This document shows positions 1 through 64,000 of a stretch of DNA of 64,000 bases, piece by piece. The notes beneath the pieces were generated by a model. That model was not told where the DNA came from and searched no databases. It worked only from the letters and a program-made list of their open reading frames with translations. The position numbers and the translations under genes are program-made. Source of the stretch: a virus; the IMG/VR virus record IMGVR_UViG_3300010368_000009, positions 37,447 through 101,446 of that record; one strand, given 5' to 3'. Each line of letters starts with the position of its first letter. Positions within the stretch are counted from its first letter, which is position 1.

Positions 1-63
1 GATATTTTGGTAATTGGCGATGCTGGTATCTTATATCCCATTAAAGATGATATAAATTCATAA
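1..63 (+). CDS. 3' end of a gene cut by the window edge
   Basis: The first 20 codons are open in frame 1 and end with TAA at 61-63, giving a tail that finishes in LYPIKDDINS. The next gene starts 8 bases later on the same strand. The fragment is too short to assign to a family. Confidence 0.55.
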   Translation, partial: DILVIGDAGILYPIKDDINS

Positions 64-71
64 ATAAACCC

Positions 72-458
72 ATGAATGTTCAATCTTTACAATACCGATT
101 TCTTAAAGTCGATGAATTCAAAAAGCGCGATTTACCATTGCCTCGATTTTATGATGGTGTTCATGATCATCATAATAATGAAACCTTTGGTGAATTTATT
201 TGTATTACCCCTGACTTTGATTGGGATCATAAGGTTTCAAAAGAGATATATGGTGTCATCACTTATGGAATATATAATAATGAAGAAACCATTATTAAGA
301 TGATAGAAACCAATGAGATATATCGTGGTCTTGGTATTGCTGCTGAGATGGTCAGTCAGCTTTCATTGAGACATAAGACTAAAATTGTAATGAGTCACAC
401 GACTGAAGATGGTGCCAAGTTGGTAGATTTTCTGAATGCAAATGGTTTTGAATTATAA
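72..458 (+). CDS. GNAT-like acetyltransferase (putative), 128 aa
   Basis: This small acidic protein has one recognisable feature. Near residues 82-90 it reads EIYRGLGIAAEM, which fits the R/Q-x-x-G-x-G/A acetyl-CoA pyrophosphate loop (motif A) of GNAT N-acetyltransferases. A strand (EIYGVITYGIYNN) lies before it and a helix after it, as in that fold. The length suits a minimal GNAT domain. No clear Shine-Dalgarno sequence precedes the ATG. A CATAAATA box at 59-66 sits very close to the start and may be coincidental. The substrate cannot be predicted. The family call rests on one motif and is tentative. Confidence 0.6.
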   Translation: MNVQSLQYRFLKVDEFKKRDLPLPRFYDGVHDHHNNETFGEFICITPDFDWDHKVSKEIYGVITYGIYNNEETIIKMIETNEIYRGLGIAAEMVSQLSLRHKTKIVMSHTTEDGAKLVDFLNANGFEL

Positions 459-487
459 TTGACAAGCTTCAATTATTAATCTATAAG
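459..487 (+). promoter_or_regulatory. Sigma-70-type promoter for tRNA-Ser
   Basis: TTGACA at 459-464 and TATAAG at 482-487 are separated by 17 bases. The -10 box sits in the longer motif CTATAAGTA that recurs in front of other tRNA and early-type genes here. The tRNA begins 9 bases downstream. Confidence 0.75.
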
Positions 488-496
488 TACAGTATT

Positions 497-588
497 GGAT
501 GGGTGACCGAGAGGCTTAAGGTGCTCGCCTGCTAAGTGAGTGAGCGATGAAAATTGTTCCGAGGGTTCGAATCCCTCCCCATCCGCCA
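497..588 (+). tRNA. tRNA-Ser(GCT)
   Basis: The acceptor strands GGATGGG (497-503) and CCCATCC (578-584) pair fully and are followed by G and an encoded CCA. The anticodon stem CTCGC/GTGAG encloses loop CTGCTAA with anticodon GCT. The long variable arm between the anticodon and T arms makes it a class II tRNA, as expected for serine. The T loop is TTCGAAT. Confidence 0.92.
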
Positions 589-607
589 AGCTTCACGAGT
601 TCCCTTC

Positions 608-793
608 ATGAAAAAACCACAAAAAGATGAGCCGGGTAGATATAAAGTCTATTCGTGTCCTTGTTGTGAAACATGTCGCTTTGATTTGAAATTCAATAGA
701 TGTGTTCAAGGTGGTCCATACAAAGGTTATGTCAATGTCGGAGAAACCAGTGATCATTTGGTGGAAACCGGGGATGCGGTCATCAACGATTGA
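608..793 (+). CDS. Small Cys-rich protein, 61 aa, possible zinc ribbon
   Basis: Starting at ATG 608, the protein carries CPCCETCRFD followed by an NRC, so four cysteines are close enough together to bind zinc. The rest is polar with no membrane segment. It lies just downstream of tRNA-Ser and may share its transcript. There is no strong ribosome binding site, and an upstream open frame that runs into the tRNA is ignored. The function is unknown. Confidence 0.5.
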   Translation: MKKPQKDEPGRYKVYSCPCCETCRFDLKFNRCVQGGPYKGYVNVGETSDHLVETGDAVIND

Positions 794-1059
794 TAATAAG
801 GTAAAACACAGTCGTATATTTGATCGACCAATTCATCTTTATATTCATATTGATGTCCATGCTGGTATAAGTCAGAGTCGTATATTTGATATTATCCCTA
901 GTCGGTGTGGGTATACGTGTGACGTGATTTTAATATATCATGGTGGGTTCGACCTCGTATTAAAAAACCGCTATTCTCCCCCTGAAGGATTACAGATTTT
1001 CAAACGATCAATGGTTCGTGGTAATTTTATAAAGCTTCCTACCAGTTTCAAGATAAAAT
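794..1059. other. Gap with an in-phase 15-bp direct repeat
   Basis: The 15-mer AGTCGTATATTTGAT occurs at 810-824 and again at 876-890, 66 bases (22 codons) apart. A frame open from 702 to 1061 reads through both copies as SRIFD, but it overlaps the preceding gene and has no ribosome binding site. A small gene or a decayed gene is possible; coding is not established. Confidence 0.3.
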
Positions 1060-1089
1060 AAAACCCGCTGGATTGCTCCAACGGGTTTT
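1060..1089 (-). terminator. Intrinsic terminator of the ro gene
   Basis: AAAACCCG (1060-1067) pairs with CGGGTTTT (1082-1089), and the stem continues inward with one mismatch around a 4-base loop. On the minus strand the stem is followed by TTTTATTTTATC. It lies 22 bases after the stop of the Ro-like gene. Confidence 0.8.
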
Positions 1090-1110
1090 ATCTTTGTGGT
1101 GGTTCAGTAG

Positions 1111-2742
1111 TTACCGAACGAATTCAGCCATTACCGATGGTGCGTTAGCATCAAATCCAACGATGTCGAGCATGCCCGGATCGTCTGGGTTAGCAATAGT
1201 GAACTCCGTTGCAGTCATACCAACAACAACCAGCTTTGCGTTGATGCCGGTCTTCTTGCGATAGTCACGAAGTGCTTCATGTGGATGAATGCCACCAGCC
1301 CATGTTTCATTATCCGTGTAGATAACAAAGACATCAACTTCAATACCATTATCCATTGCATAAAGCATTGGTGCTGCGCAATCGGTTCCACCGAATGGAA
1401 GACCACTGACCTTGCTAATCACGCCACTAAGCGTTGACGCCCGGCCAAAGTTTAGTGGCGTGACACCACGATCACCTACCGAAGACGATCCACGACCCCA
1501 ACCACCACGTGAAGGACTCGTGAAAGAAACAGTATGAGTAACCGGTTCTGTCTTCATTGTGATGAGAGCCATTGCAGCTGAAGCATCACGTGCAGTCAGA
1601 TTGGTATTCATAATGTTTTCCCAACCCATTGAGCCGGAAACATCAAGTGCAAGCAGATGACGCTTTCCAGTAGGAACAACATTCTTGAAGGCCAACATAA
1701 ATGCTTCTTCAAGAGCGGACGTAATGTTTCCATTAACATTCCATGTGTTATTACCACGGAAACCCTTACCACTTTCGTAAGTCTTCAGAGCAAGAAGCAC
1801 CGCCATTGGGTGGATACGTGACTTATGGATCAAATTTTGGTCCGTAAGACGACGCACTGCTTCTTGTTCAAACTCGGACATTGGCTTGAATAGATTGATC
1901 TTATCCGAAGACATATTTCCGAGATTACGGATCATAGCGGTCATTGGCATCTTATCAAAAAGAGCTTCCCAAACCTTTGGTTCGTTCAACATTTCCGTTG
2001 GAAGTGCTTCACGAGGCAGGTTAGCGTTCTTGATCAGATCAATCGTTTCCTTCACTGTTGCTGTCTTCACCATTTCGTATGCAGTGATGATAGCAGGCAG
2101 GTTAGCGGCATCTACTGGACGCCCGGACAGCCAACGGAAGAGCGAGTTACGCTCTGTGTCGTCTGTCTTAGGGTGTGCCAGACGAAGCAGGTCAAGGTGT
2201 GTCCAACCTTCGCGTTGACGATACTTCGTTGTCTGATAGGCAAGATCATCAACCGTTTGGTTGATATACCAATTACCGACAGCACGACGAAGCGCTGGAC
2301 CCCAACCACGGAACTGTTCTATGAATTCCGCGAACTGGAACAGGTGTGTACCGATACGAGCAACACGAGGCAGAGCCGCAAGAGCGTATGCAGCAACCTT
2401 TGGGTTAGCTGGATCACAAGCCATTGCGAGTGCAAACAGAGCTGCATCGTTACGATATGCACGACCGTTAACAGAAACGTCAACAATAAGATCGACTGCA
2501 CGGAAACCATTTTCAGCGATTGCCGTCTTCATGGAGTCTGCATTGCTAAGCGTGAGTTCACGAGCGGATGCATAATATGATGGTGCATCCGATCCAAGAA
2601 TCAGGAATCGTTCAAGACGACCGAAGCTATCCAGCGTGAACGAATATCCGCCCGCGTTGTTTTCCGCCTGCTTAGGGGAAGCTGCTTCTGTTTGTGGGGT
2701 TTGTCGGTTACGAGTTCCGACATTCTTATATGCAGTTGCCAT
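1111..2742 (-). CDS. rsr: Ro60/Rsr-like TROVE-domain RNA-binding protein, 543 aa
   Basis: The protein has an N-terminal TROVE domain (roughly residues 25-345), a ring of helical repeats that binds Y RNAs and the 3' ends of misfolded RNAs. It is followed by a von Willebrand A domain with a MIDAS motif, DVSGSM, at about residues 367-372, and a second acidic loop (GGTDCAAP). This is the full Ro60 architecture at its usual length of about 540 residues. The start at 2742 (MATAYKN) is preferred because GAAGGA precedes it; an upstream in-frame ATG would add 25 residues without a ribosome binding site. The upstream region on the same strand holds five Y-RNA-like elements, so protein and RNA partners appear to share one transcript. 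Bacterial Ro with Y RNA is known to remodel RNA decay, for example by tethering to PNPase; a role in phage infection is inference. Confidence 0.93.
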   Translation of the reverse strand: MATAYKNVGTRNRQTPQTEAASPKQAENNAGGYSFTLDSFGRLERFLILGSDAPSYYASARELTLSNADSMKTAIAENGFRAVDLIVDVSVNGRAYRNDAALFALAMACDPANPKVAAYALAALPRVARIGTHLFQFAEFIEQFRGWGPALRRAVGNWYINQTVDDLAYQTTKYRQREGWTHLDLLRLAHPKTDDTERNSLFRWLSGRPVDAANLPAIITAYEMVKTATVKETIDLIKNANLPREALPTEMLNEPKVWEALFDKMPMTAMIRNLGNMSSDKINLFKPMSEFEQEAVRRLTDQNLIHKSRIHPMAVLLALKTYESGKGFRGNNTWNVNGNITSALEEAFMLAFKNVVPTGKRHLLALDVSGSMGWENIMNTNLTARDASAAMALITMKTEPVTHTVSFTSPSRGGWGRGSSSVGDRGVTPLNFGRASTLSGVISKVSGLPFGGTDCAAPMLYAMDNGIEVDVFVIYTDNETWAGGIHPHEALRDYRKKTGINAKLVVVGMTATEFTIANPDDPGMLDIVGFDANAPSVMAEFVR

Positions 2743-2806
2743 AATATTATTTCCTTCTCTCTTATACTTTCTCTTTAATAAGACAATATAAGACGAAGCG
2801 GATATC

Positions 2807-2889
2807 TTAACGAGCAAATGAGTTGCAGTGGATATGGTTTGTCAAAGTATGAGTCTGATTATGATAATCCATTACATCCGGCACGTTAA
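2807..2889 (-). ncRNA. Y-RNA-like element Y1 (closest to ro)
   Basis: The outer stem TTAACG (2807-2812) pairs with CGTTAA (2884-2889). Inside it, read on the minus strand, is the shared core GTGCCGGATG on the 5' side and CATTTGCTC on the 3' side, forming GC/GC and ATG/CAT pairs around a CGG/TT internal loop. A second helix TGGAT/ATCCA (2829-2833, 2867-2871) closes a large loop without a tRNA-like module. It lies 65 bases upstream of the ro start. Confidence 0.7.
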
Positions 2890-2900
2890 TATTACTATAT

Positions 2901-3060
2901 TACTAATATGGCTTTGTGAGCAAATGTATAGAAAATAGGGTTTAAGCGCTCTACCGCTGAGCTACCAAGCCGCGAACGACCTGAGTTGGATTCGAACCAA
3001 CGACCTCTCCATTACAAGTGGATAACCTATTTTCATCCGGCTCACAAAGCCATTTTAGTA
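2901..3060 (-). ncRNA. Y-RNA-like element Y2 with permuted Thr-like tRNA module
   Basis: The ends form a stem of 20 pairs in 21 positions (2901-2921 with 3040-3060). On the minus strand the core GCCGGATG/CATTTGC follows, then helix GAAAATAGG/CCTATTTTC. The interior is a tRNA in the wrong order: first a Thr-like 3' half with loop CTTGTAA, AGGTC variable region and T arm GTTGG-TTCGAAT-CCAAC, then an acceptor strand TCAGGTCG, a TTCG tetraloop, the other acceptor strand CGGCTTGG, and a D arm GCTC-AGCGGTA-GAGC. All eight acceptor pairs form if wobbles are allowed. This is the architecture known for bacterial YrlA RNAs, where the acceptor stem is capped and the RNA enters and leaves through the anticodon arm. 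Confidence 0.82.
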
Positions 3061-3203
3061 AGACGAGTAAATGAAATGACAAAGGGATAATATACAGTTG
3101 CGTCTACCAATTCCGCCACTCCCCGTTAGATTGGTCGGGGAGACAGGACTTGAACCTGTAATACTCACTGTTCCTTAGATAACCCTAAATCTCCGACACG
3201 TCT
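3061..3203 (-). ncRNA. Y-RNA-like element Y3 with permuted Leu-like tRNA module
   Basis: The outer stem TAAGACG/CGTCTTA pairs 3059-3065 with 3199-3205. The core differs from the other copies as GTGTCGG/TTTACTC, a paired C-G to U-A change that keeps the helix. On the minus strand, T arm ACAGG-TTCAAGT-CCTGT comes first, then acceptor strand CTCCCCG, the bases ACCAATCTAA, the perfectly matching strand CGGGGAG, and a D arm TGGCGGAATTGGTAGACGC that is typical of tRNA-Leu. Anticodon-stem strands ACTGT and ACAGT sit at opposite ends of the module, so the opening is in the anticodon loop. The retained ACCA after the acceptor strand looks like an encoded discriminator plus CCA. Confidence 0.82.
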
Positions 3204-3236
3204 TAAATCATTTCCTTCTTTGTTCAGTCGTTAGTA

Positions 3237-3305
3237 GTTACGAGCAAATTGTTGAAAATGGGGGTTCATCAACAAAAGATAACCCACTCTCATCCGGCAC
3301 GTAAC
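3237..3305 (-). ncRNA. Short Y-RNA-like element Y4
   Basis: Outer stem GTTACG (3237-3242) pairs with CGTAAC (3300-3305). The minus strand then shows GTGCCGGATG and CAATTTGCTC as in the other copies, and a second helix built from TGGGTTATC and GATGAACCCCCA. It has the Ro-binding-type stem without a tRNA-like module. Confidence 0.72.
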
Positions 3306-3314
3306 CGCTTTAGT

Positions 3315-3382
3315 ACTGCGAGCAAATTGTTTGAAATGGGGGTTCATCGTTGCAAGATAACCCACTTCATCCGGCCCGCAGT
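3315..3382 (-). ncRNA. Short Y-RNA-like element Y5 (promoter-proximal)
   Basis: Outer stem ACTGCG (3315-3320) pairs with CGCAGT (3377-3382). The interior is nearly identical to Y4 (GGGTTATC, GATGAACCCCCA, CAATTTGCTC on the minus strand), so Y4 and Y5 look like a recent duplication. Confidence 0.72.
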
Positions 3383-3401
3383 CTTATTGCGATGTGGATA
3401 T

Positions 3402-3429
3402 ACTTAAGGGTAATAATTCGGGGTGTCAA
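3402..3429 (-). promoter_or_regulatory. Putative promoter of the Y RNA-ro operon
   Basis: On the minus strand TTGACA (3424-3429) is followed after 16 bases by TTAAGT (3402-3407), part of CTTAAGTAT, which resembles the CTATAAGTA box seen elsewhere in the window. Transcription would start about 10-15 bases before Y5 and run through Y5, Y4, Y3, Y2, Y1 and ro. Confidence 0.6.
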
Positions 3430-3466
3430 ACGGTTTTATGATTTTTCTGCATTTTTCTCTTTTTTG

Positions 3467-3494
3467 TTGCACATGGAGTGAAACGTGCTATAAG
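3467..3494 (+). promoter_or_regulatory. Promoter for tRNA-Met
   Basis: TTGCAC (3467-3472) and TATAAG (3489-3494) are 16 bases apart, with the -10 in CTATAAGTA. The tRNA starts 8 bases later. It diverges from the Y RNA-ro promoter. Confidence 0.65.
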
Positions 3495-3502
3495 TATTAT
3501 CT

Positions 3503-3579
3503 TGCGGGTTAGAGAAGTTGGTCATCTCGTTAGACTCATAATCTGAAAACCGGTGGTTCGAGTCCACCACCCGCTCCCA
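3503..3579 (+). tRNA. tRNA-Met(CAT) or tRNA-Ile2
   Basis: Acceptor strands TGCGGGT and ACCCGCT pair at six of seven positions, with a T-T mismatch at 1-72. The D stem is GAGA/TCTC, the anticodon loop is CTCATAA (CAT) in stem TTAGA/TCTGA, and the T arm is GGTGG-TTCGAGT-CCACC. The anticodon stem lacks the three G-C pairs of initiators, so it is an elongator or, if modified to lysidine, an isoleucine tRNA. The end appears as CCA. Confidence 0.85.
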
Positions 3580-3598
3580 GTTTTACGTAGGAATAATT

Positions 3599-3763
3599 AT
3601 GAACAGAAAAGTAGAATTATTCCCAACGATTCATATCACCGAAGAAACTGTAGCTGACTTGAAAGAAATATATGATTTCGATGTCACGGCACCCATTGTT
3701 ATTCCATGGGGTGATGGAGACACGATTACTATAACACTGAAAGTTGTCACTGAGAATACTTGA
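3599..3763 (+). CDS. Small protein of unknown function, 54 aa
   Basis: ATG at 3599 follows AGGA at good spacing and the frame runs to TGA at 3761-3763. The protein is short and acidic (MNRKVELFPTIHITEE at the start, then a beta-rich WGDGDTITITLKV). It lies 20 bases after tRNA-Met and its stop overlaps the next promoter-like TTGACA. No family is recognised. Confidence 0.65.
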   Translation: MNRKVELFPTIHITEETVADLKEIYDFDVTAPIVIPWGDGDTITITLKVVTENT

Positions 3764-3788
3764 CATATAGTTGTAGACCTATTAGAGT
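3760..3788 (+). promoter_or_regulatory. Weak promoter candidate
   Basis: TTGACA at 3760-3765 is followed by TAGAGT at 17 bases (3783-3788) or TATTAG at 14 bases (3780-3785). The -10 is poor, but the position before the 87-residue gene fits. Confidence 0.4.
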
Positions 3789-3815
3789 GATAGCATAATC
3801 ACTTAGGGAACTACT

Positions 3816-4079
3816 ATGTCTAGCAATCCTTTTGAATTTGTGAAGTTTTCAACCAATTATATGGTGCCCCTGACAAATGAACAACGGCGGGTGCTGTTCC
3901 AACGGGGTGATCGGTTTCATAATAACAACTCGCCAGATGCAGACATTATGGCCATCGAGGGCGTCGAAGAGTTCCGTCTTCAGTGTTTGGTCTATGTTGT
4001 GGAAATCAATGTCAATCATGATACACCCGAAACACATTTGGCCGTTTCTAACATGATACGCAAACATCTGGCCGCTTGA
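3816..4079 (+). CDS. Hypothetical protein, 87 aa
   Basis: ATG at 3816 is preceded by AGGGA, a usable ribosome binding site. The protein is soluble and mixed in charge, with a basic stretch NEQRRVLFQRGDRF and a C-terminal helix ending IRKHLAA. No known domain is recognised. It begins a run of small plus-strand genes up to 5355. Confidence 0.65.
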   Translation: MSSNPFEFVKFSTNYMVPLTNEQRRVLFQRGDRFHNNNSPDADIMAIEGVEEFRLQCLVYVVEINVNHDTPETHLAVSNMIRKHLAA

Positions 4080-4090
4080 TAAATACCTTC

Positions 4091-4192
4091 ATGATATATG
4101 TAATAATTATTGGTTGTATTGTTGCCGTGATTGTGTTACCACTAGCACATTATGTGGTGTTCGGTAAAAATCCACTGGACAAATTTATATAA
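4091..4192 (+). CDS. Single-span membrane peptide, 33 aa
   Basis: ATG 4091 opens a 33-codon frame. Residues 2-24 are almost all I, V, G, A and L, giving one membrane segment, then a short polar tail GKNPLDKFI. A GATAAATA box lies at 4078-4085. There is no clear Shine-Dalgarno sequence, so the call depends on the coherent hydrophobic profile. Phages commonly encode such peptides; the function is unknown. Confidence 0.5.
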   Translation: MIYVIIIGCIVAVIVLPLAHYVVFGKNPLDKFI

Positions 4193-4204
4193 AGAACCAG
4201 TACG

Positions 4205-4951
4205 ATGAAAATTGTTTCGAAATTCCAAGACTACTATGATTGTGGTCTGGCATACGGTGTTGACGAAAATATCGTTTATACTCGTACCGAACATGTTGAA
4301 CGTATCAAGATGGTGAATGGTTCGAACACACGCGAGGTCCGGCTTCGTGATAATCGCCCAACTCGCTATGGTATTAATAGTCCCAGCTGGTATCGATTAC
4401 AACCGAATTATCTTCACTTCTGTGGTATGGTGTATCCATTCTATCGTCTTTTCAAATCTGAAAAGATCGGTCGTGACCGTAAGACTGGCGAGGATGTGAT
4501 ACGAGAGTGGACTGAATATTATTGGGATAATGAATCAGTATCGAAGGAATATTCAGTTAGCCGTGAAAAAAGTCGGCATGCATACAATCCCGGTGAGCCA
4601 TTCGATATGGCCAATGAATGGAATGTAATTATCGATGATGAATTGAATCAACGATATCAGTCACCCATTGTTGTTGAAGTTTTTGGTACAATCGAACAAC
4701 GCCAAGCTTTTAGACCAATATATCATGATGTTAGTGAAGTTAATCATATCATCAACCCGTGTCTGAAAGATTATGGGTTCGGTAATCTAATCGATCCATA
4801 TACCGCCTTCCAAGAAATCAGTATGTATCTTGGTATGTTGCAGAACCCGGAAGATAAAGACTTGGACCCGACTGCAACCGATGTCGAAAAAATCAACCAA
4901 CATGGAATGGACCCAGTTTATGGCTTCAGAAAACCACCAGTTTCAAAATGA
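4205..4951 (+). CDS. Conserved-looking phage protein of unknown function, 248 aa
   Basis: This is the longest gene of the local cluster. The protein is rich in aromatic residues and charged loops (for example SWYRLQPNYLHFCGMVYPFY) and has no membrane segment or obvious catalytic motif. It starts 12 bases after the preceding small gene and its 3' end overlaps the next gene by 32 bases, which suggests translational coupling. The domain is not recognised. Confidence 0.7.
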   Translation: MKIVSKFQDYYDCGLAYGVDENIVYTRTEHVERIKMVNGSNTREVRLRDNRPTRYGINSPSWYRLQPNYLHFCGMVYPFYRLFKSEKIGRDRKTGEDVIREWTEYYWDNESVSKEYSVSREKSRHAYNPGEPFDMANEWNVIIDDELNQRYQSPIVVEVFGTIEQRQAFRPIYHDVSEVNHIINPCLKDYGFGNLIDPYTAFQEISMYLGMLQNPEDKDLDPTATDVEKINQHGMDPVYGFRKPPVSK

Positions 4952-5162
4952 TATTGGCACAGCCACTGAAGAATTTCGATCTATGGTCGAAAAGTGGTAT
5001 CGAGATATTATCATTCCTGCTGTAGCAGCAGATCAACCGAGAAATAATTGTCGGATCGTGGTCATGTTGATTCGCGATGATGAGAAAGATGCCGAACGAG
5101 GCGTTATTATGGATCGTATTAAAATCATGGAAAATATGGAAATAGGAGCTGGACATGAATAA
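4920..5162 (+). CDS. Hypothetical protein, 80 aa
   Basis: The likely start is ATG 4920 (MASENHQFQND); in-frame ATGs at 4902 and 4983 are alternatives and none has a good ribosome binding site. The product is mostly helical and charged (EEFRSMVEKWYRDI, RDDEKDAERG). It overlaps the genes on both sides. The function is unknown. Confidence 0.55.
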   Translation: MASENHQFQNDIGTATEEFRSMVEKWYRDIIIPAVAADQPRNNCRIVVMLIRDDEKDAERGVIMDRIKIMENMEIGAGHE

Positions 5163-5355
5163 ATCGGATTATAATAAAACTGTCGTGTATAGTGTGGCGA
5201 TTATCGGTGTCATTATTGTTCTATCGGGTTTTACTGTGTCCGATATAATGCGAAATAAAGCTATGAGTGAAGTGGGAATTGCCGGTATGGAATTACAACA
5301 GGCGTGTGTGGAACATGATATTCCGCTGGCCGAATGTCGAGTGCGTATCAGATAA
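5155..5355 (+). CDS. Small membrane-anchored protein, 66 aa
   Basis: ATG 5155 follows AGGAG at ideal spacing inside the end of the previous gene. Residues 10-28 (VVYSVAIIGVIIVLSGF) form one membrane span. The remaining 35 residues would lie on one side and contain two cysteines (QQACVEHD, AECRVR). It could be an anchored or spanin-like small protein, but no lipobox is present and no partner is seen, so the function is open. Confidence 0.65.
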   Translation: MNKSDYNKTVVYSVAIIGVIIVLSGFTVSDIMRNKAMSEVGIAGMELQQACVEHDIPLAECRVRIR

Positions 5356-5403
5356 CGTTGATTCGTTCCCGGTGTGCCATCCATAGTGTTCCCAAAACGT
5401 TGT

Positions 5404-5436
5404 ATCCAACCCAACCAGTAGCCGGTTGGGATGGAT
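5404..5436. terminator. Hairpin between convergent genes
   Basis: ATCCA-A-CCCAACC pairs with GGTTGGG-A-TGGAT around a short loop, giving 12 pairs with one A-A mismatch. No good T run follows on either strand. The position between the plus-strand stop at 5355 and the minus-strand stop at 5439 argues for a bidirectional terminator. Confidence 0.6.
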
Positions 5437-5438
5437 AA

Positions 5439-5855
5439 TCAGTCAACATCGATTTGTTCCATTGCGTCAAAGATTTTATCTGTCCAGTATATATCATATT
5501 TCTTTAACGTTTTCAATAGATGAAAACATTTTGCTGCTAATAACTCTCGGTCTTTTAAATTATATGCTCTATAACAAGCACATGAAGCTGCAATGATTCT
5601 GGAAGTATAAAGATACGCATTACCATCGAAATTCCAATTGGTAAGACATTTCTTTAAGACGGTGAACTTATCATCATTGGTTTCGGCAAAATCAGTTTCA
5701 CACGCGATTCGTAATCCACAATCCAATATAACGCTGCATAGAAATTCAATTCGATACATTGGTGCACCGAGAATCACCCGTTTGATTTCTGTCTGCGGAT
5801 CAAACATCTCCTTCAGATCATTATCTAATTCATCGGTATCCAAAAAATCTTCCAT
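5439..5855 (-). CDS. Hypothetical protein, 138 aa
   Basis: This is an acidic, helical protein with seven cysteines spread through the chain and no CxxC motif or membrane segment. It is a lone minus-strand gene between the hairpin at 5404-5436 and the divergent promoter of the NAD+ genes. No family is recognised. Confidence 0.65.
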   Translation of the reverse strand: MEDFLDTDELDNDLKEMFDPQTEIKRVILGAPMYRIEFLCSVILDCGLRIACETDFAETNDDKFTVLKKCLTNWNFDGNAYLYTSRIIAASCACYRAYNLKDRELLAAKCFHLLKTLKKYDIYWTDKIFDAMEQIDVD

Positions 5856-5882
5856 GATTAATTTATAGCTGCAAAATTATAA

Positions 5883-5911
5883 TTGACAAGGAAAATCATT
5901 CTGCCTATAAG
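5883..5911 (+). promoter_or_regulatory. Promoter of the NAD+ salvage operon
   Basis: TTGACA (5883-5888) and TATAAG (5906-5911) are separated by exactly 17 bases, again with CTATAAGTA. The nadM-Nudix start is at 5968. Confidence 0.78.
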
Positions 5912-5967
5912 TAATATTAACGAGACACTGCTGAAGGCGTCTTGGCTATAATAACATGGAGTGTGTT

Positions 5968-7119
5968 ATGTCCAAACTAACAGGGGTTGATCCCCGTGCC
6001 GTATATAATGACGGAAAAATCCTAACCGATTCTCTCGGGCCGGATCAAAAGCATGACCTGTTGGTATTCATTGGCCGTTTTCAGCCATTGCATTATGGAC
6101 ACATGCGAGTAATCGATATTGCTCTTACTCGCGCCAAGCAAACATTGATCTTGGTAGGTTCGGCAAATGTCGGACGAACTCTTTACAACACCTTTACATA
6201 TCAAGAACGCTACGCGATGATTGCTTCCCAATATCAGGAAGCGATTGATGATGGCCGTCTTGTGCTTCGTCCACTGGATGATCACACCTACGCTGATGCC
6301 GATTGGCTCGAACAGGTTCAAGATATCGTTGAACACGATGTTCTCAAGAATAAAACTGCAAAGACTATCAGTCTGATTGGTTGTGAGAAAGATCACACCA
6401 GTTATTACCTTGGTCTGTTTCCGCAGTGGGGCAACATTGGTGTTGAATTCAAGGTGCCGTTGAACAGTACTGATGTTCGCAAAGCTGTATTCCTTCAAAA
6501 GAATAGTTATAATCCCGGTCCCGGTTCTGGTCGCATCATTAATGAAGAATACGAGTTTATTCATAAAGCGTGTCCTCCTGAAATCGCACGGTTGCTGTAT
6601 GCCTTTACGATGCGATCTGAGTATGAAGACATCAAAGAAGAATGGGGTTTTATCAACACGTATCGTAACAACCGCCAAAAAGGTAATGAATATCCCGTCA
6701 TCGATCATACGGTTGATGCATGTGTTGTTCAGTCGGGTCACGTGTTGGTTGTTCAACGTCGCTGGCGTCCGGGTAAAGGACTGTTTGCTCTTCCGGGTGG
6801 CTTCCTTAATGAATTTGAACCGGTTGATCATGCCATCCTTCGGGAACTTCGTGAAGAAACTCAAATTGATGTGAGTGATACGGTTCTTCGTGCCGGTTTT
6901 GTGAAACGTGAACAGTTCAGTGATCCACGCCGGTCTGATCGTGGCCGCATCATTACTGAGTGTGGTTTGTTCAAACTTCAAGATCGCGCCAAGCTTCCAA
7001 CGGTTAAGGGTGCCGATGATGCCGCCTGTGCATTCTGGTTGCCATTGAATAAAGTTGATCCAAGTGCATTTTTTGAAGACCATGCATTCATCATTCGCAA
7101 ACTGACAAAAGATTTGTGA
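5968..7119 (+). CDS. nadM: Bifunctional NMN adenylyltransferase / Nudix hydrolase, 383 aa
   Basis: The N-terminal half (about residues 28-190) is a nucleotidyltransferase with the ATP-binding signature GRFQPLHYGH and a later NSTDVRKAV that replaces the usual ISxTxxR motif. This domain joins NMN and ATP to make NAD+. The C-terminal half carries a Nudix box, GGFLNEFE...REETQI, near residues 275-300, as in ADP-ribose pyrophosphatases. The fusion is the known NadM-Nudix type. Start 5968 is chosen because TGGAG lies 7 bases upstream; ATG 5956 would overlap that site. It leads a three-gene operon with a coiled-coil gene and nadV. Together NadV and NadM rebuild NAD+ from nicotinamide, the route described as the NARP2 counter-defence in phages. 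Confidence 0.93.
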   Translation: MSKLTGVDPRAVYNDGKILTDSLGPDQKHDLLVFIGRFQPLHYGHMRVIDIALTRAKQTLILVGSANVGRTLYNTFTYQERYAMIASQYQEAIDDGRLVLRPLDDHTYADADWLEQVQDIVEHDVLKNKTAKTISLIGCEKDHTSYYLGLFPQWGNIGVEFKVPLNSTDVRKAVFLQKNSYNPGPGSGRIINEEYEFIHKACPPEIARLLYAFTMRSEYEDIKEEWGFINTYRNNRQKGNEYPVIDHTVDACVVQSGHVLVVQRRWRPGKGLFALPGGFLNEFEPVDHAILRELREETQIDVSDTVLRAGFVKREQFSDPRRSDRGRIITECGLFKLQDRAKLPTVKGADDAACAFWLPLNKVDPSAFFEDHAFIIRKLTKDL

Positions 7120-7129
7120 GGAGAACACT

Positions 7130-7291
7130 ATGGAAGATGACACCTATCAAATCATTCAAAAACTGAAAGATATGGTTGATGAAATCGATCTATATGAAAT
7201 TGAAATCGCCGCTGCTCGCGAGCGTATCACACAGAACCGGCTGGTAATCAAAGCATTGAAGGCCGAAACCGAAAAAGAAAAAGGAAATTAA
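7130..7291 (+). CDS. Coiled-coil small protein, 53 aa
   Basis: ATG 7130 follows TGAGGAGAACACT, one of the best ribosome binding sites in the window. The whole product is helical, with heptad-like hydrophobic positions (IIQKLKDMVDEIDLYEIEI) and a lysine/glutamate-rich end. It sits between nadM-Nudix and nadV with 10- and 4-base gaps, so it is co-translated with them. It may be a small partner of one of the enzymes; that is inference. Confidence 0.72.
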   Translation: MEDDTYQIIQKLKDMVDEIDLYEIEIAAARERITQNRLVIKALKAETEKEKGN

Positions 7292-7295
7292 TATC

Positions 7296-8759
7296 ATGAC
7301 CATCATTGTAAACGTAAATGAAATCGAACGCATTCTTTCCAATCCGATTCTTATGTCAGATTCGTATAAGTTTTCACATTGGAAGCAATACCCACAAAAA
7401 TCTTTGTATGTGAATAGCTACATTGAATCTCGCGGCATGTGTACCGAATTGGTCAACAGTGGCCTCGACAACGAGTTGGTATTCTTTGGTATCCAAGGAT
7501 TTATCAAGCGTTACCTGTCTCGCCAAATCACACCCCAACATATTGATGAAGCTGAAAAATTCTGCAAGAATCATGGTGAACCATTCAATCGTCGTGGCTT
7601 TGAAATAATCGTGAATGATTACAACGGCTATTACCCTGTCAGTATTCAGGCTATTCCAGAAGGAACAGTCATCAGTGCACACAATGTTATGGTTCAAGTA
7701 ATCAATACTGACTCTCGGTTGTACTGGTTGACCTCGTTTCTGGAAACTGCATTGCTTCGCGCCGTGTGGTATCCAGTTTCCGTGGCTACCAAGAGCCGGG
7801 AAATCAAAAAGGTTATTGCCAAATATATGGATGATACGGTTGGCAATCGTGATGGTTTGGAATTCAAACTTCATGATTTCGGTGCCCGTGGTGTTTCTTC
7901 TCAAGAATCGGCCATGATTGGTGGCGCTGCCCATCTGGTGAACTTCATGGGAACTGATACCGTTGAAGCCGCTGTATGGCTCTCTGCACTGTATAGTGAG
8001 CCTATGGCCGGGTTCTCGGTGCCAGCCGCTGAGCATAGCACCACGACGACTTGGGGTGGACCGGAAGGCGAAGAAGCTAGTTTCTTGAATATGCTGGAAC
8101 AATTCCAAGGCAACTACCCGATTATCTCGGTGGTATCTGATAGCTATGACATTTACAATGCGATCACCAATCTTTGGGGTGGCACATTGAAGGAAGCTGT
8201 TATCGCTGCTTCAAAAATGGGTAGCAAGTTGGTCGTTCGTCCAGACAGTGGTGATCCAACAACGGTTCCTATCGATTGTGTTAAACTACTGATGGAAGTC
8301 TTTGGATACACGACTAATGATCTTGGGTATAAGGTATTGCCACCATATATCGGTGTGCTTCAGGGTGATGGTATCAACATCAATTCCATTCGTGCCATTC
8401 TTGAAAACATGAAGCGTGCTGGACTGTCGGTGGAAAACATTGTGTTCGGTATGGGCGGTGAGTTGCTTCAGGGTCATATGCGTGATGATCACAAATTCGC
8501 CATGAAGGCTTCTGAGATTCGGGTTGGTGATGAAGTTCGGGATGTGTTCAAGCAGCCGGTTACGGATGCTATGAAAATTTCAAAGAAGGGTCGATTGGCA
8601 CTTATTGAAACCAGCGGCGTTGGTTCTCGTGGCTACAACACATTGCGTGAATGTAATTTGGGCTACTTGGATAAAAACCTACTGCGGGAAATTTACCGTA
8701 ATGGTGAAATTTTAATCGATGACACCTTTACAACCATTCGGAAGCGTGCCAGTATCTGA
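7296..8759 (+). CDS. nadV: Nicotinamide phosphoribosyltransferase NadV, 487 aa
   Basis: The protein converts nicotinamide and PRPP to NMN. Family landmarks are present in order: the N-terminal MSDSYKFSHWKQYP, the catalytic histidine in AAEHSTTTTWG near residue 247, SDSYDIYNA, the PRPP/phosphate-contacting RPDSGDP near residue 314, and FGMGGELLQ. The length matches bacterial NadV and human NAMPT. It is the last gene of the nadM-Nudix operon and supplies that enzyme's substrate. No key residue appears to be missing. Assignment is firm by motif and length. Confidence 0.95.
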   Translation: MTIIVNVNEIERILSNPILMSDSYKFSHWKQYPQKSLYVNSYIESRGMCTELVNSGLDNELVFFGIQGFIKRYLSRQITPQHIDEAEKFCKNHGEPFNRRGFEIIVNDYNGYYPVSIQAIPEGTVISAHNVMVQVINTDSRLYWLTSFLETALLRAVWYPVSVATKSREIKKVIAKYMDDTVGNRDGLEFKLHDFGARGVSSQESAMIGGAAHLVNFMGTDTVEAAVWLSALYSEPMAGFSVPAAEHSTTTTWGGPEGEEASFLNMLEQFQGNYPIISVVSDSYDIYNAITNLWGGTLKEAVIAASKMGSKLVVRPDSGDPTTVPIDCVKLLMEVFGYTTNDLGYKVLPPYIGVLQGDGININSIRAILENMKRAGLSVENIVFGMGGELLQGHMRDDHKFAMKASEIRVGDEVRDVFKQPVTDAMKISKKGRLALIETSGVGSRGYNTLRECNLGYLDKNLLREIYRNGEILIDDTFTTIRKRASI

Positions 8760-8823
8760 TTGTCATACTGGCGTGGTTAGCTGTATGACGGTACTTCATG
8801 TTCTGATTATCCTTTGCGTAGAA

Positions 8824-8860
8824 GGGTCAGCGAAAGAATTTAAACACCTTTCGCTGACCC
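8824..8860. terminator. 13-bp hairpin at the nadV / minus-operon junction
   Basis: GGGTCAGCGAAAG (8824-8836) pairs perfectly with CTTTCGCTGACCC (8848-8860). It lies between convergent genes and covers the last codons and stop of the minus-strand gene, so the terminator is partly coding. No long T run is present on either side. Confidence 0.7.
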
Positions 8861-9316
8861 TGATATGTCTACACCATTAGATAATATTTGTTTGCATAAA
8901 CGCTGTTGGGTTTCAGTTTTAAAACGATCCCAACCACTGTCCGATCCGGTATAAAACGCAAAATCCAAACCTTCGAATCGGTATCTACCTTGTAAGTTGG
9001 TGGATGAATACTTCCATTCGCTCGGGGTTGGTTCTTGGTTTTGCGGTGTTACGAAACCCATCGCATATGGGATACCCATATTAAAACTGTACCCTTCTTG
9101 TTTCTCAAGTACGTTTAATATGGTTAGATGAGTACCAAGACCAGCCGCAAACAGAAACATGGTATTATCATAAACTAGAAACCGGCCTTCGTTTAATCGG
9201 AAGCTAGGTAAAACGCTTTTGACCTTAAACCAAGACGGGTCAATATAAATTGTGATATCAACCTGACCGTCCTTGGTTTTAATAAAACTGCGTTCTAAAA
9301 GTTTATTGAGCTTCAT
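8840..9316 (-). CDS. Hypothetical protein, 158 aa
   Basis: This beta-rich soluble protein (TIYIDPSWFKVKSVLPSFRL, GRYRFEGLDFAFYTGSD) shows no known signature. Its start overlaps the end of the preceding gene by 14 bases, and its stop lies inside the terminator hairpin. It is the last gene of a three-gene minus-strand operon (10444 to 8840). The function is unknown. Confidence 0.65.
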   Translation of the reverse strand: MKLNKLLERSFIKTKDGQVDITIYIDPSWFKVKSVLPSFRLNEGRFLVYDNTMFLFAAGLGTHLTILNVLEKQEGYSFNMGIPYAMGFVTPQNQEPTPSEWKYSSTNLQGRYRFEGLDFAFYTGSDSGWDRFKTETQQRLCKQILSNGVDISGSAKGV

Positions 9317-10076
9317 TACTCATATTGCTTTCTGGGCCGGGTTTGAGTTTTTTATATTTTATTTTACTGATGAACATATCAACGGTTAGTTGTTGTTTTT
9401 GCTTCTCGTTACCATTGCCTTTCACTATAAGTGATGGTTCCATTTTAAATTTATTAATATATTGTTTGAACAGTTCGGAGATAGCTTTTCTTGCGAGCGT
9501 CATTATTTTGTCTTTTTCTATAACGGTTGGTTCAGAATAAGCTTGAACGATGATCATGCAATCGTTGTTTAACATAGTTGCGGCTAGGGCAGCAATCTCT
9601 GACGCAGCGGCATTCTTGTTGAGTGCTTTAGCAACACTCTGCATATTCCGCTGATTCATTTTTTCTATTTCGGCATCGGTCCATTTTATTAAGGCTTGAA
9701 CTCCCCTCTCTTTCGCGGCAGCTTCTCTTTCGTCATTCTTGGCAGAACGCTCTTTTTGTTCTAGATCGGCCACGTTCATATTATTACCATGGGCTAGTTT
9801 TTTCTTTTTCAAACTTTTAATGGCGGCTGAATTACCGGGGTATAGGTTTTCGGTTTTCTCGATAACTTCGCCGGTCGCATCAATTGTAAGAACGCGTTTT
9901 TCTTTAGTGATGCCCTTAATTACCCATCCGGCATCGGATGTCTGTACTTCGTAGATCGCAATGATGTTGTAACCAACGTCTAATAGGCGGGTGAATAGTG
10001 GAGTGTCATACATCATTGTTATGTTATCAATGCCGAAGAATTCTAACATTTCTCTTTGAGTGCTAAAGGTTTTCAT
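9303..10076 (-). CDS. Hypothetical protein with central coiled coil, 257 aa
   Basis: A charged central region (LEQKERSAKNDEREAAAKER, about residues 105-125) looks like a coiled coil. It is flanked by a small N-terminal beta domain and a C-terminal helical part ending in a basic KIKYKKLKPG. The start overlaps the stop of the upstream gene in TAATG, so translation is coupled. No family is recognised. Confidence 0.65.
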   Translation of the reverse strand: MKTFSTQREMLEFFGIDNITMMYDTPLFTRLLDVGYNIIAIYEVQTSDAGWVIKGITKEKRVLTIDATGEVIEKTENLYPGNSAAIKSLKKKKLAHGNNMNVADLEQKERSAKNDEREAAAKERGVQALIKWTDAEIEKMNQRNMQSVAKALNKNAAASEIAALAATMLNNDCMIIVQAYSEPTVIEKDKIMTLARKAISELFKQYINKFKMEPSLIVKGNGNEKQKQQLTVDMFISKIKYKKLKPGPESNMSNEAQ

Positions 10077-10444
10077 TATCTTCCACCTGCTTTGACTACA
10101 ACGGAGCGTTTCTTATTGAAGTTCTTATCAATATTATAAACATTACGACTGACCGCAAAATAGCACCCAAGGTAAACACCTTTAGGATCACTATCTATAA
10201 AGATTTGATCTGGAAAGGTTTCACCTTCCCCCCATATTTCTTTATATTTTTCACTTAATGGGATTGCCATCACGTTTTTAGCACCGAATGCTGCAACGAG
10301 TGATGCTTCGTCGGCAAATGGCTTTAGTTCCGCCCGTGATAAGAATTTTTTAATTTTACGACCAGCGGTCTTTACCATTTCTGGCATCTCATCAAGTTGT
10401 TCAGACTCGATGATCAATTTGATTTTTTGTTTTATTTCATCCAT
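10076..10444 (-). CDS. Hypothetical protein, 122 aa
   Basis: This is a small basic protein with a helical start (MDEIKQKIKLIIESEQLDEM) and a C-terminal domain containing PDQIFIDSDPKGVYLGC. Its ATG lies only a few bases after the T run of the HNH gene's terminator, and no Shine-Dalgarno sequence is seen. It is the first gene of the operon; a promoter candidate is the TAAATA inside the terminator loop. The function is unknown. Confidence 0.6.
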   Translation of the reverse strand: MDEIKQKIKLIIESEQLDEMPEMVKTAGRKIKKFLSRAELKPFADEASLVAAFGAKNVMAIPLSEKYKEIWGEGETFPDQIFIDSDPKGVYLGCYFAVSRNVYNIDKNFNKKRSVVVKAGGR

Positions 10445-10449
10445 AAGAA

Positions 10450-10491
10450 AAACACCCGTTGCTTTTACTATTTAGTAAGCAACGGGTGTTT
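10450..10491 (-). terminator. Strong intrinsic terminator of the HNH gene
   Basis: AAACACCCGTTGCTT (10450-10464) pairs perfectly with AAGCAACGGGTGTTT (10477-10491). On the minus strand the stem is followed by TTTTTCTT. The loop contains CTAAATA, close to the late promoter box. Confidence 0.85.
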
Positions 10492-10498
10492 CGTGGTT

Positions 10499-11206
10499 CT
10501 AATATCCGAGTGCTTCTACACCAACTGGTTCACACTCTGGACCGGATATTTGAAATGTCGATCCATTACTATTACGAATGAACAATGGACCTTCCCAATT
10601 TAGATATTCTTCCCATCCAGATTTCTCAGGAATGATAAGCTTTCTCTTCTTCATCTTGTTTGCAAGATCGAAGTAATCGGGCTTGTATGGCTTATGAATC
10701 GGACCCTTCTTCCCAGATGGACCAACCCATGTTTCGCTGTTGCCTTTTTTGCGATTACAAACATCACAAGCCGACACAATGTTATACCAATCGGTTCCAC
10801 CGCCCTTTGAGCGAGGGATAACGTGGTCAAACGTCAATTCGGAACCAGAGAAATGCTTACTGCAATACTGGCAGGTATAATTGTCTCGCAGGAAGATATT
10901 CTTCTTGCTAAACGGAAGTGTTTGTTCCGGCTTCTGATATTTCTTGACGGCCACGATGGATGGCAGCGGAACAGAAATTGATGGTGACCTGATAGCCACG
11001 TTCTGATATTCCGCAACTACATCATACTTTTCCGTGATGACGCCAACCACAGCTTCGCGCCAACCGATAGCAGATATCGGAATTACGCTAAATGGGTTGT
11101 AATCGGCATTCAGAACAAGAATTCTGAAATGGTCAAGGTGACCAAGTTGTCCAGCAGTAGCAGCAAGGACTTCTTGATACGTCATCTTGTCAAACGGCAA
11201 GCTCAT
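10499..11206 (-). CDS. HNH endonuclease, 235 aa
   Basis: The nuclease core lies near residues 105-160: FLRDNYTCQYCSKHF, LTFDHVIPRSKGG and NIVSACDVCNRKKG. It has two CxxC zinc ligands, the catalytic DH pair and the final Asn, as in McrA-like HNH proteins. The N-terminal 100 residues resemble the extension seen in free-standing phage HNH proteins. A promoter (TTGACA-N17-TAAATA) precedes it and a strong terminator follows, so it is monocistronic. It may be a homing or genome-competition nuclease; no intron is visible. Confidence 0.88.
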   Translation of the reverse strand: MSLPFDKMTYQEVLAATAGQLGHLDHFRILVLNADYNPFSVIPISAIGWREAVVGVITEKYDVVAEYQNVAIRSPSISVPLPSIVAVKKYQKPEQTLPFSKKNIFLRDNYTCQYCSKHFSGSELTFDHVIPRSKGGGTDWYNIVSACDVCNRKKGNSETWVGPSGKKGPIHKPYKPDYFDLANKMKKRKLIIPEKSGWEEYLNWEGPLFIRNSNGSTFQISGPECEPVGVEALGY

Positions 11207-11229
11207 GATAATCTCCTATGCTTAAATTA

Positions 11230-11258
11230 TATTTACACGGTGAAACTCTTCTTGTCAA
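11230..11258 (-). promoter_or_regulatory. Promoter of the HNH gene
   Basis: On the minus strand TTGACA (11253-11258) is followed after 17 bases by TAAATA (11230-11235). The HNH start codon lies about 25 bases downstream behind a TAGGAG ribosome binding site. Confidence 0.65.
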
Positions 11259-11303
11259 CCCGGTTGGTTATATGTATGATAAATCTAAGATGAGGATAAT
11301 ATT

Positions 11304-11663
11304 ATGAAAATGTATGCCATCGTTCTTAACGAAGCACTTGCTGTCATGGGTGATAATCGTGGAAAGATTGCCGCCCAATGCGGACACGCGTTTGTTACGG
11401 TTGCCATGAAATGCAAATCCAGTGATCCGAAACGCTGGAAAGAATATGATGAATCAAGCTATCATGGCAAAGTTGTATTGAAGGCTGATATGGAAGAAGT
11501 TCAATCTTTGATGGATGAACTTAAAGGCAAAGTACCGATGCAACTTATTCGTGATGCTGGTCTAACTGTGTTTGATGGTCCTACAAATACTGTATTAGGC
11601 ATCGGTCCTATTCGAGATAGTGAACAGCCTAAGAGCTTGAAAGAATTGAAGTTACTCAGATAA
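11304..11663 (+). CDS. Peptidyl-tRNA hydrolase type 2 (Pth2-like), 119 aa
   Basis: The sequence follows the Pth2 fold from end to end: GKIAAQCGHAFVTVAMK near residues 20-36, a lysine-containing strand KVVLKADMEEVQ, MQLIRDAGLTVF and the final NTVLGIGP. The length is that of archaeal and eukaryotic Pth2, while most bacteria use the unrelated Pth1. The enzyme frees tRNA from stalled peptidyl-tRNA. It is a lone plus-strand gene with a GAGGA ribosome binding site. In a phage with several tRNA genes and translation-related RNAs, recycling of tRNA during infection is a reasonable role. Confidence 0.9.
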   Translation: MKMYAIVLNEALAVMGDNRGKIAAQCGHAFVTVAMKCKSSDPKRWKEYDESSYHGKVVLKADMEEVQSLMDELKGKVPMQLIRDAGLTVFDGPTNTVLGIGPIRDSEQPKSLKELKLLR

Positions 11664-11665
11664 CA

Positions 11666-14122
11666 TTAATCCCAGACGGAACTCATTTCATCGTGGAGTC
11701 TATTTTCGAAACTTTCTTTAGCAGCGTCTTCATCATGACCTGACCAACCGTGATATGGTTCATCAATATTAATAACTTTTTCATCGCTTCCATTGAATTC
11801 TGACAAATCTTCAAATCCGTGTTCAATCCAATGATCAGAAAAATATGCATCATTGAATACTTTTAATATATCTTTCTTCGGGAAGATAACCCATACTGTT
11901 GAATCAATGGAGTATTCCTTGGATAATGTTTTCATTGATATATCTTTCTTTTTACCGGCATCTTTGTCTTGATACGGTTGTTCGTGGAACATAACGGTAG
12001 CCGACAACCCGCCCGATACAGGATGTTCAACACCGCCATTTAGTGCTGATCGAAGTGTTTCATAAACTTCATTCTCGGCACCGACGCTAGCATCATCCAT
12101 CGCCGCCATATGTGCTGCTGCCTTAAACTCTTCAATGAATTCCAATGCAAAATCAATAACTAATCGCTTGTTATCCAGATCAACGCCTTCTTCTTCAACT
12201 TCATCTTCCATATTGGTTTTAATGTAGTCTAGTAGCTTCGCGTAATCTGCGTCAGTTATCCAATTTTCCACTTCCCATGAATCTGGTTCTTCCGCATAGT
12301 CACCACTATTGTGGAAGTCTTCGTCGCCGGTCACGACATCAATACAAAAGTTAGCAGTTCGGTTGCCATATTTTCCAACATAATCTTTAACCGTGTCACC
12401 AGATTCATATTTAAGATAGTAATAATCTGCATCAAAGCTTTCGAGATTTTCCCAACCGATACCTGTTTCGTCGGCCACTTTTTCAAAACGGGCCATTGCA
12501 ACCTTTGAATCGGTTCCAAGCATGTCCACATATGTTTCAACTCTTATAGCTTCGGGTTTACGTTTCAATATAAGTGCCTTGGCTTCATCCGGTAATGCGT
12601 TTGCTTTGGAAATAGAAATTCGGCTTTCTTCTTCTTCCCATTCTTCCAGTGCGTCCAGTGATTTCTGAAAACCCTCAGACATTGGACCAAACAATCTAGC
12701 ACTATCAGAAATATCGAGCAAATCTGGTCGCATCGTTTTGATGTAATCAATGTCATTCTCGGTGTATATACGTGATGGTTTCTCGAAACCGCCCTTGCGT
12801 TGAAGGAACTGGATGAATCTTAGAAATTCGTCTTGTCTATTAAGACCAAGAACCCATTTCTTCATTTCTTCGGATTTCAATCCAAAGACTCGCTCGATGG
12901 TATACATGTCCAAGAATTCAGGCTTTAGTGCGTAAGCCTTCTTCACCGTATCTGGTTCAAGTTTGGGTACTAGTTTAAGGAATGATCCCTTATCGGTTAG
13001 CTTCTTGATATATTCCCAGAAGTCTTCCGTTCCTTCTTTGAAATAATCTAATACACGATCTGGTTCAATTAGATTAGGTTTCATCTTGGCTAAGGTTCGT
13101 GCCTGTGCTTCTGGTAGATCACTAAGGGTGAAGTTTGTCGCAGCACTATAACCACCGCCTACGATGCCCTCGACATAATCAGATTCCAGAAGCTTTGCAA
13201 TATATTTGTGATATTTGGAATCTGGTTTTGCGTTTCCGAAACCCTTCATTTCGTAGAGAACTTTATCTTTGGTCATGAAGGTGGCAACTGGTTTCAACCA
13301 TTCTTTGCCTTTACGTTTGACCATTTCCCGCAATGAGTAAACAGTTCCGCCCGTTCCAGATGTTCTTGGATCAGTGCAACAATGTCGCATTGTTCGACCT
13401 TCATCACGACTGCTGCCAGTTTGAAGATCATACCAAGCAAAACCATCATTGAAATCAATGAGTACTTTAATGTTGTCGGTCATTTGACTGATCAGGATGT
13501 ACCGGTCATCGGCACCCATTTCCTGTGTCCACTTGGTTTCCAATGAGCGTAAATCAATCAATGCGGTTTCCCATGATCGACCTGTGACGTTGTACTGGTC
13601 GATTGGTGGATATTCTAAACTAGCATAATGAATAAGCTGATCACGCAACGAGGTCCAATTTCCAATTCGATCACCCGGTGACCAATCGAAGTTACCAGAT
13701 TTACCGCGTTTCAAACCAAGTACTCTTTGTATTTGTGCTTCGGTGTTCCCCAATGCCATTACTTTAGCAACATACGTGTTGATAATTTTGAACACCGCTG
13801 AACCATGTGGCCATTCAATATGAAGATTGCTGATTATAGATTGAAATACTTCAGCCGCGATGAGTGGTCTATATATCAGTAACAACCATGATGCCCGATC
13901 ACTGCGGTTGATACCTTGAATTATGGTGGTGATGCTTATTCGAACTAACTTTCCTACTTTTTTCTTTGTGGTCGCCCGGTCTTCTATTCTGAATACTTCA
14001 TCCGGGTAACTGTCAAGTTCAGCATTGAACGTTTCAATGAATGCAGAGAACATGTTGACGTAGTTCTGCCTATTCTTTTCGAGAAGCAGTTCGTCTTCAA
14101 ATAATTTCATCAATATGGACAT
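11666..14122 (-). CDS. Large protein with PcfJ-like motif, 818 aa
   Basis: A central block near residues 240-300 reads GRTMRHCCTDP, then VYSLREM and an aliphatic strand VATFMTKDKVLYEMKGFG, then N-A-K-P. This order (M-x-H-C, a SLR strand, then a G-x-N-x-P end) matches the PcfJ-like domain of large phages and conjugative elements, whose function is not established. The C-terminal half is helical with an acidic tail (DEVEEEGVDLDN). It ends 3 bases from the convergent Pth2 stop. An AATAAATA box lies 16 bases upstream of the start. Confidence 0.72.
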   Translation of the reverse strand: MSILMKLFEDELLLEKNRQNYVNMFSAFIETFNAELDSYPDEVFRIEDRATTKKKVGKLVRISITTIIQGINRSDRASWLLLIYRPLIAAEVFQSIISNLHIEWPHGSAVFKIINTYVAKVMALGNTEAQIQRVLGLKRGKSGNFDWSPGDRIGNWTSLRDQLIHYASLEYPPIDQYNVTGRSWETALIDLRSLETKWTQEMGADDRYILISQMTDNIKVLIDFNDGFAWYDLQTGSSRDEGRTMRHCCTDPRTSGTGGTVYSLREMVKRKGKEWLKPVATFMTKDKVLYEMKGFGNAKPDSKYHKYIAKLLESDYVEGIVGGGYSAATNFTLSDLPEAQARTLAKMKPNLIEPDRVLDYFKEGTEDFWEYIKKLTDKGSFLKLVPKLEPDTVKKAYALKPEFLDMYTIERVFGLKSEEMKKWVLGLNRQDEFLRFIQFLQRKGGFEKPSRIYTENDIDYIKTMRPDLLDISDSARLFGPMSEGFQKSLDALEEWEEEESRISISKANALPDEAKALILKRKPEAIRVETYVDMLGTDSKVAMARFEKVADETGIGWENLESFDADYYYLKYESGDTVKDYVGKYGNRTANFCIDVVTGDEDFHNSGDYAEEPDSWEVENWITDADYAKLLDYIKTNMEDEVEEEGVDLDNKRLVIDFALEFIEEFKAAAHMAAMDDASVGAENEVYETLRSALNGGVEHPVSGGLSATVMFHEQPYQDKDAGKKKDISMKTLSKEYSIDSTVWVIFPKKDILKVFNDAYFSDHWIEHGFEDLSEFNGSDEKVINIDEPYHGWSGHDEDAAKESFENRLHDEMSSVWD

Positions 14123-14130
14123 GTTTCTAT

Positions 14131-14244
14131 TTACCGGTATTTATTATTATATTGCTTTCTTGAAAGCTTCATGTGTTCAAACACGTTTTTGTTGAAATAT
14201 TCTCTGGCGGCGTCCTCATCAAATCCATTTTTATCTAACGACAT
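14131..14244 (-). CDS. 37-aa frame resembling the end of the 818-aa protein
   Basis: The frame encodes 37 residues containing GFDEDAAREYFNKNVFEHM. The last 30 residues of the 818-residue protein contain GHDEDAAKESFENRLHDEM, which aligns without gaps at more than half of the positions. It is therefore either a small paralogue or a leftover fragment of a duplicated copy. There is no good ribosome binding site. Confidence 0.5.
   Translation of the reverse strand: MSLDKNGFDEDAAREYFNKNVFEHMKLSRKQYNNKYR
14138..14145 (-). promoter_or_regulatory. Late-type promoter box
   Basis: AATAAATA on the minus strand, 16 bases before the 818-residue gene, matches the NATAAATA boxes found in front of structural genes here. 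Confidence 0.45.
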
Positions 14245-14245
14245 A

Positions 14246-14581
14246 TTATGCTGCCCAAGTCACCACTGAATCATTTGATGAACCAGCCGTTCGTTGAATT
14301 ACCCAAATTGGAATCGGTGAAACTTCAACAATTGCGGTTGCAGTATAAGATGCCATTTCAATCCATGCGTCAGCCGCAAGATATTTTCCGTATAGTTTTA
14401 ATGTGTCACCACTACCAACGACGACCTGAAGTCTAATCTTTGATCCACTGTCCCGGCCACGCCAAACCCGGTATCCGTCACCAAATCCATCTGCGTGAGT
14501 GTCATCGCCAGTAACAACGGAACCATATCCGCTGCCGTCTTCGGTTGCTGTAGTGTATACATCATAAGCGGTAATAGCCAT
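14246..14581 (-). CDS. Probable small virion-type protein, 111 aa
   Basis: The product is rich in G, S, T, A and V, with beta-strand periodicity (GSKIRLQVVVGSGDTLKLYG) and no charged core, as in phage decoration or fibre-associated proteins. ATG 14581 follows GAGGA. A GATAAATA late box lies about 32 bases upstream. No specific family is recognised. Confidence 0.6.
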   Translation of the reverse strand: MAITAYDVYTTATEDGSGYGSVVTGDDTHADGFGDGYRVWRGRDSGSKIRLQVVVGSGDTLKLYGKYLAADAWIEMASYTATAIVEVSPIPIWVIQRTAGSSNDSVVTWAA

Positions 14582-14612
14582 TAATTTAATCCTCGGTAAT
14601 CTATAGTTATAT

Positions 14613-14620
14613 TATTTATC
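14613..14620 (-). promoter_or_regulatory. Late-type promoter box
   Basis: GATAAATA on the minus strand, at a suitable distance before the 111-residue virion-type gene. Confidence 0.55.
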
Positions 14621-14637
14621 CCCCTTCACCATAATGA

Positions 14638-14666
14638 TTGACATAGGATGATGCGTGTGGTAGCTT
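14638..14666 (+). promoter_or_regulatory. Promoter candidate for the rII region
   Basis: TTGACA (14638-14643) is followed after 17 bases by TAGCTT (14661-14666). The -35 is perfect and the -10 is poor. It would serve the 67-residue gene, rIIA and rIIB. Confidence 0.5.
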
Positions 14667-14697
14667 AATGTTTGAATTTATCTTTTGGAGAATACCA

Positions 14698-14901
14698 ATG
14701 GCCAAACTTCCCTTCCGCACAAAGCGATATATTGTTCTAGCTCCTCATGGTGGTGGAATGATTAATGCTATCGGTGATACAATCTCTCGCGCACATGAAA
14801 ATGCTATTCATGAACTTGGTAATCAATTTACAGTTGACAAACTGAATTCTTACGGTTATCGTACAATTGAAGTTGAGCTAGTCGAAGTGACTCGCAAATA
14901 A
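14698..14901 (+). CDS. Small hypothetical protein, 67 aa
   Basis: Start 14698 is preferred over an upstream ATG because TTGGAG lies just before it. The product is basic at the start (MAKLPFRTKRYIVLAPHGGG) and has an alpha/beta pattern without a known motif. It is the first gene of the rII transcript, 23 bases before rIIA. Confidence 0.68.
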   Translation: MAKLPFRTKRYIVLAPHGGGMINAIGDTISRAHENAIHELGNQFTVDKLNSYGYRTIEVELVEVTRK

Positions 14902-14924
14902 CAATATAACCGGGGTGATATATT

Positions 14925-17093
14925 ATGAGAGTTTCACAGGTTGAACGCAAAGTTGAAATTACTGGTGCGGTTTCGCAAGAGCAATTCACTATTGCGATGA
15001 ATGCCAAGATGTTCGAAATGCTTTCTAAGAAAGTGTACGAGCGTCCAGCCGAAGCAGTTCTTCGCGAAATTTGTGCAAACGCATATGACTCCAATCGTGA
15101 AGCCGGTAATGGTGATGAGCCAATTACTGTTGTGATGCCAACCCTACTGGTTCCTGTTCTTCGGGTTCGTGATAATGGTCTTGGTATGTCGCATGATTTT
15201 GTTATGCGTAACTATACCAAGTATGGTGAATCCACTAAGGATGGTTCGGACGAATCAATTGGTGGCTTCGGTCTTGGTTGTAAATCCCCCTTTGCTGTCA
15301 CCGATACATTCACCGTAATCTCACGCCACGAAGGTGTTCAACGCACCTATACCGCAGTGATCGGCACCACTGGTTTCCCAACAATCAATTGTCTGGATGA
15401 ACATCCTACAGATGAACGCAATGGTGTTGAAGTCATCGTTCCTTGTTCGGATGATATGCTTCGTAAATTCACGGAAGCCGCCCCAAAGGTTTTCGAATAT
15501 TATGATGTGATGCCGACCTTCAAGAATTATGATGCTCGTCAAATTAATCAACTTCGTGAACAACTGCTTCTCGATACCGATACACTCACGATGTATAAGA
15601 ACAATAATTATTATCGCGAGAGTTCGCTTCGTATTCAGATGGGTATTGTGGGTTATCCGGTTGAACTGGGTGAAATGGATATTTCACGTGATGTTAGAGA
15701 CTTCATTTCGAACCTGCGTCTTACCCTGAAGCTGCCAATCGGTTCCGTTCCGTTGGCACCATCACGCGAACGTTTGAATTATGATAATGAAACTATCAAG
15801 TTGCTGGCCGACGCGCTTAACGATGCTCGCCAAGAAATTCTTGATTATTATTTGGAGCCGGTTCACTCGATCAGTGAATATTACGAAGCTTGTTGTGCAT
15901 TTATCAAGGTTCGCGAAAACCTTCCGTTTTTGCCTTCTGAGTATACTCATGGTGATCGCACTCTGAGAACAGCGACGACATTCACCTTTAATAAGAAACG
16001 TGGATTTTCGGTTATCAAAGCTGGCCGCAGTGAATTGTATAATGGTCGTATGCCTCGTGCTACCAATGATAATCGCGTGAATATCGCGTATGATCCTAAA
16101 ACCATTTTCGTTATCGATGATGTTTATCGGTGTCATGCTCGTGCAGAACGAATCGAGCGTGCCTGTCGTGATCATACGACTGTTGTTATTCTATCCAGTT
16201 CGCGTCTGAACCACGATAATCACGATACTGTTTCTCATGCATTGGATGTTGAACTTCAAGATATCTTCCGTCAAATCGGATATCCAAATGAAGATCAATT
16301 CTGTATTCTTTCAGAAACTGAAGAGGTTGAAAAACACCGAAACAATACTGGTGGATGGCGTACATCTGTTGGTGGCATTCGTCTCGCCACTGAACGGTTC
16401 CGTGCTAAACCAAGAGCTGTTAGTAATAATGATGGTGTATTGAGCGCCACGACTGAACCAAAGGAAGATGATGAAGGCAATCTTCTTCTTCCAGCGGATG
16501 CTCTGTACGTTAATATGTCACGTGGTAAGCCAACCATTCAAGAATCGGTTATCTACCAGTTCGTGATGAATGATCCGCGTCCACTTTATTTTATTCCGAA
16601 AACTCTGATTAAGAAGATTCCAGAATCTTGGAAGCCTTTGGAAAGCGTTGTTGATGGGATTGTGGACAAGGTTCGTGTTTCATCATATATTAAGTTGAAG
16701 AAGTTGTATGATAATCAGAAATTATCACATGGTGCACTTTACAAATTGATGAATAATAAAAACACACCAACGCGTAATCGAATTCTTGCGTTCGTTGAAA
16801 AATATCCAGAGAATCAACTTTCACAACTGATTAAAATGTATCAACGCGCTCATACTCATAAGGCCAACGCGCATATTGATGCCGTCATCACTTATAAGCA
16901 TGTGCCACTGGTTAACAGTATTGAATTTCGTACCACCAAAAAGGTTAACACCTTGTTCGCCGGGTTTGAGCATGCTCATTACCTGTTGTTCCGGGCGATC
17001 ACATCTTTGGGTGAAAACACTTATAGTTCGTCGCACAAGCAACAAGCATATAAAATGATTGACAACGTATTAGACACCGTATACGGTGTCTAA
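14925..17093 (+). CDS. rIIA: rIIA-like protein with GHKL ATPase domain, 722 aa
   Basis: The N-terminal 200 residues carry the GHKL ATP-binding elements in order: the N box ILREICANAYD-like segment near residue 50, DNGLGM near 87 and GGFGLGCKSP near 115. The length equals T4 rIIA (725 residues), and the next gene is rIIB-like, as in T4. In T4, rIIA and rIIB are membrane-associated proteins needed to overcome RexAB exclusion and to prevent early lysis; the biochemical action is not settled. The start follows GGGGTGATATATT. The C-terminal part is less conserved by eye. Confidence 0.9.
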   Translation: MRVSQVERKVEITGAVSQEQFTIAMNAKMFEMLSKKVYERPAEAVLREICANAYDSNREAGNGDEPITVVMPTLLVPVLRVRDNGLGMSHDFVMRNYTKYGESTKDGSDESIGGFGLGCKSPFAVTDTFTVISRHEGVQRTYTAVIGTTGFPTINCLDEHPTDERNGVEVIVPCSDDMLRKFTEAAPKVFEYYDVMPTFKNYDARQINQLREQLLLDTDTLTMYKNNNYYRESSLRIQMGIVGYPVELGEMDISRDVRDFISNLRLTLKLPIGSVPLAPSRERLNYDNETIKLLADALNDARQEILDYYLEPVHSISEYYEACCAFIKVRENLPFLPSEYTHGDRTLRTATTFTFNKKRGFSVIKAGRSELYNGRMPRATNDNRVNIAYDPKTIFVIDDVYRCHARAERIERACRDHTTVVILSSSRLNHDNHDTVSHALDVELQDIFRQIGYPNEDQFCILSETEEVEKHRNNTGGWRTSVGGIRLATERFRAKPRAVSNNDGVLSATTEPKEDDEGNLLLPADALYVNMSRGKPTIQESVIYQFVMNDPRPLYFIPKTLIKKIPESWKPLESVVDGIVDKVRVSSYIKLKKLYDNQKLSHGALYKLMNNKNTPTRNRILAFVEKYPENQLSQLIKMYQRAHTHKANAHIDAVITYKHVPLVNSIEFRTTKKVNTLFAGFEHAHYLLFRAITSLGENTYSSSHKQQAYKMIDNVLDTVYGV

Positions 17094-17113
17094 TATACCT
17101 TGGGAGAATAAAA

Positions 17114-18442
17114 ATGATTATGCGTCCACCTATTGTTCAATCTGGCGAAACCATTACCGTTTATGTTGATGGCTTGCCTGAAACGATCAACCGCGACCAT
17201 TCCAATTGGGAACGCGTGAAGCAAGCCATTCGTGATGAACAATGGGATCAACTGGTTCCATTGATGAACATCCCGAAAGGACTGGTTCAATATAGTGAAG
17301 GCAACATCACGATTGTTGATGATGTGTTCCTTTTCCGTGGCATTGAAGTTGCGGATTATCTCGTCACGAAGATCATGGAAATGTTTCATGATAAGATGCC
17401 TATCCAGCCAATGGTTCGGTATTTTGAAAACCTGATGACCAATCCGAACCCGGAAGCACGCAAAGACCAATTCAAATGGTTGGAAGCTGGCAACATGCCG
17501 ATCACCGATGATGGTTATGTCATCGGGTACAAGTATGTTGATGAAAACTACAAGTCTTGTCACAACGGCGTTTGGGAACTGAAGGGTGGCAAGGATTGGA
17601 TTCTCAATACTGGTCGGTATTATGATCACGTTATTGGTTCCATTGTTACCATGCCACGTGAAAAGTGTGATGAAAACAGCCGCGCTACCTGTTCGACTGG
17701 TCTTCACTTCTGTTCGTTCTCGTATCTGAACTCTGGATATACGAAGTCCAAACGAATTGTTCTGGTCAAGATCAATCCGCGTGACATTGTTGCGGTTCCA
17801 GCCGATTATTCATTCGCCAAGGCTCGGTGCTGTGAATATGAAGTTATTACTGAAATCGATGTTCAAGAACACGGTGATATTCTGGCCGGGAAGCGTGTTG
17901 TTCGTGCTTCGCAAAAGATTACCACTCTTGATGATCTGATCTTCTCGCCAACACCGGCAGCTGTCGAAACTGATGCAGAGCGTCATGATCGTATTCTTGA
18001 AGAAGAGGAAGATGAACTTTATGAGGATCAATACAGTCTTCATGAAGATCATGTTGATTTTGATCGTGACGATGACGATGAAGACGTTGATGATGGTGAA
18101 ACTGAAACCTTCTACCATGAAGCAACGGATCAACGGTTCACTGCGGCTGAAGTATTGAACCTGTTGAGCAAATATGGTTCACAAGGTGCGGTTGCCCGTG
18201 AAACTTGTATTCCTCGATCAACGTTTGGTGGATGGTTGAACAAGATTACGGAAGATCGCGAATCATCTTCTGAAGTTCAACTTTCGTTTTTCCACGAAGG
18301 CACCAACCAAACCTTTACGGCACAAGGGGTTCTTGACCTGCTGTCCGCTCATGGTTCACAGGGTGCAGTTGAACGCAACATCGGTATTCCTCGATCCACT
18401 CTTCGTGGATGGTTGAACCGGATAGAAGCAGCCAACGGCTAA
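17114..18442 (+). CDS. rIIB: rIIB-like protein with two C-terminal HTH repeats, 442 aa
   Basis: Residues 1-275 match the rIIB pattern, including GYVIGYKYVD, a TMPREKCDEN segment and STGLHFCSFSYLNSG. T4 rIIB has 312 residues; this one is 130 longer. After an acidic linker (EDDELYEDQYSLHEDHVDF) come two copies of a unit of about 48 residues: FTAAEVLNLLSKYGSQGAVA...IPRSTFGGWLNKI and FTAQGVLDLLSAHGSQGAVE...IPRSTLRGWLNRI. Each looks like a helix-turn-helix of the Psq/transposase type. The start follows GGGAG and is 21 bases from rIIA. A strong terminator follows. Confidence 0.87.
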   Translation: MIMRPPIVQSGETITVYVDGLPETINRDHSNWERVKQAIRDEQWDQLVPLMNIPKGLVQYSEGNITIVDDVFLFRGIEVADYLVTKIMEMFHDKMPIQPMVRYFENLMTNPNPEARKDQFKWLEAGNMPITDDGYVIGYKYVDENYKSCHNGVWELKGGKDWILNTGRYYDHVIGSIVTMPREKCDENSRATCSTGLHFCSFSYLNSGYTKSKRIVLVKINPRDIVAVPADYSFAKARCCEYEVITEIDVQEHGDILAGKRVVRASQKITTLDDLIFSPTPAAVETDAERHDRILEEEEDELYEDQYSLHEDHVDFDRDDDDEDVDDGETETFYHEATDQRFTAAEVLNLLSKYGSQGAVARETCIPRSTFGGWLNKITEDRESSSEVQLSFFHEGTNQTFTAQGVLDLLSAHGSQGAVERNIGIPRSTLRGWLNRIEAANG

Positions 18443-18477
18443 CGTTCCCCCAGACGTTATGTTGACGGTTGCATCGG

Positions 18478-18511
18478 AGAATGGCTCTTGGAAACAAGGG
18501 CCATTCTTTTT
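18478..18511 (+). terminator. Intrinsic terminator after rIIB
   Basis: AGAATGGCTCTTG (18478-18490) pairs with CAAGGGCCATTCT (18495-18507) around a GAAA tetraloop with one T-G wobble, followed by TTTTT. Confidence 0.88.
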
Positions 18512-18534
18512 ATGTAAACTTTGAAATATTTTTA

Positions 18535-18562
18535 TTGACTCTATTGGTGATTTGCCTATAAG
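18535..18562 (+). promoter_or_regulatory. Promoter of the tRNA-Gly/tRNA-Met pair
   Basis: TTGACT (18535-18540) and TATAAG (18557-18562, in CTATAAGTA) are 16 bases apart. The first tRNA starts 9 bases later. Confidence 0.75.
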
Positions 18563-18571
18563 TAACATGAT

Positions 18572-18647
18572 GCGGATGTAGCTCAGTTGGCAGAGCGACA
18601 GATTTCCAATCTGTATGTCGTCGGTTCGAACCCGTCCATCCGCTCCA
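18572..18647 (+). tRNA. tRNA-Gly(TCC)
   Basis: Acceptor GCGGATG pairs with CATCCGC, followed by T and encoded CCA. The anticodon arm is ACAGA-TTTCCAA-TCTGT with anticodon TCC. The T loop is TTCGAAC, with one mismatch in the T stem. Confidence 0.92.
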
Positions 18648-18653
18648 AGATTT

Positions 18654-18731
18654 GGTGCTGTAGCTCAGTTGGGAGAGCGCCACGCTCATAACGTGGGTCA
18701 GTCATCGGTTCGAGTCCGATCAGCACTACCA
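18654..18731 (+). tRNA. tRNA-Met(CAT) or tRNA-Ile2
   Basis: Acceptor GGTGCTG pairs with CAGCACT, followed by A and encoded CCA. The anticodon arm is CCACG-CTCATAA-CGTGG. The D stem is GCTC/GAGC and the T loop TTCGAGT. The lysidine-modified isoleucine reading cannot be excluded. Confidence 0.88.
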
Positions 18732-18839
18732 ATTCCATCGAAAGATGGAAACATTAACTTGCGGTTGCTACAGTTCCTCACCTGAAGAGATAGGCCGGTA
18801 GCATTAAATTAAATGGATGCGTTCAGCCGTATTTTATAC
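18732..18839 (+). other. Short non-coding stretch with hairpins
   Basis: TTCCATC-GAAA-GATGGAA forms a perfect 7-bp hairpin at 18733-18750, directly after the tRNA. Further on, GTTGCTAC and GTAGCAT can pair around a C/G-rich loop. The first hairpin may end the tRNA transcript or be a processing signal. Confidence 0.4.
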
Positions 18840-18868
18840 TTGACTTATAGAAATTCAACCTGTATACA
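18840..18868 (+). promoter_or_regulatory. Promoter of the 48-aa basic protein gene
   Basis: CTTGACT (TTGACT at 18840-18845) and TATACA (18863-18868) are separated by exactly 17 bases. The gene starts about 36 bases downstream. Confidence 0.72.
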
Positions 18869-18904
18869 GATAATACAGAAACAACATACAAGGTAATAAA
18901 CATC

Positions 18905-19051
18905 ATGGCAAAGCACGCATCTGGTAATACTCATGTCGTTGGTGTACGTAAGCGCACCAGCATTGGTAACTCCTTCCGTTCGGGCGACAAGTCCAAGAAT
19001 GCGAAAAGCCGTAATGGTTCTCGCTTCACACGTGGTCAAGGTCGTCCGTGA
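18905..19051 (+). CDS. Small highly basic protein, 48 aa
   Basis: ATG 18905 lies behind an AAGGT site and its own strong promoter. The product has at least 13 lysine or arginine residues and almost no acid (VRKRTSIGNSFRSGDKSKNA, then SRNGSRFTRGQGRP). It has the composition of an RNA- or DNA-binding peptide or of a host-takeover factor. It lies between two tRNAs and a large structured-RNA region, so RNA binding is attractive but unproven. Confidence 0.68.
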   Translation: MAKHASGNTHVVGVRKRTSIGNSFRSGDKSKNAKSRNGSRFTRGQGRP

Positions 19052-19070
19052 ATAAAATGCAGTAACGGGG

Positions 19071-19099
19071 TTGACTTTATATAGATCGCCCTGTATAGT
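19071..19099 (+). promoter_or_regulatory. Strong promoter at the head of the structured-RNA region
   Basis: TTGACT (19071-19076) and TATAGT (19094-19099) are exactly 17 bases apart. Predicted transcription starts at about 19106, 3 bases before a 15-bp hairpin. Confidence 0.78.
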
Positions 19100-19103
19100 A
19101 TAA

Positions 19104-19751
19104 ATCATCGGCGGGGAGTTACTTCCTAGTAACTCCCCGCCGAAAGAATTGAATGCTCTTTGACATTGTTGTGTGAAGCTTAGAACAGCTTCCGTTGGAG
19201 CATCGGGATAGATACTCCTTGTTTAACGAAAATAAACACTGTTGTGCTATTGGCATGGTATGATGGGTTCCGGTGTTTCATCGCAAGTTGTTCTAAAAGT
19301 TTGTTGACACAGATGCATGTGTTGTATTGGTGACCATAACCGGAGTACGGGGCGGAACTTTTACTGATCATTGCGGAATGCCTAGTTTAAATGGCGTGTG
19401 TCAAAGCCGGTGTCCCGTTTAAATCTGGGGATGTGACCGGCCTCGTCATCTTACAAAAGAGAGTCCAAACGTTTTCTAGAAACGACAAAAACTCAGCTCT
19501 GGTGGCCACAGAGAACCGGATATTCTCTTAATAGAGATAGCTTCGGGTGACGAGATATAGTTTTCGTGTACTGACTAGAGTGCACACAAGTTCCCTTCGG
19601 GGAAGGCATCTTATGGTGTCTTAGTGAATGGACTGACAAAAGAGAATATGGGCGGTAACCTGTAGGATCACAAATCAGTCGCCTTTACCGAGGAAAATCG
19701 GTTATTGTCATTCTGTTGGCATCACCACCAGAGTGGCTTACAGTCGGGAAT
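19104..19751 (+). ncRNA. Candidate large ornate non-coding RNA, about 650 nt
   Basis: No frame on either strand carries a convincing gene here. The stretch starts with a perfect 15-bp hairpin (CGGCGGGGAGTTACT, 19109-19123, with 19128-19142). Longer-range pairs visible by eye are TTAGAACAGCTT (19180-19191) with AAGTTGTTCTAA (19285-19296), TTGACACA (19304-19311) with TGTGTCAA (19397-19404), GCCGGT with ACCGGC around 19406-19439, and GACTGA with TCAGTC around 19630-19680. There are also TTCG-capped hairpins near 19590. Position beside tRNA genes in a phage recalls GOLLD and ROOL RNAs, but no match to those families was tested. Confidence 0.6.
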
Positions 19752-19880
19752 TAGTTTAGAGATGGGACGTAGCTCAATATGGTAGAGCTTCTTAATCCCG
19801 GCCACTTTGGAAAACGAACTGGTCCGGTAATGTCAAACGTTGTATGCGGGTTCGATTCCCGTCGCCTGTCATCTAAACTA
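19752..19880 (+). ncRNA. tRNA-like element 1 with expanded anticodon arm
   Basis: The ends pair as TAGTTTAGA (19752-19760) and TCTAAACTA (19872-19880), nine perfect pairs. Inside are a normal D arm (GCTC-AATATGGTA-GAGC) and T arm (GCGGG-TTCGATT-CCCGT). In place of an anticodon arm there are about 60 bases with a helix CCGGCCA/TGGTCCGG. The seven acceptor positions next to the D and T arms pair poorly. Confidence 0.6.
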
Positions 19881-19912
19881 GCTGTTTCGTCCAAATGGAC
19901 AACAATAACTAT

Positions 19913-19995
19913 GCGTGCCGACTTAGACACATAGTCCGTAATACAAATGAGTGTCTGGATACGGTTGTAATGGGTTCGACTCCCGGTAGGCATGC
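19913..19995 (+). ncRNA. tRNA-like element 2 with a 19-base anticodon loop
   Basis: Acceptor GCGTGCC pairs with GGCATGC. The D arm is GACT/AGTC and the T loop TTCGACT. The anticodon stem CCGTA/TACGG (19936-19940, 19960-19964) encloses 19 bases instead of 7. No linker is present between the acceptor and D stem. It cannot decode as it stands. Confidence 0.6.
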
Positions 19996-20007
19996 AAATG
20001 ATCTTAT

Positions 20008-20129
20008 AGTCGTTGGCTGTATTATCAGAAACAACACAAGGCCGTTGAGAATCCAGCGTGTTGTTTCTGGTAGGTGTCTAGATGGATATAGCTACCATCT
20101 AAGGAGTTCAAGTCTCTTAACGACTGCCA
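20008..20129 (+). ncRNA. tRNA-like element 3 with 12-bp anticodon helix and encoded CCA
   Basis: Acceptor AGTCGTT pairs perfectly with AACGACT, followed by G and CCA at 20127-20129. T arm AGGAG-TTCAAGT-CTCTT is preceded by a variable-arm hairpin TAGATGG/CCATCTA, as in class II tRNAs. The anticodon arm is a perfect 12-bp helix, CAGAAACAACAC with GTGTTGTTTCTG (20026-20037, 20058-20069), with a 20-base loop. The D arm is very short. Confidence 0.65.
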
Positions 20130-20290
20130 ATAATATCGAGTGAAGCACTGTCATAACATAGTTCGCGCAGAGGCTTATTATTTCGGGCTGGTATACTGAT
20201 GTGGAGTAGCGTAAGCTGACACCGATTAGTAATCAGTCAGGAATATACTCGGTATTTTGTCAAGACAAATATACCTTATGATTATGGGGT
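20130..20290 (+). other. Structured spacer between tRNA-like elements
   Basis: AATAATA (near 20130) can pair with TATTATT (near 20176), GGTATA (near 20189) with TATACC (near 20270), and TTTGTC-AA-GACAAA forms a small hairpin near 20256. No gene or T loop is seen. Confidence 0.35.
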
Positions 20291-20369
20291 TGATCGATAA
20301 TGCTCAGTCTGGTAGAGCTTTCTTACAAAAACTAGGAAGGTCGTTGGTTCAAATCCAACTCGGTCGCAT
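20291..20369 (+). ncRNA. tRNA-like element 4, near-normal with an enlarged anticodon loop
   Basis: TGATCGA (20291-20297) pairs with TCGGTCG (20360-20366) at all seven positions, counting wobbles. The D arm is GCTC-AGTCTGGTA-GAGC and the T arm GTTGG-TTCAAAT-CCAAC. The anticodon stem TTTCT/AGGAA encloses ten bases (TACAAAAACT) rather than seven. It may be a degenerate or atypical tRNA. Confidence 0.6.
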
Positions 20370-20375
20370 AAATAC

Positions 20376-20546
20376 TATCTATCAGTGCACGGGGTATGTG
20401 CACGCCTATATGTGAATCGCCCGTCCATCATCTGGTTACTGAGTAACAAGTAGGTAACAAATGGAGCAACGGGGGCAGTGAAGCAAGCGTTGAAAGTCGT
20501 CGAGGTTATGTAGACGATGGTTGGTTCGAATCCAATCTGATAGATA
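20376..20546 (+). ncRNA. tRNA-like element 5, 171 nt, with large insertions
   Basis: TATCTATCAG (20376-20385) pairs perfectly with CTGATAGATA (20537-20546). A T arm GTTGG-TTCGAAT-CCAAT lies directly inside the 3' strand. In the D-arm position is the hairpin GTGCAC-GGGGTAT-GTGCAC. The rest holds hairpins GTTAC-TGA-GTAAC and TCGTC/GACGA and a longer helix joining GCCCGTCCAT with ATGG and ACGGG. It has tRNA-type ends on a body more than twice the length of a tRNA. Confidence 0.6.
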
Positions 20547-20692
20547 TAATGGTGGCGTCATCTAGGAGCGGTGAAGTGTGCGTTCCGGGTGTTGCAGGCA
20601 TGCAAACCTATGCGGCAGTCCTTTTCCGAGGGCGAGTCGATTCTAGTCGTTTAACGAGCGACATGGCACCCCATCATTAAACGAGAAACATA
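20547..20692 (+). other. Structured leader of the ATP-grasp gene
   Basis: TTGCA/TGCAA forms a hairpin near 20593. TCGTTTAA (20647-20654) pairs with TTAAACGA (20677-20684), with ATGG-CACC-CCAT inside. The right arm runs into the GAGAAAC that precedes the ATG at 20693, so the hairpin could limit ribosome access. Confidence 0.4.
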
Positions 20693-21493
20693 ATGTTTTG
20701 GATAGTACAAGAAGATTTATATAACGAATACAATTATGATTCGTTTCTTGATTCGTTGAAAAGAATGAATATTGATCATGTATTGGTCAAGCCAATTCCA
20801 TTTACCAATACACTGGTTGATGAAGATCAAATTCATATCGATGATACCAAACCGATAATCGTATCAGGATCAATGGGATTAGTTCGTGTGGCTCGCCGTA
20901 GAGGTTGGAAGCCCGGATCATTCCTTGATGAAGATTTCGAATTCACTCAATGGCGTGATGGCTTCGGTAAAAAACATTGTATGAATGGATGGGGCAAGGT
21001 CAGTAAATTACGGGATGCATCTTTTTCCGGTAGCGATATATTCGTTCGTCCGACAGCTGATAATAAATCTTTCAACGGAACTATTATGAACCGGGAAGAG
21101 TTTATTTGCTGGCGTGACCATTATGCGGACATCGAACCAACCGATGAATTTCAATTACTCCATGCTGATACAGAAATTATGTTATGTCAGCCTAAAAACA
21201 TTTCGGCTGAATACAGATTCTTTATCGCTGGTGGCCAAATTCTAACCGGAAGCCTGTATTCTAGAAATAGACGCGTCCTTTATCAAGAATGTGTTGATGC
21301 AGGGCCGATAGCATTCATCAATGCAATGATCGCCATATATCAACCAGCGGAAGCATTCGTTCTAGATATAGCTTATATTCATGGTGAGTATAAAATAATT
21401 GAAGTTAATAATTTCAATTCATCTGGTTATTATGCTTGTGATGTTCAGAAAATCATTGACGGGGTTGAACAATTAACTTACAAGTATGAATAA
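20693..21493 (+). CDS. ATP-grasp domain protein (R2K/DUF4343-like), 266 aa
   Basis: The C-terminal half has ATP-grasp elements: SAEYRFFIAGGQILTGS (near residues 177-193), an aspartate-bearing strand AFVLDIAYIHG, and the metal-binding EVNNFNSSGYYACD. The N-terminal half has the IVSGSMGLVRVARRRGW-type segment typical of the R2K group. ATP-grasp enzymes join a carboxylate to an amine or thiol using ATP; members of this group are thought to modify peptides or proteins. It is the first gene after 1.6 kb of structured RNA and is followed by two small genes on the same strand. Confidence 0.82.
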   Translation: MFWIVQEDLYNEYNYDSFLDSLKRMNIDHVLVKPIPFTNTLVDEDQIHIDDTKPIIVSGSMGLVRVARRRGWKPGSFLDEDFEFTQWRDGFGKKHCMNGWGKVSKLRDASFSGSDIFVRPTADNKSFNGTIMNREEFICWRDHYADIEPTDEFQLLHADTEIMLCQPKNISAEYRFFIAGGQILTGSLYSRNRRVLYQECVDAGPIAFINAMIAIYQPAEAFVLDIAYIHGEYKIIEVNNFNSSGYYACDVQKIIDGVEQLTYKYE

Positions 21494-21507
21494 AGAGGAT
21501 AACATTG

Positions 21508-21909
21508 ATGACAACAATGGTTTGGCTCGACGAAGAGAATAAAATAGCCTATACGGATTATGACCGTAATGATAGTCGTGTCGAATCGCGTGCGCAAGAT
21601 GTTCCAAGCGGAACCACACCGGGTGATAAACTTTATATTGTTTCGGTGGTTTATGAGTGGTATGATTCTGAAAGTCGTGAAGGTCCGTATTCCAAAGTTA
21701 TAGCGATGACGGTTGATGTTGTTGCTGTTGCAAAGTTGAAAATTGCTTTGAACGAATTATTGTTCGGTAGAAAACGGTATGACAATGATAAGGATCATAC
21801 GGTTGAGTCTAAGATCGAATTCGAAGGCTATATGATCAATTATGGTGAATTCTTGGGATGGGGAACATCCGCAAAAGAATTAAAACTTGAAGTTTACAAC
21901 GTGGTGTGA
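21508..21909 (+). CDS. Hypothetical protein, 133 aa
   Basis: ATG 21508 follows AGAGGAT. The soluble acidic product has a beta-rich N-terminal part (TMVWLDEENKIAYTDYDRND) and a helical middle (VAVAKLKIALNELLFGRK). It lies 14 bases after the ATP-grasp gene, and its end overlaps the region of the next start. The function is unknown. Confidence 0.65.
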   Translation: MTTMVWLDEENKIAYTDYDRNDSRVESRAQDVPSGTTPGDKLYIVSVVYEWYDSESREGPYSKVIAMTVDVVAVAKLKIALNELLFGRKRYDNDKDHTVESKIEFEGYMINYGEFLGWGTSAKELKLEVYNVV

Positions 21910-21911
21910 TT

Positions 21912-22211
21912 ATGAAGCAAGAAATTTTAGATAAGTGGATTGCCAGACTTCGTGATCCATCAGCGAAGAAGGCCCGTGGGCAACTGTGGAATAAAAGCGG
22001 CATGTGCTGCTTGGGTCATCTTGGTGATGTCTGCGGTTTGTCTAAGTCTGATATGTCGAATGGAAACGGCGAGTCAATGCTACACCTTGATATGGCGTTT
22101 CTCCAAAAGGTTGAACTTCCGACTTCCCTATCAACGGAATTAGCTGATTTGAATGATACAAAAGCTGGTTTCCCCATCGATGAGATAATTAAACTAGTAC
22201 CGACCGATTGA
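21912..22211 (+). CDS. Small phage protein with RGQLW...CCLGHL motif, 99 aa
   Basis: The start is ATG 21912, next to the stop of the previous gene. The segment KARGQLWNKSGMCCLGHLGD matches a pattern common in small phage proteins of unknown role, where an Arg-Gly helix is followed by CCLG. The C-terminal part (FPIDEIIKLVP) is helical. It is the last coding gene before a non-coding stretch. Confidence 0.65.
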   Translation: MKQEILDKWIARLRDPSAKKARGQLWNKSGMCCLGHLGDVCGLSKSDMSNGNGESMLHLDMAFLQKVELPTSLSTELADLNDTKAGFPIDEIIKLVPTD

Positions 22212-22597
22212 AAAATAGAATTTGTACTAAACTGGACGCAGGTCCGATGAAACTGCGGCGGGAAGTAGCTACCTTAGCCGTATGGAGGATATGTACAAAT
22301 ACGGGTGCATTAGAGGAAGTTACTAATGCAGTAAAAAAGGAACGAAGCGTGATCCCTTGTTCCACCCACCATTATTAGTAGGCCGTCAGTCTAACCGTTT
22401 CTGAAGGTAAAAGCGAAGGTTATAAAGCATCCGCTGCCTACACGGTGGTTCTTGATAACAGTTATCAAGAATATGATGTGCCTTATCAATGGCTCTGGGG
22501 TACATCATTAAAAACCCATTAGCTGGCCCTTTCGAGGCATGCCATAGACAAATATCGAACGTTGTATAGTACACAGCGAAACCGCGATTGTCGGTCG
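22212..22597 (+). ncRNA. Second structured non-coding stretch
   Basis: No convincing gene is present on either strand. Pairings visible are TTTGTAC (22221-22227) with GTACAAA (22293-22299), GGAC-GCAG-GTCC (22234-22245), CGGC with GCCG around 22257-22280, TGCATTAG with CTAATGCA around 22306-22330, and a 10-bp hairpin TTCTTGATAA/TTATCAAGAA (22449-22471). It ends at a strong terminator, so it is either a long 3' untranslated region or a separate RNA. Confidence 0.45.
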
Positions 22598-22645
22598 GGG
22601 GAGAGATTGATTGGCGAATAGGTCAATAATCTCTCCCCTTTTTTT
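22598..22645 (+). terminator. Strong intrinsic terminator
   Basis: GGGGAGAGATT (22598-22608) pairs with AATCTCTCCCC (22628-22638), followed by TTTTTTT. It faces the end of the convergent minus-strand gene. Confidence 0.9.
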
Positions 22646-23276
22646 ATCTAGTTTTGAATGATACTGTGATATTGTTCGGATCAACCGGCCAATGACCGTC
22701 ACTCTTGCATGAATAAGAGATATCTTCTGGCCAAGCACCGGGAATATTATCTAGTGCTTTGTTGATAAGTTCATCAGTTTGTCGTGCTGTATCACTTACA
22801 ACTTTACGCTCGCCCAGTTTCTTCATGATTTCACTGAACTCGCTGCCTTTATTAAAGAGGTTTTCATTTAATGTGCGGAACCCCATTTGATTGAAATCAC
22901 CACTCAATAACTCTTTTAATGTTTTGCGGTGCTTGCGCGCCATCTTCTTATCCAACGATGATGTCACATCCATGAATCGCTGCATCTTATCATCTGGCAA
23001 ATCATTGATATAATCGTAGGTGTGTTTCAGCATTTTATCAACTTTGAGATAAGGCGGAAGATCATTGAACTCTGGTCCTACATCGGCATCGGTTCTATAT
23101 GTTTCTTCCATATGCTCTTCTTCGCATTCTGGATACTCGTCGGAATCGGGACATTCGGGTGTAGCATCCACGAAGGAGTCATTATTAAATAGCGCGTTCA
23201 CAATAGGACGCACTAATACTTCTGCCATGGTTTTGGCGATAGCTTCTCTTTCGTCTTCATTAAGATAAATTTGCAT
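22644..23276 (-). CDS. Hypothetical protein, 210 aa
   Basis: The protein is acidic in its first third (PECPDSDEYPECEEEHMEET) and helical in the middle, with a basic patch KKMARKHRKTLKELL. No known domain is seen. It is a lone minus-strand gene whose stop lies in the T run of the opposing terminator. The function is unknown. Confidence 0.65.
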   Translation of the reverse strand: MQIYLNEDEREAIAKTMAEVLVRPIVNALFNNDSFVDATPECPDSDEYPECEEEHMEETYRTDADVGPEFNDLPPYLKVDKMLKHTYDYINDLPDDKMQRFMDVTSSLDKKMARKHRKTLKELLSGDFNQMGFRTLNENLFNKGSEFSEIMKKLGERKVVSDTARQTDELINKALDNIPGAWPEDISYSCKSDGHWPVDPNNITVSFKTR

Positions 23277-23298
23277 GGGTGATTAACCTTTCGTTTGC

Positions 23299-23306
23299 TA
23301 TAAGTA
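23299..23306 (+). promoter_or_regulatory. TATAAGTA promoter box for tRNA-Gly(GCC)
   Basis: CTATAAGTA occurs at the usual place upstream of a tRNA, but no good -35 lies 16-18 bases before it. Confidence 0.5.
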
Positions 23307-23322
23307 TAATATGATAATTTAC

Positions 23323-23397
23323 GCAGTATTAGTTATAAGGGTAGAACAAGACCGTGCCATGGTCTAGGTGACGGTTCGAATCCGTCATACCGCTCCA
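23323..23397 (+). tRNA. tRNA-Gly(GCC)
   Basis: Acceptor GCAGTAT pairs with ATACCGC at six of seven positions (one A-C mismatch), followed by T and encoded CCA. The anticodon arm is AGACC-GTGCCAT-GGTCT with anticodon GCC. The T arm is GACGG-TTCGAAT-CCGTC. The D arm is weak. Together with the TCC tRNA it covers the glycine codons well. Confidence 0.82.
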
Positions 23398-23398
23398 A

Positions 23399-23950
23399 TT
23401 ATCTTAATATTTTCAATGTATTGATATAAGTCCTGACCTTGCTGCAAAGCAAAGTCACACCACCTTCGTTTCCGGGGATTGTTTCATATGTGTATTCGTG
23501 TCGATCAAGTAATGATTTGACGGTTGTGTCAATCTCTATTGATTGTTCTAATGTATGTACTCGACCCTTTGGGTTAAATTGTTTTACTCTATTCAAGAAA
23601 AAGTTTTTATTGTCGTGCTGATCATATTGCCATTTGACCAAATCATCAAACGCTTGTGGATAATGTTCGCCTCTATAGATAGAACATAATAGTAATGGGC
23701 TATCGGTGATGATTGCATCAACCTTGCCTCTTAGCATTTCAATCCGGTTGGTTTGTTTGCCCAATAGATATATTTGATTAGCTAGCGTTTTGTTTCGTTC
23801 TTCCCATACTAGTTCTTTTGCATATTCAGTAACGAGTTCAACATTGTATCCATGTTGTTTGAGATGACCAAATAATAGGGCGGCAGATGTTGATTTACCA
23901 CTTCCGGGTCCACCAAATAAATTAATCACCAAAGGCTTTAAAGGAATCAT
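23399..23950 (-). CDS. P-loop kinase/ATPase (AAA_28, NadR-kinase-like), 183 aa
   Basis: The Walker A motif GGPGSGKST lies near residue 13, with a following helix ALLFGHLKQHGYNVELVTEY. A second acidic motif (AIITDSPLLLCSIYR) fits the Walker B or lid position of small-molecule kinases. The fold resembles the AAA_28 group, which includes the ribosylnicotinamide kinase domain of NadR and phage nucleotide kinases. Start 23950 is chosen for its GGAGATAAAA leader; two upstream ATGs lack one. If it phosphorylates nicotinamide riboside it would feed NMN to the NadM enzyme, but the substrate cannot be read from sequence. Confidence 0.75.
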   Translation of the reverse strand: MIPLKPLVINLFGGPGSGKSTSAALLFGHLKQHGYNVELVTEYAKELVWEERNKTLANQIYLLGKQTNRIEMLRGKVDAIITDSPLLLCSIYRGEHYPQAFDDLVKWQYDQHDNKNFFLNRVKQFNPKGRVHTLEQSIEIDTTVKSLLDRHEYTYETIPGNEGGVTLLCSKVRTYINTLKILR

Positions 23951-24023
23951 TTTTATCTCCGTGTTCTTTTTATTATATGACATGTAAAACCCCATCCTAT
24001 GCCTCTAAGTATATCACTGACAG

Positions 24024-24031
24024 AATAAATA
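24024..24031 (+). promoter_or_regulatory. Late-type promoter box in a small hairpin loop
   Basis: AATAAATA lies between GACAG (24019-24023) and CTGTC (24035-24039), upstream of a virion-type operon. Confidence 0.55.
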
Positions 24032-24059
24032 TGCCTGTCGATAATTTGGAGAGACATAA

Positions 24060-24317
24060 ATGAGTGCTAATAAAAAAGACGATACAGCCGAACACAACCC
24101 CGGTGCAGAAGTCGCCGCGACGAACCCAAGTCAAGAAAAGGCTAATTTGCCACTTGAAGATTTGGTGGTTCAAGATGGAGTCATCATGCTTCAGCTGGTT
24201 GATCGACTCTTTAAAAATGGTGGCGTCCAAGGCCGTGAAGCCCTTCCGGTTGGTATCTTACGTCAAAAGATCAGTGAGTCTTTGGCTAAGCAGGGTGTTA
24301 CGGAACAACAAGGATAA
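24060..24317 (+). CDS. Hypothetical protein, 85 aa
   Basis: ATG 24060 follows GGAGAGACATAA. The N-terminal third is polar and probably unfolded; the rest is helical (LEDLVVQDGVIMLQLVDRLF). It is the first gene of a five-gene run that ends in a PAAR-like protein, which suggests a tail or baseplate role. The function is unknown. Confidence 0.65.
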   Translation: MSANKKDDTAEHNPGAEVAATNPSQEKANLPLEDLVVQDGVIMLQLVDRLFKNGGVQGREALPVGILRQKISESLAKQGVTEQQG

Positions 24318-24324
24318 TAATTAC

Positions 24325-25176
24325 ATGAGAAATTTTGGTGAACACGAAGGCGAACCTTGTTTGCTTCTTGGATATAGAGCAAACAATGGTAATATGCTGT
24401 TGGTACATTTGAATGATATTAGTGGTACTGCTGAAGTAGATACCATGATTAATTTCTTACAACGGCACAGAATGGACAATCGTAATATTGCAGCAATTCT
24501 TGCAGCAGAACCATCCCCGTTTATGGGATATCCAAGCATGATTGCATATTACTCTGGTAAGGCGGGTCATGATGGAAGTTCATCTTCGCTTCGCCAAATT
24601 CCTGAATTTTATATTTCGATGTATGATCAGCAGCAATCCGAAAGCTGGATTGGATCATCTGCTAGATATAAAGCTAAGCAGAAATCTCATCCGTTCTTGG
24701 ATAGATTTAAAGCATCATTGGGTCAACCTATTACAAAGTCGGATGAGCCATTGATTGAAAACAGACCAACCATCGCACCGGCACAATCTGAAAAGATTGA
24801 GGGTGATGCTGCACTTGCCTATCTCAAGCAACACAACCTACCGATCCCAGATCAACTTAAGCCGATGGTGGAACCTGTTGCCGAACCAATGGAACTTGAA
24901 GAATTTGTTTCTGGTGGCGGTAGTGGTCGCGGAACCAAGGTGGAAACATTGGATACGGTAGCAGAACAGCAATTGGCAGCATTGATGCAAATTGTTACAT
25001 TACAGAAGAACCTACTTGAGCAACAGGCCGAAGCATCTGGTCAAATCAAACGCGTTCTAGGACGTGTTGATGCTGTGGACAAATCTCTTCGCAGTGCCGC
25101 TAGAAATATGGAAAAGGCTGGTTTTGAAAAACCGGTTGTCCCTCCTACTAAGGCATCTCGTGGAAAGTCCAGTTAA
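24325..25176 (+). CDS. Probable virion-associated protein, 283 aa
   Basis: ATG 24325 follows AAGGAT. The N-terminal 110 residues form a compact domain (GEPCLLLGYRANNGNMLLVH). A proline-rich linker (residues 140-190) and a C-terminal coiled coil (LMQIVTLQKNLLEQQAEASG) follow. The linker plus coiled coil suits a structural connector. The frame stays open upstream but earlier starts have no ribosome binding site. No family is recognised. Confidence 0.62.
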   Translation: MRNFGEHEGEPCLLLGYRANNGNMLLVHLNDISGTAEVDTMINFLQRHRMDNRNIAAILAAEPSPFMGYPSMIAYYSGKAGHDGSSSSLRQIPEFYISMYDQQQSESWIGSSARYKAKQKSHPFLDRFKASLGQPITKSDEPLIENRPTIAPAQSEKIEGDAALAYLKQHNLPIPDQLKPMVEPVAEPMELEEFVSGGGSGRGTKVETLDTVAEQQLAALMQIVTLQKNLLEQQAEASGQIKRVLGRVDAVDKSLRSAARNMEKAGFEKPVVPPTKASRGKSS

Positions 25177-25570
25177 GAAACCCCTGTCGGTGGGTGTACC
25201 GAAGCTTCCTGTTAGATTCGAATACGATGATAACGGGAAGCTTCACATTCATTTTGATGGGGATACCGAATTACATTTCCATGGAACCAAATCTGAAGTC
25301 ATTGAAGACTCTTCGGTGGAATTCATACATGGTGACAAAATCATTATTACTTCGGGAGTGCATCACGTGAATCCATGGGGTGCAGAATTTTATGATCAAA
25401 TTCTAAATAATATTATAGAAAATGATACATTGAGAGAAGTAATGGAAGCTAAACTGAAGCTTCATAAAGAACAAGAAGTAAATAGTATTAAAGCGAACCG
25501 TTCTTTAAGTCTTCGTGAAAAATTATTTAAACGTATTATGAAAAAAGGTAAAAAGTGTTCTTGTGGCTGA
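25160..25570 (+). CDS. Hypothetical protein, 136 aa (GTG start)
   Basis: The likely start is GTG 25160 behind AAGG, overlapping the previous gene by 17 bases. The product has a short beta segment with repeated histidines (GKLHIHFDGDTELHFHG), a metal-binding-like pattern, and a helical C-terminus ending in a basic KKGKKCSCG. The function is unknown; the position suggests a tail role. Confidence 0.55.
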   Translation: MESPVKKPLSVGVPKLPVRFEYDDNGKLHIHFDGDTELHFHGTKSEVIEDSSVEFIHGDKIIITSGVHHVNPWGAEFYDQILNNIIENDTLREVMEAKLKLHKEQEVNSIKANRSLSLREKLFKRIMKKGKKCSCG

Positions 25571-25931
25571 ATTAGATAACCAGAAGCTAGATCAAATCAT
25601 TGATCTATTACAACAACTCGTTACCGTGACGAAGAATCCATCGGGTATCACGGTTGAGGAACGTCCTTGGTCTTTCCGATTGCTACAAGAATTGGCTAGC
25701 GGTGAAGATGCTGATGGCAACAACATGGTGTACGGTCATGATTTCATTTTCAATCAGGTGATCGATTGGCATCCACCAGCATTGCAATCATCTGCCGATA
25801 GTCTGACTCGGACATTCAAGGGCAATAAACGCATAACCTTTATTGAATACGCACAAAGTTTACCAGTTGATGACGTAAAGATTGAAAAAATTCTTGATTT
25901 CGTTGATAGTAAGAAACAATTAAATGGCTAA
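25563..25931 (+). CDS. Hypothetical protein, 122 aa (GTG start)
   Basis: The start at GTG 25563 overlaps the end of the previous gene. An N-terminal helix (QKLDQIIDLLQQLVTV) may oligomerise. The middle contains VYGHDFIFNQVIDWHPP. The end overlaps the PAAR-like gene by 8 bases. No family is recognised. Confidence 0.58.
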   Translation: MAELDNQKLDQIIDLLQQLVTVTKNPSGITVEERPWSFRLLQELASGEDADGNNMVYGHDFIFNQVIDWHPPALQSSADSLTRTFKGNKRITFIEYAQSLPVDDVKIEKILDFVDSKKQLNG

Positions 25932-26331
25932 TGTTGCCTTCGTCACATCACTGAGTACTGTATTTTTTGAATGCACACCGGATCAAGCTGTAACTGGATC
26001 ACCTGATACGTTTGTTAATGGACTAGCTGTTCATCGGAAAAATGATAAGTGGTCAGTTCATGCGTGTGCTCATGGGAACAGTTATGATGCATATCTTCAA
26101 GAAGGCGCTCCAACTCATTTAACCAACGGTCTGAACACGGGTCGTGTCGGTGATCCAATCACGCGCTGGCAGAAGGTCGCTGGATCGCAACCCTATCGCA
26201 CTGGTACGGCTTTCGTTGCTACGGGTTCGCGCGATACCTTTATTGGTGGAACGGGTGCTGGTGGCACTACCACGGGATATTTTCGTGCTGGTAAAGCTCG
26301 TGCTGGTAGCAAGCTTTATACAATTGGTTAA
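25924..26331 (+). CDS. PAAR-like spike tip protein, 135 aa
   Basis: The product repeats the beta-turn pattern of PAAR proteins: GSPDTFVNGLAVHRKNDKWS, then a His/Cys pair (SVHACAHG), and later GSRDTFIGGTGAGG. The length is right for the cone that sharpens contractile tail spikes (T4 gp5.4 is the equivalent). It is the last gene of a virion-type operon, and the gp5-like hub that it would cap lies at 55-58 kb. Its stop overlaps the convergent gene by 4 bases. Confidence 0.75.
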   Translation: MANVAFVTSLSTVFFECTPDQAVTGSPDTFVNGLAVHRKNDKWSVHACAHGNSYDAYLQEGAPTHLTNGLNTGRVGDPITRWQKVAGSQPYRTGTAFVATGSRDTFIGGTGAGGTTTGYFRAGKARAGSKLYTIG

Positions 26332-26591
26332 TTGAGAGAAGTCACAAACGGTCGCTGATCCATTGCGATGTTTCGGGCCAAATAGATTGGTCCACCGATC
26401 ATAGACGATAGAAACAACACAACACGAGAAAAGATGGGAGAATTACCCAACTCGAATCTAAACCCTTCGGGAACATATTCAGTTGGGTAAAACCGGTACA
26501 GACCGAGATACCAGATGTATTCAATAAGACCAGCGATCAACCATAGTGATAGACAAATCTTCCATACGAATTCAACACCTAGAACTTCCAT
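26328..26591 (-). CDS. Small two-span membrane protein, about 87 aa
   Basis: Start MEVLGVEF at 26591 is preferred over a longer version that would begin inside the upstream gene. Hydrophobic stretches KICLSLWLIAGLIEYIWYLG and SRVVLFLSSMIGGPIYLA give two membrane segments. It is the last of three minus-strand genes (27194 to 26328), two of which are membrane proteins. Candidates include holin-like or superinfection functions; nothing specific is seen. Confidence 0.58.
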   Translation of the reverse strand: MEVLGVEFVWKICLSLWLIAGLIEYIWYLGLYRFYPTEYVPEGFRFELGNSPIFSRVVLFLSSMIGGPIYLARNIAMDQRPFVTSLN

Positions 26592-26604
26592 AATGTTTAC
26601 TTTC

Positions 26605-26919
26605 TTATGAACCGCACTTAACTGTAGCGCCACTCATCAGACTTTCCAAATCAACTAATAATTCCAACAATCGAATAGTATGTTCGTATGTTTTCGCAAT
26701 TTTGGATTGGATTATATATTTTTTCACAACGATTAATTCATAGTGGGTAAATCCTACTGATCCAAAATTCAATGCAAAATGAAGCACCGGATGTGAAAGG
26801 TTGACCCGATCATTATCATGTTTGGTGCAACTGAAATAGAATTTGCGCACAAGTGAACTAAGTTCAACATGTGGAAAAGCGTCATGTTCGCATAAAGAGT
26901 ATTTGATTTCTTTTCTCAT
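26605..26919 (-). CDS. Hypothetical protein, 104 aa
   Basis: The soluble helical product (IRLLELLVDLESLMSG near the end) has four cysteines but no CxxC pair. Its start overlaps the stop of the upstream membrane gene in TAATG. The function is unknown. Confidence 0.6.
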   Translation of the reverse strand: MRKEIKYSLCEHDAFPHVELSSLVRKFYFSCTKHDNDRVNLSHPVLHFALNFGSVGFTHYELIVVKKYIIQSKIAKTYEHTIRLLELLVDLESLMSGATVKCGS

Positions 26920-27194
26920 TACTCTTCTGGTGTATCCGTTTCAATAGGTTCGATTTCAACTCCGGTTATATGACAAAAACCAAAAATGACAAATGCGGCA
27001 AGCCAAGCATTCGAAATAAACACGGACACATTACCAAATACGTTATCACCGAATATACCGGAAATCATTCCGAATACTACGAATAACAAAAAAGTATTAA
27101 CCAATGGTCGTTTTTGTATTACTACATTGTATATACTGATATAAATATCAACGACATGTTTTACCATGTCCTTTAAAAAACTGCGATCTGTCAT
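26919..27194 (-). CDS. Membrane protein, 91 aa
   Basis: A good TTGGAG ribosome binding site precedes ATG 27194. Two membrane spans are visible (VNTFLLFVVFGMISGIFG and VFISNAWLAAFVIFGFCHIT), with an acidic tail EPIETDTPEE. It heads the three-gene operon that is divergent from the giant fibre gene. The topology fits a small holin, but no family motif is present. Confidence 0.62.
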   Translation of the reverse strand: MTDRSFLKDMVKHVVDIYISIYNVVIQKRPLVNTFLLFVVFGMISGIFGDNVFGNVSVFISNAWLAAFVIFGFCHITGVEIEPIETDTPEE

Positions 27195-27274
27195 GCGGAT
27201 TCTCCAAATTATGTTTCGAAACCGGTATCATGTTAATTTAGTCTGGTCAACTTTAAAACACATACAAGTTATCG

Positions 27275-27282
27275 AATAAATA
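27275..27282 (+). promoter_or_regulatory. Late-type promoter of the giant fibre gene
   Basis: AATAAATA at 27275-27282 lies 31 bases before the start codon of the 4522-residue fibre. Confidence 0.6.
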
Positions 27283-27312
27283 TTTAATAAGATTAGGAAT
27301 AAGTTCGACGTT

Positions 27313-30300
27313 ATGCATCGTATTGACAGTGAAGGCTCAATTAACAATCAATTCTCAGAGGGAAATCCGTCTCTTGGTGTTGAAGGAACAAAGGTTACTG
27401 CTGATTTCTTGAATGCTCTTCAAGAAGAATTAGCATATACAATTGAGTCTGCCGGGTTAACCTTGGAAAAAGGTAACCACTCCCAATTAGCAAATGCTAT
27501 TTTGACCCTCGTGGGTGGTGGTGGATCATTTCCAAATTTAGAAACACGTATTACTCAATTGAATTCTTCATATTTGTATGGTGCCAGAAATATATTCCGT
27601 CAAAATGACGAACCACTTGAAAATGTACAGGGTCCATTCTATGATAATGATATATGGATTGAAACAGATCAAAGCCCTGAACGAGTTTGGGTTTGGAATT
27701 CTATAACAGAAACATGGATTGATACTACTAGTGAAGCAAGCGCCCGTGGTATCTTATCCCAACAGAAGCTTCAGGCAATTTCTGACGGTGTTGTTCAGAT
27801 TTTCATACAAACCGATACACCAACTGGTGCTTCTGAGGGTGATCTTTGGTATAATGATCGTGATGACTTGCTATTCACCTATGATGCAGGTGTATGGTTT
27901 ACTGTATATGATGAGTTTTCGAAACGAGTTATCGTTGACGCGATCATCAGAGAAGCAGCGAACACTGCACAGGGTACAGCCGATTCAAAAATTCTCACCT
28001 ACTATCAAACATCGGCACCGGTCGGATTAACCGCACAGAACGATGGTGATATCTGGTTCGATACCAGTGACTCCAATAAAGTATATCGTTATGCACATCC
28101 TACGTGGATCGCCATTTCTGATCTTCGCATTCAAACCGCCCTAGATTATATTTTCCTTCAAGGAGCAATCGCTGACGGAACTATATTCGTTTATTTTTCT
28201 GCGGATGAACCAACCCAAGCTAACCAAGCTGCACTATCTCCACCAAAACAAGCACCATCCGAGGGTGATGTATGGGTTGATATTACCGATGATGGCGGAA
28301 GTCCAAGAAACGATGTTTACTTGTTCAATAATAATGTTTGGGTTCAACAGACTGATCCAGATTTCATTCGACTGCTTCTAAGTTTTGCGAGTGCTCGTGC
28401 AATTTCTGACGGTGCTGTAACCATTTACTTCAGTCCAACTGCACCAGATGACACATTCATTCCGGCACCGGCCTATGGTGATATTTGGTTTGATACATCT
28501 ACTGTTTCTATACCTGATGTGAATGCCGCTGACCCTGCTACCGCTGCTCAAATCAACGTTACCAAATGGGAACAATATAGATATGACGGAACATCATGGG
28601 TAGTGATTGCTGACTTCAAAGTTAAAATCATTGAAGCCAATCTGAAGAGTGAACAATTCGCACGAACCGCAGAAGACACTGCAATCTCTGGTGAAATCAC
28701 CACGGCGGTAACTCGTATTGGTGAAAATGAAGCAACCGTCCAGCAATCATTAGTATCAATCAACGGTATCGCTGGTGCTTATGGTGTTAGAACGAACGTT
28801 AATAATAAAGTGGTTGGTTTTGGTTTCATCACTGATTATGAACGAGAAATTGAATTCACCAACACCGGTTCGTTGGATTTTAATCCGGGTGATGAAGTCT
28901 TCCTTGGCGTTGACTATGCAAATAAAACCTATGCAGCTGTAATTGTATCGGTTGATAACGTTAATGAAACAATGCGAGTCATTTCGGAATCAGGTACATT
29001 TGCTACTGGTGTCACTTTGGCTTCTCGGTATAGATTGCTGGCGAATGCAACTATCGATGCAGGTACATTAAATCCGACGCCGGGTGATTCTGAATTCGAA
29101 ATCATTGTTGATAAGTTTAAAATCACTGATGGAACATCTTCGTTAACCCCATTCAGTATCAGTGGTGGCGTCGTATATGTTGGTGCTCTCGATACGAGTG
29201 TGCCACAAGTACAATACATTGGTGAGTTTGCATCTGATCCAGCAACGACTTATCCAATCAACTCAATTTACAAAAACACCACCAATGGTAACACGTATGT
29301 TTTGGAATATATCACCGGCACATCCGGTCCAAAACAGTGGGCGATCTTCCTAGAACGCGGTACAAACGCACGCTCGTTGGTCATCACCGCTAATGTTCCG
29401 GGTTATATGTTTGATAGCAATGCGGCATCATCTCCAACAAACCCTACTATAACCTTCAATGTACAATATCAGGGCCAAGCATCAGCAATCACAAGTACAG
29501 ATATTGTTGTTACTGATAAAGATGATAATGTGATTGCAGCAACACTTACGAGTACGGTTACGGATGATACCGTGATTTTTGATGCCGGTGGAACAACTCA
29601 TCGTGGATCATTCAAATTTGATATTGCTTATACAGAATTCGCAGCCAATGAATTTCCAATCACCATCACGGTTGATGATGGAACTCTATCTGACACCATG
29701 TTCGTTCCGAGAATTATTGGATCAACCGCCAAACTGATATCACTTAATCCAGATTCATCGGTCTTTCTTTTCGAGGATGATGTAGCAACTGTTCCAGAAA
29801 ATGCGTCTATCCATTTCCGCATCCAGCACCAATCATTGAGTACAGCACCGACAACATCGGAACTTACAATCGTTGATGATGCGGCAACATCATTCTCTTC
29901 TACCAACTTTACATCAGCTGGTAGTGGTTCGGGTGTATCATCGTTTGAATTATTATGGTCTACCGTTTCAGCCGCAGTTTTCCCAATCACGGTCACGATT
30001 GATGACGAAAGTATCAATGATGTCATCGTGGTTAGAAAACTAATCGGTGGTGTTGATGCCGTTGCAGGTTTCTTAACCAATGAATCTCATCTGGTGCCAG
30101 CTGAAGAAGATGGAACCATTGTGGTGGGTGGCCTTGATGATGCCATTGGTACATTTGATGTGTATCGCGGTATCACTAAGCGTAATACAGATACAGCATA
30201 TACTGTATTATCAACAATAGGTTGTTCAGCCACGATTGATGATACTGCTGGTGGAACTGCTGGTAATTATGCTATCACGGCGATGGCCGCCAATAAAGCA

Positions 30301-33300
30301 AGAGCTGTATTCCAAGCCGTATATGATTCGGTCACCATCACAAAAGTAATGAGCCTGACCAAATCATTAGCAGGGGTGGGTGCAAAAGCGCTTTATCTTT
30401 TCTCAGATGCGCAAACCTTTGAATTCACTGGGGATAATCAAGCGAAAGATGGTGGTGCCGTCATTACCTTGTCCACGATTCGTACTGGTGTTTCGGGAAT
30501 TACTTGGACAGCGGTAAACGAGCTTGATGATCCGGTCGCTTTGTCTGGAACTGGTGACGATACTAGAACCTTACCGATTGGTAACTTTGCTGCATCTGAA
30601 TATGTAACAGTCACGGTTGCTGTAACAATTGATACTGTTGAATATAGTGATAAGATCAGAATTGTTAGACTGGTTGATGGATCGAGTACAATTAATGTAG
30701 TTCTTTCAAATGAATCGCATACTTTTTTTGCTGATGAGAATGGTGTCATCAGTGGTGGAGATTACGATAGTGGAAACTCTTTAATATCGGTGTATCGCGG
30801 CACTGAAGTAATTTTATATCAGGGTGCGGCTGGTAATAACAAATTTAGATTTGGTACGATTACTGCTTCTGCTGGTATCACTATTGATGGTGGCGAAACT
30901 GCACCAACCGTTGGTATTTCCGCCATGACCAATTTGTTTGGTTATATTGATGTACCTGTCATCTATAGAAATAATAATGGTGCCGACACAACATATACTA
31001 AACGTATTTCATATGCTAAATCACGCGAAGGTGAATTGGGAAGAAACCTTCAACTGTATGGTACTGGACAGGTGTTTAGATTTGATGGCGATAATATTGC
31101 AATCAATCCTTCTGACACAATTACGATTACCGCCTTCCGTCAACATCTTGATACAGACCCTGTATTCACTGCTCTAAACGATAGTGCTCAATCGGTAACC
31201 TTGACTGGCACTGGTGATTCAAGAGCATTGAGTATTACTGATTTTGGTACATCCGAATTCGTTAAGGTCACCTGTGTTGCAACATATACTGTCAATGCGG
31301 TTGAAGTAGAAATCACTGATACCTTCTCCATCTATAGAATCAAAGGTGCAATCGCTGGTCTAGTTGTTCTTATGACCAATGAAAACCATACCTTCTTTGC
31401 TGGCCCAGACGGAACAATTGATGCTGGACTGTTCGATGATGGTAATTGTACTGTTCGTGTGTTCCGTGGTTCTGAAGAAATCTCATATGATGTTGGTGGC
31501 GGTCTTAATACTTTCAGTTTCGGAACCATTGTTGCCAGCAATGTTATCAAAGATGTAACAGAGACTGCACCCGAAATTGGTGTTAGTTCAATGTCTGGTG
31601 ATGCTGGTTCTCTTACCGTTCCGGTAATCTATAAAGACCCTACCGGTAATGATGAAACCATAACCCGTGTCATCTCTTATTCCAAGGCCAAGGTTGGTGC
31701 ACAGGCACGTGGGTTGCGCATGTCTGCCACATCACAAATCTTTAGATTTGATGGTGAAGGTGTCGCTCTTAATGGTGCTGATGAAATTACCCTAACCACT
31801 CAGAGAACACTCTTGGGTGACAATCCGACATGGACCGCTATCAATCAGGCTGGTGGTGCCGTGGCTCTGTCATCAGTGGATGCAGATACCAAAAAAGTAA
31901 CGATTGCCAACTTTGGTTCATCTGAATGGGTTAGAGTTTCGGCATCGATCACAACTAGTATCGATGGCAACAGTGTCACGTATCGTGATGAGATAACCAT
32001 TGTAAGATTGAAACGTGGTACTGATGCAATTACTGCATTGATTGAAAATGAATCACACATCTTCCCATCAGATGAAAATGGTGTTGTTTCTGATTACACC
32101 AGTGGTGATACAATAGTTCGTGTATTCTTGGGTGATACAGAAAAAACATATGGTACTGGTAATGAAGAATTTCGGTTTGGCACTATAACTCCAACGAATG
32201 TAACCAATGCAAATTTAACTGCTCCTGCGATTGGTGTTTCTGCCATGACAGAAGATACTGGTCGTTTGAGATTACCGATTATCTATCGCGATGTGAATGC
32301 TGTTGATAGAACTGTATATAAAGAAATCACATATGTTAAGTCTCGTGCTGGTGTGGCCGCTCGTAATCTAAGATTATTTGCAACCAAATTGGTTTTTGAA
32401 TTTGATAGCGAAGACTCACCGGTCAATGGAAGTGACAGTATTGTATTCACAGCTGTTGCCACCAATGTATCCAATCTTACATTCGCTGCCGAAGATCAAA
32501 ATGAAGTAGCTGTTGCATTAACCGGATCAGGTAACCAACGCACTCTTGCAATAACAGCATTTGATGATGCACAAAGTGTCAGTGTGACCGCGAGTGGAAC
32601 ATCCATGATCGGTGGTGTTTCGGTCGGCTTCAGTGATACAATCACTATTGTGAGACTACGTGAAGGTGCTGGTGGTGTACAGGTTTCATTAACTAATGAA
32701 TCACATACGTTCTATGCAGATGAAGAAAATGCAGTAATCGGAACAGAGTATGCTGGTGGTAATTCAATAATCAAAGTATATGCTGGCACCACCGAAGTAA
32801 ATTATAATGCTAGTGTTGTTCCGGGTACATGGCGTTTAGGTACGGTAACCCCAACCGATGTCACACGCAACGGAGCATTGGCGTTACCAATTATTGGTAT
32901 CTCGGATTTTGTTAAAGCTAGCAACACCGGTATATTATTATTCGAAGTAATTTATACTGACCTTAATAGTGTTGATAGAACTATACAACGTGCCATCACT
33001 TATTCCAAGTCTAAAGCTGGAACCGATGCTCGTGCCCTGAGATTGATAGCCTCTTCTCAATTATTCAACTTCAATACATCCGGTCAACCTGTTGATAATG
33101 CTGATGAAATCACTCTAAACGCGGTTCGTCAATTTATTGATGGTACAGCGGCATGGACTGCTGTGGATGAGGATAGTAATAATCTTTCATTGACTTCTGG
33201 TGCTAATGGTGACGAGAAGATTTTAAGTATTGCCAACTTTGGTTCTGCTAATCAGGCGAATATTTCTGTTAGTGCTGTGGATTCGTTCACGGGTGAAACT

Positions 33301-36300
33301 TTAGTTGATACCTTAACCATTTATAGACTTAATCAGGGTTCCGAGGGTAAAGACGGAGTAACTGTCTTTATTGGAAATGATAATCATTCATTCCCTGCGG
33401 ACGAGGCTGGGTTGGTGGATGATTATTCTACCGCTAATACGACTGTAGTTGTTTATAGTGGTTCTGTTGCAATCAACTATTCGGCAACGAAGGTGAACAA
33501 CACTTTCCGTTTCGGTACAATGACACCAACCAATGTGACTCGTAATGTTGGCTTGGTTGCCCCTATCATTGGTATTTCGGCAATGTCTGATACTGATGGT
33601 TCGCTTACTGTTCCGGTTATCTTTACGGATAATCAAGGATCAGATTTGACCTTCACCAAGATAATTTCTTATACGAAATCACTTGCAGGAACGAATGTAA
33701 GAAATATTAGACTTCGTGCAACATCTTTTACGTTTGAGTTCGACCAGTTCGGTGACCCGATTGATACCAATCAAATCATAACCTTCTCGTCTCTTAGAAT
33801 AAATGTTCCATCAGCAACGTGGACGGCTGTTGATCAAAATGATGATGCTGTTGCATTCACATCATCACCAGATGCTGACACACGAACATTAGACATTGAT
33901 GACATCGGTTCTGCAACCGAGATAACCGTTAGTGTATCATCTACCTATAACGCTATTGATTACATTGACACTATTCGAGTAGTTAGATTGGATCAAGCTC
34001 GTGATTCTATTACCATCGTTGGAACAAATGAAAACCATAGTTTCTTTGCTGATGAAGGTGGTGTTATTTTAGTAGGTGATTATGCAAGTGGTGACTGTAC
34101 TTTCTCAGTTTACCATGGTACTAGACTAATAACATATCAATCAACTGCGGCTGATGATCGTTGGCGCTTCGGTGTCATAACGGCCAACAGTGTTACTAAA
34201 AATGCGGCTTTAACTGGTGGTGCAACTGGTATTACGGCTATGTCGGCAAATGTCGGCAACTTAACAGTACCAATTGTTTATAGAGATAAAAATGGACAAG
34301 ATACTACCTACACAAAAATTATATCTTACACAAAATCAAGAAACGGGCGCGATGCGAGATGGGTACAACTCGCGGCATCGGAACAAGTATTCAGATTTAC
34401 AGGCGACGACTTACCGCTTGATAATGTTCAAACCGTTTCAATCAATGTAGCTGTAAATCTTGTTGATACTGGTGATGTAGTTGTTACTGCTAAAGATGAA
34501 CTAGGCGGTTCGATAACACTGGGTGGTTCTGGTGTTGCGAGAACTATGACGATTTCACAGTTCGGTAATTCCGAATATGCAGTCGTTGAAGCTACAGCAT
34601 CGATAACGGTTCAGGGTCAAGCCCAAGTTATCAAAGACACCATCACGATTGGTCGTGTGCGGAACGGTTCGGGGGTTGTTCAAGCTCTCCTTACCAATGA
34701 ATCACATTCATTCGCAGCAGATGAAGATGGTGTTGTTTCATCGTATGGCGGTGGCGATACAGATGTTCGTGTCTTCCGTGGTTCCGAAGAAATAAACTAT
34801 CAAGCCACTGCTGCTAATAATAAATTCCGGTTTGGAACTTATATAGTTTCGAATGTTACTAGTAATGGTGGTTTGACCAAACCAGCGGTCGGCATTTCTG
34901 CCATGTCTAGCGATTTTGGCACACTGACCATTCCAATTATCTATCGTGATCCGAATGGTGATGATGTAACAATCAATAAAGTTGTTTCATATTCCAAGTC
35001 GCGTGCTGGTAATAAAGCTCGTTTGATGCGACTTTATGGAACAGGGCAAGTATTCAAATTCAATCAGGATGGTAATCCTGTAAATGGTTCTGATACTATT
35101 ACCCTAAATGCCATTTCTACTAATCTCGGCGTTCCAACGTGGACAGCTGTAGATGAGAATTCAGTCAACCGAAACACTTTGCTATTAACTGGTGCGACCG
35201 ATTATCAGAAAATATTAAACATCGCCAATTTCATACCATATGAAACCATTACAGTGACTGCATCAGCGACTCATGACGCTGTAAATTATTCTGATCAATT
35301 CACTGTTTATAAGGTAGATGAAGGTGCCAGTAATATTGTTGTGGCTCTGTCGAACGAAGCTCATATATTTGGTGCTGATGAGGAAGGGGTTGTTTCTGAT
35401 TATGACAGTGGCGATTCGGTAATCCGTGTCTTCCGTGGTGCTACTGAAGTTTCATATAATGCCGGTGGTGCAGATGATAGTTTCTTGGTTAATAATTTTG
35501 TTGCGACCGACACAACACGCGATGGTGCTCTAGCCTTACCAAGTGTCGGTATTTCTGCCATGTCAGAAGATGCTGGTACGCTTTCATTCGACGTTGTTTA
35601 TACTGATTCAGTGGGTTCAACCGGACCAACCCAAACTAAGACTATTTCATATTCCAAAGCTCGTGCTGGTGTTAATGCTAGAGCAATTCGTTTGTTCTCT
35701 TCATCAATGCAATTCAACTTTGATGCTGGTGACAGTCCACTCAACGGCAGTGATTCAATTGCGTTCGATGCTATCAAGTCCTTCTTACCGGGAACGGTCA
35801 CATGGACTGCTAAAGATCAAACAGCCGGTAATATTACATTAACCGGTACTGGTAATAGTCGTGCTTTATCTGTCACCAATTTTGGTTCATCTACATATGT
35901 TGATGTCAAAGCGAGTGTATCGGATACCGTTAATACGATAACCACTGTTTATGAAGATCAAATCCGCGTTGTGAGGGTCCGTGACGGTGCTTCTGGTTCA
36001 ATTGGTGCCGATGCCCTACAAGTGTTCCTGACGAACCCACAGACGGCCTTTGCGTTGGATGGTGATGGCAAAATGGTTGAGAGTTACCTAATAGGTAACA
36101 CCGATGTTGAAGTTTATCTTGGAACAACCGCTGTATCTTATTCGGGAACCACCACAGCCAACACGTGGAGATATGGAACCTTTACGGAAACCAATGTCAA
36201 AAAATATCAATCGTCTGGTACGGTAGGTATTAGTGACATGTTCGCTGATCAGGGTTCTTTGTCTGTTCAAATTATATATAGAACAACCGATGCTCAAGAT

Positions 36301-39300
36301 ATAGTAATCAATAGAACAATCAATTATTCCAAAATTAGATCGGGTGTATCTCAATCTGATTGGTATCTGATTCCAACTAAACAAACGTTTGCGTTCGATG
36401 GTGATGATAATGCTAAAAATGGTTCTGATACGATTACCGCTAATCTTACTCGTTCGGCATCAATCTCGGAACCGGTTTGGACAACCTCGCCTTCTATCAC
36501 ATTATCCGCTGGCACTTCGGTTGATCAAAAAATAATCACTATTGGTAACTTTGGTGCCAATGAGATTGTTGATGTCAAGGCTACATCGAGTGAAGGCAAG
36601 CCGGTATATTCAAACAACTACAATTATGATTTCGATAGTAGTATTTTCGGATGGCAAATTTCTGGTGCCGTTACTCAGACAATTAATAATGGCTGGGCAA
36701 TCACGGTTGATGATTTGGTTAGCACAAATCAATATGTATACAATGATTTACCAGCAGCTGATTATTTTGCGGGTGCTGATTATAGATACATGGCAGTTGA
36801 GATTGAAGTTATTTCATCTAATGGAACCGGTCAGAAGCGTATCTATTGGAGTACAGCGGGTCATAGTTATGCTAGTTCCAACTATACAACAGCTAATATA
36901 CAAGATGCTGACCTATCTATTGTTGGCACTCATACATTAATCTTTGATCTACATAATCCAACCGTTGGTTCCTCAACAGACTTTAGTGGTAATACTATTC
37001 GTGGTATCCGTTTTGATCCATATGGTGCTGATGATGCATCATTCGTTATTAAGCGCATCGGTCTTGCAACAGCCATTACTTATTTTGAAGATAATTTCAC
37101 CATCTCTCGTATCATCGATGGTACAAATAATATTCAGGTCATCGGTTCTAATGAATCACACACATACAAAGCTGATGAAGATGGCGTAATCACGGTTGCG
37201 ATGAATACCGGTAACTGCGTATATACATTGTATCGTGGTTCGAATGTCGTTTCATATTCTGGCACCACGACCAACAACACATGGCGTTGGGGAACCTTCA
37301 CAACCACGTCTGGAACGATCACCGCATCTTATTCCGGCTCGACTGTGACGCCAACTGTACTGGGTGCTGATACAAATACTTTAGACGTTCAGCTTATCTA
37401 TCGTGATCCGAATGGTGTTGATACCACGTTCACTCGTACTCTTTCTTGGACCAAAGCAAGACAGGGTGTTCTCGCAAGAACATTAAAGATCACTGCTTCT
37501 TCGCTCGTGTTTGAATTTGATCAAGACGCGAATGCCAAAAACGGTGCTGATTATATTGATTTCGATGTCAATGTATTGAATCTATCATCGCCTTATACTT
37601 GGACCGCTGTAGATCAGAGTGGATCATCATTAACATTAACCACGGTAGATTCAAATACATCAAGATTAACAATTGCTAACTTCGGTACATCCACTCGCGC
37701 AACGATTACTGCTTCTCGCACGGAGTCGGTTGATGGTTCAAATAAAACTTATACTGATAGTGTAACTGTTGGTCGCATTCAAGATGCTTCTAATAATGTG
37801 GTTGTCATTCCAACTAATGAATCACACACATTCTTCGCTAATGAAGACGGTTATGTTACCGATTATTCTGGTGGAGTCGGCACCTTTGTTGTTTACCGTG
37901 GCTTAAGCTCAATCAGTTATTCAGCAACGCCAACCAATAATAAATGGCGTTATGGCACTATTGTTCCTATTGGTATTTCACATAGTGTTGTTGGTGCCGA
38001 TATCATAACTTCAAACATGACGCTTAGTGAAGCTCGTATCGATGTTCCTGTGATTTACCGGGATGCCAATGGTCAAGATTATACATACAATCAACGGTTA
38101 TCATTTGCTAAAGCAATACAAGGTTTTATCGGTGCTGGTGGTATTTCTATTTTCCAAACCAATCCAACACATGTCTTCACCACTGATCAGGCTGGTGCTC
38201 TTCTACCGGGTATTGCATATTCTGATGGTGATTCAACATTCTCGGTATATGCTGGTGATGAAGAATTAACGCACAGCACTTTCCCTAAGCTGAATTCATT
38301 CACCATTACTAATACTACTCCAAGTAATGTGACCCAGAATGGTGGATTGTCTTTACCAACTATTGGTATATCTGCACTATCTGCCGATTCTGGAAACATC
38401 ACATCTACTATTGTTGCATATCAAGCATCAACCCGCGTTTATAATTTTGGTTTCGAAAAAGGTATTGATGGAACCCAGACAACAACGGGTCCAATTGGGT
38501 GGCTTTACTCTGGTTCGACCAATAACGTTGGATATGTAGCCACCGTTGATTCCAATAGTAATTTCAACTCTACCTTATCATGGGGATCAACAACTAGCAC
38601 TTCACCATTTGGGTCATGTGGTTGGTATAGAGTTGGTAAACGCTTTGGTGTTCAGTCGGTTCCTAGCTTCATCACCATGACCGCGAAGGTTCGTCCTTCT
38701 TCTATGCTTGTACCAGCATCTGTTTCGGTATCAGGTACACAGGTTTATCTAGCTGAAGATGATTGTTATGCTGAAGTCATCTTCCGAGATATAAACAATG
38801 CACAGATTGGATCAACGGTTTATTCAAAATCATTATCACATCAATTGTTTGATCAGGGTGAAGGCGGTCAGTCTTATAATGGTGTGTGGACAACCTTCAC
38901 TTACACCAACTCGTCCGTTCCAGTGGGCACCGAAGCGATTGAAATATATCTTGTTTCGTCTGAAGCTTCTAATTCTGTTCAAACAAATGGGTATCGTGGT
39001 TCCAATTCGGGTGTTCTATTTGATGATTTCCAATTTGCATCAGATGCGGCGATCTATGACATCACTCTTGAACGCGAAATTACACAAACCACTTTATATA
39101 CTCGTTCGAAAACTGGTCAGAATTCAGTACTCTATTACATTCAACCAACCACTGGTACTGCTATTAAGAATGGTGTCGGTTCGTTAACTGGTGAATTACA
39201 TAAAGTTGATGGACCATCTGATGTCAAGGTTACGAGTGGTAATGTCAAACTATATCAAGACGGCGTTTTAATAACCAGTCCAACAAATTATGCTTATAGT

Positions 39301-40881
39301 TTGAATTCAGCTGCAATAACCGGTTCAACTCTTATTGAAGCAAAAGATGGTGCAACTGTTTATGACACTATTTCATTATTAGATGTCAAAGATGCATTGG
39401 GTGGTGGATACATCACTGCTAATAATGGTCTTGTTATGCAGCGGGTTAGTTCCGAGGCGTCAACTGTTACTCCATCAACGTCAACACTGGTTGGAACTTT
39501 CTATAGAGCTGGTGATGCAACTACGCCTTATACTAAATCATGTCGTATAGAAGGACGTGTCAGTGCAGGAGCATTGCAATTACGTTGGGTTGACTTGGGT
39601 GGTTCGTCTGATATCGCTTCGGTCATCACTCGTGACAGTGCGTCTAGTGCAACATCTGGAACTTGGTATACCACAACTTCATTAACGGTCAGCTATACAT
39701 TTAGTGATCCGGTCAGTGGTGGAACTAGTAAGGTTGTAGAAACTGTATATATTATTTCTGCTGGTGTTCGTGGCTCTCGTCAATTTTATGGAACCAATGG
39801 TAGCTGGTCTGATACAGTTGCTGTTGCAACAATTACTGCGGCTGGTCTGGTTCCAGTTCTCGGTGATGTGGTTACTCTTTCTACTACTGGATTTGCCGAA
39901 ACGCGTTTCTATGATGGCGTGAACTGGTCAAGTGTAGCTCAAGTTATCAATGGTAATTTGGTTGTTCAAGGAACAATGGCGGCTGACAGAATAGCTTCTG
40001 GTTTGATTGATACTGCTAATATTCAATTAGGCTCATCCCGTTTCTCTCTTAATGCAGCCACTGAAAATATGATCATTCAGGACGAGAACGGTTATACCCG
40101 TGTTAAAATTGGTGACCTTGGTGCTGGTGCAAGTGCATATGGTATCGAGATTAGAGACAGTGGTGGTAATCTAGTTCTGTCTTCAGGCGGTTTGGCTAGT
40201 AGTTTTGTCACCGGTACATTTGATTGGGATACGTTCCTTGATGGTATACCGGAAGGTGTTACCGGTGCTGCCGCAGCGATGGACGTTAATGGTAACCTAG
40301 CTTGGGGTAATATCAATGGCACTGGTAGACCCGCCGATGATGCTACCTTGTCGAGAGCATTCAGACAAGGTACTGATCCGGTTGTTACTTTTGGAGCTGG
40401 TGGGTTAACTACCGACGACACATGGTTTAATACTGGTAATAATAAACATTATCGTTGGTCTGGTACGGTTTGGCAAGAAATTGGTCATAACATCCTTGAT
40501 ACGTCATTATTCAATGATGATGCTGGTCTTGGGACTACGGCTACATGGGCTTCTGTTTCTGGTTCTGGACGGCCTGCTGATAATGCAACAGTTGGTGCTC
40601 GTGCCGGTGTGAATTTAACCGATCACACGGGCGGTGCAGTCAGTACTCTTGGTTCTTTTGCTAGACTGGTTGGCACTTTAAATATTTCAAATATTACAAC
40701 ATATATCGCTGGTGCCGCTATTGATACCGCCTTGATTCGAGACGCAGCAATTGTCAATGCCAAGATATTTGATCTTGAAGCTAGTAAAATTACTGCCGGA
40801 ACGATTGATGTCAACATAAATATCGGAAGCGCCAACATCAGCCTTGATGGTGTTAACAATAGAATATTGATCAGTGACTAA
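27313..40881 (+). CDS. Giant tail fibre/adhesin, 4522 aa
   Basis: The first 60 residues follow the baseplate-attachment pattern of many tail fibres (VTADFLNALQEELAYTIESA). Residues 100-440 contain about five short units with GDIWFDTS-type motifs ending in a tryptophan. From about residue 915 to 3650 there are 13 recognisable Ig-like repeats with the signature TNESHTFxADExG; the first ten are spaced about 215-225 residues. Each pairs with a second beta unit containing FxFD, TWTAVD and LxIxNFG. The last 350 residues resemble the C-terminus of host-specificity/central fibre proteins (IQLGSSRFSLN, SKITAGTIDVNI). At 13.6 kb it takes up a fifth of the window and would span several hundred nanometres if extended. 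The next gene overlaps its stop in TAATG. Confidence 0.88.
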   Translation: MHRIDSEGSINNQFSEGNPSLGVEGTKVTADFLNALQEELAYTIESAGLTLEKGNHSQLANAILTLVGGGGSFPNLETRITQLNSSYLYGARNIFRQNDEPLENVQGPFYDNDIWIETDQSPERVWVWNSITETWIDTTSEASARGILSQQKLQAISDGVVQIFIQTDTPTGASEGDLWYNDRDDLLFTYDAGVWFTVYDEFSKRVIVDAIIREAANTAQGTADSKILTYYQTSAPVGLTAQNDGDIWFDTSDSNKVYRYAHPTWIAISDLRIQTALDYIFLQGAIADGTIFVYFSADEPTQANQAALSPPKQAPSEGDVWVDITDDGGSPRNDVYLFNNNVWVQQTDPDFIRLLLSFASARAISDGAVTIYFSPTAPDDTFIPAPAYGDIWFDTSTVSIPDVNAADPATAAQINVTKWEQYRYDGTSWVVIADFKVKIIEANLKSEQFARTAEDTAISGEITTAVTRIGENEATVQQSLVSINGIAGAYGVRTNVNNKVVGFGFITDYEREIEFTNTGSLDFNPGDEVFLGVDYANKTYAAVIVSVDNVNETMRVISESGTFATGVTLASRYRLLANATIDAGTLNPTPGDSEFEIIVDKFKITDGTSSLTPFSISGGVVYVGALDTSVPQVQYIGEFASDPATTYPINSIYKNTTNGNTYVLEYITGTSGPKQWAIFLERGTNARSLVITANVPGYMFDSNAASSPTNPTITFNVQYQGQASAITSTDIVVTDKDDNVIAATLTSTVTDDTVIFDAGGTTHRGSFKFDIAYTEFAANEFPITITVDDGTLSDTMFVPRIIGSTAKLISLNPDSSVFLFEDDVATVPENASIHFRIQHQSLSTAPTTSELTIVDDAATSFSSTNFTSAGSGSGVSSFELLWSTVSAAVFPITVTIDDESINDVIVVRKLIGGVDAVAGFLTNESHLVPAEEDGTIVVGGLDDAIGTFDVYRGITKRNTDTAYTVLSTIGCSATIDDTAGGTAGNYAITAMAANKARAVFQAVYDSVTITKVMSLTKSLAGVGAKALYLFSDAQTFEFTGDNQAKDGGAVITLSTIRTGVSGITWTAVNELDDPVALSGTGDDTRTLPIGNFAASEYVTVTVAVTIDTVEYSDKIRIVRLVDGSSTINVVLSNESHTFFADENGVISGGDYDSGNSLISVYRGTEVILYQGAAGNNKFRFGTITASAGITIDGGETAPTVGISAMTNLFGYIDVPVIYRNNNGADTTYTKRISYAKSREGELGRNLQLYGTGQVFRFDGDNIAINPSDTITITAFRQHLDTDPVFTALNDSAQSVTLTGTGDSRALSITDFGTSEFVKVTCVATYTVNAVEVEITDTFSIYRIKGAIAGLVVLMTNENHTFFAGPDGTIDAGLFDDGNCTVRVFRGSEEISYDVGGGLNTFSFGTIVASNVIKDVTETAPEIGVSSMSGDAGSLTVPVIYKDPTGNDETITRVISYSKAKVGAQARGLRMSATSQIFRFDGEGVALNGADEITLTTQRTLLGDNPTWTAINQAGGAVALSSVDADTKKVTIANFGSSEWVRVSASITTSIDGNSVTYRDEITIVRLKRGTDAITALIENESHIFPSDENGVVSDYTSGDTIVRVFLGDTEKTYGTGNEEFRFGTITPTNVTNANLTAPAIGVSAMTEDTGRLRLPIIYRDVNAVDRTVYKEITYVKSRAGVAARNLRLFATKLVFEFDSEDSPVNGSDSIVFTAVATNVSNLTFAAEDQNEVAVALTGSGNQRTLAITAFDDAQSVSVTASGTSMIGGVSVGFSDTITIVRLREGAGGVQVSLTNESHTFYADEENAVIGTEYAGGNSIIKVYAGTTEVNYNASVVPGTWRLGTVTPTDVTRNGALALPIIGISDFVKASNTGILLFEVIYTDLNSVDRTIQRAITYSKSKAGTDARALRLIASSQLFNFNTSGQPVDNADEITLNAVRQFIDGTAAWTAVDEDSNNLSLTSGANGDEKILSIANFGSANQANISVSAVDSFTGETLVDTLTIYRLNQGSEGKDGVTVFIGNDNHSFPADEAGLVDDYSTANTTVVVYSGSVAINYSATKVNNTFRFGTMTPTNVTRNVGLVAPIIGISAMSDTDGSLTVPVIFTDNQGSDLTFTKIISYTKSLAGTNVRNIRLRATSFTFEFDQFGDPIDTNQIITFSSLRINVPSATWTAVDQNDDAVAFTSSPDADTRTLDIDDIGSATEITVSVSSTYNAIDYIDTIRVVRLDQARDSITIVGTNENHSFFADEGGVILVGDYASGDCTFSVYHGTRLITYQSTAADDRWRFGVITANSVTKNAALTGGATGITAMSANVGNLTVPIVYRDKNGQDTTYTKIISYTKSRNGRDARWVQLAASEQVFRFTGDDLPLDNVQTVSINVAVNLVDTGDVVVTAKDELGGSITLGGSGVARTMTISQFGNSEYAVVEATASITVQGQAQVIKDTITIGRVRNGSGVVQALLTNESHSFAADEDGVVSSYGGGDTDVRVFRGSEEINYQATAANNKFRFGTYIVSNVTSNGGLTKPAVGISAMSSDFGTLTIPIIYRDPNGDDVTINKVVSYSKSRAGNKARLMRLYGTGQVFKFNQDGNPVNGSDTITLNAISTNLGVPTWTAVDENSVNRNTLLLTGATDYQKILNIANFIPYETITVTASATHDAVNYSDQFTVYKVDEGASNIVVALSNEAHIFGADEEGVVSDYDSGDSVIRVFRGATEVSYNAGGADDSFLVNNFVATDTTRDGALALPSVGISAMSEDAGTLSFDVVYTDSVGSTGPTQTKTISYSKARAGVNARAIRLFSSSMQFNFDAGDSPLNGSDSIAFDAIKSFLPGTVTWTAKDQTAGNITLTGTGNSRALSVTNFGSSTYVDVKASVSDTVNTITTVYEDQIRVVRVRDGASGSIGADALQVFLTNPQTAFALDGDGKMVESYLIGNTDVEVYLGTTAVSYSGTTTANTWRYGTFTETNVKKYQSSGTVGISDMFADQGSLSVQIIYRTTDAQDIVINRTINYSKIRSGVSQSDWYLIPTKQTFAFDGDDNAKNGSDTITANLTRSASISEPVWTTSPSITLSAGTSVDQKIITIGNFGANEIVDVKATSSEGKPVYSNNYNYDFDSSIFGWQISGAVTQTINNGWAITVDDLVSTNQYVYNDLPAADYFAGADYRYMAVEIEVISSNGTGQKRIYWSTAGHSYASSNYTTANIQDADLSIVGTHTLIFDLHNPTVGSSTDFSGNTIRGIRFDPYGADDASFVIKRIGLATAITYFEDNFTISRIIDGTNNIQVIGSNESHTYKADEDGVITVAMNTGNCVYTLYRGSNVVSYSGTTTNNTWRWGTFTTTSGTITASYSGSTVTPTVLGADTNTLDVQLIYRDPNGVDTTFTRTLSWTKARQGVLARTLKITASSLVFEFDQDANAKNGADYIDFDVNVLNLSSPYTWTAVDQSGSSLTLTTVDSNTSRLTIANFGTSTRATITASRTESVDGSNKTYTDSVTVGRIQDASNNVVVIPTNESHTFFANEDGYVTDYSGGVGTFVVYRGLSSISYSATPTNNKWRYGTIVPIGISHSVVGADIITSNMTLSEARIDVPVIYRDANGQDYTYNQRLSFAKAIQGFIGAGGISIFQTNPTHVFTTDQAGALLPGIAYSDGDSTFSVYAGDEELTHSTFPKLNSFTITNTTPSNVTQNGGLSLPTIGISALSADSGNITSTIVAYQASTRVYNFGFEKGIDGTQTTTGPIGWLYSGSTNNVGYVATVDSNSNFNSTLSWGSTTSTSPFGSCGWYRVGKRFGVQSVPSFITMTAKVRPSSMLVPASVSVSGTQVYLAEDDCYAEVIFRDINNAQIGSTVYSKSLSHQLFDQGEGGQSYNGVWTTFTYTNSSVPVGTEAIEIYLVSSEASNSVQTNGYRGSNSGVLFDDFQFASDAAIYDITLEREITQTTLYTRSKTGQNSVLYYIQPTTGTAIKNGVGSLTGELHKVDGPSDVKVTSGNVKLYQDGVLITSPTNYAYSLNSAAITGSTLIEAKDGATVYDTISLLDVKDALGGGYITANNGLVMQRVSSEASTVTPSTSTLVGTFYRAGDATTPYTKSCRIEGRVSAGALQLRWVDLGGSSDIASVITRDSASSATSGTWYTTTSLTVSYTFSDPVSGGTSKVVETVYIISAGVRGSRQFYGTNGSWSDTVAVATITAAGLVPVLGDVVTLSTTGFAETRFYDGVNWSSVAQVINGNLVVQGTMAADRIASGLIDTANIQLGSSRFSLNAATENMIIQDENGYTRVKIGDLGAGASAYGIEIRDSGGNLVLSSGGLASSFVTGTFDWDTFLDGIPEGVTGAAAAMDVNGNLAWGNINGTGRPADDATLSRAFRQGTDPVVTFGAGGLTTDDTWFNTGNNKHYRWSGTVWQEIGHNILDTSLFNDDAGLGTTATWASVSGSGRPADNATVGARAGVNLTDHTGGAVSTLGSFARLVGTLNISNITTYIAGAAIDTALIRDAAIVNAKIFDLEASKITAGTIDVNINIGSANISLDGVNNRILISD
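30040..38400 (+). repeat. 13 Ig-like repeat units inside the giant fibre gene
   Basis: NESH/NENH-type anchors fall near nucleotides 30075, 30705, 31375, 32045, 32695, 33375, 34025, 34695, 35355, 36035, 37150, 37815 and 38160. Units 1-10 are about 650-680 bases apart. DNA identity between units is low while the protein motif is conserved, which points to old duplication under selection. Confidence 0.8.
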
Positions 40882-41327
40882 TGGTAAACAGAGTAACAAC
40901 AAAATTAAATGATGGAACACACGGTTTGTTTATTTCCAAACCGGGTATTGATGTATTGACGGCATCTCAATGGGAAATGGTTTTTGATTCTAGAAACAAT
41001 TATGCTGCAACGGTTATTCAAACTGGTACAGCCTCGCGTGGAGCAACAGTTAGTTTCCCCACACAATCATATACCCCACAAGCAATAGTTTCGATTGTCA
41101 CTGCTGGTAATATGAATGGTTTAAAATATTATAATTCTGCTGTTGAGGATATTTATTTGTACGGCGAAGACACAGGATATAATTTTGTCCGCAAACGATT
41201 AATTGAACCTATATACAAAATAACATCAAATAGTATTGAATTCATTGACGACTATGTAGCAAATTATGATCCGTCTGGTGGATATACGGTTAGATATGCG
41301 ATATTACGTATACCGGGTGCAGTATGA
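40881..41327 (+). CDS. Short fibre/tip protein A, 148 aa
   Basis: This is translationally coupled to the giant fibre (TAATG). The N-terminus reads MVNRVTTKLNDGTHG, then FISKPGIDVLTAS, a motif shared with the next two genes. The rest is beta-rich (YTPQAIVSIVTAGNMNG, YTVRYAILRIPGAV). It is probably a tip or receptor-binding component placed at the end of a fibre; no enzymatic motif is seen. Confidence 0.68.
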   Translation: MVNRVTTKLNDGTHGLFISKPGIDVLTASQWEMVFDSRNNYAATVIQTGTASRGATVSFPTQSYTPQAIVSIVTAGNMNGLKYYNSAVEDIYLYGEDTGYNFVRKRLIEPIYKITSNSIEFIDDYVANYDPSGGYTVRYAILRIPGAV

Positions 41328-41710
41328 CAAACAGAATAATTATCGGTCAAAAAAACATAGGTGAATATGGTCTTTGGGTTTCCCGACTCGGGTATGATGT
41401 TTTGACCACATCTGATAGTAATTTATTGTTTTCCATGTCGGGTGCTTATCTACAAGTATTGCAACAGGGAGAGTTTACAATAGGCTCAGGTACAAATCCG
41501 TATTTAAATATTTCATTATCTGGAACTAATGGGATTTCTCCCTTTGTGTATGTTTTTATTAAAGATTCATATGATGTTGGAACACGGGTATACAATATTA
41601 ATGCAAGCATGAATGTAGTAGCATCTTCTAGTAATTTAAATATTGCACTGGATGGTTATCATTCGTCTACAACTCAGGGATCATATATTTGTTTTTACGA
41701 TGGTGAATAG
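41324..41710 (+). CDS. Short fibre/tip protein B, 128 aa
   Basis: It overlaps the previous gene in ATGA. The start MTNRIIIGQ and the segment WVSRLGYDVLTTSDSNLLFS align with proteins A and C. The body is beta-rich and short, with serine/asparagine-rich strands. It looks like a tandem duplicate of protein A. Confidence 0.66.
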   Translation: MTNRIIIGQKNIGEYGLWVSRLGYDVLTTSDSNLLFSMSGAYLQVLQQGEFTIGSGTNPYLNISLSGTNGISPFVYVFIKDSYDVGTRVYNINASMNVVASSSNLNIALDGYHSSTTQGSYICFYDGE

Positions 41711-43412
41711 AGTTTTAATTGACGCTAACAATTTTAAAGTATCGAAGCCGGGCATTGATGTTCTTACGGCAAACAATAGCCAATTGATTATTAGAAACAA
41801 TTCAACATCATTGGGTATTATGCAAACTGGTACATTTACCGAAAGCGTGATAGATGGATATTATGCTTATAATACATTTAGACCGTACTTTTTTGAGTAT
41901 CTACCAGTGAGCCATGCTATAATTAACCCAACCGGCTTCCTTCCCTTGATGCTTCATCAACGTATTGATAATAGTAATTCATCCATCGCTTGGGGCGGCG
42001 GATTCTATATGGAATATTCAGCATCGGGTGCATATGTGGACCAGAGTGGGGAATTCGATACCATTGGTACATCGTCCGCTGGTTCAACGAGTGGTCATTG
42101 GGTTGTTTTTCTAGCACCAGACGGAGCAAAATGTATTGGTGGTGGCGGTGGAATCATTGCCAATGGTATTGATGAATTTTTCTTTAGATCGGTTTATCAA
42201 GAATCATCATATAGATATAATGCGTTCTTCACCAAATCTACCGAAGATGATCAACCGCCTGATCCAAAAGATAGAATACCGAATGCAATAAGCTTCAATG
42301 ATAAAATTAATACAACTGATGCAGCGGTAACAAATTCTCAAACGATTAGTGGGGTTGATGCAGGGTTTTTTATAGAAGCTACCTTATCATCCTCGTTGAA
42401 TTCTGGAGCAAGTGAAAAGTTTACAGCTACCCGTATCGAAACCGATGACACGAGTAAATCGGTTCAGGTGACTTCCGGTAATTCAGTACTACTTGATGTA
42501 TTACCGGGTAGTTCTGTATCTTTTATGTTTGAGGGAACCGCAGCTAAGCTAGTTGATGTAACTTTAAAAAATGTAAATAATGGAAACAATATATTAGATA
42601 CATTCACACTCGGTGTAAACTCATTTGATTATTATCCTGACCCGTTGGATTTTTCTAACTTAACAGGGTCCGGTTATGATATTGGTAACACAGTGACTGT
42701 TACGGGTATTAATACCGCAACTGATATAAGAATTGAATTACCAACAATTCTTTCAGCAGGCCAATACTTGGCAATTTATAAAAATAGTGTCATAACTCTA
42801 CAGACTTCTGGATCGACACTCACCACGGTGTTTAATGATGGTGATGATGTTTCATTTGCTATATATTCTCATAATGGATATTCTGGTACGGTTACGGTTA
42901 GAAATTTAGAAAATAATGAGATACTAGATACATTCACATCTAGTATCTCGTCTAATAACAGCATTCCAGATATAATACCCAACCTTGATTCGTTTTCAGC
43001 ATCAAGTGTTACTAATATAACAACCGATACGACAAATTCCATTTCGATGACGGGTTATAGTGGTTCTGCTACTATGAAATTGATAACATTGACTCTTGGG
43101 GTGTCTGATGGTCCGTCTATACCGGATTACACAATGAATTTTGTGATCCTATCAAATGGTTCAGTAATCAAAACTATACCGTCCGGTTCCACCGATAATA
43201 TTTTTTCATTCCCGGTTGGAGCATCATTATCGATTAGGGCTGAATTGAATAATAGTGATACAACAGGTATTACTGTTACCGGAACTGCTACACTGAGCGT
43301 AAACGCCGGTGGTCAATATGCGTTTTTAGATAATATGGCTGTAAATATGTATGCTGCCGCAGCGGCAGGTGGTGGCGGTGGTCCGGGCGGTGGAGGCTTT
43401 GGTGGTATATAA
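41700..43412 (+). CDS. Short fibre/tip protein C with Gly-rich end, 570 aa
   Basis: Start ATG 41700 (MVNRVLIDANNF) aligns with the two preceding proteins, including VSKPGIDVLTANNSQL; an in-frame ATG 57 bases upstream would break the alignment. After the shared domain comes PPDPKDRIPNAISF, then several beta-sandwich-like repeats ending in LDTFT (for example NNILDTFTLG and NEILDTFTSS). The C-terminus is AAAAAGGGGGPGGGGFGGI. Glycine-rich loops are typical of T-even adhesin tips (gp38-like), but an alternative is a flexible linker. Confidence 0.68.
   Translation: MVNRVLIDANNFKVSKPGIDVLTANNSQLIIRNNSTSLGIMQTGTFTESVIDGYYAYNTFRPYFFEYLPVSHAIINPTGFLPLMLHQRIDNSNSSIAWGGGFYMEYSASGAYVDQSGEFDTIGTSSAGSTSGHWVVFLAPDGAKCIGGGGGIIANGIDEFFFRSVYQESSYRYNAFFTKSTEDDQPPDPKDRIPNAISFNDKINTTDAAVTNSQTISGVDAGFFIEATLSSSLNSGASEKFTATRIETDDTSKSVQVTSGNSVLLDVLPGSSVSFMFEGTAAKLVDVTLKNVNNGNNILDTFTLGVNSFDYYPDPLDFSNLTGSGYDIGNTVTVTGINTATDIRIELPTILSAGQYLAIYKNSVITLQTSGSTLTTVFNDGDDVSFAIYSHNGYSGTVTVRNLENNEILDTFTSSISSNNSIPDIIPNLDSFSASSVTNITTDTTNSISMTGYSGSATMKLITLTLGVSDGPSIPDYTMNFVILSNGSVIKTIPSGSTDNIFSFPVGASLSIRAELNNSDTTGITVTGTATLSVNAGGQYAFLDNMAVNMYAAAAAGGGGGPGGGGFGGI
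42918..42949. repeat. Perfect 12-bp inverted repeat inside fibre gene C
   Basis: GAGATACTAGAT (42918-42929) is the exact reverse complement of ATCTAGTATCTC (42938-42949), with an 8-base loop. It lies within the NEILDTFTSSIS codons. Confidence 0.7.
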
Positions 43413-43810
43413 TGTATATTGTAATATATGATCCTATAACAAAACGACCGTCTTATACAGCAGAACAGTCTGATCTAATTAAATTGGATTTTTTCAAAGA
43501 CCAAGGTTTAAGTTGCTTTCTTTCAGAAACTGCTAATATATCAAATCAATATGTTGAAAATGATACATTGGTTTCTATGAAGGCGATGTCTTTGGGATAT
43601 GAACCCACGGGGTTAGTCGGCCAAGAACATATAATCACAGGAGTACCAGATAACACGGAAGTTTCGGTTGATGGTGTTTCTATGGGACTAATAAATGATG
43701 GTATGGCCGAATTCACATTTGATGATGTTGCCGAATACCACATTATGTTCAAAAATGAACCAAGGTATGTAACAACTAATATAATGGTAAACATCGGCAA
43801 TGAAATTTAA
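43412..43810 (+). CDS. Fibre-associated protein, 132 aa
   Basis: It is coupled to fibre gene C by TAATG. The start MYIVIYDPITKRPSY and the central EHIITGVPDNTEVSVDG resemble small proteins encoded after tail fibres. A role in fibre assembly or as a short tip subunit is likely from context; the family is not certain. Confidence 0.6.
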   Translation: MYIVIYDPITKRPSYTAEQSDLIKLDFFKDQGLSCFLSETANISNQYVENDTLVSMKAMSLGYEPTGLVGQEHIITGVPDNTEVSVDGVSMGLINDGMAEFTFDDVAEYHIMFKNEPRYVTTNIMVNIGNEI

Positions 43811-44195
43811 TATTAAAAAAGATTATGATTATAATCAATTAAGAACTAACGCGAAGCGTTATATTGATTCTGAAGCCGAACGAGCCAGACGTAGACTGAC
43901 AACAGATGGCGCTATTATGTCAATGGTTTATTCTTCCAAATTAGAAGAAGCTAAATCATATATTAATGACCCTGACCCAGATGATTCAAAATACACATTC
44001 TTGTGTGCTGAACTCCCTATCACAGAGGGTAGGAGTATGATTAGTCTCGCTAATATGATCATAGAAAAAAATAATTTGTGGAAAAATCAAATGGCACGAA
44101 TTGAACGTATTAGAATTGAACGTAAAAAAATGATTGATGTAACACAGAATGATCGTGTTGTTATTGAAAAAATTGCTAATAACACATCTTTTTGA
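43800..44195 (+). CDS. Probable tail fibre assembly protein, 131 aa
   Basis: The helical segment YIDSEAERARRRLTTDGAIM, followed by YSSKLEEAKSYINDPDPDDS, matches the C-terminal domain of phage tail fibre assembly proteins (DUF4376-like), in which E-R-A-R-x-R, G, then a Y-x-x-K-x-x-E-A helix is conserved. It overlaps the preceding gene by 11 bases and is the last fibre gene. Such proteins act as chaperones for fibre folding. Confidence 0.7.
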   Translation: MKFNIKKDYDYNQLRTNAKRYIDSEAERARRRLTTDGAIMSMVYSSKLEEAKSYINDPDPDDSKYTFLCAELPITEGRSMISLANMIIEKNNLWKNQMARIERIRIERKKMIDVTQNDRVVIEKIANNTSF

Positions 44196-44226
44196 TTCTA
44201 TTACGAAAAAAAAATGCACTTAGGTG

Positions 44227-44256
44227 TTGACATAGTTTCGTTTTCTGGTATAAGTA
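44227..44256 (+). promoter_or_regulatory. Promoter of the tRNA-Pro/Gln cluster
   Basis: TTGACA (44227-44232) and TATAAG (44249-44254, within GTATAAGTA) are 16 bases apart. The predicted start is at about 44261. Confidence 0.72.
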
Positions 44257-44261
44257 TATTC

Positions 44262-44369
44262 ATGAACACGATGTTGACATACGATGCCTTCGGGGCAACA
44301 GCCACAGGAATTACGATTTCTGTTGACGCTATCGCTATGCCAACTCCACAGGCTGTCCAACCCCTTTAG
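44262..44369 (+). other. Small RNA or leaderless 35-aa ORF
   Basis: The predicted transcript starts almost exactly at an ATG (44262) that opens 35 codons (MNTMLTYDAFG...AVQPL). No ribosome binding site can exist, so translation would be leaderless. The same bases contain GCC-TTCG-GGGC, a possible ACAGCC/GGCTGT pair and a final AACCCC-TTTA-GGGGTT hairpin (44357-44372). A small structured RNA is the more likely reading. Confidence 0.4.
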
Positions 44370-44407
44370 GGGTTTGTTGAGAATGCCTGAAATTCATTTC
44401 TAATTAT

Positions 44408-44484
<77 letters not shown>

Positions 44485-44490
44485 ATTTCC

Positions 44491-44566
44491 CAGAATGTAG
44501 CTCAGTGGCGAGAGCACCGGTCTTGGGCACCGGGGGTCGCAGGTTCGAATCCTGCCATTCTGACCA
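44491..44566 (+). tRNA. Second tRNA with anticodon TGG (Pro)
   Basis: Acceptor CAGAATG pairs with CATTCTG, followed by A and encoded CCA. The anticodon arm is CCGGT-CTTGGGC-ACCGG, so the anticodon is again TGG. The body differs from the first copy in the acceptor, D arm and anticodon stem, so it is not a simple duplicate. Confidence 0.87.
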
Positions 44567-44617
44567 ATTTATTCATCAGGAGAATAAAATGAATACCGGA
44601 GCTTAATAAAAGTTTAA

Positions 44618-44692
44618 TGGAGAGTCGCCAAGCGGTAAGGCAACAGGTTTTGATCCTGTCATGCGCAGGTTCGAATCCTGCCTCTCCAGCCA
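44618..44692 (+). tRNA. tRNA-Gln(TTG)
   Basis: Acceptor TGGAGAG pairs with CTCTCCA, followed by G and encoded CCA. The anticodon arm is ACAGG-TTTTGAT-CCTGT with anticodon TTG. The T arm is GCAGG-TTCGAAT-CCTGC. Confidence 0.92.
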
Positions 44693-44697
44693 TTTTT

Positions 44698-44747
44698 ATA
44701 TTCGAACCACCTTTTGCTATAAGTAGTATTAAAGGTGGTTCGAATAT
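44698..44747 (+). promoter_or_regulatory. 17-bp hairpin with a promoter in its loop and the RBS in its stem
   Basis: The 17 bases at 44698-44714 are the exact reverse complement of 44731-44747. The 16-base loop holds CTATAAGTAGTATT. The right arm contains AAAGGTGG and the first two bases of the ATG at 44746. Read-through RNA from the tRNAs would hide the ribosome binding site, while RNA started in the loop would lack the left arm. Confidence 0.8.
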
Positions 44748-45450
44748 GGTTAGATTTAATTGGAGTGGTAGTGAAGAAGTAATACATGAAGCTGTATCGG
44801 CGTCATATTCTGTTACTGAAACACTAAGGCGATTGGGTTTGGATAATAAGGGTGGTAATTATAAAACGTGTAAGAAATATATAGAATTATTTAATATTGA
44901 TAAATCGCATTTCAAGACACAGGGGGAACTCATAAGTGGTAAACGCAATGTTAATCATACTACATTAGATGAATATCTATGTAGTACTAACCCTGTGAAT
45001 CAAGTCATCAGAAAGAAAATGGTAGCAGAAGGTATCAAACCGGACGTATGTGAAATATGCGGGCAGGGAAACACATGGAATGATCGACCACTAGTTCTTC
45101 AAATAGATCATATGGATGGAGATAACCAAAATAATAATCTGACCAATCTTCGTATAATTTGCCCAAATTGCCACACACAGACGAAAACGTTTGGATTTAA
45201 GAGCCGAGTGGTAAAACGACATTGTATTATTTGTACCAGTCCTATTATGACAGGTAATAATAAAACATGTTCACGCGAGTGTCATGCAGAACTAGCTAGA
45301 CGTATAACAACCCATGATAATCCAATATGGTTAAAATATGATCTATCCGAGATGATCAAAACAATGACTAATACCCAAATAGCACAGGAAATAGGTTTCA
45401 CTGAAACATCGGTGAGAAAACGATTAAAAAAGCTCAATCTTACTAGATGA
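44746..45450 (+). CDS. HNH homing-type endonuclease, 234 aa
   Basis: An HNH core lies at about residues 100-150: CEICGQGNTW, LQIDHMDGDNQNNNLTNLRI and ICPNCHTQTKTF. It has two CxxC pairs and the N-N-x-x-x-N-L-R pattern of free-standing phage HNH enzymes. A second Cys motif (HCIICTSPIMTGNNKTCSREC) follows, and the C-terminus ends in a helix-turn-helix-like segment (TNTQIAQEIGFTETSVRKRL). The N-terminal helix-turn-helix-like part (SYSVTETLRRLGL) may also bind DNA. Expression appears gated by the overlapping hairpin. It follows tRNA-Gln directly, a common place for mobile genes. Confidence 0.88.
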   Translation: MVRFNWSGSEEVIHEAVSASYSVTETLRRLGLDNKGGNYKTCKKYIELFNIDKSHFKTQGELISGKRNVNHTTLDEYLCSTNPVNQVIRKKMVAEGIKPDVCEICGQGNTWNDRPLVLQIDHMDGDNQNNNLTNLRIICPNCHTQTKTFGFKSRVVKRHCIICTSPIMTGNNKTCSRECHAELARRITTHDNPIWLKYDLSEMIKTMTNTQIAQEIGFTETSVRKRLKKLNLTR

Positions 45451-45452
45451 AG

Positions 45453-46166
45453 TTATTCTTCATCAGGGAATATTTCACCGTAATGATTATTGATCAATTT
45501 ATCTAAATGGTTGGAAACAGTTTTCATATATTCTGCATCACGTTCCGGTTTGTTATCTAAATGCTTAGACATACGAACACCATCGCCTTTACAGAACGCC
45601 ATCCACCAACCGAACGTTTTACCAAGTTGTAAGTTAAGTTCATTGTTACCAAATTCACCAAGTAACATTTCTTTGGTTTTATCAATAATAAACCATTTGC
45701 CCATATTGATGACACGATAAAATATGAAAGTTGGACTTTCATATTCATAATAACACGAGATGCCATCAACTTCGTGAATAGGTGTCGATTTCGAGTCTGG
45801 ATCAAATACAGCTTCCATCATCATATCAAAGCTCCCTGCCCAATTATCAAATGCCCCTGCAAATTCATCATCATCCAAATCTGCAAATTTGTCAATATCC
45901 GAATCGATTTCCTGACTATCGCTTTGATCAAAATCGGTAATTCCGGGTCCATCCAGTTTCATCAACGTGTATGAATTATCGGGTCCGATCACCATAACGT
46001 AAAAATTACCCGAATGGACAATTTCACTGGTGATGTCCGTACCGGATGAAGATGCTGGATCGAGTTCTTCATCCGGTACTGGGATTTCAGCCGGTGGTGC
46101 TTCTAATGCTGGTGGTCCGTATTCGTCTTTATATGCGTTGATAACGTCTTTGATAGAAATAGCCAT
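45453..46166 (-). CDS. Hypothetical acidic protein, 237 aa
   Basis: ATG 46166 follows GAGGTAAGAT. The N-terminal region is proline-rich (PPALEAPPAEIPVPDEELDP), followed by an acidic globular part and a C-terminal domain with aromatic clusters (GKTFGWWMAFCKGDGVRMSK). No domain is recognised. It ends 3 bases from the convergent HNH stop. A GATAAATA box lies upstream, so it may be expressed late. Confidence 0.62.
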   Translation of the reverse strand: MAISIKDVINAYKDEYGPPALEAPPAEIPVPDEELDPASSSGTDITSEIVHSGNFYVMVIGPDNSYTLMKLDGPGITDFDQSDSQEIDSDIDKFADLDDDEFAGAFDNWAGSFDMMMEAVFDPDSKSTPIHEVDGISCYYEYESPTFIFYRVINMGKWFIIDKTKEMLLGEFGNNELNLQLGKTFGWWMAFCKGDGVRMSKHLDNKPERDAEYMKTVSNHLDKLINNHYGEIFPDEE

Positions 46167-46182
46167 ATCTTACCTCAATATG

Positions 46183-46815
46183 TTATTTATCATCAAGGAT
46201 CATTCCGAGTTCCATAAATTCTTTTCTGATATTCATGAACATCATTCCTTGTTCAATAGCATCATCCAATGCATCATGTGTATGCGGTAGGTCAGAGAAC
46301 CAACGCTTTGGCATATAACGCTTTGTCGTTTTCACCCAACGGGTTCCAAGACGAGCGTATACATATGATTTGATATCAATGGCACGACTGAATCCTAATG
46401 GATTTTCACCATGGTAGCGACAGAAATAATAATCTGGCCACTTCCAATCAAACGCGAGTGGATAACAAACCACCGTCATATCCCAATCCTTCGATGGGAA
46501 ATTGGTGTTCCGCCATTCAATAAAATCATCAACAAAATGTGGGGGTGAAATCATATCAACGCGTGTGCGATCATACATTTTCCGATGTTGTTCATCTCTG
46601 AACCAGAATTCGTTCATCGTTTTTTCGCTTTGGGTTGCACCGGGTAGCAATTCCAAATTACGATAAAAGGTTGATACAGGTTGCTCTTCGCCATCGACAA
46701 ATGCTGCATACCCAATAGACAACATACTATTCAAACCGGGAAATGGGCCATCGGCTTCAATATCCATTGATACGAAAACTTCTTTCTTGACCCGTTCGTT
46801 TTTATTTCTAGACAT
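46183..46815 (-). CDS. DnaQ-like 3'-5' exonuclease, 210 aa
   Basis: The DEDDh signature is visible: MDIEADGP near residue 16 (first Asp-x-Glu), an aspartate in the middle, and HTHDALDDAIEQG near residue 185 (His and last Asp). The protein resembles single-domain exonucleases of the exonuclease/exoribonuclease X-T group. Start 46815 is chosen because AAGGA lies just upstream; a longer version lacks a site. The substrate (DNA or RNA) cannot be told. Confidence 0.82.
   Translation of the reverse strand: MSRNKNERVKKEVFVSMDIEADGPFPGLNSMLSIGYAAFVDGEEQPVSTFYRNLELLPGATQSEKTMNEFWFRDEQHRKMYDRTRVDMISPPHFVDDFIEWRNTNFPSKDWDMTVVCYPLAFDWKWPDYYFCRYHGENPLGFSRAIDIKSYVYARLGTRWVKTTKRYMPKRWFSDLPHTHDALDDAIEQGMMFMNIRKEFMELGMILDDK
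46184..46191 (-). promoter_or_regulatory. Late-type promoter box
   Basis: GATAAATA on the minus strand sits at the end of the exonuclease gene, about 18 bases before the start of the 237-residue gene. Confidence 0.5.
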
Positions 46816-46859
46816 TACTTGTTCCTTCATTTTGGGTATCATATTACAATAATCACTAC

Positions 46860-46888
46860 TTGACAAGTTATTATATTCCGTATACATT
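46860..46888 (+). promoter_or_regulatory. Promoter of the 175-aa gene
   Basis: CTTGACA (TTGACA at 46860-46865) is followed by TATACA (46881-46886) after 15 bases or TACATT (46883-46888) after 17. Confidence 0.55.
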
Positions 46889-46909
46889 GATCATACAGGG
46901 AGAGCGATT

Positions 46910-47437
46910 ATGTATACCAAACTTGAACAACCTTATATGATGCAACCGGATCGCGTCGTTCTGACTCCAATGGTTGGTGTCAAGGATGCCCATATTAGTT
47001 TGGTTCGTCGCGTCAATGTGAAGAATGGGTGGGGTGGTGAAGTTCTCGCCACTATCGAACCTTCTGAACATAGGGTGTTGTGTGAGTGTGTTGCTCTTCG
47101 TTTGATCGAAATCAATGATGATGGTCTGTTCAACCTTGCGCCACTCGGTGCAACCTTTCTCGCTGAACATGGTGAAGATAGCATCTTCTATTTTGCTGAC
47201 AGTGAAACTGGTGAAGTTGTCGAAGTCACTGATCTTGAAATGATCCTGCTTCAAACAGCAGCCTACACCGAAGACGGTTGCCATGGTGTTGGTGATACCG
47301 TGGAAATCGACATCATCAAAACTCTCGAATGTGTTGGTCTGGTCAAGACTCGCACCAATGATAAGGGTCAAATTGACTTCTATCTGACCAAGACTGGTAT
47401 CGATTTCTTGATTGATGAAGGTTATCTTCTCGGTTAA
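46910..47437 (+). CDS. Protein with two winged-helix-like repeats, 175 aa
   Basis: Two similar segments each combine helices with a beta wing: HRVLCECVALRLIEINDDGL...LGATFLAEHG and DIIKTLECVGLVKTRTNDKG...KTGIDFLIDEG. This is the layout of winged-helix DNA-binding domains, without a recognised family. It has its own promoter and a GGGAG site. A regulatory role is plausible; structural alternatives exist. Confidence 0.6.
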   Translation: MYTKLEQPYMMQPDRVVLTPMVGVKDAHISLVRRVNVKNGWGGEVLATIEPSEHRVLCECVALRLIEINDDGLFNLAPLGATFLAEHGEDSIFYFADSETGEVVEVTDLEMILLQTAAYTEDGCHGVGDTVEIDIIKTLECVGLVKTRTNDKGQIDFYLTKTGIDFLIDEGYLLG

Positions 47438-47455
47438 TTGTCCTATTTCCCATGC

Positions 47456-47489
47456 TATTGGCTTAATCTTATAAATAGTTAAGCCAATA
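47456..47489 (+). promoter_or_regulatory. 11-bp hairpin with TATAAATA in its loop
   Basis: TATTGGCTTAA (47456-47466) is the reverse complement of TTAAGCCAATA (47479-47489). The loop contains TATAAATA (47470-47477), the T4 late promoter consensus. It follows one gene by 18 bases and precedes the next start by 24. Confidence 0.78.
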
Positions 47490-47513
47490 ATCTTTAAATG
47501 GGAGACTAGTTCA

Positions 47514-48233
47514 ATGGCAATTGCACAATCTAATCTAACAGCAGTCCTAACAGCCGCACAAGGCTCTATGGTTGCTGCATCCGGTACAATCACTATCAGT
47601 GCTACAGACGTGTCTAACGATGACACAATCACTGTTAATGGCGTTACCTATACTTTCAAGACAACCGCCACCGCTTCCACACATGTTGGAATTGGTGTTG
47701 ATAACGATGCCACTGCTGCTGCTCTTCAAGCAAAACTTGCTGGTGTAACCACAGCTGCTGTCGCTAAGGCTGTATATACTGTGACCGATAACGTTGTCAC
47801 CGCGACTTATAAAGTTCCGGGTACAATCGGTAATGCGTTCACTCTTGCTAAATCTGCTGCTGAAATCACTCTATCCGGTGCAACCCTTGCATCTGGTGCT
47901 GATACTGGCGCGACCGATTATGCATCTGATGATACTGCTGAAGGTGAAACTGCTCCACTCCGTCAGGATAGTGATTTCGAAAAGAATGTTCTTGCGTTGA
48001 TCGCAACAGCAGAAGCTATCGTTACGCTTGGTGCTAACCCATCAACATCTGCCGACACTGCATTGCAGGCTCGCCGTCAGCGCCGTACCCTAAAGCATGT
48101 TCTTCAGGTTCTTGCGTCTGTCGTTCCTTCCGTATCTGATGCTACCGCTGATGATCGTGCAGGAATTGCTTCACGTATTCGTCTAGAAGCTCTTCGTCGT
48201 TACAACAATGTGAACCAGCCTACCGGTCTATAA
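47514..48233 (+). CDS. Probable virion structural protein, 239 aa
   Basis: Residues 25-130 form an Ala/Thr/Val-rich beta domain (NDDTITVNGVTYTFKTTATA and YKVPGTIGNAFTLAKSAAE) of the kind found in phage capsid, sheath and decoration proteins. The C-terminal 90 residues are helical (FEKNVLALIATAEAIVTLG, RIRLEALRRYNN). ATG 47514 lies behind GGGAG and a perfect late promoter, so it should be strongly expressed late. The exact virion location is not clear. Confidence 0.7.
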   Translation: MAIAQSNLTAVLTAAQGSMVAASGTITISATDVSNDDTITVNGVTYTFKTTATASTHVGIGVDNDATAAALQAKLAGVTTAAVAKAVYTVTDNVVTATYKVPGTIGNAFTLAKSAAEITLSGATLASGADTGATDYASDDTAEGETAPLRQDSDFEKNVLALIATAEAIVTLGANPSTSADTALQARRQRRTLKHVLQVLASVVPSVSDATADDRAGIASRIRLEALRRYNNVNQPTGL

Positions 48234-48243
48234 GGTTGTGAAT

Positions 48244-48546
48244 ATGTCTTATGCTCGCCGCCAAGCAGTTACGCGACTTCTTAATGAGTGTGATTGTGAT
48301 AAGGAAACGGTTGATGAAGATCAACTAACGCTCGGTGATAAACCGGACGGGGCAAAAGATATACGTGCTGAAGTCTCTGGTTTAGTTTTCAATGGATGGA
48401 TCACTATTGCTGATAAAGCTGATATTGTTCTATTCATTGAAAATGACACTAGTGATTCTATGACGGACATATGTGAACCTGATAAAGCATCAATTCATAA
48501 GTGTATTTCTCACATGTGTCGGGAACTATCTTCCAAATCAAACTGA
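48244..48546 (+). CDS. Hypothetical protein, 100 aa
   Basis: ATG 48244 follows AAGGTTGTGAAT, 10 bases after the structural gene. The product is acidic with five cysteines (NECDCDKETVDEDQL, DICEPDKASIHKCIS). It is probably co-transcribed with the structural gene and ends before a strong hairpin. The function is unknown. Confidence 0.62.
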   Translation: MSYARRQAVTRLLNECDCDKETVDEDQLTLGDKPDGAKDIRAEVSGLVFNGWITIADKADIVLFIENDTSDSMTDICEPDKASIHKCISHMCRELSSKSN

Positions 48547-48560
48547 TTGTGCAGAATCAA

Positions 48561-48589
48561 ACGGCCCTCGGTTAATAACCGAGGGCCGT
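48561..48589. terminator. Bidirectional terminator hairpin
   Basis: ACGGCCCTCGGTTA pairs with TAACCGAGGGCCGT around a minimal loop between convergent genes. The T runs are short (TTCTCT on plus, TTTGATT on minus). Confidence 0.75.
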
Positions 48590-48612
48590 TCTCTGTCATT
48601 CAGTCGATTTGA

Positions 48613-49389
48613 TTAAGCGACTTTCTTGGTATTCCAGCGCTTGTGTTGTGCAGCGGAACGCGATGCTGACAGTGCTGGTGGAACCGATGGATAATCATCT
48701 GGTAGGTTCCACTTTTCCTTATATTCCGCAAAGGTCATCGAGTGGCGGGACTTCAGCCAGCGCGTCAACGTTTTGACGGATTGACCATCTTCCAGACAAA
48801 TCAGATGATCGGGCTGGATGGTTGCTTCAACCGAAGTAATGCCTTCAGGTGGGGTTTGACCATTCCAGAGTGAGCTTGGACTGTCGCTTTCCGATGGCGC
48901 GGCATCACCCGTGTCTTCAGAAGGCGTGGTCACTGCGGTGCTACCGGCTTTGCGACCAAGGCCATAGGTCTTGGCGAGCTTCGACCGGCTCTTCGAATAC
49001 TTGCTGCATACCATAGGGTAATCGCTTGGAAGATTGAACTTCGCGATATATTCAGCAGGAGTAAGCCCATTGGTGGACAGATGACGTTTCAACATCTTGT
49101 ACTTATTGCCATCGACCAGAGAGATAATACCATCCTTGAAGACAGTAGCCTCAACGATTGCTGCCGGGGTGCTCATGTCTTGTGTGGCGAAGACAGAATG
49201 CACGACCGCATCAACCACGGTCAGGCGTGGTGATTCGAACAGAATATTCGTGGCCGATGTGATGCGAGAAAGCACATCGTCAAGGCTCTCGATTGGAACT
49301 TCATTGCGACCAAGATAGGTGGCGACGATATTACCCACGATGCCAGCACGGACAGCAGTGGATACAGAGGTTTCGGGAGTAGTGTTCAT
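48613..49389 (-). CDS. Tandem MucR/Ros-family regulator, 258 aa
   Basis: Two MucR-like units are fused. The first includes an N-terminal AGIVGNIVATYLGRNEVP segment, LVDGNKYKMLKRHLSTNGLT, PAEYIAKFNLPSDYP and YGLGRKAG. The second has LICLEDGQSVKTLTRWLKSR, TFAEYKEKWNLPDDYPSVPP and HKRWNTKK. Normal MucR/Ros proteins have one such unit in about 140 residues. The second unit keeps the CLEDG variant of the zinc site; the first has SLVDG and lacks the cysteine. Start 49389 follows AAGGA. A perfect promoter and a 12-bp tandem repeat lie upstream. MucR proteins are alphaproteobacterial global regulators, so this gene suggests the host and a means of rewiring it. Confidence 0.88.
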   Translation of the reverse strand: MNTTPETSVSTAVRAGIVGNIVATYLGRNEVPIESLDDVLSRITSATNILFESPRLTVVDAVVHSVFATQDMSTPAAIVEATVFKDGIISLVDGNKYKMLKRHLSTNGLTPAEYIAKFNLPSDYPMVCSKYSKSRSKLAKTYGLGRKAGSTAVTTPSEDTGDAAPSESDSPSSLWNGQTPPEGITSVEATIQPDHLICLEDGQSVKTLTRWLKSRHSMTFAEYKEKWNLPDDYPSVPPALSASRSAAQHKRWNTKKVA

Positions 49390-49416
49390 GTCGGTGTTTC
49401 CTTGTAGCCGATCTAT

Positions 49417-49440
49417 GTTCAAACACGCGTTCAAACACGC
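49417..49440. repeat. Tandem 12-bp repeat in the MucR-like gene leader
   Basis: GTTCAAACACGC occurs twice head to tail (49417-49428 and 49429-49440), between the predicted start of transcription and the gene. It could be an operator for autoregulation. Confidence 0.7.
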
Positions 49441-49461
49441 ATGCGTCTTTCGATGGATTGA

Positions 49462-49490
49462 AATATACGGAACACTTCTCTTACTGTCAA
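49462..49490 (-). promoter_or_regulatory. Promoter of the MucR-like gene
   Basis: On the minus strand TTGACA (49485-49490) and TATATT (49462-49467) are separated by exactly 17 bases. Confidence 0.75.
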
Positions 49491-49564
49491 CACTAATCGT
49501 TGTTTTTTATTCCATCAACATTTCAGTTAATGGTTAACGTTATAAAAAACAACGACTTAGCGTG

Positions 49565-52500
49565 CTACAATTTTATGTTCAAACGGCTATCTGTGAGCGA
49601 ATCCACGATTTCAATCTCATTAGTTGATGCAGATGGAAGGAATAATTCATCTGGTTCAGCGCGGATTTGGAACAGTTTACCGAAAGATTCACCTGATACC
49701 GATACTGGTACTACCGATTGTATGACTGTGGCTAACTTCGTGTGGATGTAAGAGCACAATTCGGTGTAGTAGAATTTTTCACCGAAATCCCAAAGCGAAA
49801 TATCAAAGTATTCGTCAATCGCCTGTAGTACACGGATTTTCAAATCGTTGTCTGGTATCGAGGAACCGGGTGTTCGGATCACGAGAAATTTGGCACGAAG
49901 TTCGGATGATGCGGTTGAACCGAACAACATCTTATATCTAGCTGGATGCCACACAATTGCGTCTGATAGCATTTTGAAATTTTCGAATGCTTGGTATTGT
50001 GTGCGAATTTGATTTGATGTTGGTGGAGTTGGTTCAACCCCGCCTTCAGCAATCCATGTTCTCATGCTTGTATCAAATGCCTTGGTTAGAACAAACGTAT
50101 CAATGATGTTTGTCGCAGCCGGGTCAATGCGATGATCTTCTGACGTATAATGATGCCAACGGAATTGAATACCGGATCGACCAATCGCTTTCTTATAAAG
50201 AGTTTGATCAGCAGCAGCTGCCCATGTTGTGTCACCGGCAATCAACCATGAATCGTTCGGTTGATCATAATGAATATCACCTACTGTGGAATCGCTGGTA
50301 ACCGTATCGCCCGCATGGAAGATGTAATTACTTGAATGGAATGTTCCACGAGGAATTGATGTTTTTGAAATTGGTTCCCATACATCGAAACCGTTTTCGA
50401 CGATCTTTCTCCATAGAACCAAATCTGATTTATCATCAGCTATAACGAAATTACCAAAACCGAATGGATCATCAATCGCACCATTCAGGTCTTCATCAAC
50501 ATTCGTCAATCTGATTCCACGTACATTAGAATAACCATCCGAATGACGTAAACGATCATGAGCCAAATAGGTCTTAGGGGTGGTGATGTATCTTGCCGGT
50601 ACACTATAAGCTGACCGGGTAATGTAATCATACCCTACGTTCAATGAACCAGTGACCGTGAAATTGGTGATGATGACTTTTTCACCACCAGATAAAGGTG
50701 ATGATAGAATGACATCATCAATACCATCATCATAAGCGAACGAATGTTGATACGCACCATTGACCCAAACCATTGTTCTCAGGGTGGATGCATTGTGTGC
50801 ATCGGTTGGTGGTTCGAAGTTGGTTTGTCCTACTGTGCCCGTGTATTCCACTTCATGGATTTTGAACAGGTCATCAAAGACGAGTGCTCGAATATGGATT
50901 TTTGCATCCACAGCCGGTGCTGTGTCGAAATCAATCTCATACGAATTTTCAACGGACGTATCCAAGGTGTAATTAGTAACTCGATCACCATTAACAAAAA
51001 CCATAACATATGAAGTTGACATACGTAAAGGATATTCTATAGTTGAACCATCACCAACATAGTTGAAAGATGTGAATGCTGGTGCTCCACCGTGTAGGTA
51101 ATTGATGCTTAACGCTTGTCCATCACCCGGTGTAGTTTGGTATTTGATTCTCGAATCAGAAACTTCATCATAGATGCTGTACTCTTCATATGGCTGAAGT
51201 AGTTTGGTTGCTTTGAATGCAAACGTGTTATCGGTACGAATATTGTTTCTAGATAAAGCATACACCGGTGTATTACCATCAGCAGTGTAATCTTTACGGA
51301 GTGGGGTTGCATATGTTTTACGTGGATCGAACACGACTGTTATGTTCTGACCATTAGTGGGTGCTGTATCAAATGTGAGAACGGGTTTGCCTGTTCCAGT
51401 CACAATAGACCAATCAGATCGCGCCGTTGGAACATTATCAACTAAGAAGAAAATAACGGTTTCATCAACCCGATCAACATTAAGATCGAATGCTGTAGTG
51501 GTTCCATCACCCGTGATCAATATTTTGCCAGCGAGTGGATCAGTTCCAACAGAAGATTTGACGCCACGACGCGGAAGACTGTTTCTGTCCTCATTGGTTT
51601 CTAATAGGATAACAGAGTCCCGAAGCTTCTTACCAGTCTTGTCATCAACAATCGCGCGATCATTAACGTGAATGAATTCAACCTCTTTCTCTGATTCAAA
51701 GTTAATCGAAACTCCACGATCAGTAAGGGTCCATTCGTCTTCACCATTGCTGCCAACACGATATTCTAATTTGATCAACCAACTGGTATCACGAGATGTG
51801 CCTGTCTTATCGCCTTGATATGTGAAGGCAAAATCACCAGAAACATCGATGTCTTCATTATTGATAACATCCCATGTGACATTAATGGCGTTCCATCGAA
51901 TACCAAAGGTGCGTCTTAGGAGTAATCGTTCGGATATTTTTGATTTCTCATCTTCAGTAAAGACGCGTTTCAATGGTGGAAGGATATGTGTGATGCGTGA
52001 GGAAACGAAACCAACTTTTCTTTTCAATAGAATAGAATTATTAGTTGTTCCGTCTGTTCCAGATACGACATAATCAACACGGGAATCTGATCCATCTTCA
52101 AAGAATAGAATAGAATTTGGAACTATTTTATCAAGATCACCACTAGTAGTGGGTGTATCAATCTTACCCAAGCTTCGATTATTGGCTTCAGATGTTACAG
52201 TGAAGGTGGTATTTGGGATGGCAAACTTTGGATACCCATCATAATACAGGATTTGTTTATCTTCTTTTTTGATAAGCGGTGAAATACTTTCGGCGATAAA
52301 CGTACCGATGCTCTTGATAGAACTATCATAGACGGCTCTAATACTGGATGATGTGACTTCTTTAAAGATACGACCATCTGTACCAAAGGCGTTGATATTA
52401 TTATATGTACCGGATGGATCACGTAAAGGCACACTCTTCCCGTGGCCCGAGAAGGTTCTATTAACTGACTTCACTTTAATGATAGATGCATCGCTATATG

Positions 52501-53815
52501 GGTAGCTGTTGTAATCTTCACCGGTGACCATGCGGTTTTGAGTGTAGAACACCTTGTTCGCTCTGGTTCTGATATCCTCGTTGGTTTCGGCCTTGGCGGC
52601 ATTGGATACATTAGAGACGAGCGATAGCGTCAGTGTGAGATTATAGACTTCACCGTTTGATACATATGGGATGGTGATGTTTTTGTTTTGGATGTCCGTT
52701 GTTCTGATAACCGGCGCAGCTGAAGATGATGTTCTATACCAAATTCTGAATATGCCGGTTGGGATGGTTCCGAATTTACCATCACCGAATTTAATGCTGA
52801 CCTGATCATTGTTTCTGGTGATCACTTCAAACACGGTCGAATTCGCGATTGATGGATGGTAGGCGAGACTTTCATTCAATACGGATTGAACCTGTGTCCA
52901 TTTCTCAATCACGTCACCGGTTTCATTGATACGAGTAACAAATATATCGGTATCATTGACGTTGTTCACGTTGATATCAACGGAACGCATTGGCACTGAA
53001 TCCGTGAAGGTCGCATCCGTGAAATTTATCGTCCCTTGTTTGAACGGCAAGAAGAAACCATTACCGATTGAACCGGTTCCCTTCCCATCAGCACGATACA
53101 GGATATGGAATGAATTCAATCTGTCCGGTGACATCTCATCATAAACCCCGGTGGATTCGTTTAAGAGAATGTTGTTGATTTCAAACGGGAGTGCTCCGGC
53201 TGATGTCGGGGTTGAAAAATTATAAACCCCGGTTGATGGTGATGGGGAATTCAATCGATACAGGTTGATATCATCTGTAGTTGTCTTGTATCTGCGAAGC
53301 GGTGTTCCCCATTTGGTTCTGGATGATAACGCAGTATTCATGACGATGAGCCATTTATCGAACCAGTCTTGGTCCGATGTATCATTCCATTTGATGGTTC
53401 CTGAAATTGGATTGTCATCCAAATCTAATAACCGCTGGGTGGTTCGTATGGATGTGACCTTCAGTTCACCACTGGCCGCTTGTATTCTATTAACTTTGTA
53501 TGCAATGTTATATGCAAGACGTAAAAGACTATCTCGTCTTTCAGCAGTTGTTAGAAAGTTTTCACGAGTATTAAGGTCAATACGATATGACAATGATTGT
53601 GCGAAGTAAGTTAAGATGTCGAGCTTGATAATAAACTCTGAAGAACCAGTCCAGTCGTTGAATTCATCCGGGTATGTCACCTTGATATATTCTAGGATGG
53701 CGTCACGAAGTGCGTGTTGATCATATGCCGTGAAGTCAATATTACTAAGGGCTTCGTAAATACGACGCCAATCTTCGGCAACAAATAATGTGTTTTGGCG
53801 GGAAATACTCGTCAC
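49565..53815 (-). CDS. 6: Baseplate wedge protein, gp6-like, 1416 aa
   Basis: The N-terminus has the gp6 pattern (DFTAYDQHALRDAILEYIKV, DWTGSSEFIIKLDILTYFAQ), followed by a baseplate J-like domain containing VSIKFGDGKFGTIPTGIFRI and YTQNRMVTGEDYNSYP near residue 430. T4 gp6 has 660 residues; here about 700 more residues of beta-rich domains follow, and the helical C-terminus returns near residue 1270 (AFENFKMLSDAIVWHPARYK). It is the last gene of the baseplate run. gp6 joins wedges into the ring around the hub. The extension may replace other wedge proteins. Confidence 0.87.
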   Translation of the reverse strand: MTSISRQNTLFVAEDWRRIYEALSNIDFTAYDQHALRDAILEYIKVTYPDEFNDWTGSSEFIIKLDILTYFAQSLSYRIDLNTRENFLTTAERRDSLLRLAYNIAYKVNRIQAASGELKVTSIRTTQRLLDLDDNPISGTIKWNDTSDQDWFDKWLIVMNTALSSRTKWGTPLRRYKTTTDDINLYRLNSPSPSTGVYNFSTPTSAGALPFEINNILLNESTGVYDEMSPDRLNSFHILYRADGKGTGSIGNGFFLPFKQGTINFTDATFTDSVPMRSVDINVNNVNDTDIFVTRINETGDVIEKWTQVQSVLNESLAYHPSIANSTVFEVITRNNDQVSIKFGDGKFGTIPTGIFRIWYRTSSSAAPVIRTTDIQNKNITIPYVSNGEVYNLTLTLSLVSNVSNAAKAETNEDIRTRANKVFYTQNRMVTGEDYNSYPYSDASIIKVKSVNRTFSGHGKSVPLRDPSGTYNNINAFGTDGRIFKEVTSSSIRAVYDSSIKSIGTFIAESISPLIKKEDKQILYYDGYPKFAIPNTTFTVTSEANNRSLGKIDTPTTSGDLDKIVPNSILFFEDGSDSRVDYVVSGTDGTTNNSILLKRKVGFVSSRITHILPPLKRVFTEDEKSKISERLLLRRTFGIRWNAINVTWDVINNEDIDVSGDFAFTYQGDKTGTSRDTSWLIKLEYRVGSNGEDEWTLTDRGVSINFESEKEVEFIHVNDRAIVDDKTGKKLRDSVILLETNEDRNSLPRRGVKSSVGTDPLAGKILITGDGTTTAFDLNVDRVDETVIFFLVDNVPTARSDWSIVTGTGKPVLTFDTAPTNGQNITVVFDPRKTYATPLRKDYTADGNTPVYALSRNNIRTDNTFAFKATKLLQPYEEYSIYDEVSDSRIKYQTTPGDGQALSINYLHGGAPAFTSFNYVGDGSTIEYPLRMSTSYVMVFVNGDRVTNYTLDTSVENSYEIDFDTAPAVDAKIHIRALVFDDLFKIHEVEYTGTVGQTNFEPPTDAHNASTLRTMVWVNGAYQHSFAYDDGIDDVILSSPLSGGEKVIITNFTVTGSLNVGYDYITRSAYSVPARYITTPKTYLAHDRLRHSDGYSNVRGIRLTNVDEDLNGAIDDPFGFGNFVIADDKSDLVLWRKIVENGFDVWEPISKTSIPRGTFHSSNYIFHAGDTVTSDSTVGDIHYDQPNDSWLIAGDTTWAAAADQTLYKKAIGRSGIQFRWHHYTSEDHRIDPAATNIIDTFVLTKAFDTSMRTWIAEGGVEPTPPTSNQIRTQYQAFENFKMLSDAIVWHPARYKMLFGSTASSELRAKFLVIRTPGSSIPDNDLKIRVLQAIDEYFDISLWDFGEKFYYTELCSYIHTKLATVIQSVVPVSVSGESFGKLFQIRAEPDELFLPSASTNEIEIVDSLTDSRLNIKL

Positions 53816-53816
53816 C

Positions 53817-54089
53817 TTAATTCTCCATTACAATTTCTATATTGTGTTCTTTATTTAATTTGAGAAATTCGATTAGGTGAACCGAGTCCTGCAAAAATAT
53901 TTTCACTGATTCCGCAATGAGTGGTTTACAATCCTCATCGACGGGACCATATTGTATTTGTTCGTTGAATCTCTTAACGAATATGAACGGTTGGCCGTCG
54001 CGATTTACTAGTGCGGATGTGCCCGGAACCATTTCCTTAACCCATGATGTATCATGCGACGGGGATATAATGCGTCGTGATTTGATCAT
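53817..54089 (-). CDS. Small baseplate-region protein, 90 aa
   Basis: The product (PGTSALVNRDGQPFIFVKRF near the middle, helical C-terminus) lies between the gp25- and gp6-like genes, touching both. Its start overlaps the gp25 stop by one base. The position suggests a wedge component or assembly factor, but no family is recognised. Confidence 0.65.
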   Translation of the reverse strand: MIKSRRIISPSHDTSWVKEMVPGTSALVNRDGQPFIFVKRFNEQIQYGPVDEDCKPLIAESVKIFLQDSVHLIEFLKLNKEHNIEIVMEN

Positions 54090-54451
54090 CAGCTAATACT
54101 CTGTTCATTTATAAAGAAGTCAAACAAGTCTTCGACGCCGAGTTCAACATAGTAAAGCCGTGCTTTGATGGTTATACTATGGTTGTCACTGGTCATTTCG
54201 AACGATTTTAACTCAACACGGGGATCGTAGTTAATTACAGCACGAACGTCATTTTCTATCGTTTGTTTTGTGTAATTGTTCAACGGTTGTCCTATAATCT
54301 CTTTGAGACGAGTCCCAAACCGTGGAACCCCACGAACCTCGCCTTTTTGAATAGATAGATGATTACGAAGGTCTTGTTTAACCAATTCAATATCCGTCAA
54401 TCGCGTATCGATTGAACCAGATGCGGTTGAAAATCCTTTATACAGTGCCAT
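54089..54451 (-). CDS. 25: Baseplate wedge protein, gp25-like, 120 aa
   Basis: The start MALYKGFST at 54451 leads into a typical gp25 sequence: DIELVKQDLRNHLSIQKGEV, GVPRFGTRLKEIIGQPLNN and AVINYDPRVELKSFEM. The length matches T4 gp25 (132 residues). gp25 staples wedge proteins to the sheath initiation site. A CATAAATA late promoter lies about 20 bases upstream. Confidence 0.9.
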   Translation of the reverse strand: MALYKGFSTASGSIDTRLTDIELVKQDLRNHLSIQKGEVRGVPRFGTRLKEIIGQPLNNYTKQTIENDVRAVINYDPRVELKSFEMTSDNHSITIKARLYYVELGVEDLFDFFINEQSIS

Positions 54452-54470
54452 ACATAAACGCCCTTTATGA

Positions 54471-54478
54471 TATTTATG
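54471..54478 (-). promoter_or_regulatory. Late-type promoter of the gp25-gp6 operon
   Basis: CATAAATA on the minus strand lies 20 bases before the gp25-like start codon. Confidence 0.65.
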
Positions 54479-54497
54479 ACCAAAACGAGGTATACTA

Positions 54498-55310
54498 ATG
54501 GTAAATAAAAATAAAAACAAATCGGCCTATTCATTGGTTGAAGAAGTTGCTGCAATTATCAAATTCCAATTTATGGAAGATGAAGAATCTAAAAGCATTC
54601 TATTTGCTCAATATTCTAATTTGGTTCATATGCATGCTCATAGGATTTATGGCAAATCAATGAAATCATCTATCACCTTTAATGATCTTGTATCTGAAGG
54701 GTTCATCGGTCTATTGGTCGCCATGAAAAAACATAATGTATTTCGTTGTGACAAAATGTACCCAACCGCTAATTTCTATATTATCGAAAATATCAACTGT
54801 TACGTGATGGACGCCATGTCTATGACCCGTAATCTTTCTACAAATTCAAATGGTAGAAAGATGTTCCATAGATATGGAAAAACCCTAAATCAGTTAGGAT
54901 TTGAACCGCCCCTAAATATTCCACAAATTGAGGCGATGTCAGTTGAATTGTCTGTACCGGTGCGTGATATAGAGTTTATGGAATCCGTTTATGCAAACAA
55001 ATCAGTGTCTACCACTGATGATAGTATTATGAATCTCAGATCAGATCATGATCATGAAACCGTTGAGGATGATCTTGATAGTGTTCGCCTTATGTCACTA
55101 ATCAAAAACAAATACTTGCATAGATTGTCCGAAAAAGAACAAGACATTGCTAAACGCCGAATTCTCACAGATGATGCTGAGAACGCAAAGAAGATTGCTG
55201 ATGAATATGGAGTATCAACTTCATCCATCTACCAATTGGAAAAAAGAGTGAGCCAAAAACTTATATCAATGGCTCAAGAAGAAATGAAAATTAATATCAA
55301 GGCGGCATAG
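54498..55310 (+). CDS. Sigma-70 family factor, RpoH-like, 270 aa
   Basis: Region 2 is visible near residues 35-100 (FAQYSNLVHMHAHRIYGK, FNDLVSEGFIGLLVAMKKH). Region 4 is near residues 205-262 (LSEKEQDIAKRRIL, then KKIADEYGVSTSSIYQLEKR). The overall layout and length are like RpoH-type alternative sigma factors rather than T4 gp55, which lacks a proper region 4. It is a plus-strand gene inserted into the minus-strand baseplate cluster, with GAGG upstream. With the gp55-like gene at 61.7 kb, the window encodes two sigma factors. Confidence 0.87.
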   Translation: MVNKNKNKSAYSLVEEVAAIIKFQFMEDEESKSILFAQYSNLVHMHAHRIYGKSMKSSITFNDLVSEGFIGLLVAMKKHNVFRCDKMYPTANFYIIENINCYVMDAMSMTRNLSTNSNGRKMFHRYGKTLNQLGFEPPLNIPQIEAMSVELSVPVRDIEFMESVYANKSVSTTDDSIMNLRSDHDHETVEDDLDSVRLMSLIKNKYLHRLSEKEQDIAKRRILTDDAENAKKIADEYGVSTSSIYQLEKRVSQKLISMAQEEMKINIKAA

Positions 55311-55311
55311 A

Positions 55312-55425
55312 ATGAATAAACTTATTGAAACAATAGTGTTCAAACTAAACTATTATGGTGGATATATTATTAGCGCTATACTAGTGGTGGGTGTAATATA
55401 TTTAAATGTAACTGTTGGTTGCTAA
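55312..55425 (+). CDS. Single-span membrane peptide, 37 aa
   Basis: ATG 55312 is one base after the sigma-factor stop. Residues 15-35 (YGGYIISAILVVGVIYLNVTV) form one membrane span. The stop abuts the stop of the convergent gp5-like gene. The function is unknown. Confidence 0.5.
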   Translation: MNKLIETIVFKLNYYGGYIISAILVVGVIYLNVTVGC

Positions 55426-58413
55426 CTATACTGCTGGTGCTCTGGGTTCAGCAGCAACACCGGTTGTTCGCCATCTTTGAACATTCATTGATGGACAATC
55501 CTTGCGTTCAGCTGGATTTGAATACGACCCATTGAAATCTCTGTGACCCATTAATTCAGCGGTTGGATATCTACCTTCAAGTTCATCAAGTAGTGTTGAT
55601 AATGCGGCTAGCTGTACTGATCTGAAATTAGCAGCAGCGCGCCCTTCACTATCAATACCGCCAATCAAGCATATACCCAGTGATACATAGTTAACGCCAT
55701 CGGCACCAACGTGAATACCACGAACATTTTCCGGGCTACCAACACTGATACTTCCATCGTATTCAATTATATAATGATATCCAATACGCGACCAACCTCT
55801 AACTCCAACGTGATATCGTTCGATTGATTCTTTATTGTGATTAGGAGCTACAGGCGTAGCTGAACAATGAACTACCAAGTATCTAATGTCATCGGGATCA
55901 AGTACCAACCCTTCACGACTTGTTGATGTGCTACTACCAGCCGCCGATCTATCGGCAGGCGATGTAACACCGTGATCCGATGCTGATTTTTCACCAGCAC
56001 CAGTTGTTCCTACTGCTGGTGGAACAACTCGTCCTTCGGGTTTCCATGGTTCATGTTGTGGCACACGTTTTGCAGCATATGCTTGGTTTGATCCGGGTTG
56101 GGCAGTCTGTGCTTGACCAACGGATGGAGGACCGGGTAGTGGAGCTGTTGGGATTTTTGATGAACTGGCAGCACCGGTTAATGCATTATCAAGAACTCCA
56201 CCTAAATTGCCTATATCAATATTAGGCAAATCAATATTATTAAGCAGACCCGTCACATTTGCTAAGTCTATTCCTAATCCCGATAATCCACCCGACACAA
56301 GATTAGTTAATGCGGATGAACCAAGTGTTCCTATGCTGGAAATCATAGAAGAGATATTAGATGAATTATTAATAAGATCAAGAATCTGACCACCATGCTC
56401 ACGTCCGAATAATCCACGAGCATCATCTAATGTTAATCCACGCTCATTCAATATACCAAGCACCGAACTAATATCGGTTCCTCCGATATTCATTGATTCA
56501 ACATTGACACCAAGACGGTTGAATATATCGATTTGGCCCGCGTTGGGATTTTCTAATGTGCCAGTTAAACTATTCAAAACCGACGAAACGTTTACACGCG
56601 GCGCAGTAATAGAGGATAGTTGTGATACCAACGCGCCTGCTTCTGTTTCTGAAAGATTAGAAGTATTGATATTTGATAAGATACCCGTGGCCTGTTCTCT
56701 AAAGGAATTCAATTCAACTTTACCAAGTATCTGATTTACCTTGGATAATGCTGAACCCTTTGTTGCAATTTCTGCAAAGGCTGTTCCGATATCAGCACCA
56801 AACAGAGTTGTTGCATCAAACTGTGATATACCAGCAAGGTTTATGTTACTCAATACTTGTGTTAATCCAAGCGACGATATGTCGAAATCGGGTAACGATA
56901 ACCCCAAGTTGGATAGAATTCCGAGTTGTGAAATATTAGGGTTTTGTAATAGTTCAATAACTCCCTGTAATTGTGATGGTATATTAGAGATATCAATACC
57001 ATTTTGCGCAAGGGTACTTACCATACTCGATATTTCAGAAACATCGATGCCAACAGATGCCGCAATTGGGCCTAATGCCTCTACTGCACCAGAAAGAACA
57101 CCAGCATCTAACCCGCCTATTAAACTGGAAACATTAACCGAATTCACCATGTCTGTTATTTGACTAGAAGCACCACCCAACGCATTTAGAGTAGTTGCCA
57201 TTGCGGTGGATGATATTGCAAAACTTGGAAGAGATGCGACATCTGCTTCCATATAAACTTGAACACCGGAATCAATACCAACAATACCAGTTCCCCATGC
57301 CAGTAATTTTGATTTTGAACTAATAGATGTAGTTGATGTTGATAGAGTATCTAACCTACCTTGTGACACGAGTTTATAGTTACCAGTTGTGGCAATATCG
57401 TAAGTTCGACCTACATTAGTTTTCAGATAGCCATCAAAGGTTTGATCGGTATTACCGCCCACTTCTAATTTATAATCACCCGCAACCTTATGAATAAAAT
57501 CACCCGCAACATCTAAAATATAATCGCCGTCTGCCCGGACATTGATATCTGCTTCACTGTGAACAGAAATACTGCTTTTGGAATAAACATCAATCTTACC
57601 GTTGTCGGTAATCTCAACCCATGCATTTCCTTGACCGGTTGCTATATAAATGCTGTCTGATACATCAGAGAAGGTGATTTGATGACCACGTGACGTTCTG
57701 AAGCGGATACCCTGTTGTTCAGGAAGGTCGTCCATGATGAATGAGTGGCCCGGTACGCCATCCTTCGGGTGTCCGGGTGTCAGCATGCCAGCGACCTTTG
57801 ATGGGCTTTCACGGGCACTTCCTGACGTTCCAATGCCTCTGATGCGATCATTGGCTAAGCCAGCGTTCAGAATACGCTGTTGTAGATCATCCATCACCTT
57901 GCGGTCTTCGGTATTAGTTTGGGCTTTTTCAGAAACGGGTGCCGGGAATTCATGATTGGAAGAAATGGCACCGGGCACGCCGGGCACTTGGAAATTCTTT
58001 CGTGGTTTCGGTAAGCAACCAAGCCAAATGGCCATTGTTCCGTTGAGGAAACCAACAACTACAATATCACCCTTCCGTGGTTGTGGACCCCAAAAGCCAT
58101 ATGAGTTAGAAAACCCATCTTCGGAACCAAGTGAGTCCGTTGTTCCGAACGATGGCATCATTGGATAACACCAAATGAAACCAACATTGGCACCGTTTTC
58201 TTTCTTCTTACCAGCATATTCCGAAGACCCTGCCGAAAGGTCTGGTATGTTAACCAACACACGACCTTGCTTCTGTGGATCATAGTCATCTTCGACGGTC
58301 GCCCAATATAAACCATTGGTGCGTGCACTTGCTCTACGCTGTTCATCAAATATTTGACGATTGCGTTCCGAGAATCCAGTTTCACTAATAGGTCGTTTAA
58401 TATTTCTACTCAT
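55426..58413 (-). CDS. 5: gp5-like baseplate hub/spike with C-terminal amidase, 995 aa
   Basis: Residues 30-150 form a gp5/VgrG OB domain (YWATVEDDYDPQKQGRVLVN). Residues 230-390 hold the repeats leading into the spike (HQITFSDVSDSIYIATGQGN, SISVHSEADINVRADGDYIL). Residues 410-790 are low-complexity repeats rich in S, N, L, I and G. Residues 840-985 are an amidase_2 domain with zinc ligands in LVVHCSATPV, MGHRDFNG and KDCPSM. T4 gp5 instead has a lysozyme in the middle. The peptidoglycan-cutting activity is thus replaced by an N-acetylmuramoyl-L-alanine amidase at the end. It overlaps the upstream 745-residue gene by 8 bases. Confidence 0.88.
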   Translation of the reverse strand: MSRNIKRPISETGFSERNRQIFDEQRRASARTNGLYWATVEDDYDPQKQGRVLVNIPDLSAGSSEYAGKKKENGANVGFIWCYPMMPSFGTTDSLGSEDGFSNSYGFWGPQPRKGDIVVVGFLNGTMAIWLGCLPKPRKNFQVPGVPGAISSNHEFPAPVSEKAQTNTEDRKVMDDLQQRILNAGLANDRIRGIGTSGSARESPSKVAGMLTPGHPKDGVPGHSFIMDDLPEQQGIRFRTSRGHQITFSDVSDSIYIATGQGNAWVEITDNGKIDVYSKSSISVHSEADINVRADGDYILDVAGDFIHKVAGDYKLEVGGNTDQTFDGYLKTNVGRTYDIATTGNYKLVSQGRLDTLSTSTTSISSKSKLLAWGTGIVGIDSGVQVYMEADVASLPSFAISSTAMATTLNALGGASSQITDMVNSVNVSSLIGGLDAGVLSGAVEALGPIAASVGIDVSEISSMVSTLAQNGIDISNIPSQLQGVIELLQNPNISQLGILSNLGLSLPDFDISSLGLTQVLSNINLAGISQFDATTLFGADIGTAFAEIATKGSALSKVNQILGKVELNSFREQATGILSNINTSNLSETEAGALVSQLSSITAPRVNVSSVLNSLTGTLENPNAGQIDIFNRLGVNVESMNIGGTDISSVLGILNERGLTLDDARGLFGREHGGQILDLINNSSNISSMISSIGTLGSSALTNLVSGGLSGLGIDLANVTGLLNNIDLPNIDIGNLGGVLDNALTGAASSSKIPTAPLPGPPSVGQAQTAQPGSNQAYAAKRVPQHEPWKPEGRVVPPAVGTTGAGEKSASDHGVTSPADRSAAGSSTSTSREGLVLDPDDIRYLVVHCSATPVAPNHNKESIERYHVGVRGWSRIGYHYIIEYDGSISVGSPENVRGIHVGADGVNYVSLGICLIGGIDSEGRAAANFRSVQLAALSTLLDELEGRYPTAELMGHRDFNGSYSNPAERKDCPSMNVQRWRTTGVAAEPRAPAV

Positions 58414-60643
58414 TTGTACTAACTCTATTTCCAGTAGGTGATGCTATTTCTTGGGATAATCTGTAACCCGTGAGCTTTTGATTATAAATCCCGCCTTCAA
58501 AACTATGTTCGACTGATATGATTTGGAAGAATCCACCATAATTTGCACTAAGCAGAATAGGTTTTGTTGTATCAGAGTCTTCATTCATATATTCGCTTTG
58601 GTCTGGATACAATAATTTCAAGTATATGATGTCTGTAGCCAAAGAACTTGCAACTTCATTTGTTGCATTTTCAATCATTTGGTTTTCATTAAGACTGTAT
58701 ATACTCGCTAACCATTGCGGGTCGCCTCTAATATCAAGTCCTTCAAGTTTTATTGACGAAACTCTTAAACTGTTTTCTAATCGTTCTTGATATAGGGCAT
58801 AACCAAATAGAACGTCATTGGGTACGGTTTCATCAGGAGTAGGCGTTGTTCGTGCATTTTGAATCATGTTCCGGTTCATATTACGACGAGACGGGAATAG
58901 ATTTCCAGATGCGGCTTCTTGAGTATTACCGTAAATTTCTGTTATGGTTTTATTAATGGAATTTTCCGAATATAGATTATACGTGGTGTTGTTATTTTGT
59001 TCACTTTCATTAAGAGATACTTCTGTCGAATTGTATCGAGGATCATCTTCCGGTCGTGGAGTAAGATGATTCCAAAATACATTAGCATTCAGTTGAAAAC
59101 TCTTGACTACAGTATTATCACCAGAGAAAACATATTTGTATACCTTCTTCAAGGCACCAGAGCCAATTATTTCAGATGCTCGTTCTCTTGCTGTACTACT
59201 CCAATTGGCTACACTACTTGTACCAGCCGGAGTATATCTATACTCTTTCTTCTTTTCTATATAATAATGAACTTTGACCTTAACCAAATCACCCCAAAAT
59301 CCCATATGCTCTTCGGATGCTTTACTATAATCTAATCGTGCTCTAACAGTATAAACTTCTCTTGGGTAATTATTGGTCATTAACGCGTTTCTACCTTCAG
59401 TAGTATACGTTATTTTATGAAACATATCTTCTCGGATTGATCGACTTCGTGCACTCAACCGGGAACTTGCCACACGTTCTTCATCGTTGCTGGTTTCAGG
59501 TAAGAAATCGAAAGGTTCATCCCGTAATTCGCTCGGGACATGAAAAATATATTTTCTCAATTGTACTTGATCGCCTTGCCAAACCGTTGATTGTTCGACC
59601 TGTGCTTGAATTTCTTCGGCATCATGTTGTCGGGATATTTGATAACCTATTGGTGGTGACCATTTGTAGAATTCGTTGAGATAATTTTGTAGTTCTGTAA
59701 TGTAATCACCAAACGTACTATTACCGTCACTTTCTGATAATTCCAAATCAGTTGGGTTCAGTGTATCATACTCAGGATACATAGCGATATCTTGAACAGG
59801 TAACATCTGTAGTTTATAACTAGTTGAGTTACCGTTGCTTAATTCAGCTTCGATTTGGATAATATGAACAAAGTAACTAAAACTTGTTTCAGTTGTATAA
59901 TGACCTTCGTTTAATATGGTTGTTTCGTGTGTGCTGTCCGGGTTACCGGGTAACTCTGGCGCGATAGATGGCGCATCACCCGAAGTTCCATGAGTGGTGG
60001 ATAATATTGGATACGGGTTAATCACGGGAATTCGTTCAACAAATTCCCCACTGCTTTCTTTATAACCTGAAAACCATATATCTAAACGAAAAATAAATCT
60101 GTTAGGTGGGAAGTATTGTGAATATCCAAGAGTAATTCCTGCTTCGCGTATTGTTCTATCTAACGAGAAACCATACGGTTCTTCAATATCCATACTGAAT
60201 ATAGCGGTGTTTGGTGTTTCTGGATTGACAGTGCTAAGTGAATTGATCGTCTTGAAATTCATAGTCTTGATAAAGAATTGAACAGGTGAAACCCTATCAC
60301 CATATTCTTCGGGGTTACCCCTTGTGGTATCAGACTTGGCAATAAAGAACCTGTTCCCTAATTCTTTCAGGGTTTCACTATCAGTTATTCCCTTATTTGC
60401 ATCACCAACTAAGCTAAGTTCAATGTTATATTTTGTGCTTACATAATCATCTAGTGTGTGCTTGTGGAGTATCTGATGAAGTAATCCTTCATTGTCTTCA
60501 CCAGACAAAATACCATCTGGATTTGATATATCAATTGAGTCACGCGATGGTGGAATCGGGTTTGATCGCCCGCCAACACTATCAGCGGTATCAGCGCCAC
60601 CGGTGATTCTGTTGATCAATGGGCCAAGATTAGGAAGAGGCAT
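58406..60643 (-). CDS. Baseplate hub-region protein, 745 aa
   Basis: The gene lies between the gp53-like and gp5-like genes and overlaps the latter by 8 bases. The protein has a disordered start (PPSRDSIDISNPDGI), several beta-rich domains (NTAIFSMDIEEPYGFSLDRT, RFIFRLDIWFSGYKE) and no catalytic motif. From its place it is a good candidate for the gp27-like hub that holds the spike, but I see no decisive signature. Confidence 0.65.
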   Translation of the reverse strand: MPLPNLGPLINRITGGADTADSVGGRSNPIPPSRDSIDISNPDGILSGEDNEGLLHQILHKHTLDDYVSTKYNIELSLVGDANKGITDSETLKELGNRFFIAKSDTTRGNPEEYGDRVSPVQFFIKTMNFKTINSLSTVNPETPNTAIFSMDIEEPYGFSLDRTIREAGITLGYSQYFPPNRFIFRLDIWFSGYKESSGEFVERIPVINPYPILSTTHGTSGDAPSIAPELPGNPDSTHETTILNEGHYTTETSFSYFVHIIQIEAELSNGNSTSYKLQMLPVQDIAMYPEYDTLNPTDLELSESDGNSTFGDYITELQNYLNEFYKWSPPIGYQISRQHDAEEIQAQVEQSTVWQGDQVQLRKYIFHVPSELRDEPFDFLPETSNDEERVASSRLSARSRSIREDMFHKITYTTEGRNALMTNNYPREVYTVRARLDYSKASEEHMGFWGDLVKVKVHYYIEKKKEYRYTPAGTSSVANWSSTARERASEIIGSGALKKVYKYVFSGDNTVVKSFQLNANVFWNHLTPRPEDDPRYNSTEVSLNESEQNNNTTYNLYSENSINKTITEIYGNTQEAASGNLFPSRRNMNRNMIQNARTTPTPDETVPNDVLFGYALYQERLENSLRVSSIKLEGLDIRGDPQWLASIYSLNENQMIENATNEVASSLATDIIYLKLLYPDQSEYMNEDSDTTKPILLSANYGGFFQIISVEHSFEGGIYNQKLTGYRLSQEIASPTGNRVSTNE

Positions 60644-60927
60644 TAACTAATACTCTTCACGGTTTCGTAACTCGGTATGATGATCGATGCACCAGCTATG
60701 AAATCATAGATCGGGTCTTGCATTCCGTTTCGTTGTGGAATGATCCACCAAAGACTTGGATCACCATATAAATCCAACGCCATTAGATCAGGTGCATGTT
60801 CATATTTTTGATCAATGGTGATCACTGTATCAGAATCCCGCTTGGGAACGACCTTGTGTACATAGTATCCGAGAAAGCCTTTGCTTGTCGGTGTGTTTGT
60901 ATAAACGTGCTTTGAGTTTCTAATCAT
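60643..60927 (-). CDS. 53: Baseplate wedge protein, gp53/LysM-like, 94 aa
   Basis: The core YEHAPDLMALDLYGDPSLWW, followed by IIPQRNGMQDPIYDFIAGAS and IIIP, matches the small gp53-type/LysM baseplate proteins, in which D-L-Y-G-x-P-x-L-W-W and a D-P-I-x-D-F-x-A-G turn are conserved. It overlaps its neighbours on both sides (one base and four bases). Confidence 0.82.
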   Translation of the reverse strand: MIRNSKHVYTNTPTSKGFLGYYVHKVVPKRDSDTVITIDQKYEHAPDLMALDLYGDPSLWWIIPQRNGMQDPIYDFIAGASIIIPSYETVKSIS

Positions 60928-61553
60928 CGGTTTCTAATTAAGTTCCCATTTCTGAAATCGGAAAGACTGAAATCACTCTCACCGAGTCCACGCCAGTAGT
61001 TAGGGGAATGTTGCACGATTAATGAAATATCTCCAAGGTTTAATTTGGCTGGCAACCACGAATAATCACCACCGCCCGGATTTTCAACAGCTACCATATC
61101 AATGTCCTGATCCGACAAATTCATATTGAACCCCTTGAACAATACTGGGACTTTGTGAAACATATATTTCCCAAATGCACTGAAGTGCATGGGTGATGGT
61201 GGTCGGCCAGTCTTAGCAGTACCAAAATCCATCAATGAATAACTACGCATGAAGTGAATAGCAGCCAAGGCGTAACGAGCATTCTCCTTGGTATCACACG
61301 GGAAGATGACATTACCAATATTGATCTGTCTGTTGTCTGTCCCTCTATAAACATTGAATGCCTCATTGGTGTGCGGAATTTCCACACTGTCATAATTCAC
61401 CGCACCCGTTTCCGTAATATTCGGAGTGATCGGGAATATAAGACCACCTGTACGGTAAATCGGATTAAGCGGATGTGTCTCATCGCTTAGTTCACTGCTC
61501 AATAAACCAAAATCAAATGGGGTTAATTTTGCTGCGTCGGTTTCAATACTCAT
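60924..61553 (-). CDS. Baseplate/tail-tube initiation protein (gp48/gp54-type, tentative), 209 aa
   Basis: The protein has a beta-rich body: GLIFPITPNITETGAVNYDS, FPCDTKENARYALAAIHFMR, GRPPSPMHFSAFGKYMFHKV and VLFKGFNMNLSDQDIDMVAV. The run FxAxGxxMFxxVPVLxKGFxxxL is common in tube-initiator proteins of contractile tails. ATG 61553 is chosen over a GTG four codons upstream, with GAGTGAGA before it. It is the first gene of the 12-kb baseplate run and has a late promoter. Confidence 0.65.
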   Translation of the reverse strand: MSIETDAAKLTPFDFGLLSSELSDETHPLNPIYRTGGLIFPITPNITETGAVNYDSVEIPHTNEAFNVYRGTDNRQINIGNVIFPCDTKENARYALAAIHFMRSYSLMDFGTAKTGRPPSPMHFSAFGKYMFHKVPVLFKGFNMNLSDQDIDMVAVENPGGGDYSWLPAKLNLGDISLIVQHSPNYWRGLGESDFSLSDFRNGNLIRNR

Positions 61554-61576
61554 AGAAATTCTCACTCTGATACGAA

Positions 61577-61584
61577 TATTTATG
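61577..61584 (-). promoter_or_regulatory. Late-type promoter of the baseplate operon
   Basis: CATAAATA on the minus strand lies 24 bases before the first baseplate gene. A plus-strand AATAAATA (61586-61593) overlaps the same intergenic region. Confidence 0.65.
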
Positions 61585-61657
61585 AAATAAATACAGTAAA
61601 CCGTATGACTTATAGGAATATGTCATATTATTAGAGTATAAGCCTTGAGGATTCACC

Positions 61658-62275
61658 ATGAACGATACAAAGGACACGCCTACAGAAGTCATTTCGGAAG
61701 CTGCCGAAGACTTGAATACCAGCGAAGAAATCATCGCTGAACCAGTGATTACAGAAGAACCACCTAAGCCGAAACGCAAACGGCAGAAGGCGACTCACTA
61801 TATTAAAAATAATGAGATGCTTGACGAGGTTCGTAAAAGCAAAGCGCGATTGATTGAAAATCCTGATATGGGTGGACAAGCCATCACGCCTAAATTGGCT
61901 GACATGTTTGTTAGGTTGGTTCATCACTATGCAACTAGACAGAACTGGTCTGGTTATTCATATCTTGATGAACTCAAGGGTGAAGCCTTGGTCAACTTGG
62001 TCAACAAGTGGCATAAATTTGATTGCGACCGGTTCGATAAACCATTCGCTTATTATTCTATACTGGTTGAACGATCCTTTAAGGGTCAAATCCAAAAGGA
62101 AAAGAAACCGCAGCGTGTTAGAGATTCTATCATAACATCACGCGGTGAGATGCCTTCGTTTGGTGCACAAGAAGAATATGAAAAAGAATGGAAGGAAAAT
62201 GTGGATGCAAAAGATGCATACGATTCCAACCAGAATGATCGCTTCAATGAACCGAGGGTAACCAATGACGATTGA
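61658..62275 (+). CDS. 55: Late sigma factor, gp55-like, 205 aa
   Basis: After an acidic, probably disordered start, the protein reads KRQKATHYIKNNEMLDEV, ITPKLADMFVRLVHHYATRQ, NWSGYSYLDELKGEALVNLV and FDKPFAYYSILVERSFKGQI. T4 gp55 has the same order: YVNNKELL, a helix ending in N-F-S-G-Y, KQEMI and N-P-H-A-Y. gp55 recognises TATAAATA late promoters with host RNA polymerase. ATG 61658 follows GAGG. The next genes lead to gene 47, as in T4. Confidence 0.88.
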   Translation: MNDTKDTPTEVISEAAEDLNTSEEIIAEPVITEEPPKPKRKRQKATHYIKNNEMLDEVRKSKARLIENPDMGGQAITPKLADMFVRLVHHYATRQNWSGYSYLDELKGEALVNLVNKWHKFDCDRFDKPFAYYSILVERSFKGQIQKEKKPQRVRDSIITSRGEMPSFGAQEEYEKEWKENVDAKDAYDSNQNDRFNEPRVTNDD

Positions 62276-62846
62276 AAATGCTTTTCAACCATTGATCATG
62301 GAACGGGTTATGCTAGCATTGCGTAACCTACTGAATACAGAAAAGCTCGTCATCACCGATGTGGGCACCTATGATGGCAAGAATGTTGTCATAGGTGCCC
62401 GTACTGGTACGATAACAATCCCGTTCGCATTATACTTCAATCAGACACCGACTGTGTATGCAGGGTCAATGAAGACAGGATGGTTTCCTAAATCGCATTA
62501 CATCATTGATAAGTCCGAACATCCCCCATTCAATTATGATGGGTCATTGGTTCGCTTTGAAGAATGTCTACCAAACAAATTTCAACTCAAAGACGAAACC
62601 GAAGATTTGTTAGGATACAAAGCCACTAATAAATTCAAACATATGCATCGTGATAGATGGCACCGTGTGTCTATATCGACAAAGGATTTGGTTGCAGCAG
62701 TACGAGATAACAAAATTCGTAACCTGTGGTCATGGACTTATGAGATTAACATGAACAACGTAACTGGCACGAATGTCATATATTGTAGGAAGAAGCGTGA
62801 CGCTGCCGCTCTAATGAAAGATGATGATCATGAAGTCGTTCGATGA
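62265..62846 (+). CDS. Hypothetical protein, 193 aa
   Basis: It overlaps the gp55-like gene by 11 bases. The product has an N-terminal helix (PLIMERVMLALRNLLNTEKL) and alpha/beta body (VVIGARTGTITIPFALYFNQ, HRDRWHRVSISTKDLVAAVR). No family is recognised. It is co-expressed with the late sigma and gene 47. Confidence 0.65.
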   Translation: MTIENAFQPLIMERVMLALRNLLNTEKLVITDVGTYDGKNVVIGARTGTITIPFALYFNQTPTVYAGSMKTGWFPKSHYIIDKSEHPPFNYDGSLVRFEECLPNKFQLKDETEDLLGYKATNKFKHMHRDRWHRVSISTKDLVAAVRDNKIRNLWSWTYEINMNNVTGTNVIYCRKKRDAAALMKDDDHEVVR

Positions 62847-63294
62847 CGAACCCAGAACCATTCAGGAATTAGCCGAATTCATTGAAACGATTCATAGTGA
62901 CAATCGCAGTGATTGGATGTGGACCAGCAAAGACGCAATGATGTGTCAATGGAAATTCGCTCAAGGGGATTCAGACACCAATGTGTTATTGGTTTATGCA
63001 CTATCCGCGTTGCCTAATGACGATGAACCAATCAATCCAAAGAACATCATCACTTATTATTTTGATCGTTCTGGTAGAGCAGTTGACAGAGCGAGGGGTA
63101 AATTGGTTGATCGCCTGTCAACGATGTTAGAGCATATTGATCAATTAGAATACGTCAATTGTTCTGATACCGAGAGCGAAGACTTGTTTAGTGATGATCC
63201 TATGTTGATTACTGAATTCCGATTCGGTTTTAAGGATGTGAATTTTGTATTAGAAGTTAATCAGAAAAATAATCAATTCATGAAGGGCGAGTGA
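62830..63294 (+). CDS. Hypothetical protein, 154 aa
   Basis: ATG 62830 is preferred among several close ATGs because GAAAG lies 9 bases upstream. The product is acidic with a helical start (EPRTIQELAEFIETIHSDNR) and a beta C-terminus. It overlaps the previous gene by 17 bases. The function is unknown. Confidence 0.62.
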   Translation: MKSFDDEPRTIQELAEFIETIHSDNRSDWMWTSKDAMMCQWKFAQGDSDTNVLLVYALSALPNDDEPINPKNIITYYFDRSGRAVDRARGKLVDRLSTMLEHIDQLEYVNCSDTESEDLFSDDPMLITEFRFGFKDVNFVLEVNQKNNQFMKGE

Positions 63295-63545
63295 TGAGCC
63301 TGTTTTCCACTCTGGATGAATTAGATGCATTCAATAATCGGTTGGTCAATCCAATACGAAATATCGATCATATGAGTACAAAGGCCGGTGTTCTCGGTCA
63401 GATAAACGAAAGCAAAACCGTTGATCCGTCTCGGTTAATGCATAAAGTAGTAATAGCATCAAGACCTGATCGAGAATCCATAGAACTGTTTGCAGAAGAA
63501 TGGTTCATTCGCGATAACTTGGTGTTTGTTTCAAAGGTAAGATGA
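63294..63545 (+). CDS. Hypothetical protein, 83 aa
   Basis: ATG 63294 overlaps the previous stop (TGATG). The product starts MSLFSTLDELDAFNNRL and ends in a beta hairpin with FAEEWFIRDNLVFVSKV. It overlaps the gene 47 start by 4 bases, so it is coupled to it. The function is unknown. Confidence 0.6.
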   Translation: MSLFSTLDELDAFNNRLVNPIRNIDHMSTKAGVLGQINESKTVDPSRLMHKVVIASRPDRESIELFAEEWFIRDNLVFVSKVR

Positions 63546-64000
63546 TGACACCATTATTTAAAAAAGCTGCATCGTTCTCTGATATTCACTTCGGTGAAGA
63601 CGGCGATTCAAAACATCATAACGAATTATGTTTGACATTTGTCAAGTGGTTCATCAAACAATGTAAACTCAATGGTGTATCCCATATCTTCTTCATGGGT
63701 GATTGGCATCATGCTCGTTCCAAGGTTGGCTCCGAAACTCTAAAGTATTCATACGAGGGAACCAAACTACTAAACGATTGTGGCATCCCTGTATACTTCA
63801 TGATCGGTAACCATGATCTATTCTATAGAGACAATAGATCAGTGCATTCGTTACCATGGCTTGCCAGCATGTCTAACATCACCGTTGTAGATAATCCTAC
63901 CTTGGTCGGTGATACGCTGATGGTGCCGTGGATATGTCCCGGTGATGACCTATCTGTGATAGCTCAATCAAAAGCCAAATATGCTTTTGGTCATTTCGAA
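63542..64000 (+). CDS. 47: gp47/SbcD-like nuclease subunit, 5' part (153 codons)
   Basis: The metallophosphoesterase motifs come in order: SDIHFGE, FFMGDWHHARS and MIGNHDLFYR, followed near the window end by YAFGHFE. In T4, gp47 is the nuclease of the gp46-gp47 pair (Mre11-Rad50 type), which resects DNA ends for recombination-dependent replication. ATG 63542 follows AAAGGTAAG. The gene runs off the window. Confidence 0.9.
   Translation, partial: MMTPLFKKAASFSDIHFGEDGDSKHHNELCLTFVKWFIKQCKLNGVSHIFFMGDWHHARSKVGSETLKYSYEGTKLLNDCGIPVYFMIGNHDLFYRDNRSVHSLPWLASMSNITVVDNPTLVGDTLMVPWICPGDDLSVIAQSKAKYAFGHFE

What the first reader, a model, noticed from the sequence alone, without database searches (positions are those of the whole stretch)
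44698..44770. HNH nuclease gated by a hairpin with a promoter in its loop
A perfect 17-bp inverted repeat surrounds CTATAAGTAGTATT, and its right arm contains the ribosome binding site and touches the ATG. RNA read through from the tRNAs would fold and block translation, while RNA started in the loop begins at about 44730 and cannot. T4 homing endonuclease genes such as I-TevI use this logic with a late promoter. Here it sits in a tRNA-HNH array.
Basis: partly seen in the sequence, partly recalled or inferred. Interest (0 to 1): 0.75.

Follow-up and report, generated by a model that had tools for sequence, protein, structure and literature searches.

The report
Hairpin-gated endonuclease gene behind phage tRNAs
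A selfish DNA-cutting gene parked behind a phage's tRNA genes carries a perfect hairpin that should block its translation from passing RNA, with its own promoter in the hairpin's loop; dozens of other phage fragments use the same design, which is known from phage T4, but here the promoter in the loop is not of T4's late type.

Summary
A perfect 17-bp inverted repeat (44698-44714 / 44731-44747) encloses TGCTATAAGTAGTATT, and its right arm holds the Shine-Dalgarno sequence and touches the ATG (44746) of an intact HNH endonuclease gene 53 nt after a tRNA-Gln. RNA with both arms folds at -27.3 kcal/mol; RNA starting at the right arm is open (-1.2). Comparative evidence supports translational gating. 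In viral contigs, 30 of 84 tRNA-adjacent HNH genes have a start-region hairpin, against 15/161 other ORFs after tRNAs and 35/1375 elsewhere. Many loops hold TATAAATA, and the two arms covary (0 of 5000 swaps reach the own-pair score). The logic is known from T4 I-TevI, segB and Aeh1 mobE. The 'late promoter' part is not supported here: in this phage and a 335-kb relative, late-type genes have NATAAATA, whereas TATAAGTA is a separate class found before tRNAs, often with TTGACA (P=2e-5). The relative has another HNH gene with TATAAGTA in its hairpin loop, and its copy of the window's tRNA locus lacks the HNH gene. Best reading: a mobile-endonuclease leader that blocks translation of tRNA read-through RNA and permits it from a weak sigma70-like loop promoter. 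No transcript data exist.

The parts
44227..44256 (+). Promoter of the tRNA-Pro/Pro/Gln cluster: TTGACA-N16-TATAAGTA, the presumed source of read-through RNA
   Evidence: equivalent TTGACA-N17-CTATAAGTA in the relative L309
44408..44484 (+). tRNA-Pro (tgg)
44491..44566 (+). tRNA-Pro (tgg)
44618..44692 (+). tRNA-Gln (ttg), ends 5 nt before the hairpin
44698..44714 (+). Left (anti-RBS) arm ATATTCGAACCACCTTT
44715..44730 (+). Loop with extended -10 promoter-like TGC-TATAAGTA (44715-44725); predicted transcript start about 44729-44731
   Evidence: start position inferred from -10 geometry
44731..44747 (+). Right arm with SD AAAGGTGG (44731-44738), ends on the AT of the ATG
44746..45450 (+). Free-standing HNH endonuclease (234 aa; HNH, weak treble-clef and C-terminal HTH matches), phrog_10822
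47449..47503 (+). Second promoter-in-loop hairpin of this phage: late-type TATAAATA (47470) in the loop, outer stem takes the GGGAG SD of ORF 47514; conserved in the relative with different arm letters
61658..62275 (+). gp55-like late sigma factor (phrog_234), which would read the NATAAATA class
54498..55310 (+). Second phage sigma factor (phrog_351)

Best explanation
44698-44747 is the expression leader of a free-standing HNH homing-type endonuclease gene inserted behind a tRNA cluster. RNA reading through from the strong tRNA promoter (44227-44256) carries both arms, folds, and hides SD and AUG, so the nuclease is not translated. RNA started at the promoter in the loop (about 44730) lacks the left arm, has an open SD and is translated. 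Because the loop promoter is of the same sigma70-like class as the tRNA promoters but lacks a good -35, the hairpin most likely sets a low, insertion-site-independent dose rather than an early-to-late switch. Shown: sequence, fold, recurrence, arm covariation in relatives, promoter classes, absence of the HNH gene from the locus of a relative. Inferred: transcript starts, blocking of translation, homing activity, dose role.
For: Hairpin and open short form. Start-region hairpins in 30/84 HNH genes within 120 nt after a tRNA vs 15/161 other ORFs after tRNAs and 35/1375 elsewhere (HNH vs other tRNA-adjacent ORFs, Fisher P = 1e-6). TATAAATA or a close variant lies in the loop of 29 of 60 hairpins, typically 29-31 nt before the ATG. 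Covariation by arm swapping among 42 leaders: own stems 10.8, swapped 7.6 +/- 0.3, 0/5000 as high. Relative phage: HNH gene L313 (34% identity) with 13-bp arms around TATAAGTA right after a tRNA-Leu; the window's tRNA locus without the HNH gene in L309. Promoter class: TATAAGTA has a -35 of 5/6 or better in 10/17 sites vs 4/57 for NATAAATA (P = 2e-5), and precedes tRNAs in 13/17 vs 6/57 (P = 4e-7).
Against: No RNA ends, reporter or nuclease data. The window's and L313's loop sites lack a good -35 (best 4/6 and 2/6), so a gp55-type factor reading TATAAGTA is not excluded. Mismatches inside stems do not favour G-U over A-C (10 vs 6, P = 0.45), so that test does not separate RNA from DNA palindromes. 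No close homolog of this exact HNH was found, so covariation rests on relatives of about 30-40% identity.
Confidence: 0.66

Rival explanations
1. The T4 logic: TATAAGTA is a one-letter variant of the late promoter TATAAATA read by the phage's gp55-like sigma, so the nuclease is silent early and made late.
For: The phage encodes a gp55-like sigma; homologous leaders carry TATAAATA in the loop; the phage and its relative use late-type motifs in hairpin loops before other genes (window 47470; G020 327113, 187572, 286317); the loop site lacks a good -35.
Against: TATAAGTA behaves as a separate class tied to tRNAs and TTGACA, while late-type genes have NATAAATA; the loop site has an extended -10 TGC as do other -35-poor TATAAGTA sites of the phage.
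Confidence: 0.27
2. The palindrome is a DNA operator over the loop promoter, bound by the HNH protein or another dimer, as I-TevI represses its own late promoter.
For: Perfect symmetry around the promoter; autorepression is documented for I-TevI (PMC2988022); the HNH protein has a C-terminal HTH-like region; the G-U versus A-C test is inconclusive.
Against: Arm letters vary among relatives while complementarity is kept, unlike a conserved operator; the right arm is anchored on the start codon.
Confidence: 0.1
3. The hairpin is an intrinsic terminator or a 3'-processing signal of the tRNA transcript and the overlap with the RBS is incidental.
For: It begins 5 nt after tRNA-Gln.
Against: No T run follows the stem; the relatives' arms run to or over the ATG and enclose a promoter motif; other ORFs after tRNAs have such hairpins less often.
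Confidence: 0.06

Closest known systems
T4 td intron I-TevI leader (also I-TevII, I-TevIII)
   Same: Stable RNA structure hides the RBS on upstream RNA; an internal promoter makes RNA too short to fold (PMC2988022, PMC3014915)
   Different: Intron-encoded, mostly GIY-YIG; internal promoters are T4 middle or late; here a free-standing HNH behind tRNAs and a TATAAGTA, -35-poor promoter
T4 segB (free-standing, in the T4 tRNA region)
   Same: Endonuclease gene among tRNAs with predicted hairpin and predicted late promoter (PMC2988022)
   Different: GIY-YIG family; promoter predicted late
Aeromonas phage Aeh1 mobE
   Same: Free-standing HNH endonuclease with an RBS-hiding hairpin (PMC2988022, PMC3014915)
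   Different: Lies in ribonucleotide reductase genes, not among tRNAs
tRNA-Leu-adjacent HNH genes of uncultured phages (L043, L150-L217 group)
   Same: Related HNH, mostly 42-58 nt after a tRNA, covarying hairpin with promoter motif in the loop
   Different: Loop motif TATAAATA or near variants; no clear SD in the right arm; distant protein relatives of the window gene
HNH gene L313 of the 335-kb relative (G020)
   Same: TATAAGTA in the loop of a hairpin with 13-bp arms over the start region, right after a tRNA-Leu
   Different: Right arm lies in the first codons; 34% identity; the tRNA-Leu carries a group I intron

Membership tests
Promoter-in-loop, RBS-hiding leaders of phage homing endonucleases (I-TevI / segB / mobE kind) | Stem that includes SD and/or start codon on upstream-initiated RNA | tested here: met
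Promoter-in-loop, RBS-hiding leaders of phage homing endonucleases (I-TevI / segB / mobE kind) | Promoter placed so that its RNA lacks the upstream arm | tested here: inconclusive
   TGC-TATAAGTA motif in the loop, enriched before tRNAs of this phage; no transcript start mapped
Promoter-in-loop, RBS-hiding leaders of phage homing endonucleases (I-TevI / segB / mobE kind) | The promoter is a T4-type late promoter (TATAAATA) | tested here: not met
   Loop has TATAAGTA; late-type sites of the phage group are NATAAATA
Promoter-in-loop, RBS-hiding leaders of phage homing endonucleases (I-TevI / segB / mobE kind) | Gene lies on a longer upstream transcription unit | tested here: inconclusive
   Same-strand tRNA cluster with TTGACA-N16-TATAAGTA promoter upstream; read-through not measured
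Promoter-in-loop, RBS-hiding leaders of phage homing endonucleases (I-TevI / segB / mobE kind) | Demonstrated repression of translation by the hairpin | not testable with these tools
   Needs reporter or in vitro translation
Free-standing HNH homing endonucleases (phrog_10822) | Sequence family match with intact HNH residues | tested here: met
   phrog_10822 E = 7e-38; conserved H122, N134 and H143 columns
Free-standing HNH homing endonucleases (phrog_10822) | Presence/absence at one site among related genomes | tested here: met
   Syntenic tRNA-Pro/Pro/Gln locus of L309 lacks it and has a second tRNA-Gln there; one relative only
Free-standing HNH homing endonucleases (phrog_10822) | Site-specific cleavage and biased inheritance | not testable with these tools
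   Needs enzyme and co-infection assays

The most novel reading that the evidence does not exclude
The hairpin with a promoter in its loop is a portable insulator shared by several unrelated mobile-endonuclease classes that settle behind phage tRNAs. It accepts whichever promoter class the host phage offers (gp55-late TATAAATA or sigma70-like TATAAGTA) and keeps nuclease dose low and independent of the insertion site, rather than serving only as an early/late clock.
Probability: 0.3. Interest if true: 0.68.

Novelty: new variant of a known kind. Interest (0 to 1): 0.5.

Why it matters
RBS-hiding hairpins with an internal late promoter were described for a handful of T4-group endonucleases. Here the design recurs in about 40 distinct uncultured-phage leaders behind tRNAs, with covarying arms. 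In one phage group it appears before other late-type genes too, and in two related phages the loop carries a different promoter class. If confirmed, it separates the hairpin's blocking job from the late-timing job and gives a simple sequence rule for finding regulated mobile endonucleases in tRNA clusters.

Tried and rejected
Close relatives of this exact HNH or of the hairpin sequence in viral contigs: none. RNAalifold on the MAFFT alignment of 42 leaders gave no structure because the arms shift register between subfamilies; replaced by a register-free arm-swap test. G-U versus A-C mismatch test to separate RNA from DNA palindromes: inconclusive. Bacterial genome contigs gave mostly Streptomyces HNH genes that were not examined further. 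Rfam has no family for the hairpin; a weak microRNA hit below gathering score is chance. A terminator was rejected for lack of a T run. Classifying the loop as T4-late was judged less likely after comparing promoter classes in two related phages.

Full report
Observation. The inverted repeat is exact as described: 44698-44714 and 44731-44747, 17 of 17, 16-nt loop TGCTATAAGTAGTATT. It is the longest perfect repeat of its kind in the 101,446-bp viral contig that holds the window. RNA with both arms folds at -31.7 kcal/mol for 44690-44770, z -7.1, and -27.3 for 44698-44780. RNA beginning at 44731 has -1.2 kcal/mol and an open SD and AUG. The SD AAAGGTGG is the start of the right arm and ATG 44746 overlaps its end. 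The gene is a 234-aa HNH protein (phrog_10822, E 7e-38) with conserved catalytic columns, weak treble-clef and HTH-like matches, and lies 53 nt after tRNA-Gln in a tRNA-Pro/Pro/Gln cluster.

What it belongs to. Relatives in cultured phages often sit inside tRNA clusters. A profile search of viral contigs gave 80 loci. Inspection of the leaders showed the same design in several: for example L043 (17-bp arms, loop TATAAATAATAT), L068 (15-bp arms with AGGAG in the right arm, loop ATTATAAATACTGATA), L066, L070 and L078. A second search with that subfamily gave about 40 distinct leaders where a tRNA (tRNA-Leu wherever it was called) is followed, usually within 42-58 nt, by the hairpin, TATAAATA or a near variant in the loop, and the ATG at the end of the right arm. 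Among 157 distinct leaders, 60 have a start-region stem of score 9 or more and 29 of these hold the motif in the loop.

Controls. In the same loci, HNH genes within 120 nt after a tRNA have such stems in 30/84 cases, other ORFs after tRNAs in 15/161, ORFs elsewhere in 35/1375; with TATAAATA or TATAAGTA wholly inside the loop the counts are 12, 4 and 0. By their sequence several of the 'other ORF' hits look like further endonucleases (a GIY-YIG-like start in L065, an HNH-like one in L174, one HNH missed by my filter in L029); this was judged by eye only. Exchanging right arms among 42 leaders lowers the mean stem score from 10.8 to 7.6 (sd 0.3; best of 5000 permutations 8.9), so the arms change together. 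The gp55-like late sigma family is detectable in 6 of 19 of these (fragmentary) contigs.

The promoter in the window's loop is of another class. In the own contig TATAAGTA stands 14-30 nt before seven scattered tRNAs, before an adenylyltransferase/Nudix gene and before the tRNA-Pro cluster, sometimes with a perfect TTGACA at 16-17 bp; several sites without a -35 have an extended -10 TGN, as the loop site does. Late-type NATAAATA stands before the 4522-aa tail-fibre-like gene, the baseplate operon and others. A 335-kb relative found by its gp6-like baseplate protein (75% identity) repeats the split. Pooled, -35 elements of 5/6 or better accompany 10/17 TATAAGTA sites but 4/57 NATAAATA sites (P = 2e-5), and tRNAs follow 13/17 versus 6/57 (P = 4e-7; the window's loop site is not in this count). 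The loop site is therefore more likely a weak sigma70-like extended -10 promoter than a late promoter, though a phage sigma reading TATAAGTA is not excluded.

Independent recurrence in the relative. Its copy of the window's tRNA locus is syntenic, has the same promoter class, and lacks the HNH gene, with a second tRNA-Gln in that position. Elsewhere it has an HNH gene of the same family (L313, phrog_10822 4e-45) directly behind a tRNA-Leu that carries a group I intron (Rfam RF00028, 50.8 bits against a threshold of 50; the tRNA itself was recognised by eye from its halves). That gene's leader has TATAAGTA inside a hairpin with 13-bp arms whose right arm covers the first codons.

The same device on other genes. 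In the window, 47449-47503 places TATAAATA in a hairpin whose outer stem takes the GGGAG of ORF 47514. The homolog in the relative keeps the hairpin with different arm letters (TTGGCGTTAG/CTAACGCCAA around CATAAATA). Other examples in the relative are at 187572, 286317 and 301854.

Mechanism. Read-through RNA from the tRNA promoter folds and is not translated; loop-started RNA is short and open. Shown: sequence, folding, recurrence, covariation, promoter classes, presence/absence at the locus. Inferred: starts, translation block, homing. The role is probably dose control and insulation from the tRNA promoter, since both promoters are of one class; the T4-type timing switch is the main rival.

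Comparison with what is known. I-TevI, I-TevII, I-TevIII, segB and Aeh1 mobE have this logic (PMC2988022; PMC3014915), and T4 e, soc and 49 use inhibitory start-region structures. The window's leader works like these; the defining late promoter was tested and not met, so it is filed as a variant. Literature searches were limited to open-licence papers. Start codons and gene lists for metagenomic loci are heuristic, and G-U versus A-C counts did not distinguish RNA from DNA symmetry.

Noticed in passing
window 47449-47503: Late-type TATAAATA in the loop of a nested hairpin that takes the SD of ORF 47514; conserved with changed arms in the relative (G020:327113).
   Followed up: partly
window 10450-10491 (minus strand): 15-bp perfect hairpin with ACTAAATA in the loop directly before gene 10444-; a similar-looking protein in the relative (G020:286288-) has a hairpin of about 18 bp around AATAAATA. 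Could be terminator and promoter in one.
   Followed up: partly
L313 1080-1385: Phage tRNA-Leu interrupted by a group I intron (RF00028), followed at once by a hairpin-gated HNH gene.
   Followed up: partly
L065 near 5032, L174 near 490, L100, L101, L124: Other ORFs after tRNAs, some looking like GIY-YIG or other HNH endonucleases, also have start-region hairpins, four of them with TATAAATA in the loop.
   Followed up: no
L008 1456-1482: Variovorax phage V45v66: SD and ATG of a tRNA-Asn-adjacent HNH gene lie in the left arm of a short hairpin.
   Followed up: no
window 48613-49434 (minus): ROS/MucR-type transcriptional regulator (PF05443, 1e-51) in the phage, hinting at an alphaproteobacterial host.
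   Followed up: no
window 54498-55310 and 61658-62275: Two phage sigma factors, one gp55-like and one phrog_351; the second could read TATAAGTA.
   Followed up: no
contig G000:C1:14215-82138: 19 tRNAs scattered singly or in small groups, many with their own TATAAGTA promoter about 15 nt upstream; one is called tRNA-Pyl (anticodon CTA), perhaps a suppressor.
   Followed up: no
window 44659-44747: GGTTCGAAT is shared by the T arm of tRNA-Gln and the hairpin's right arm; possible origin of the arm, or chance.
   Followed up: no
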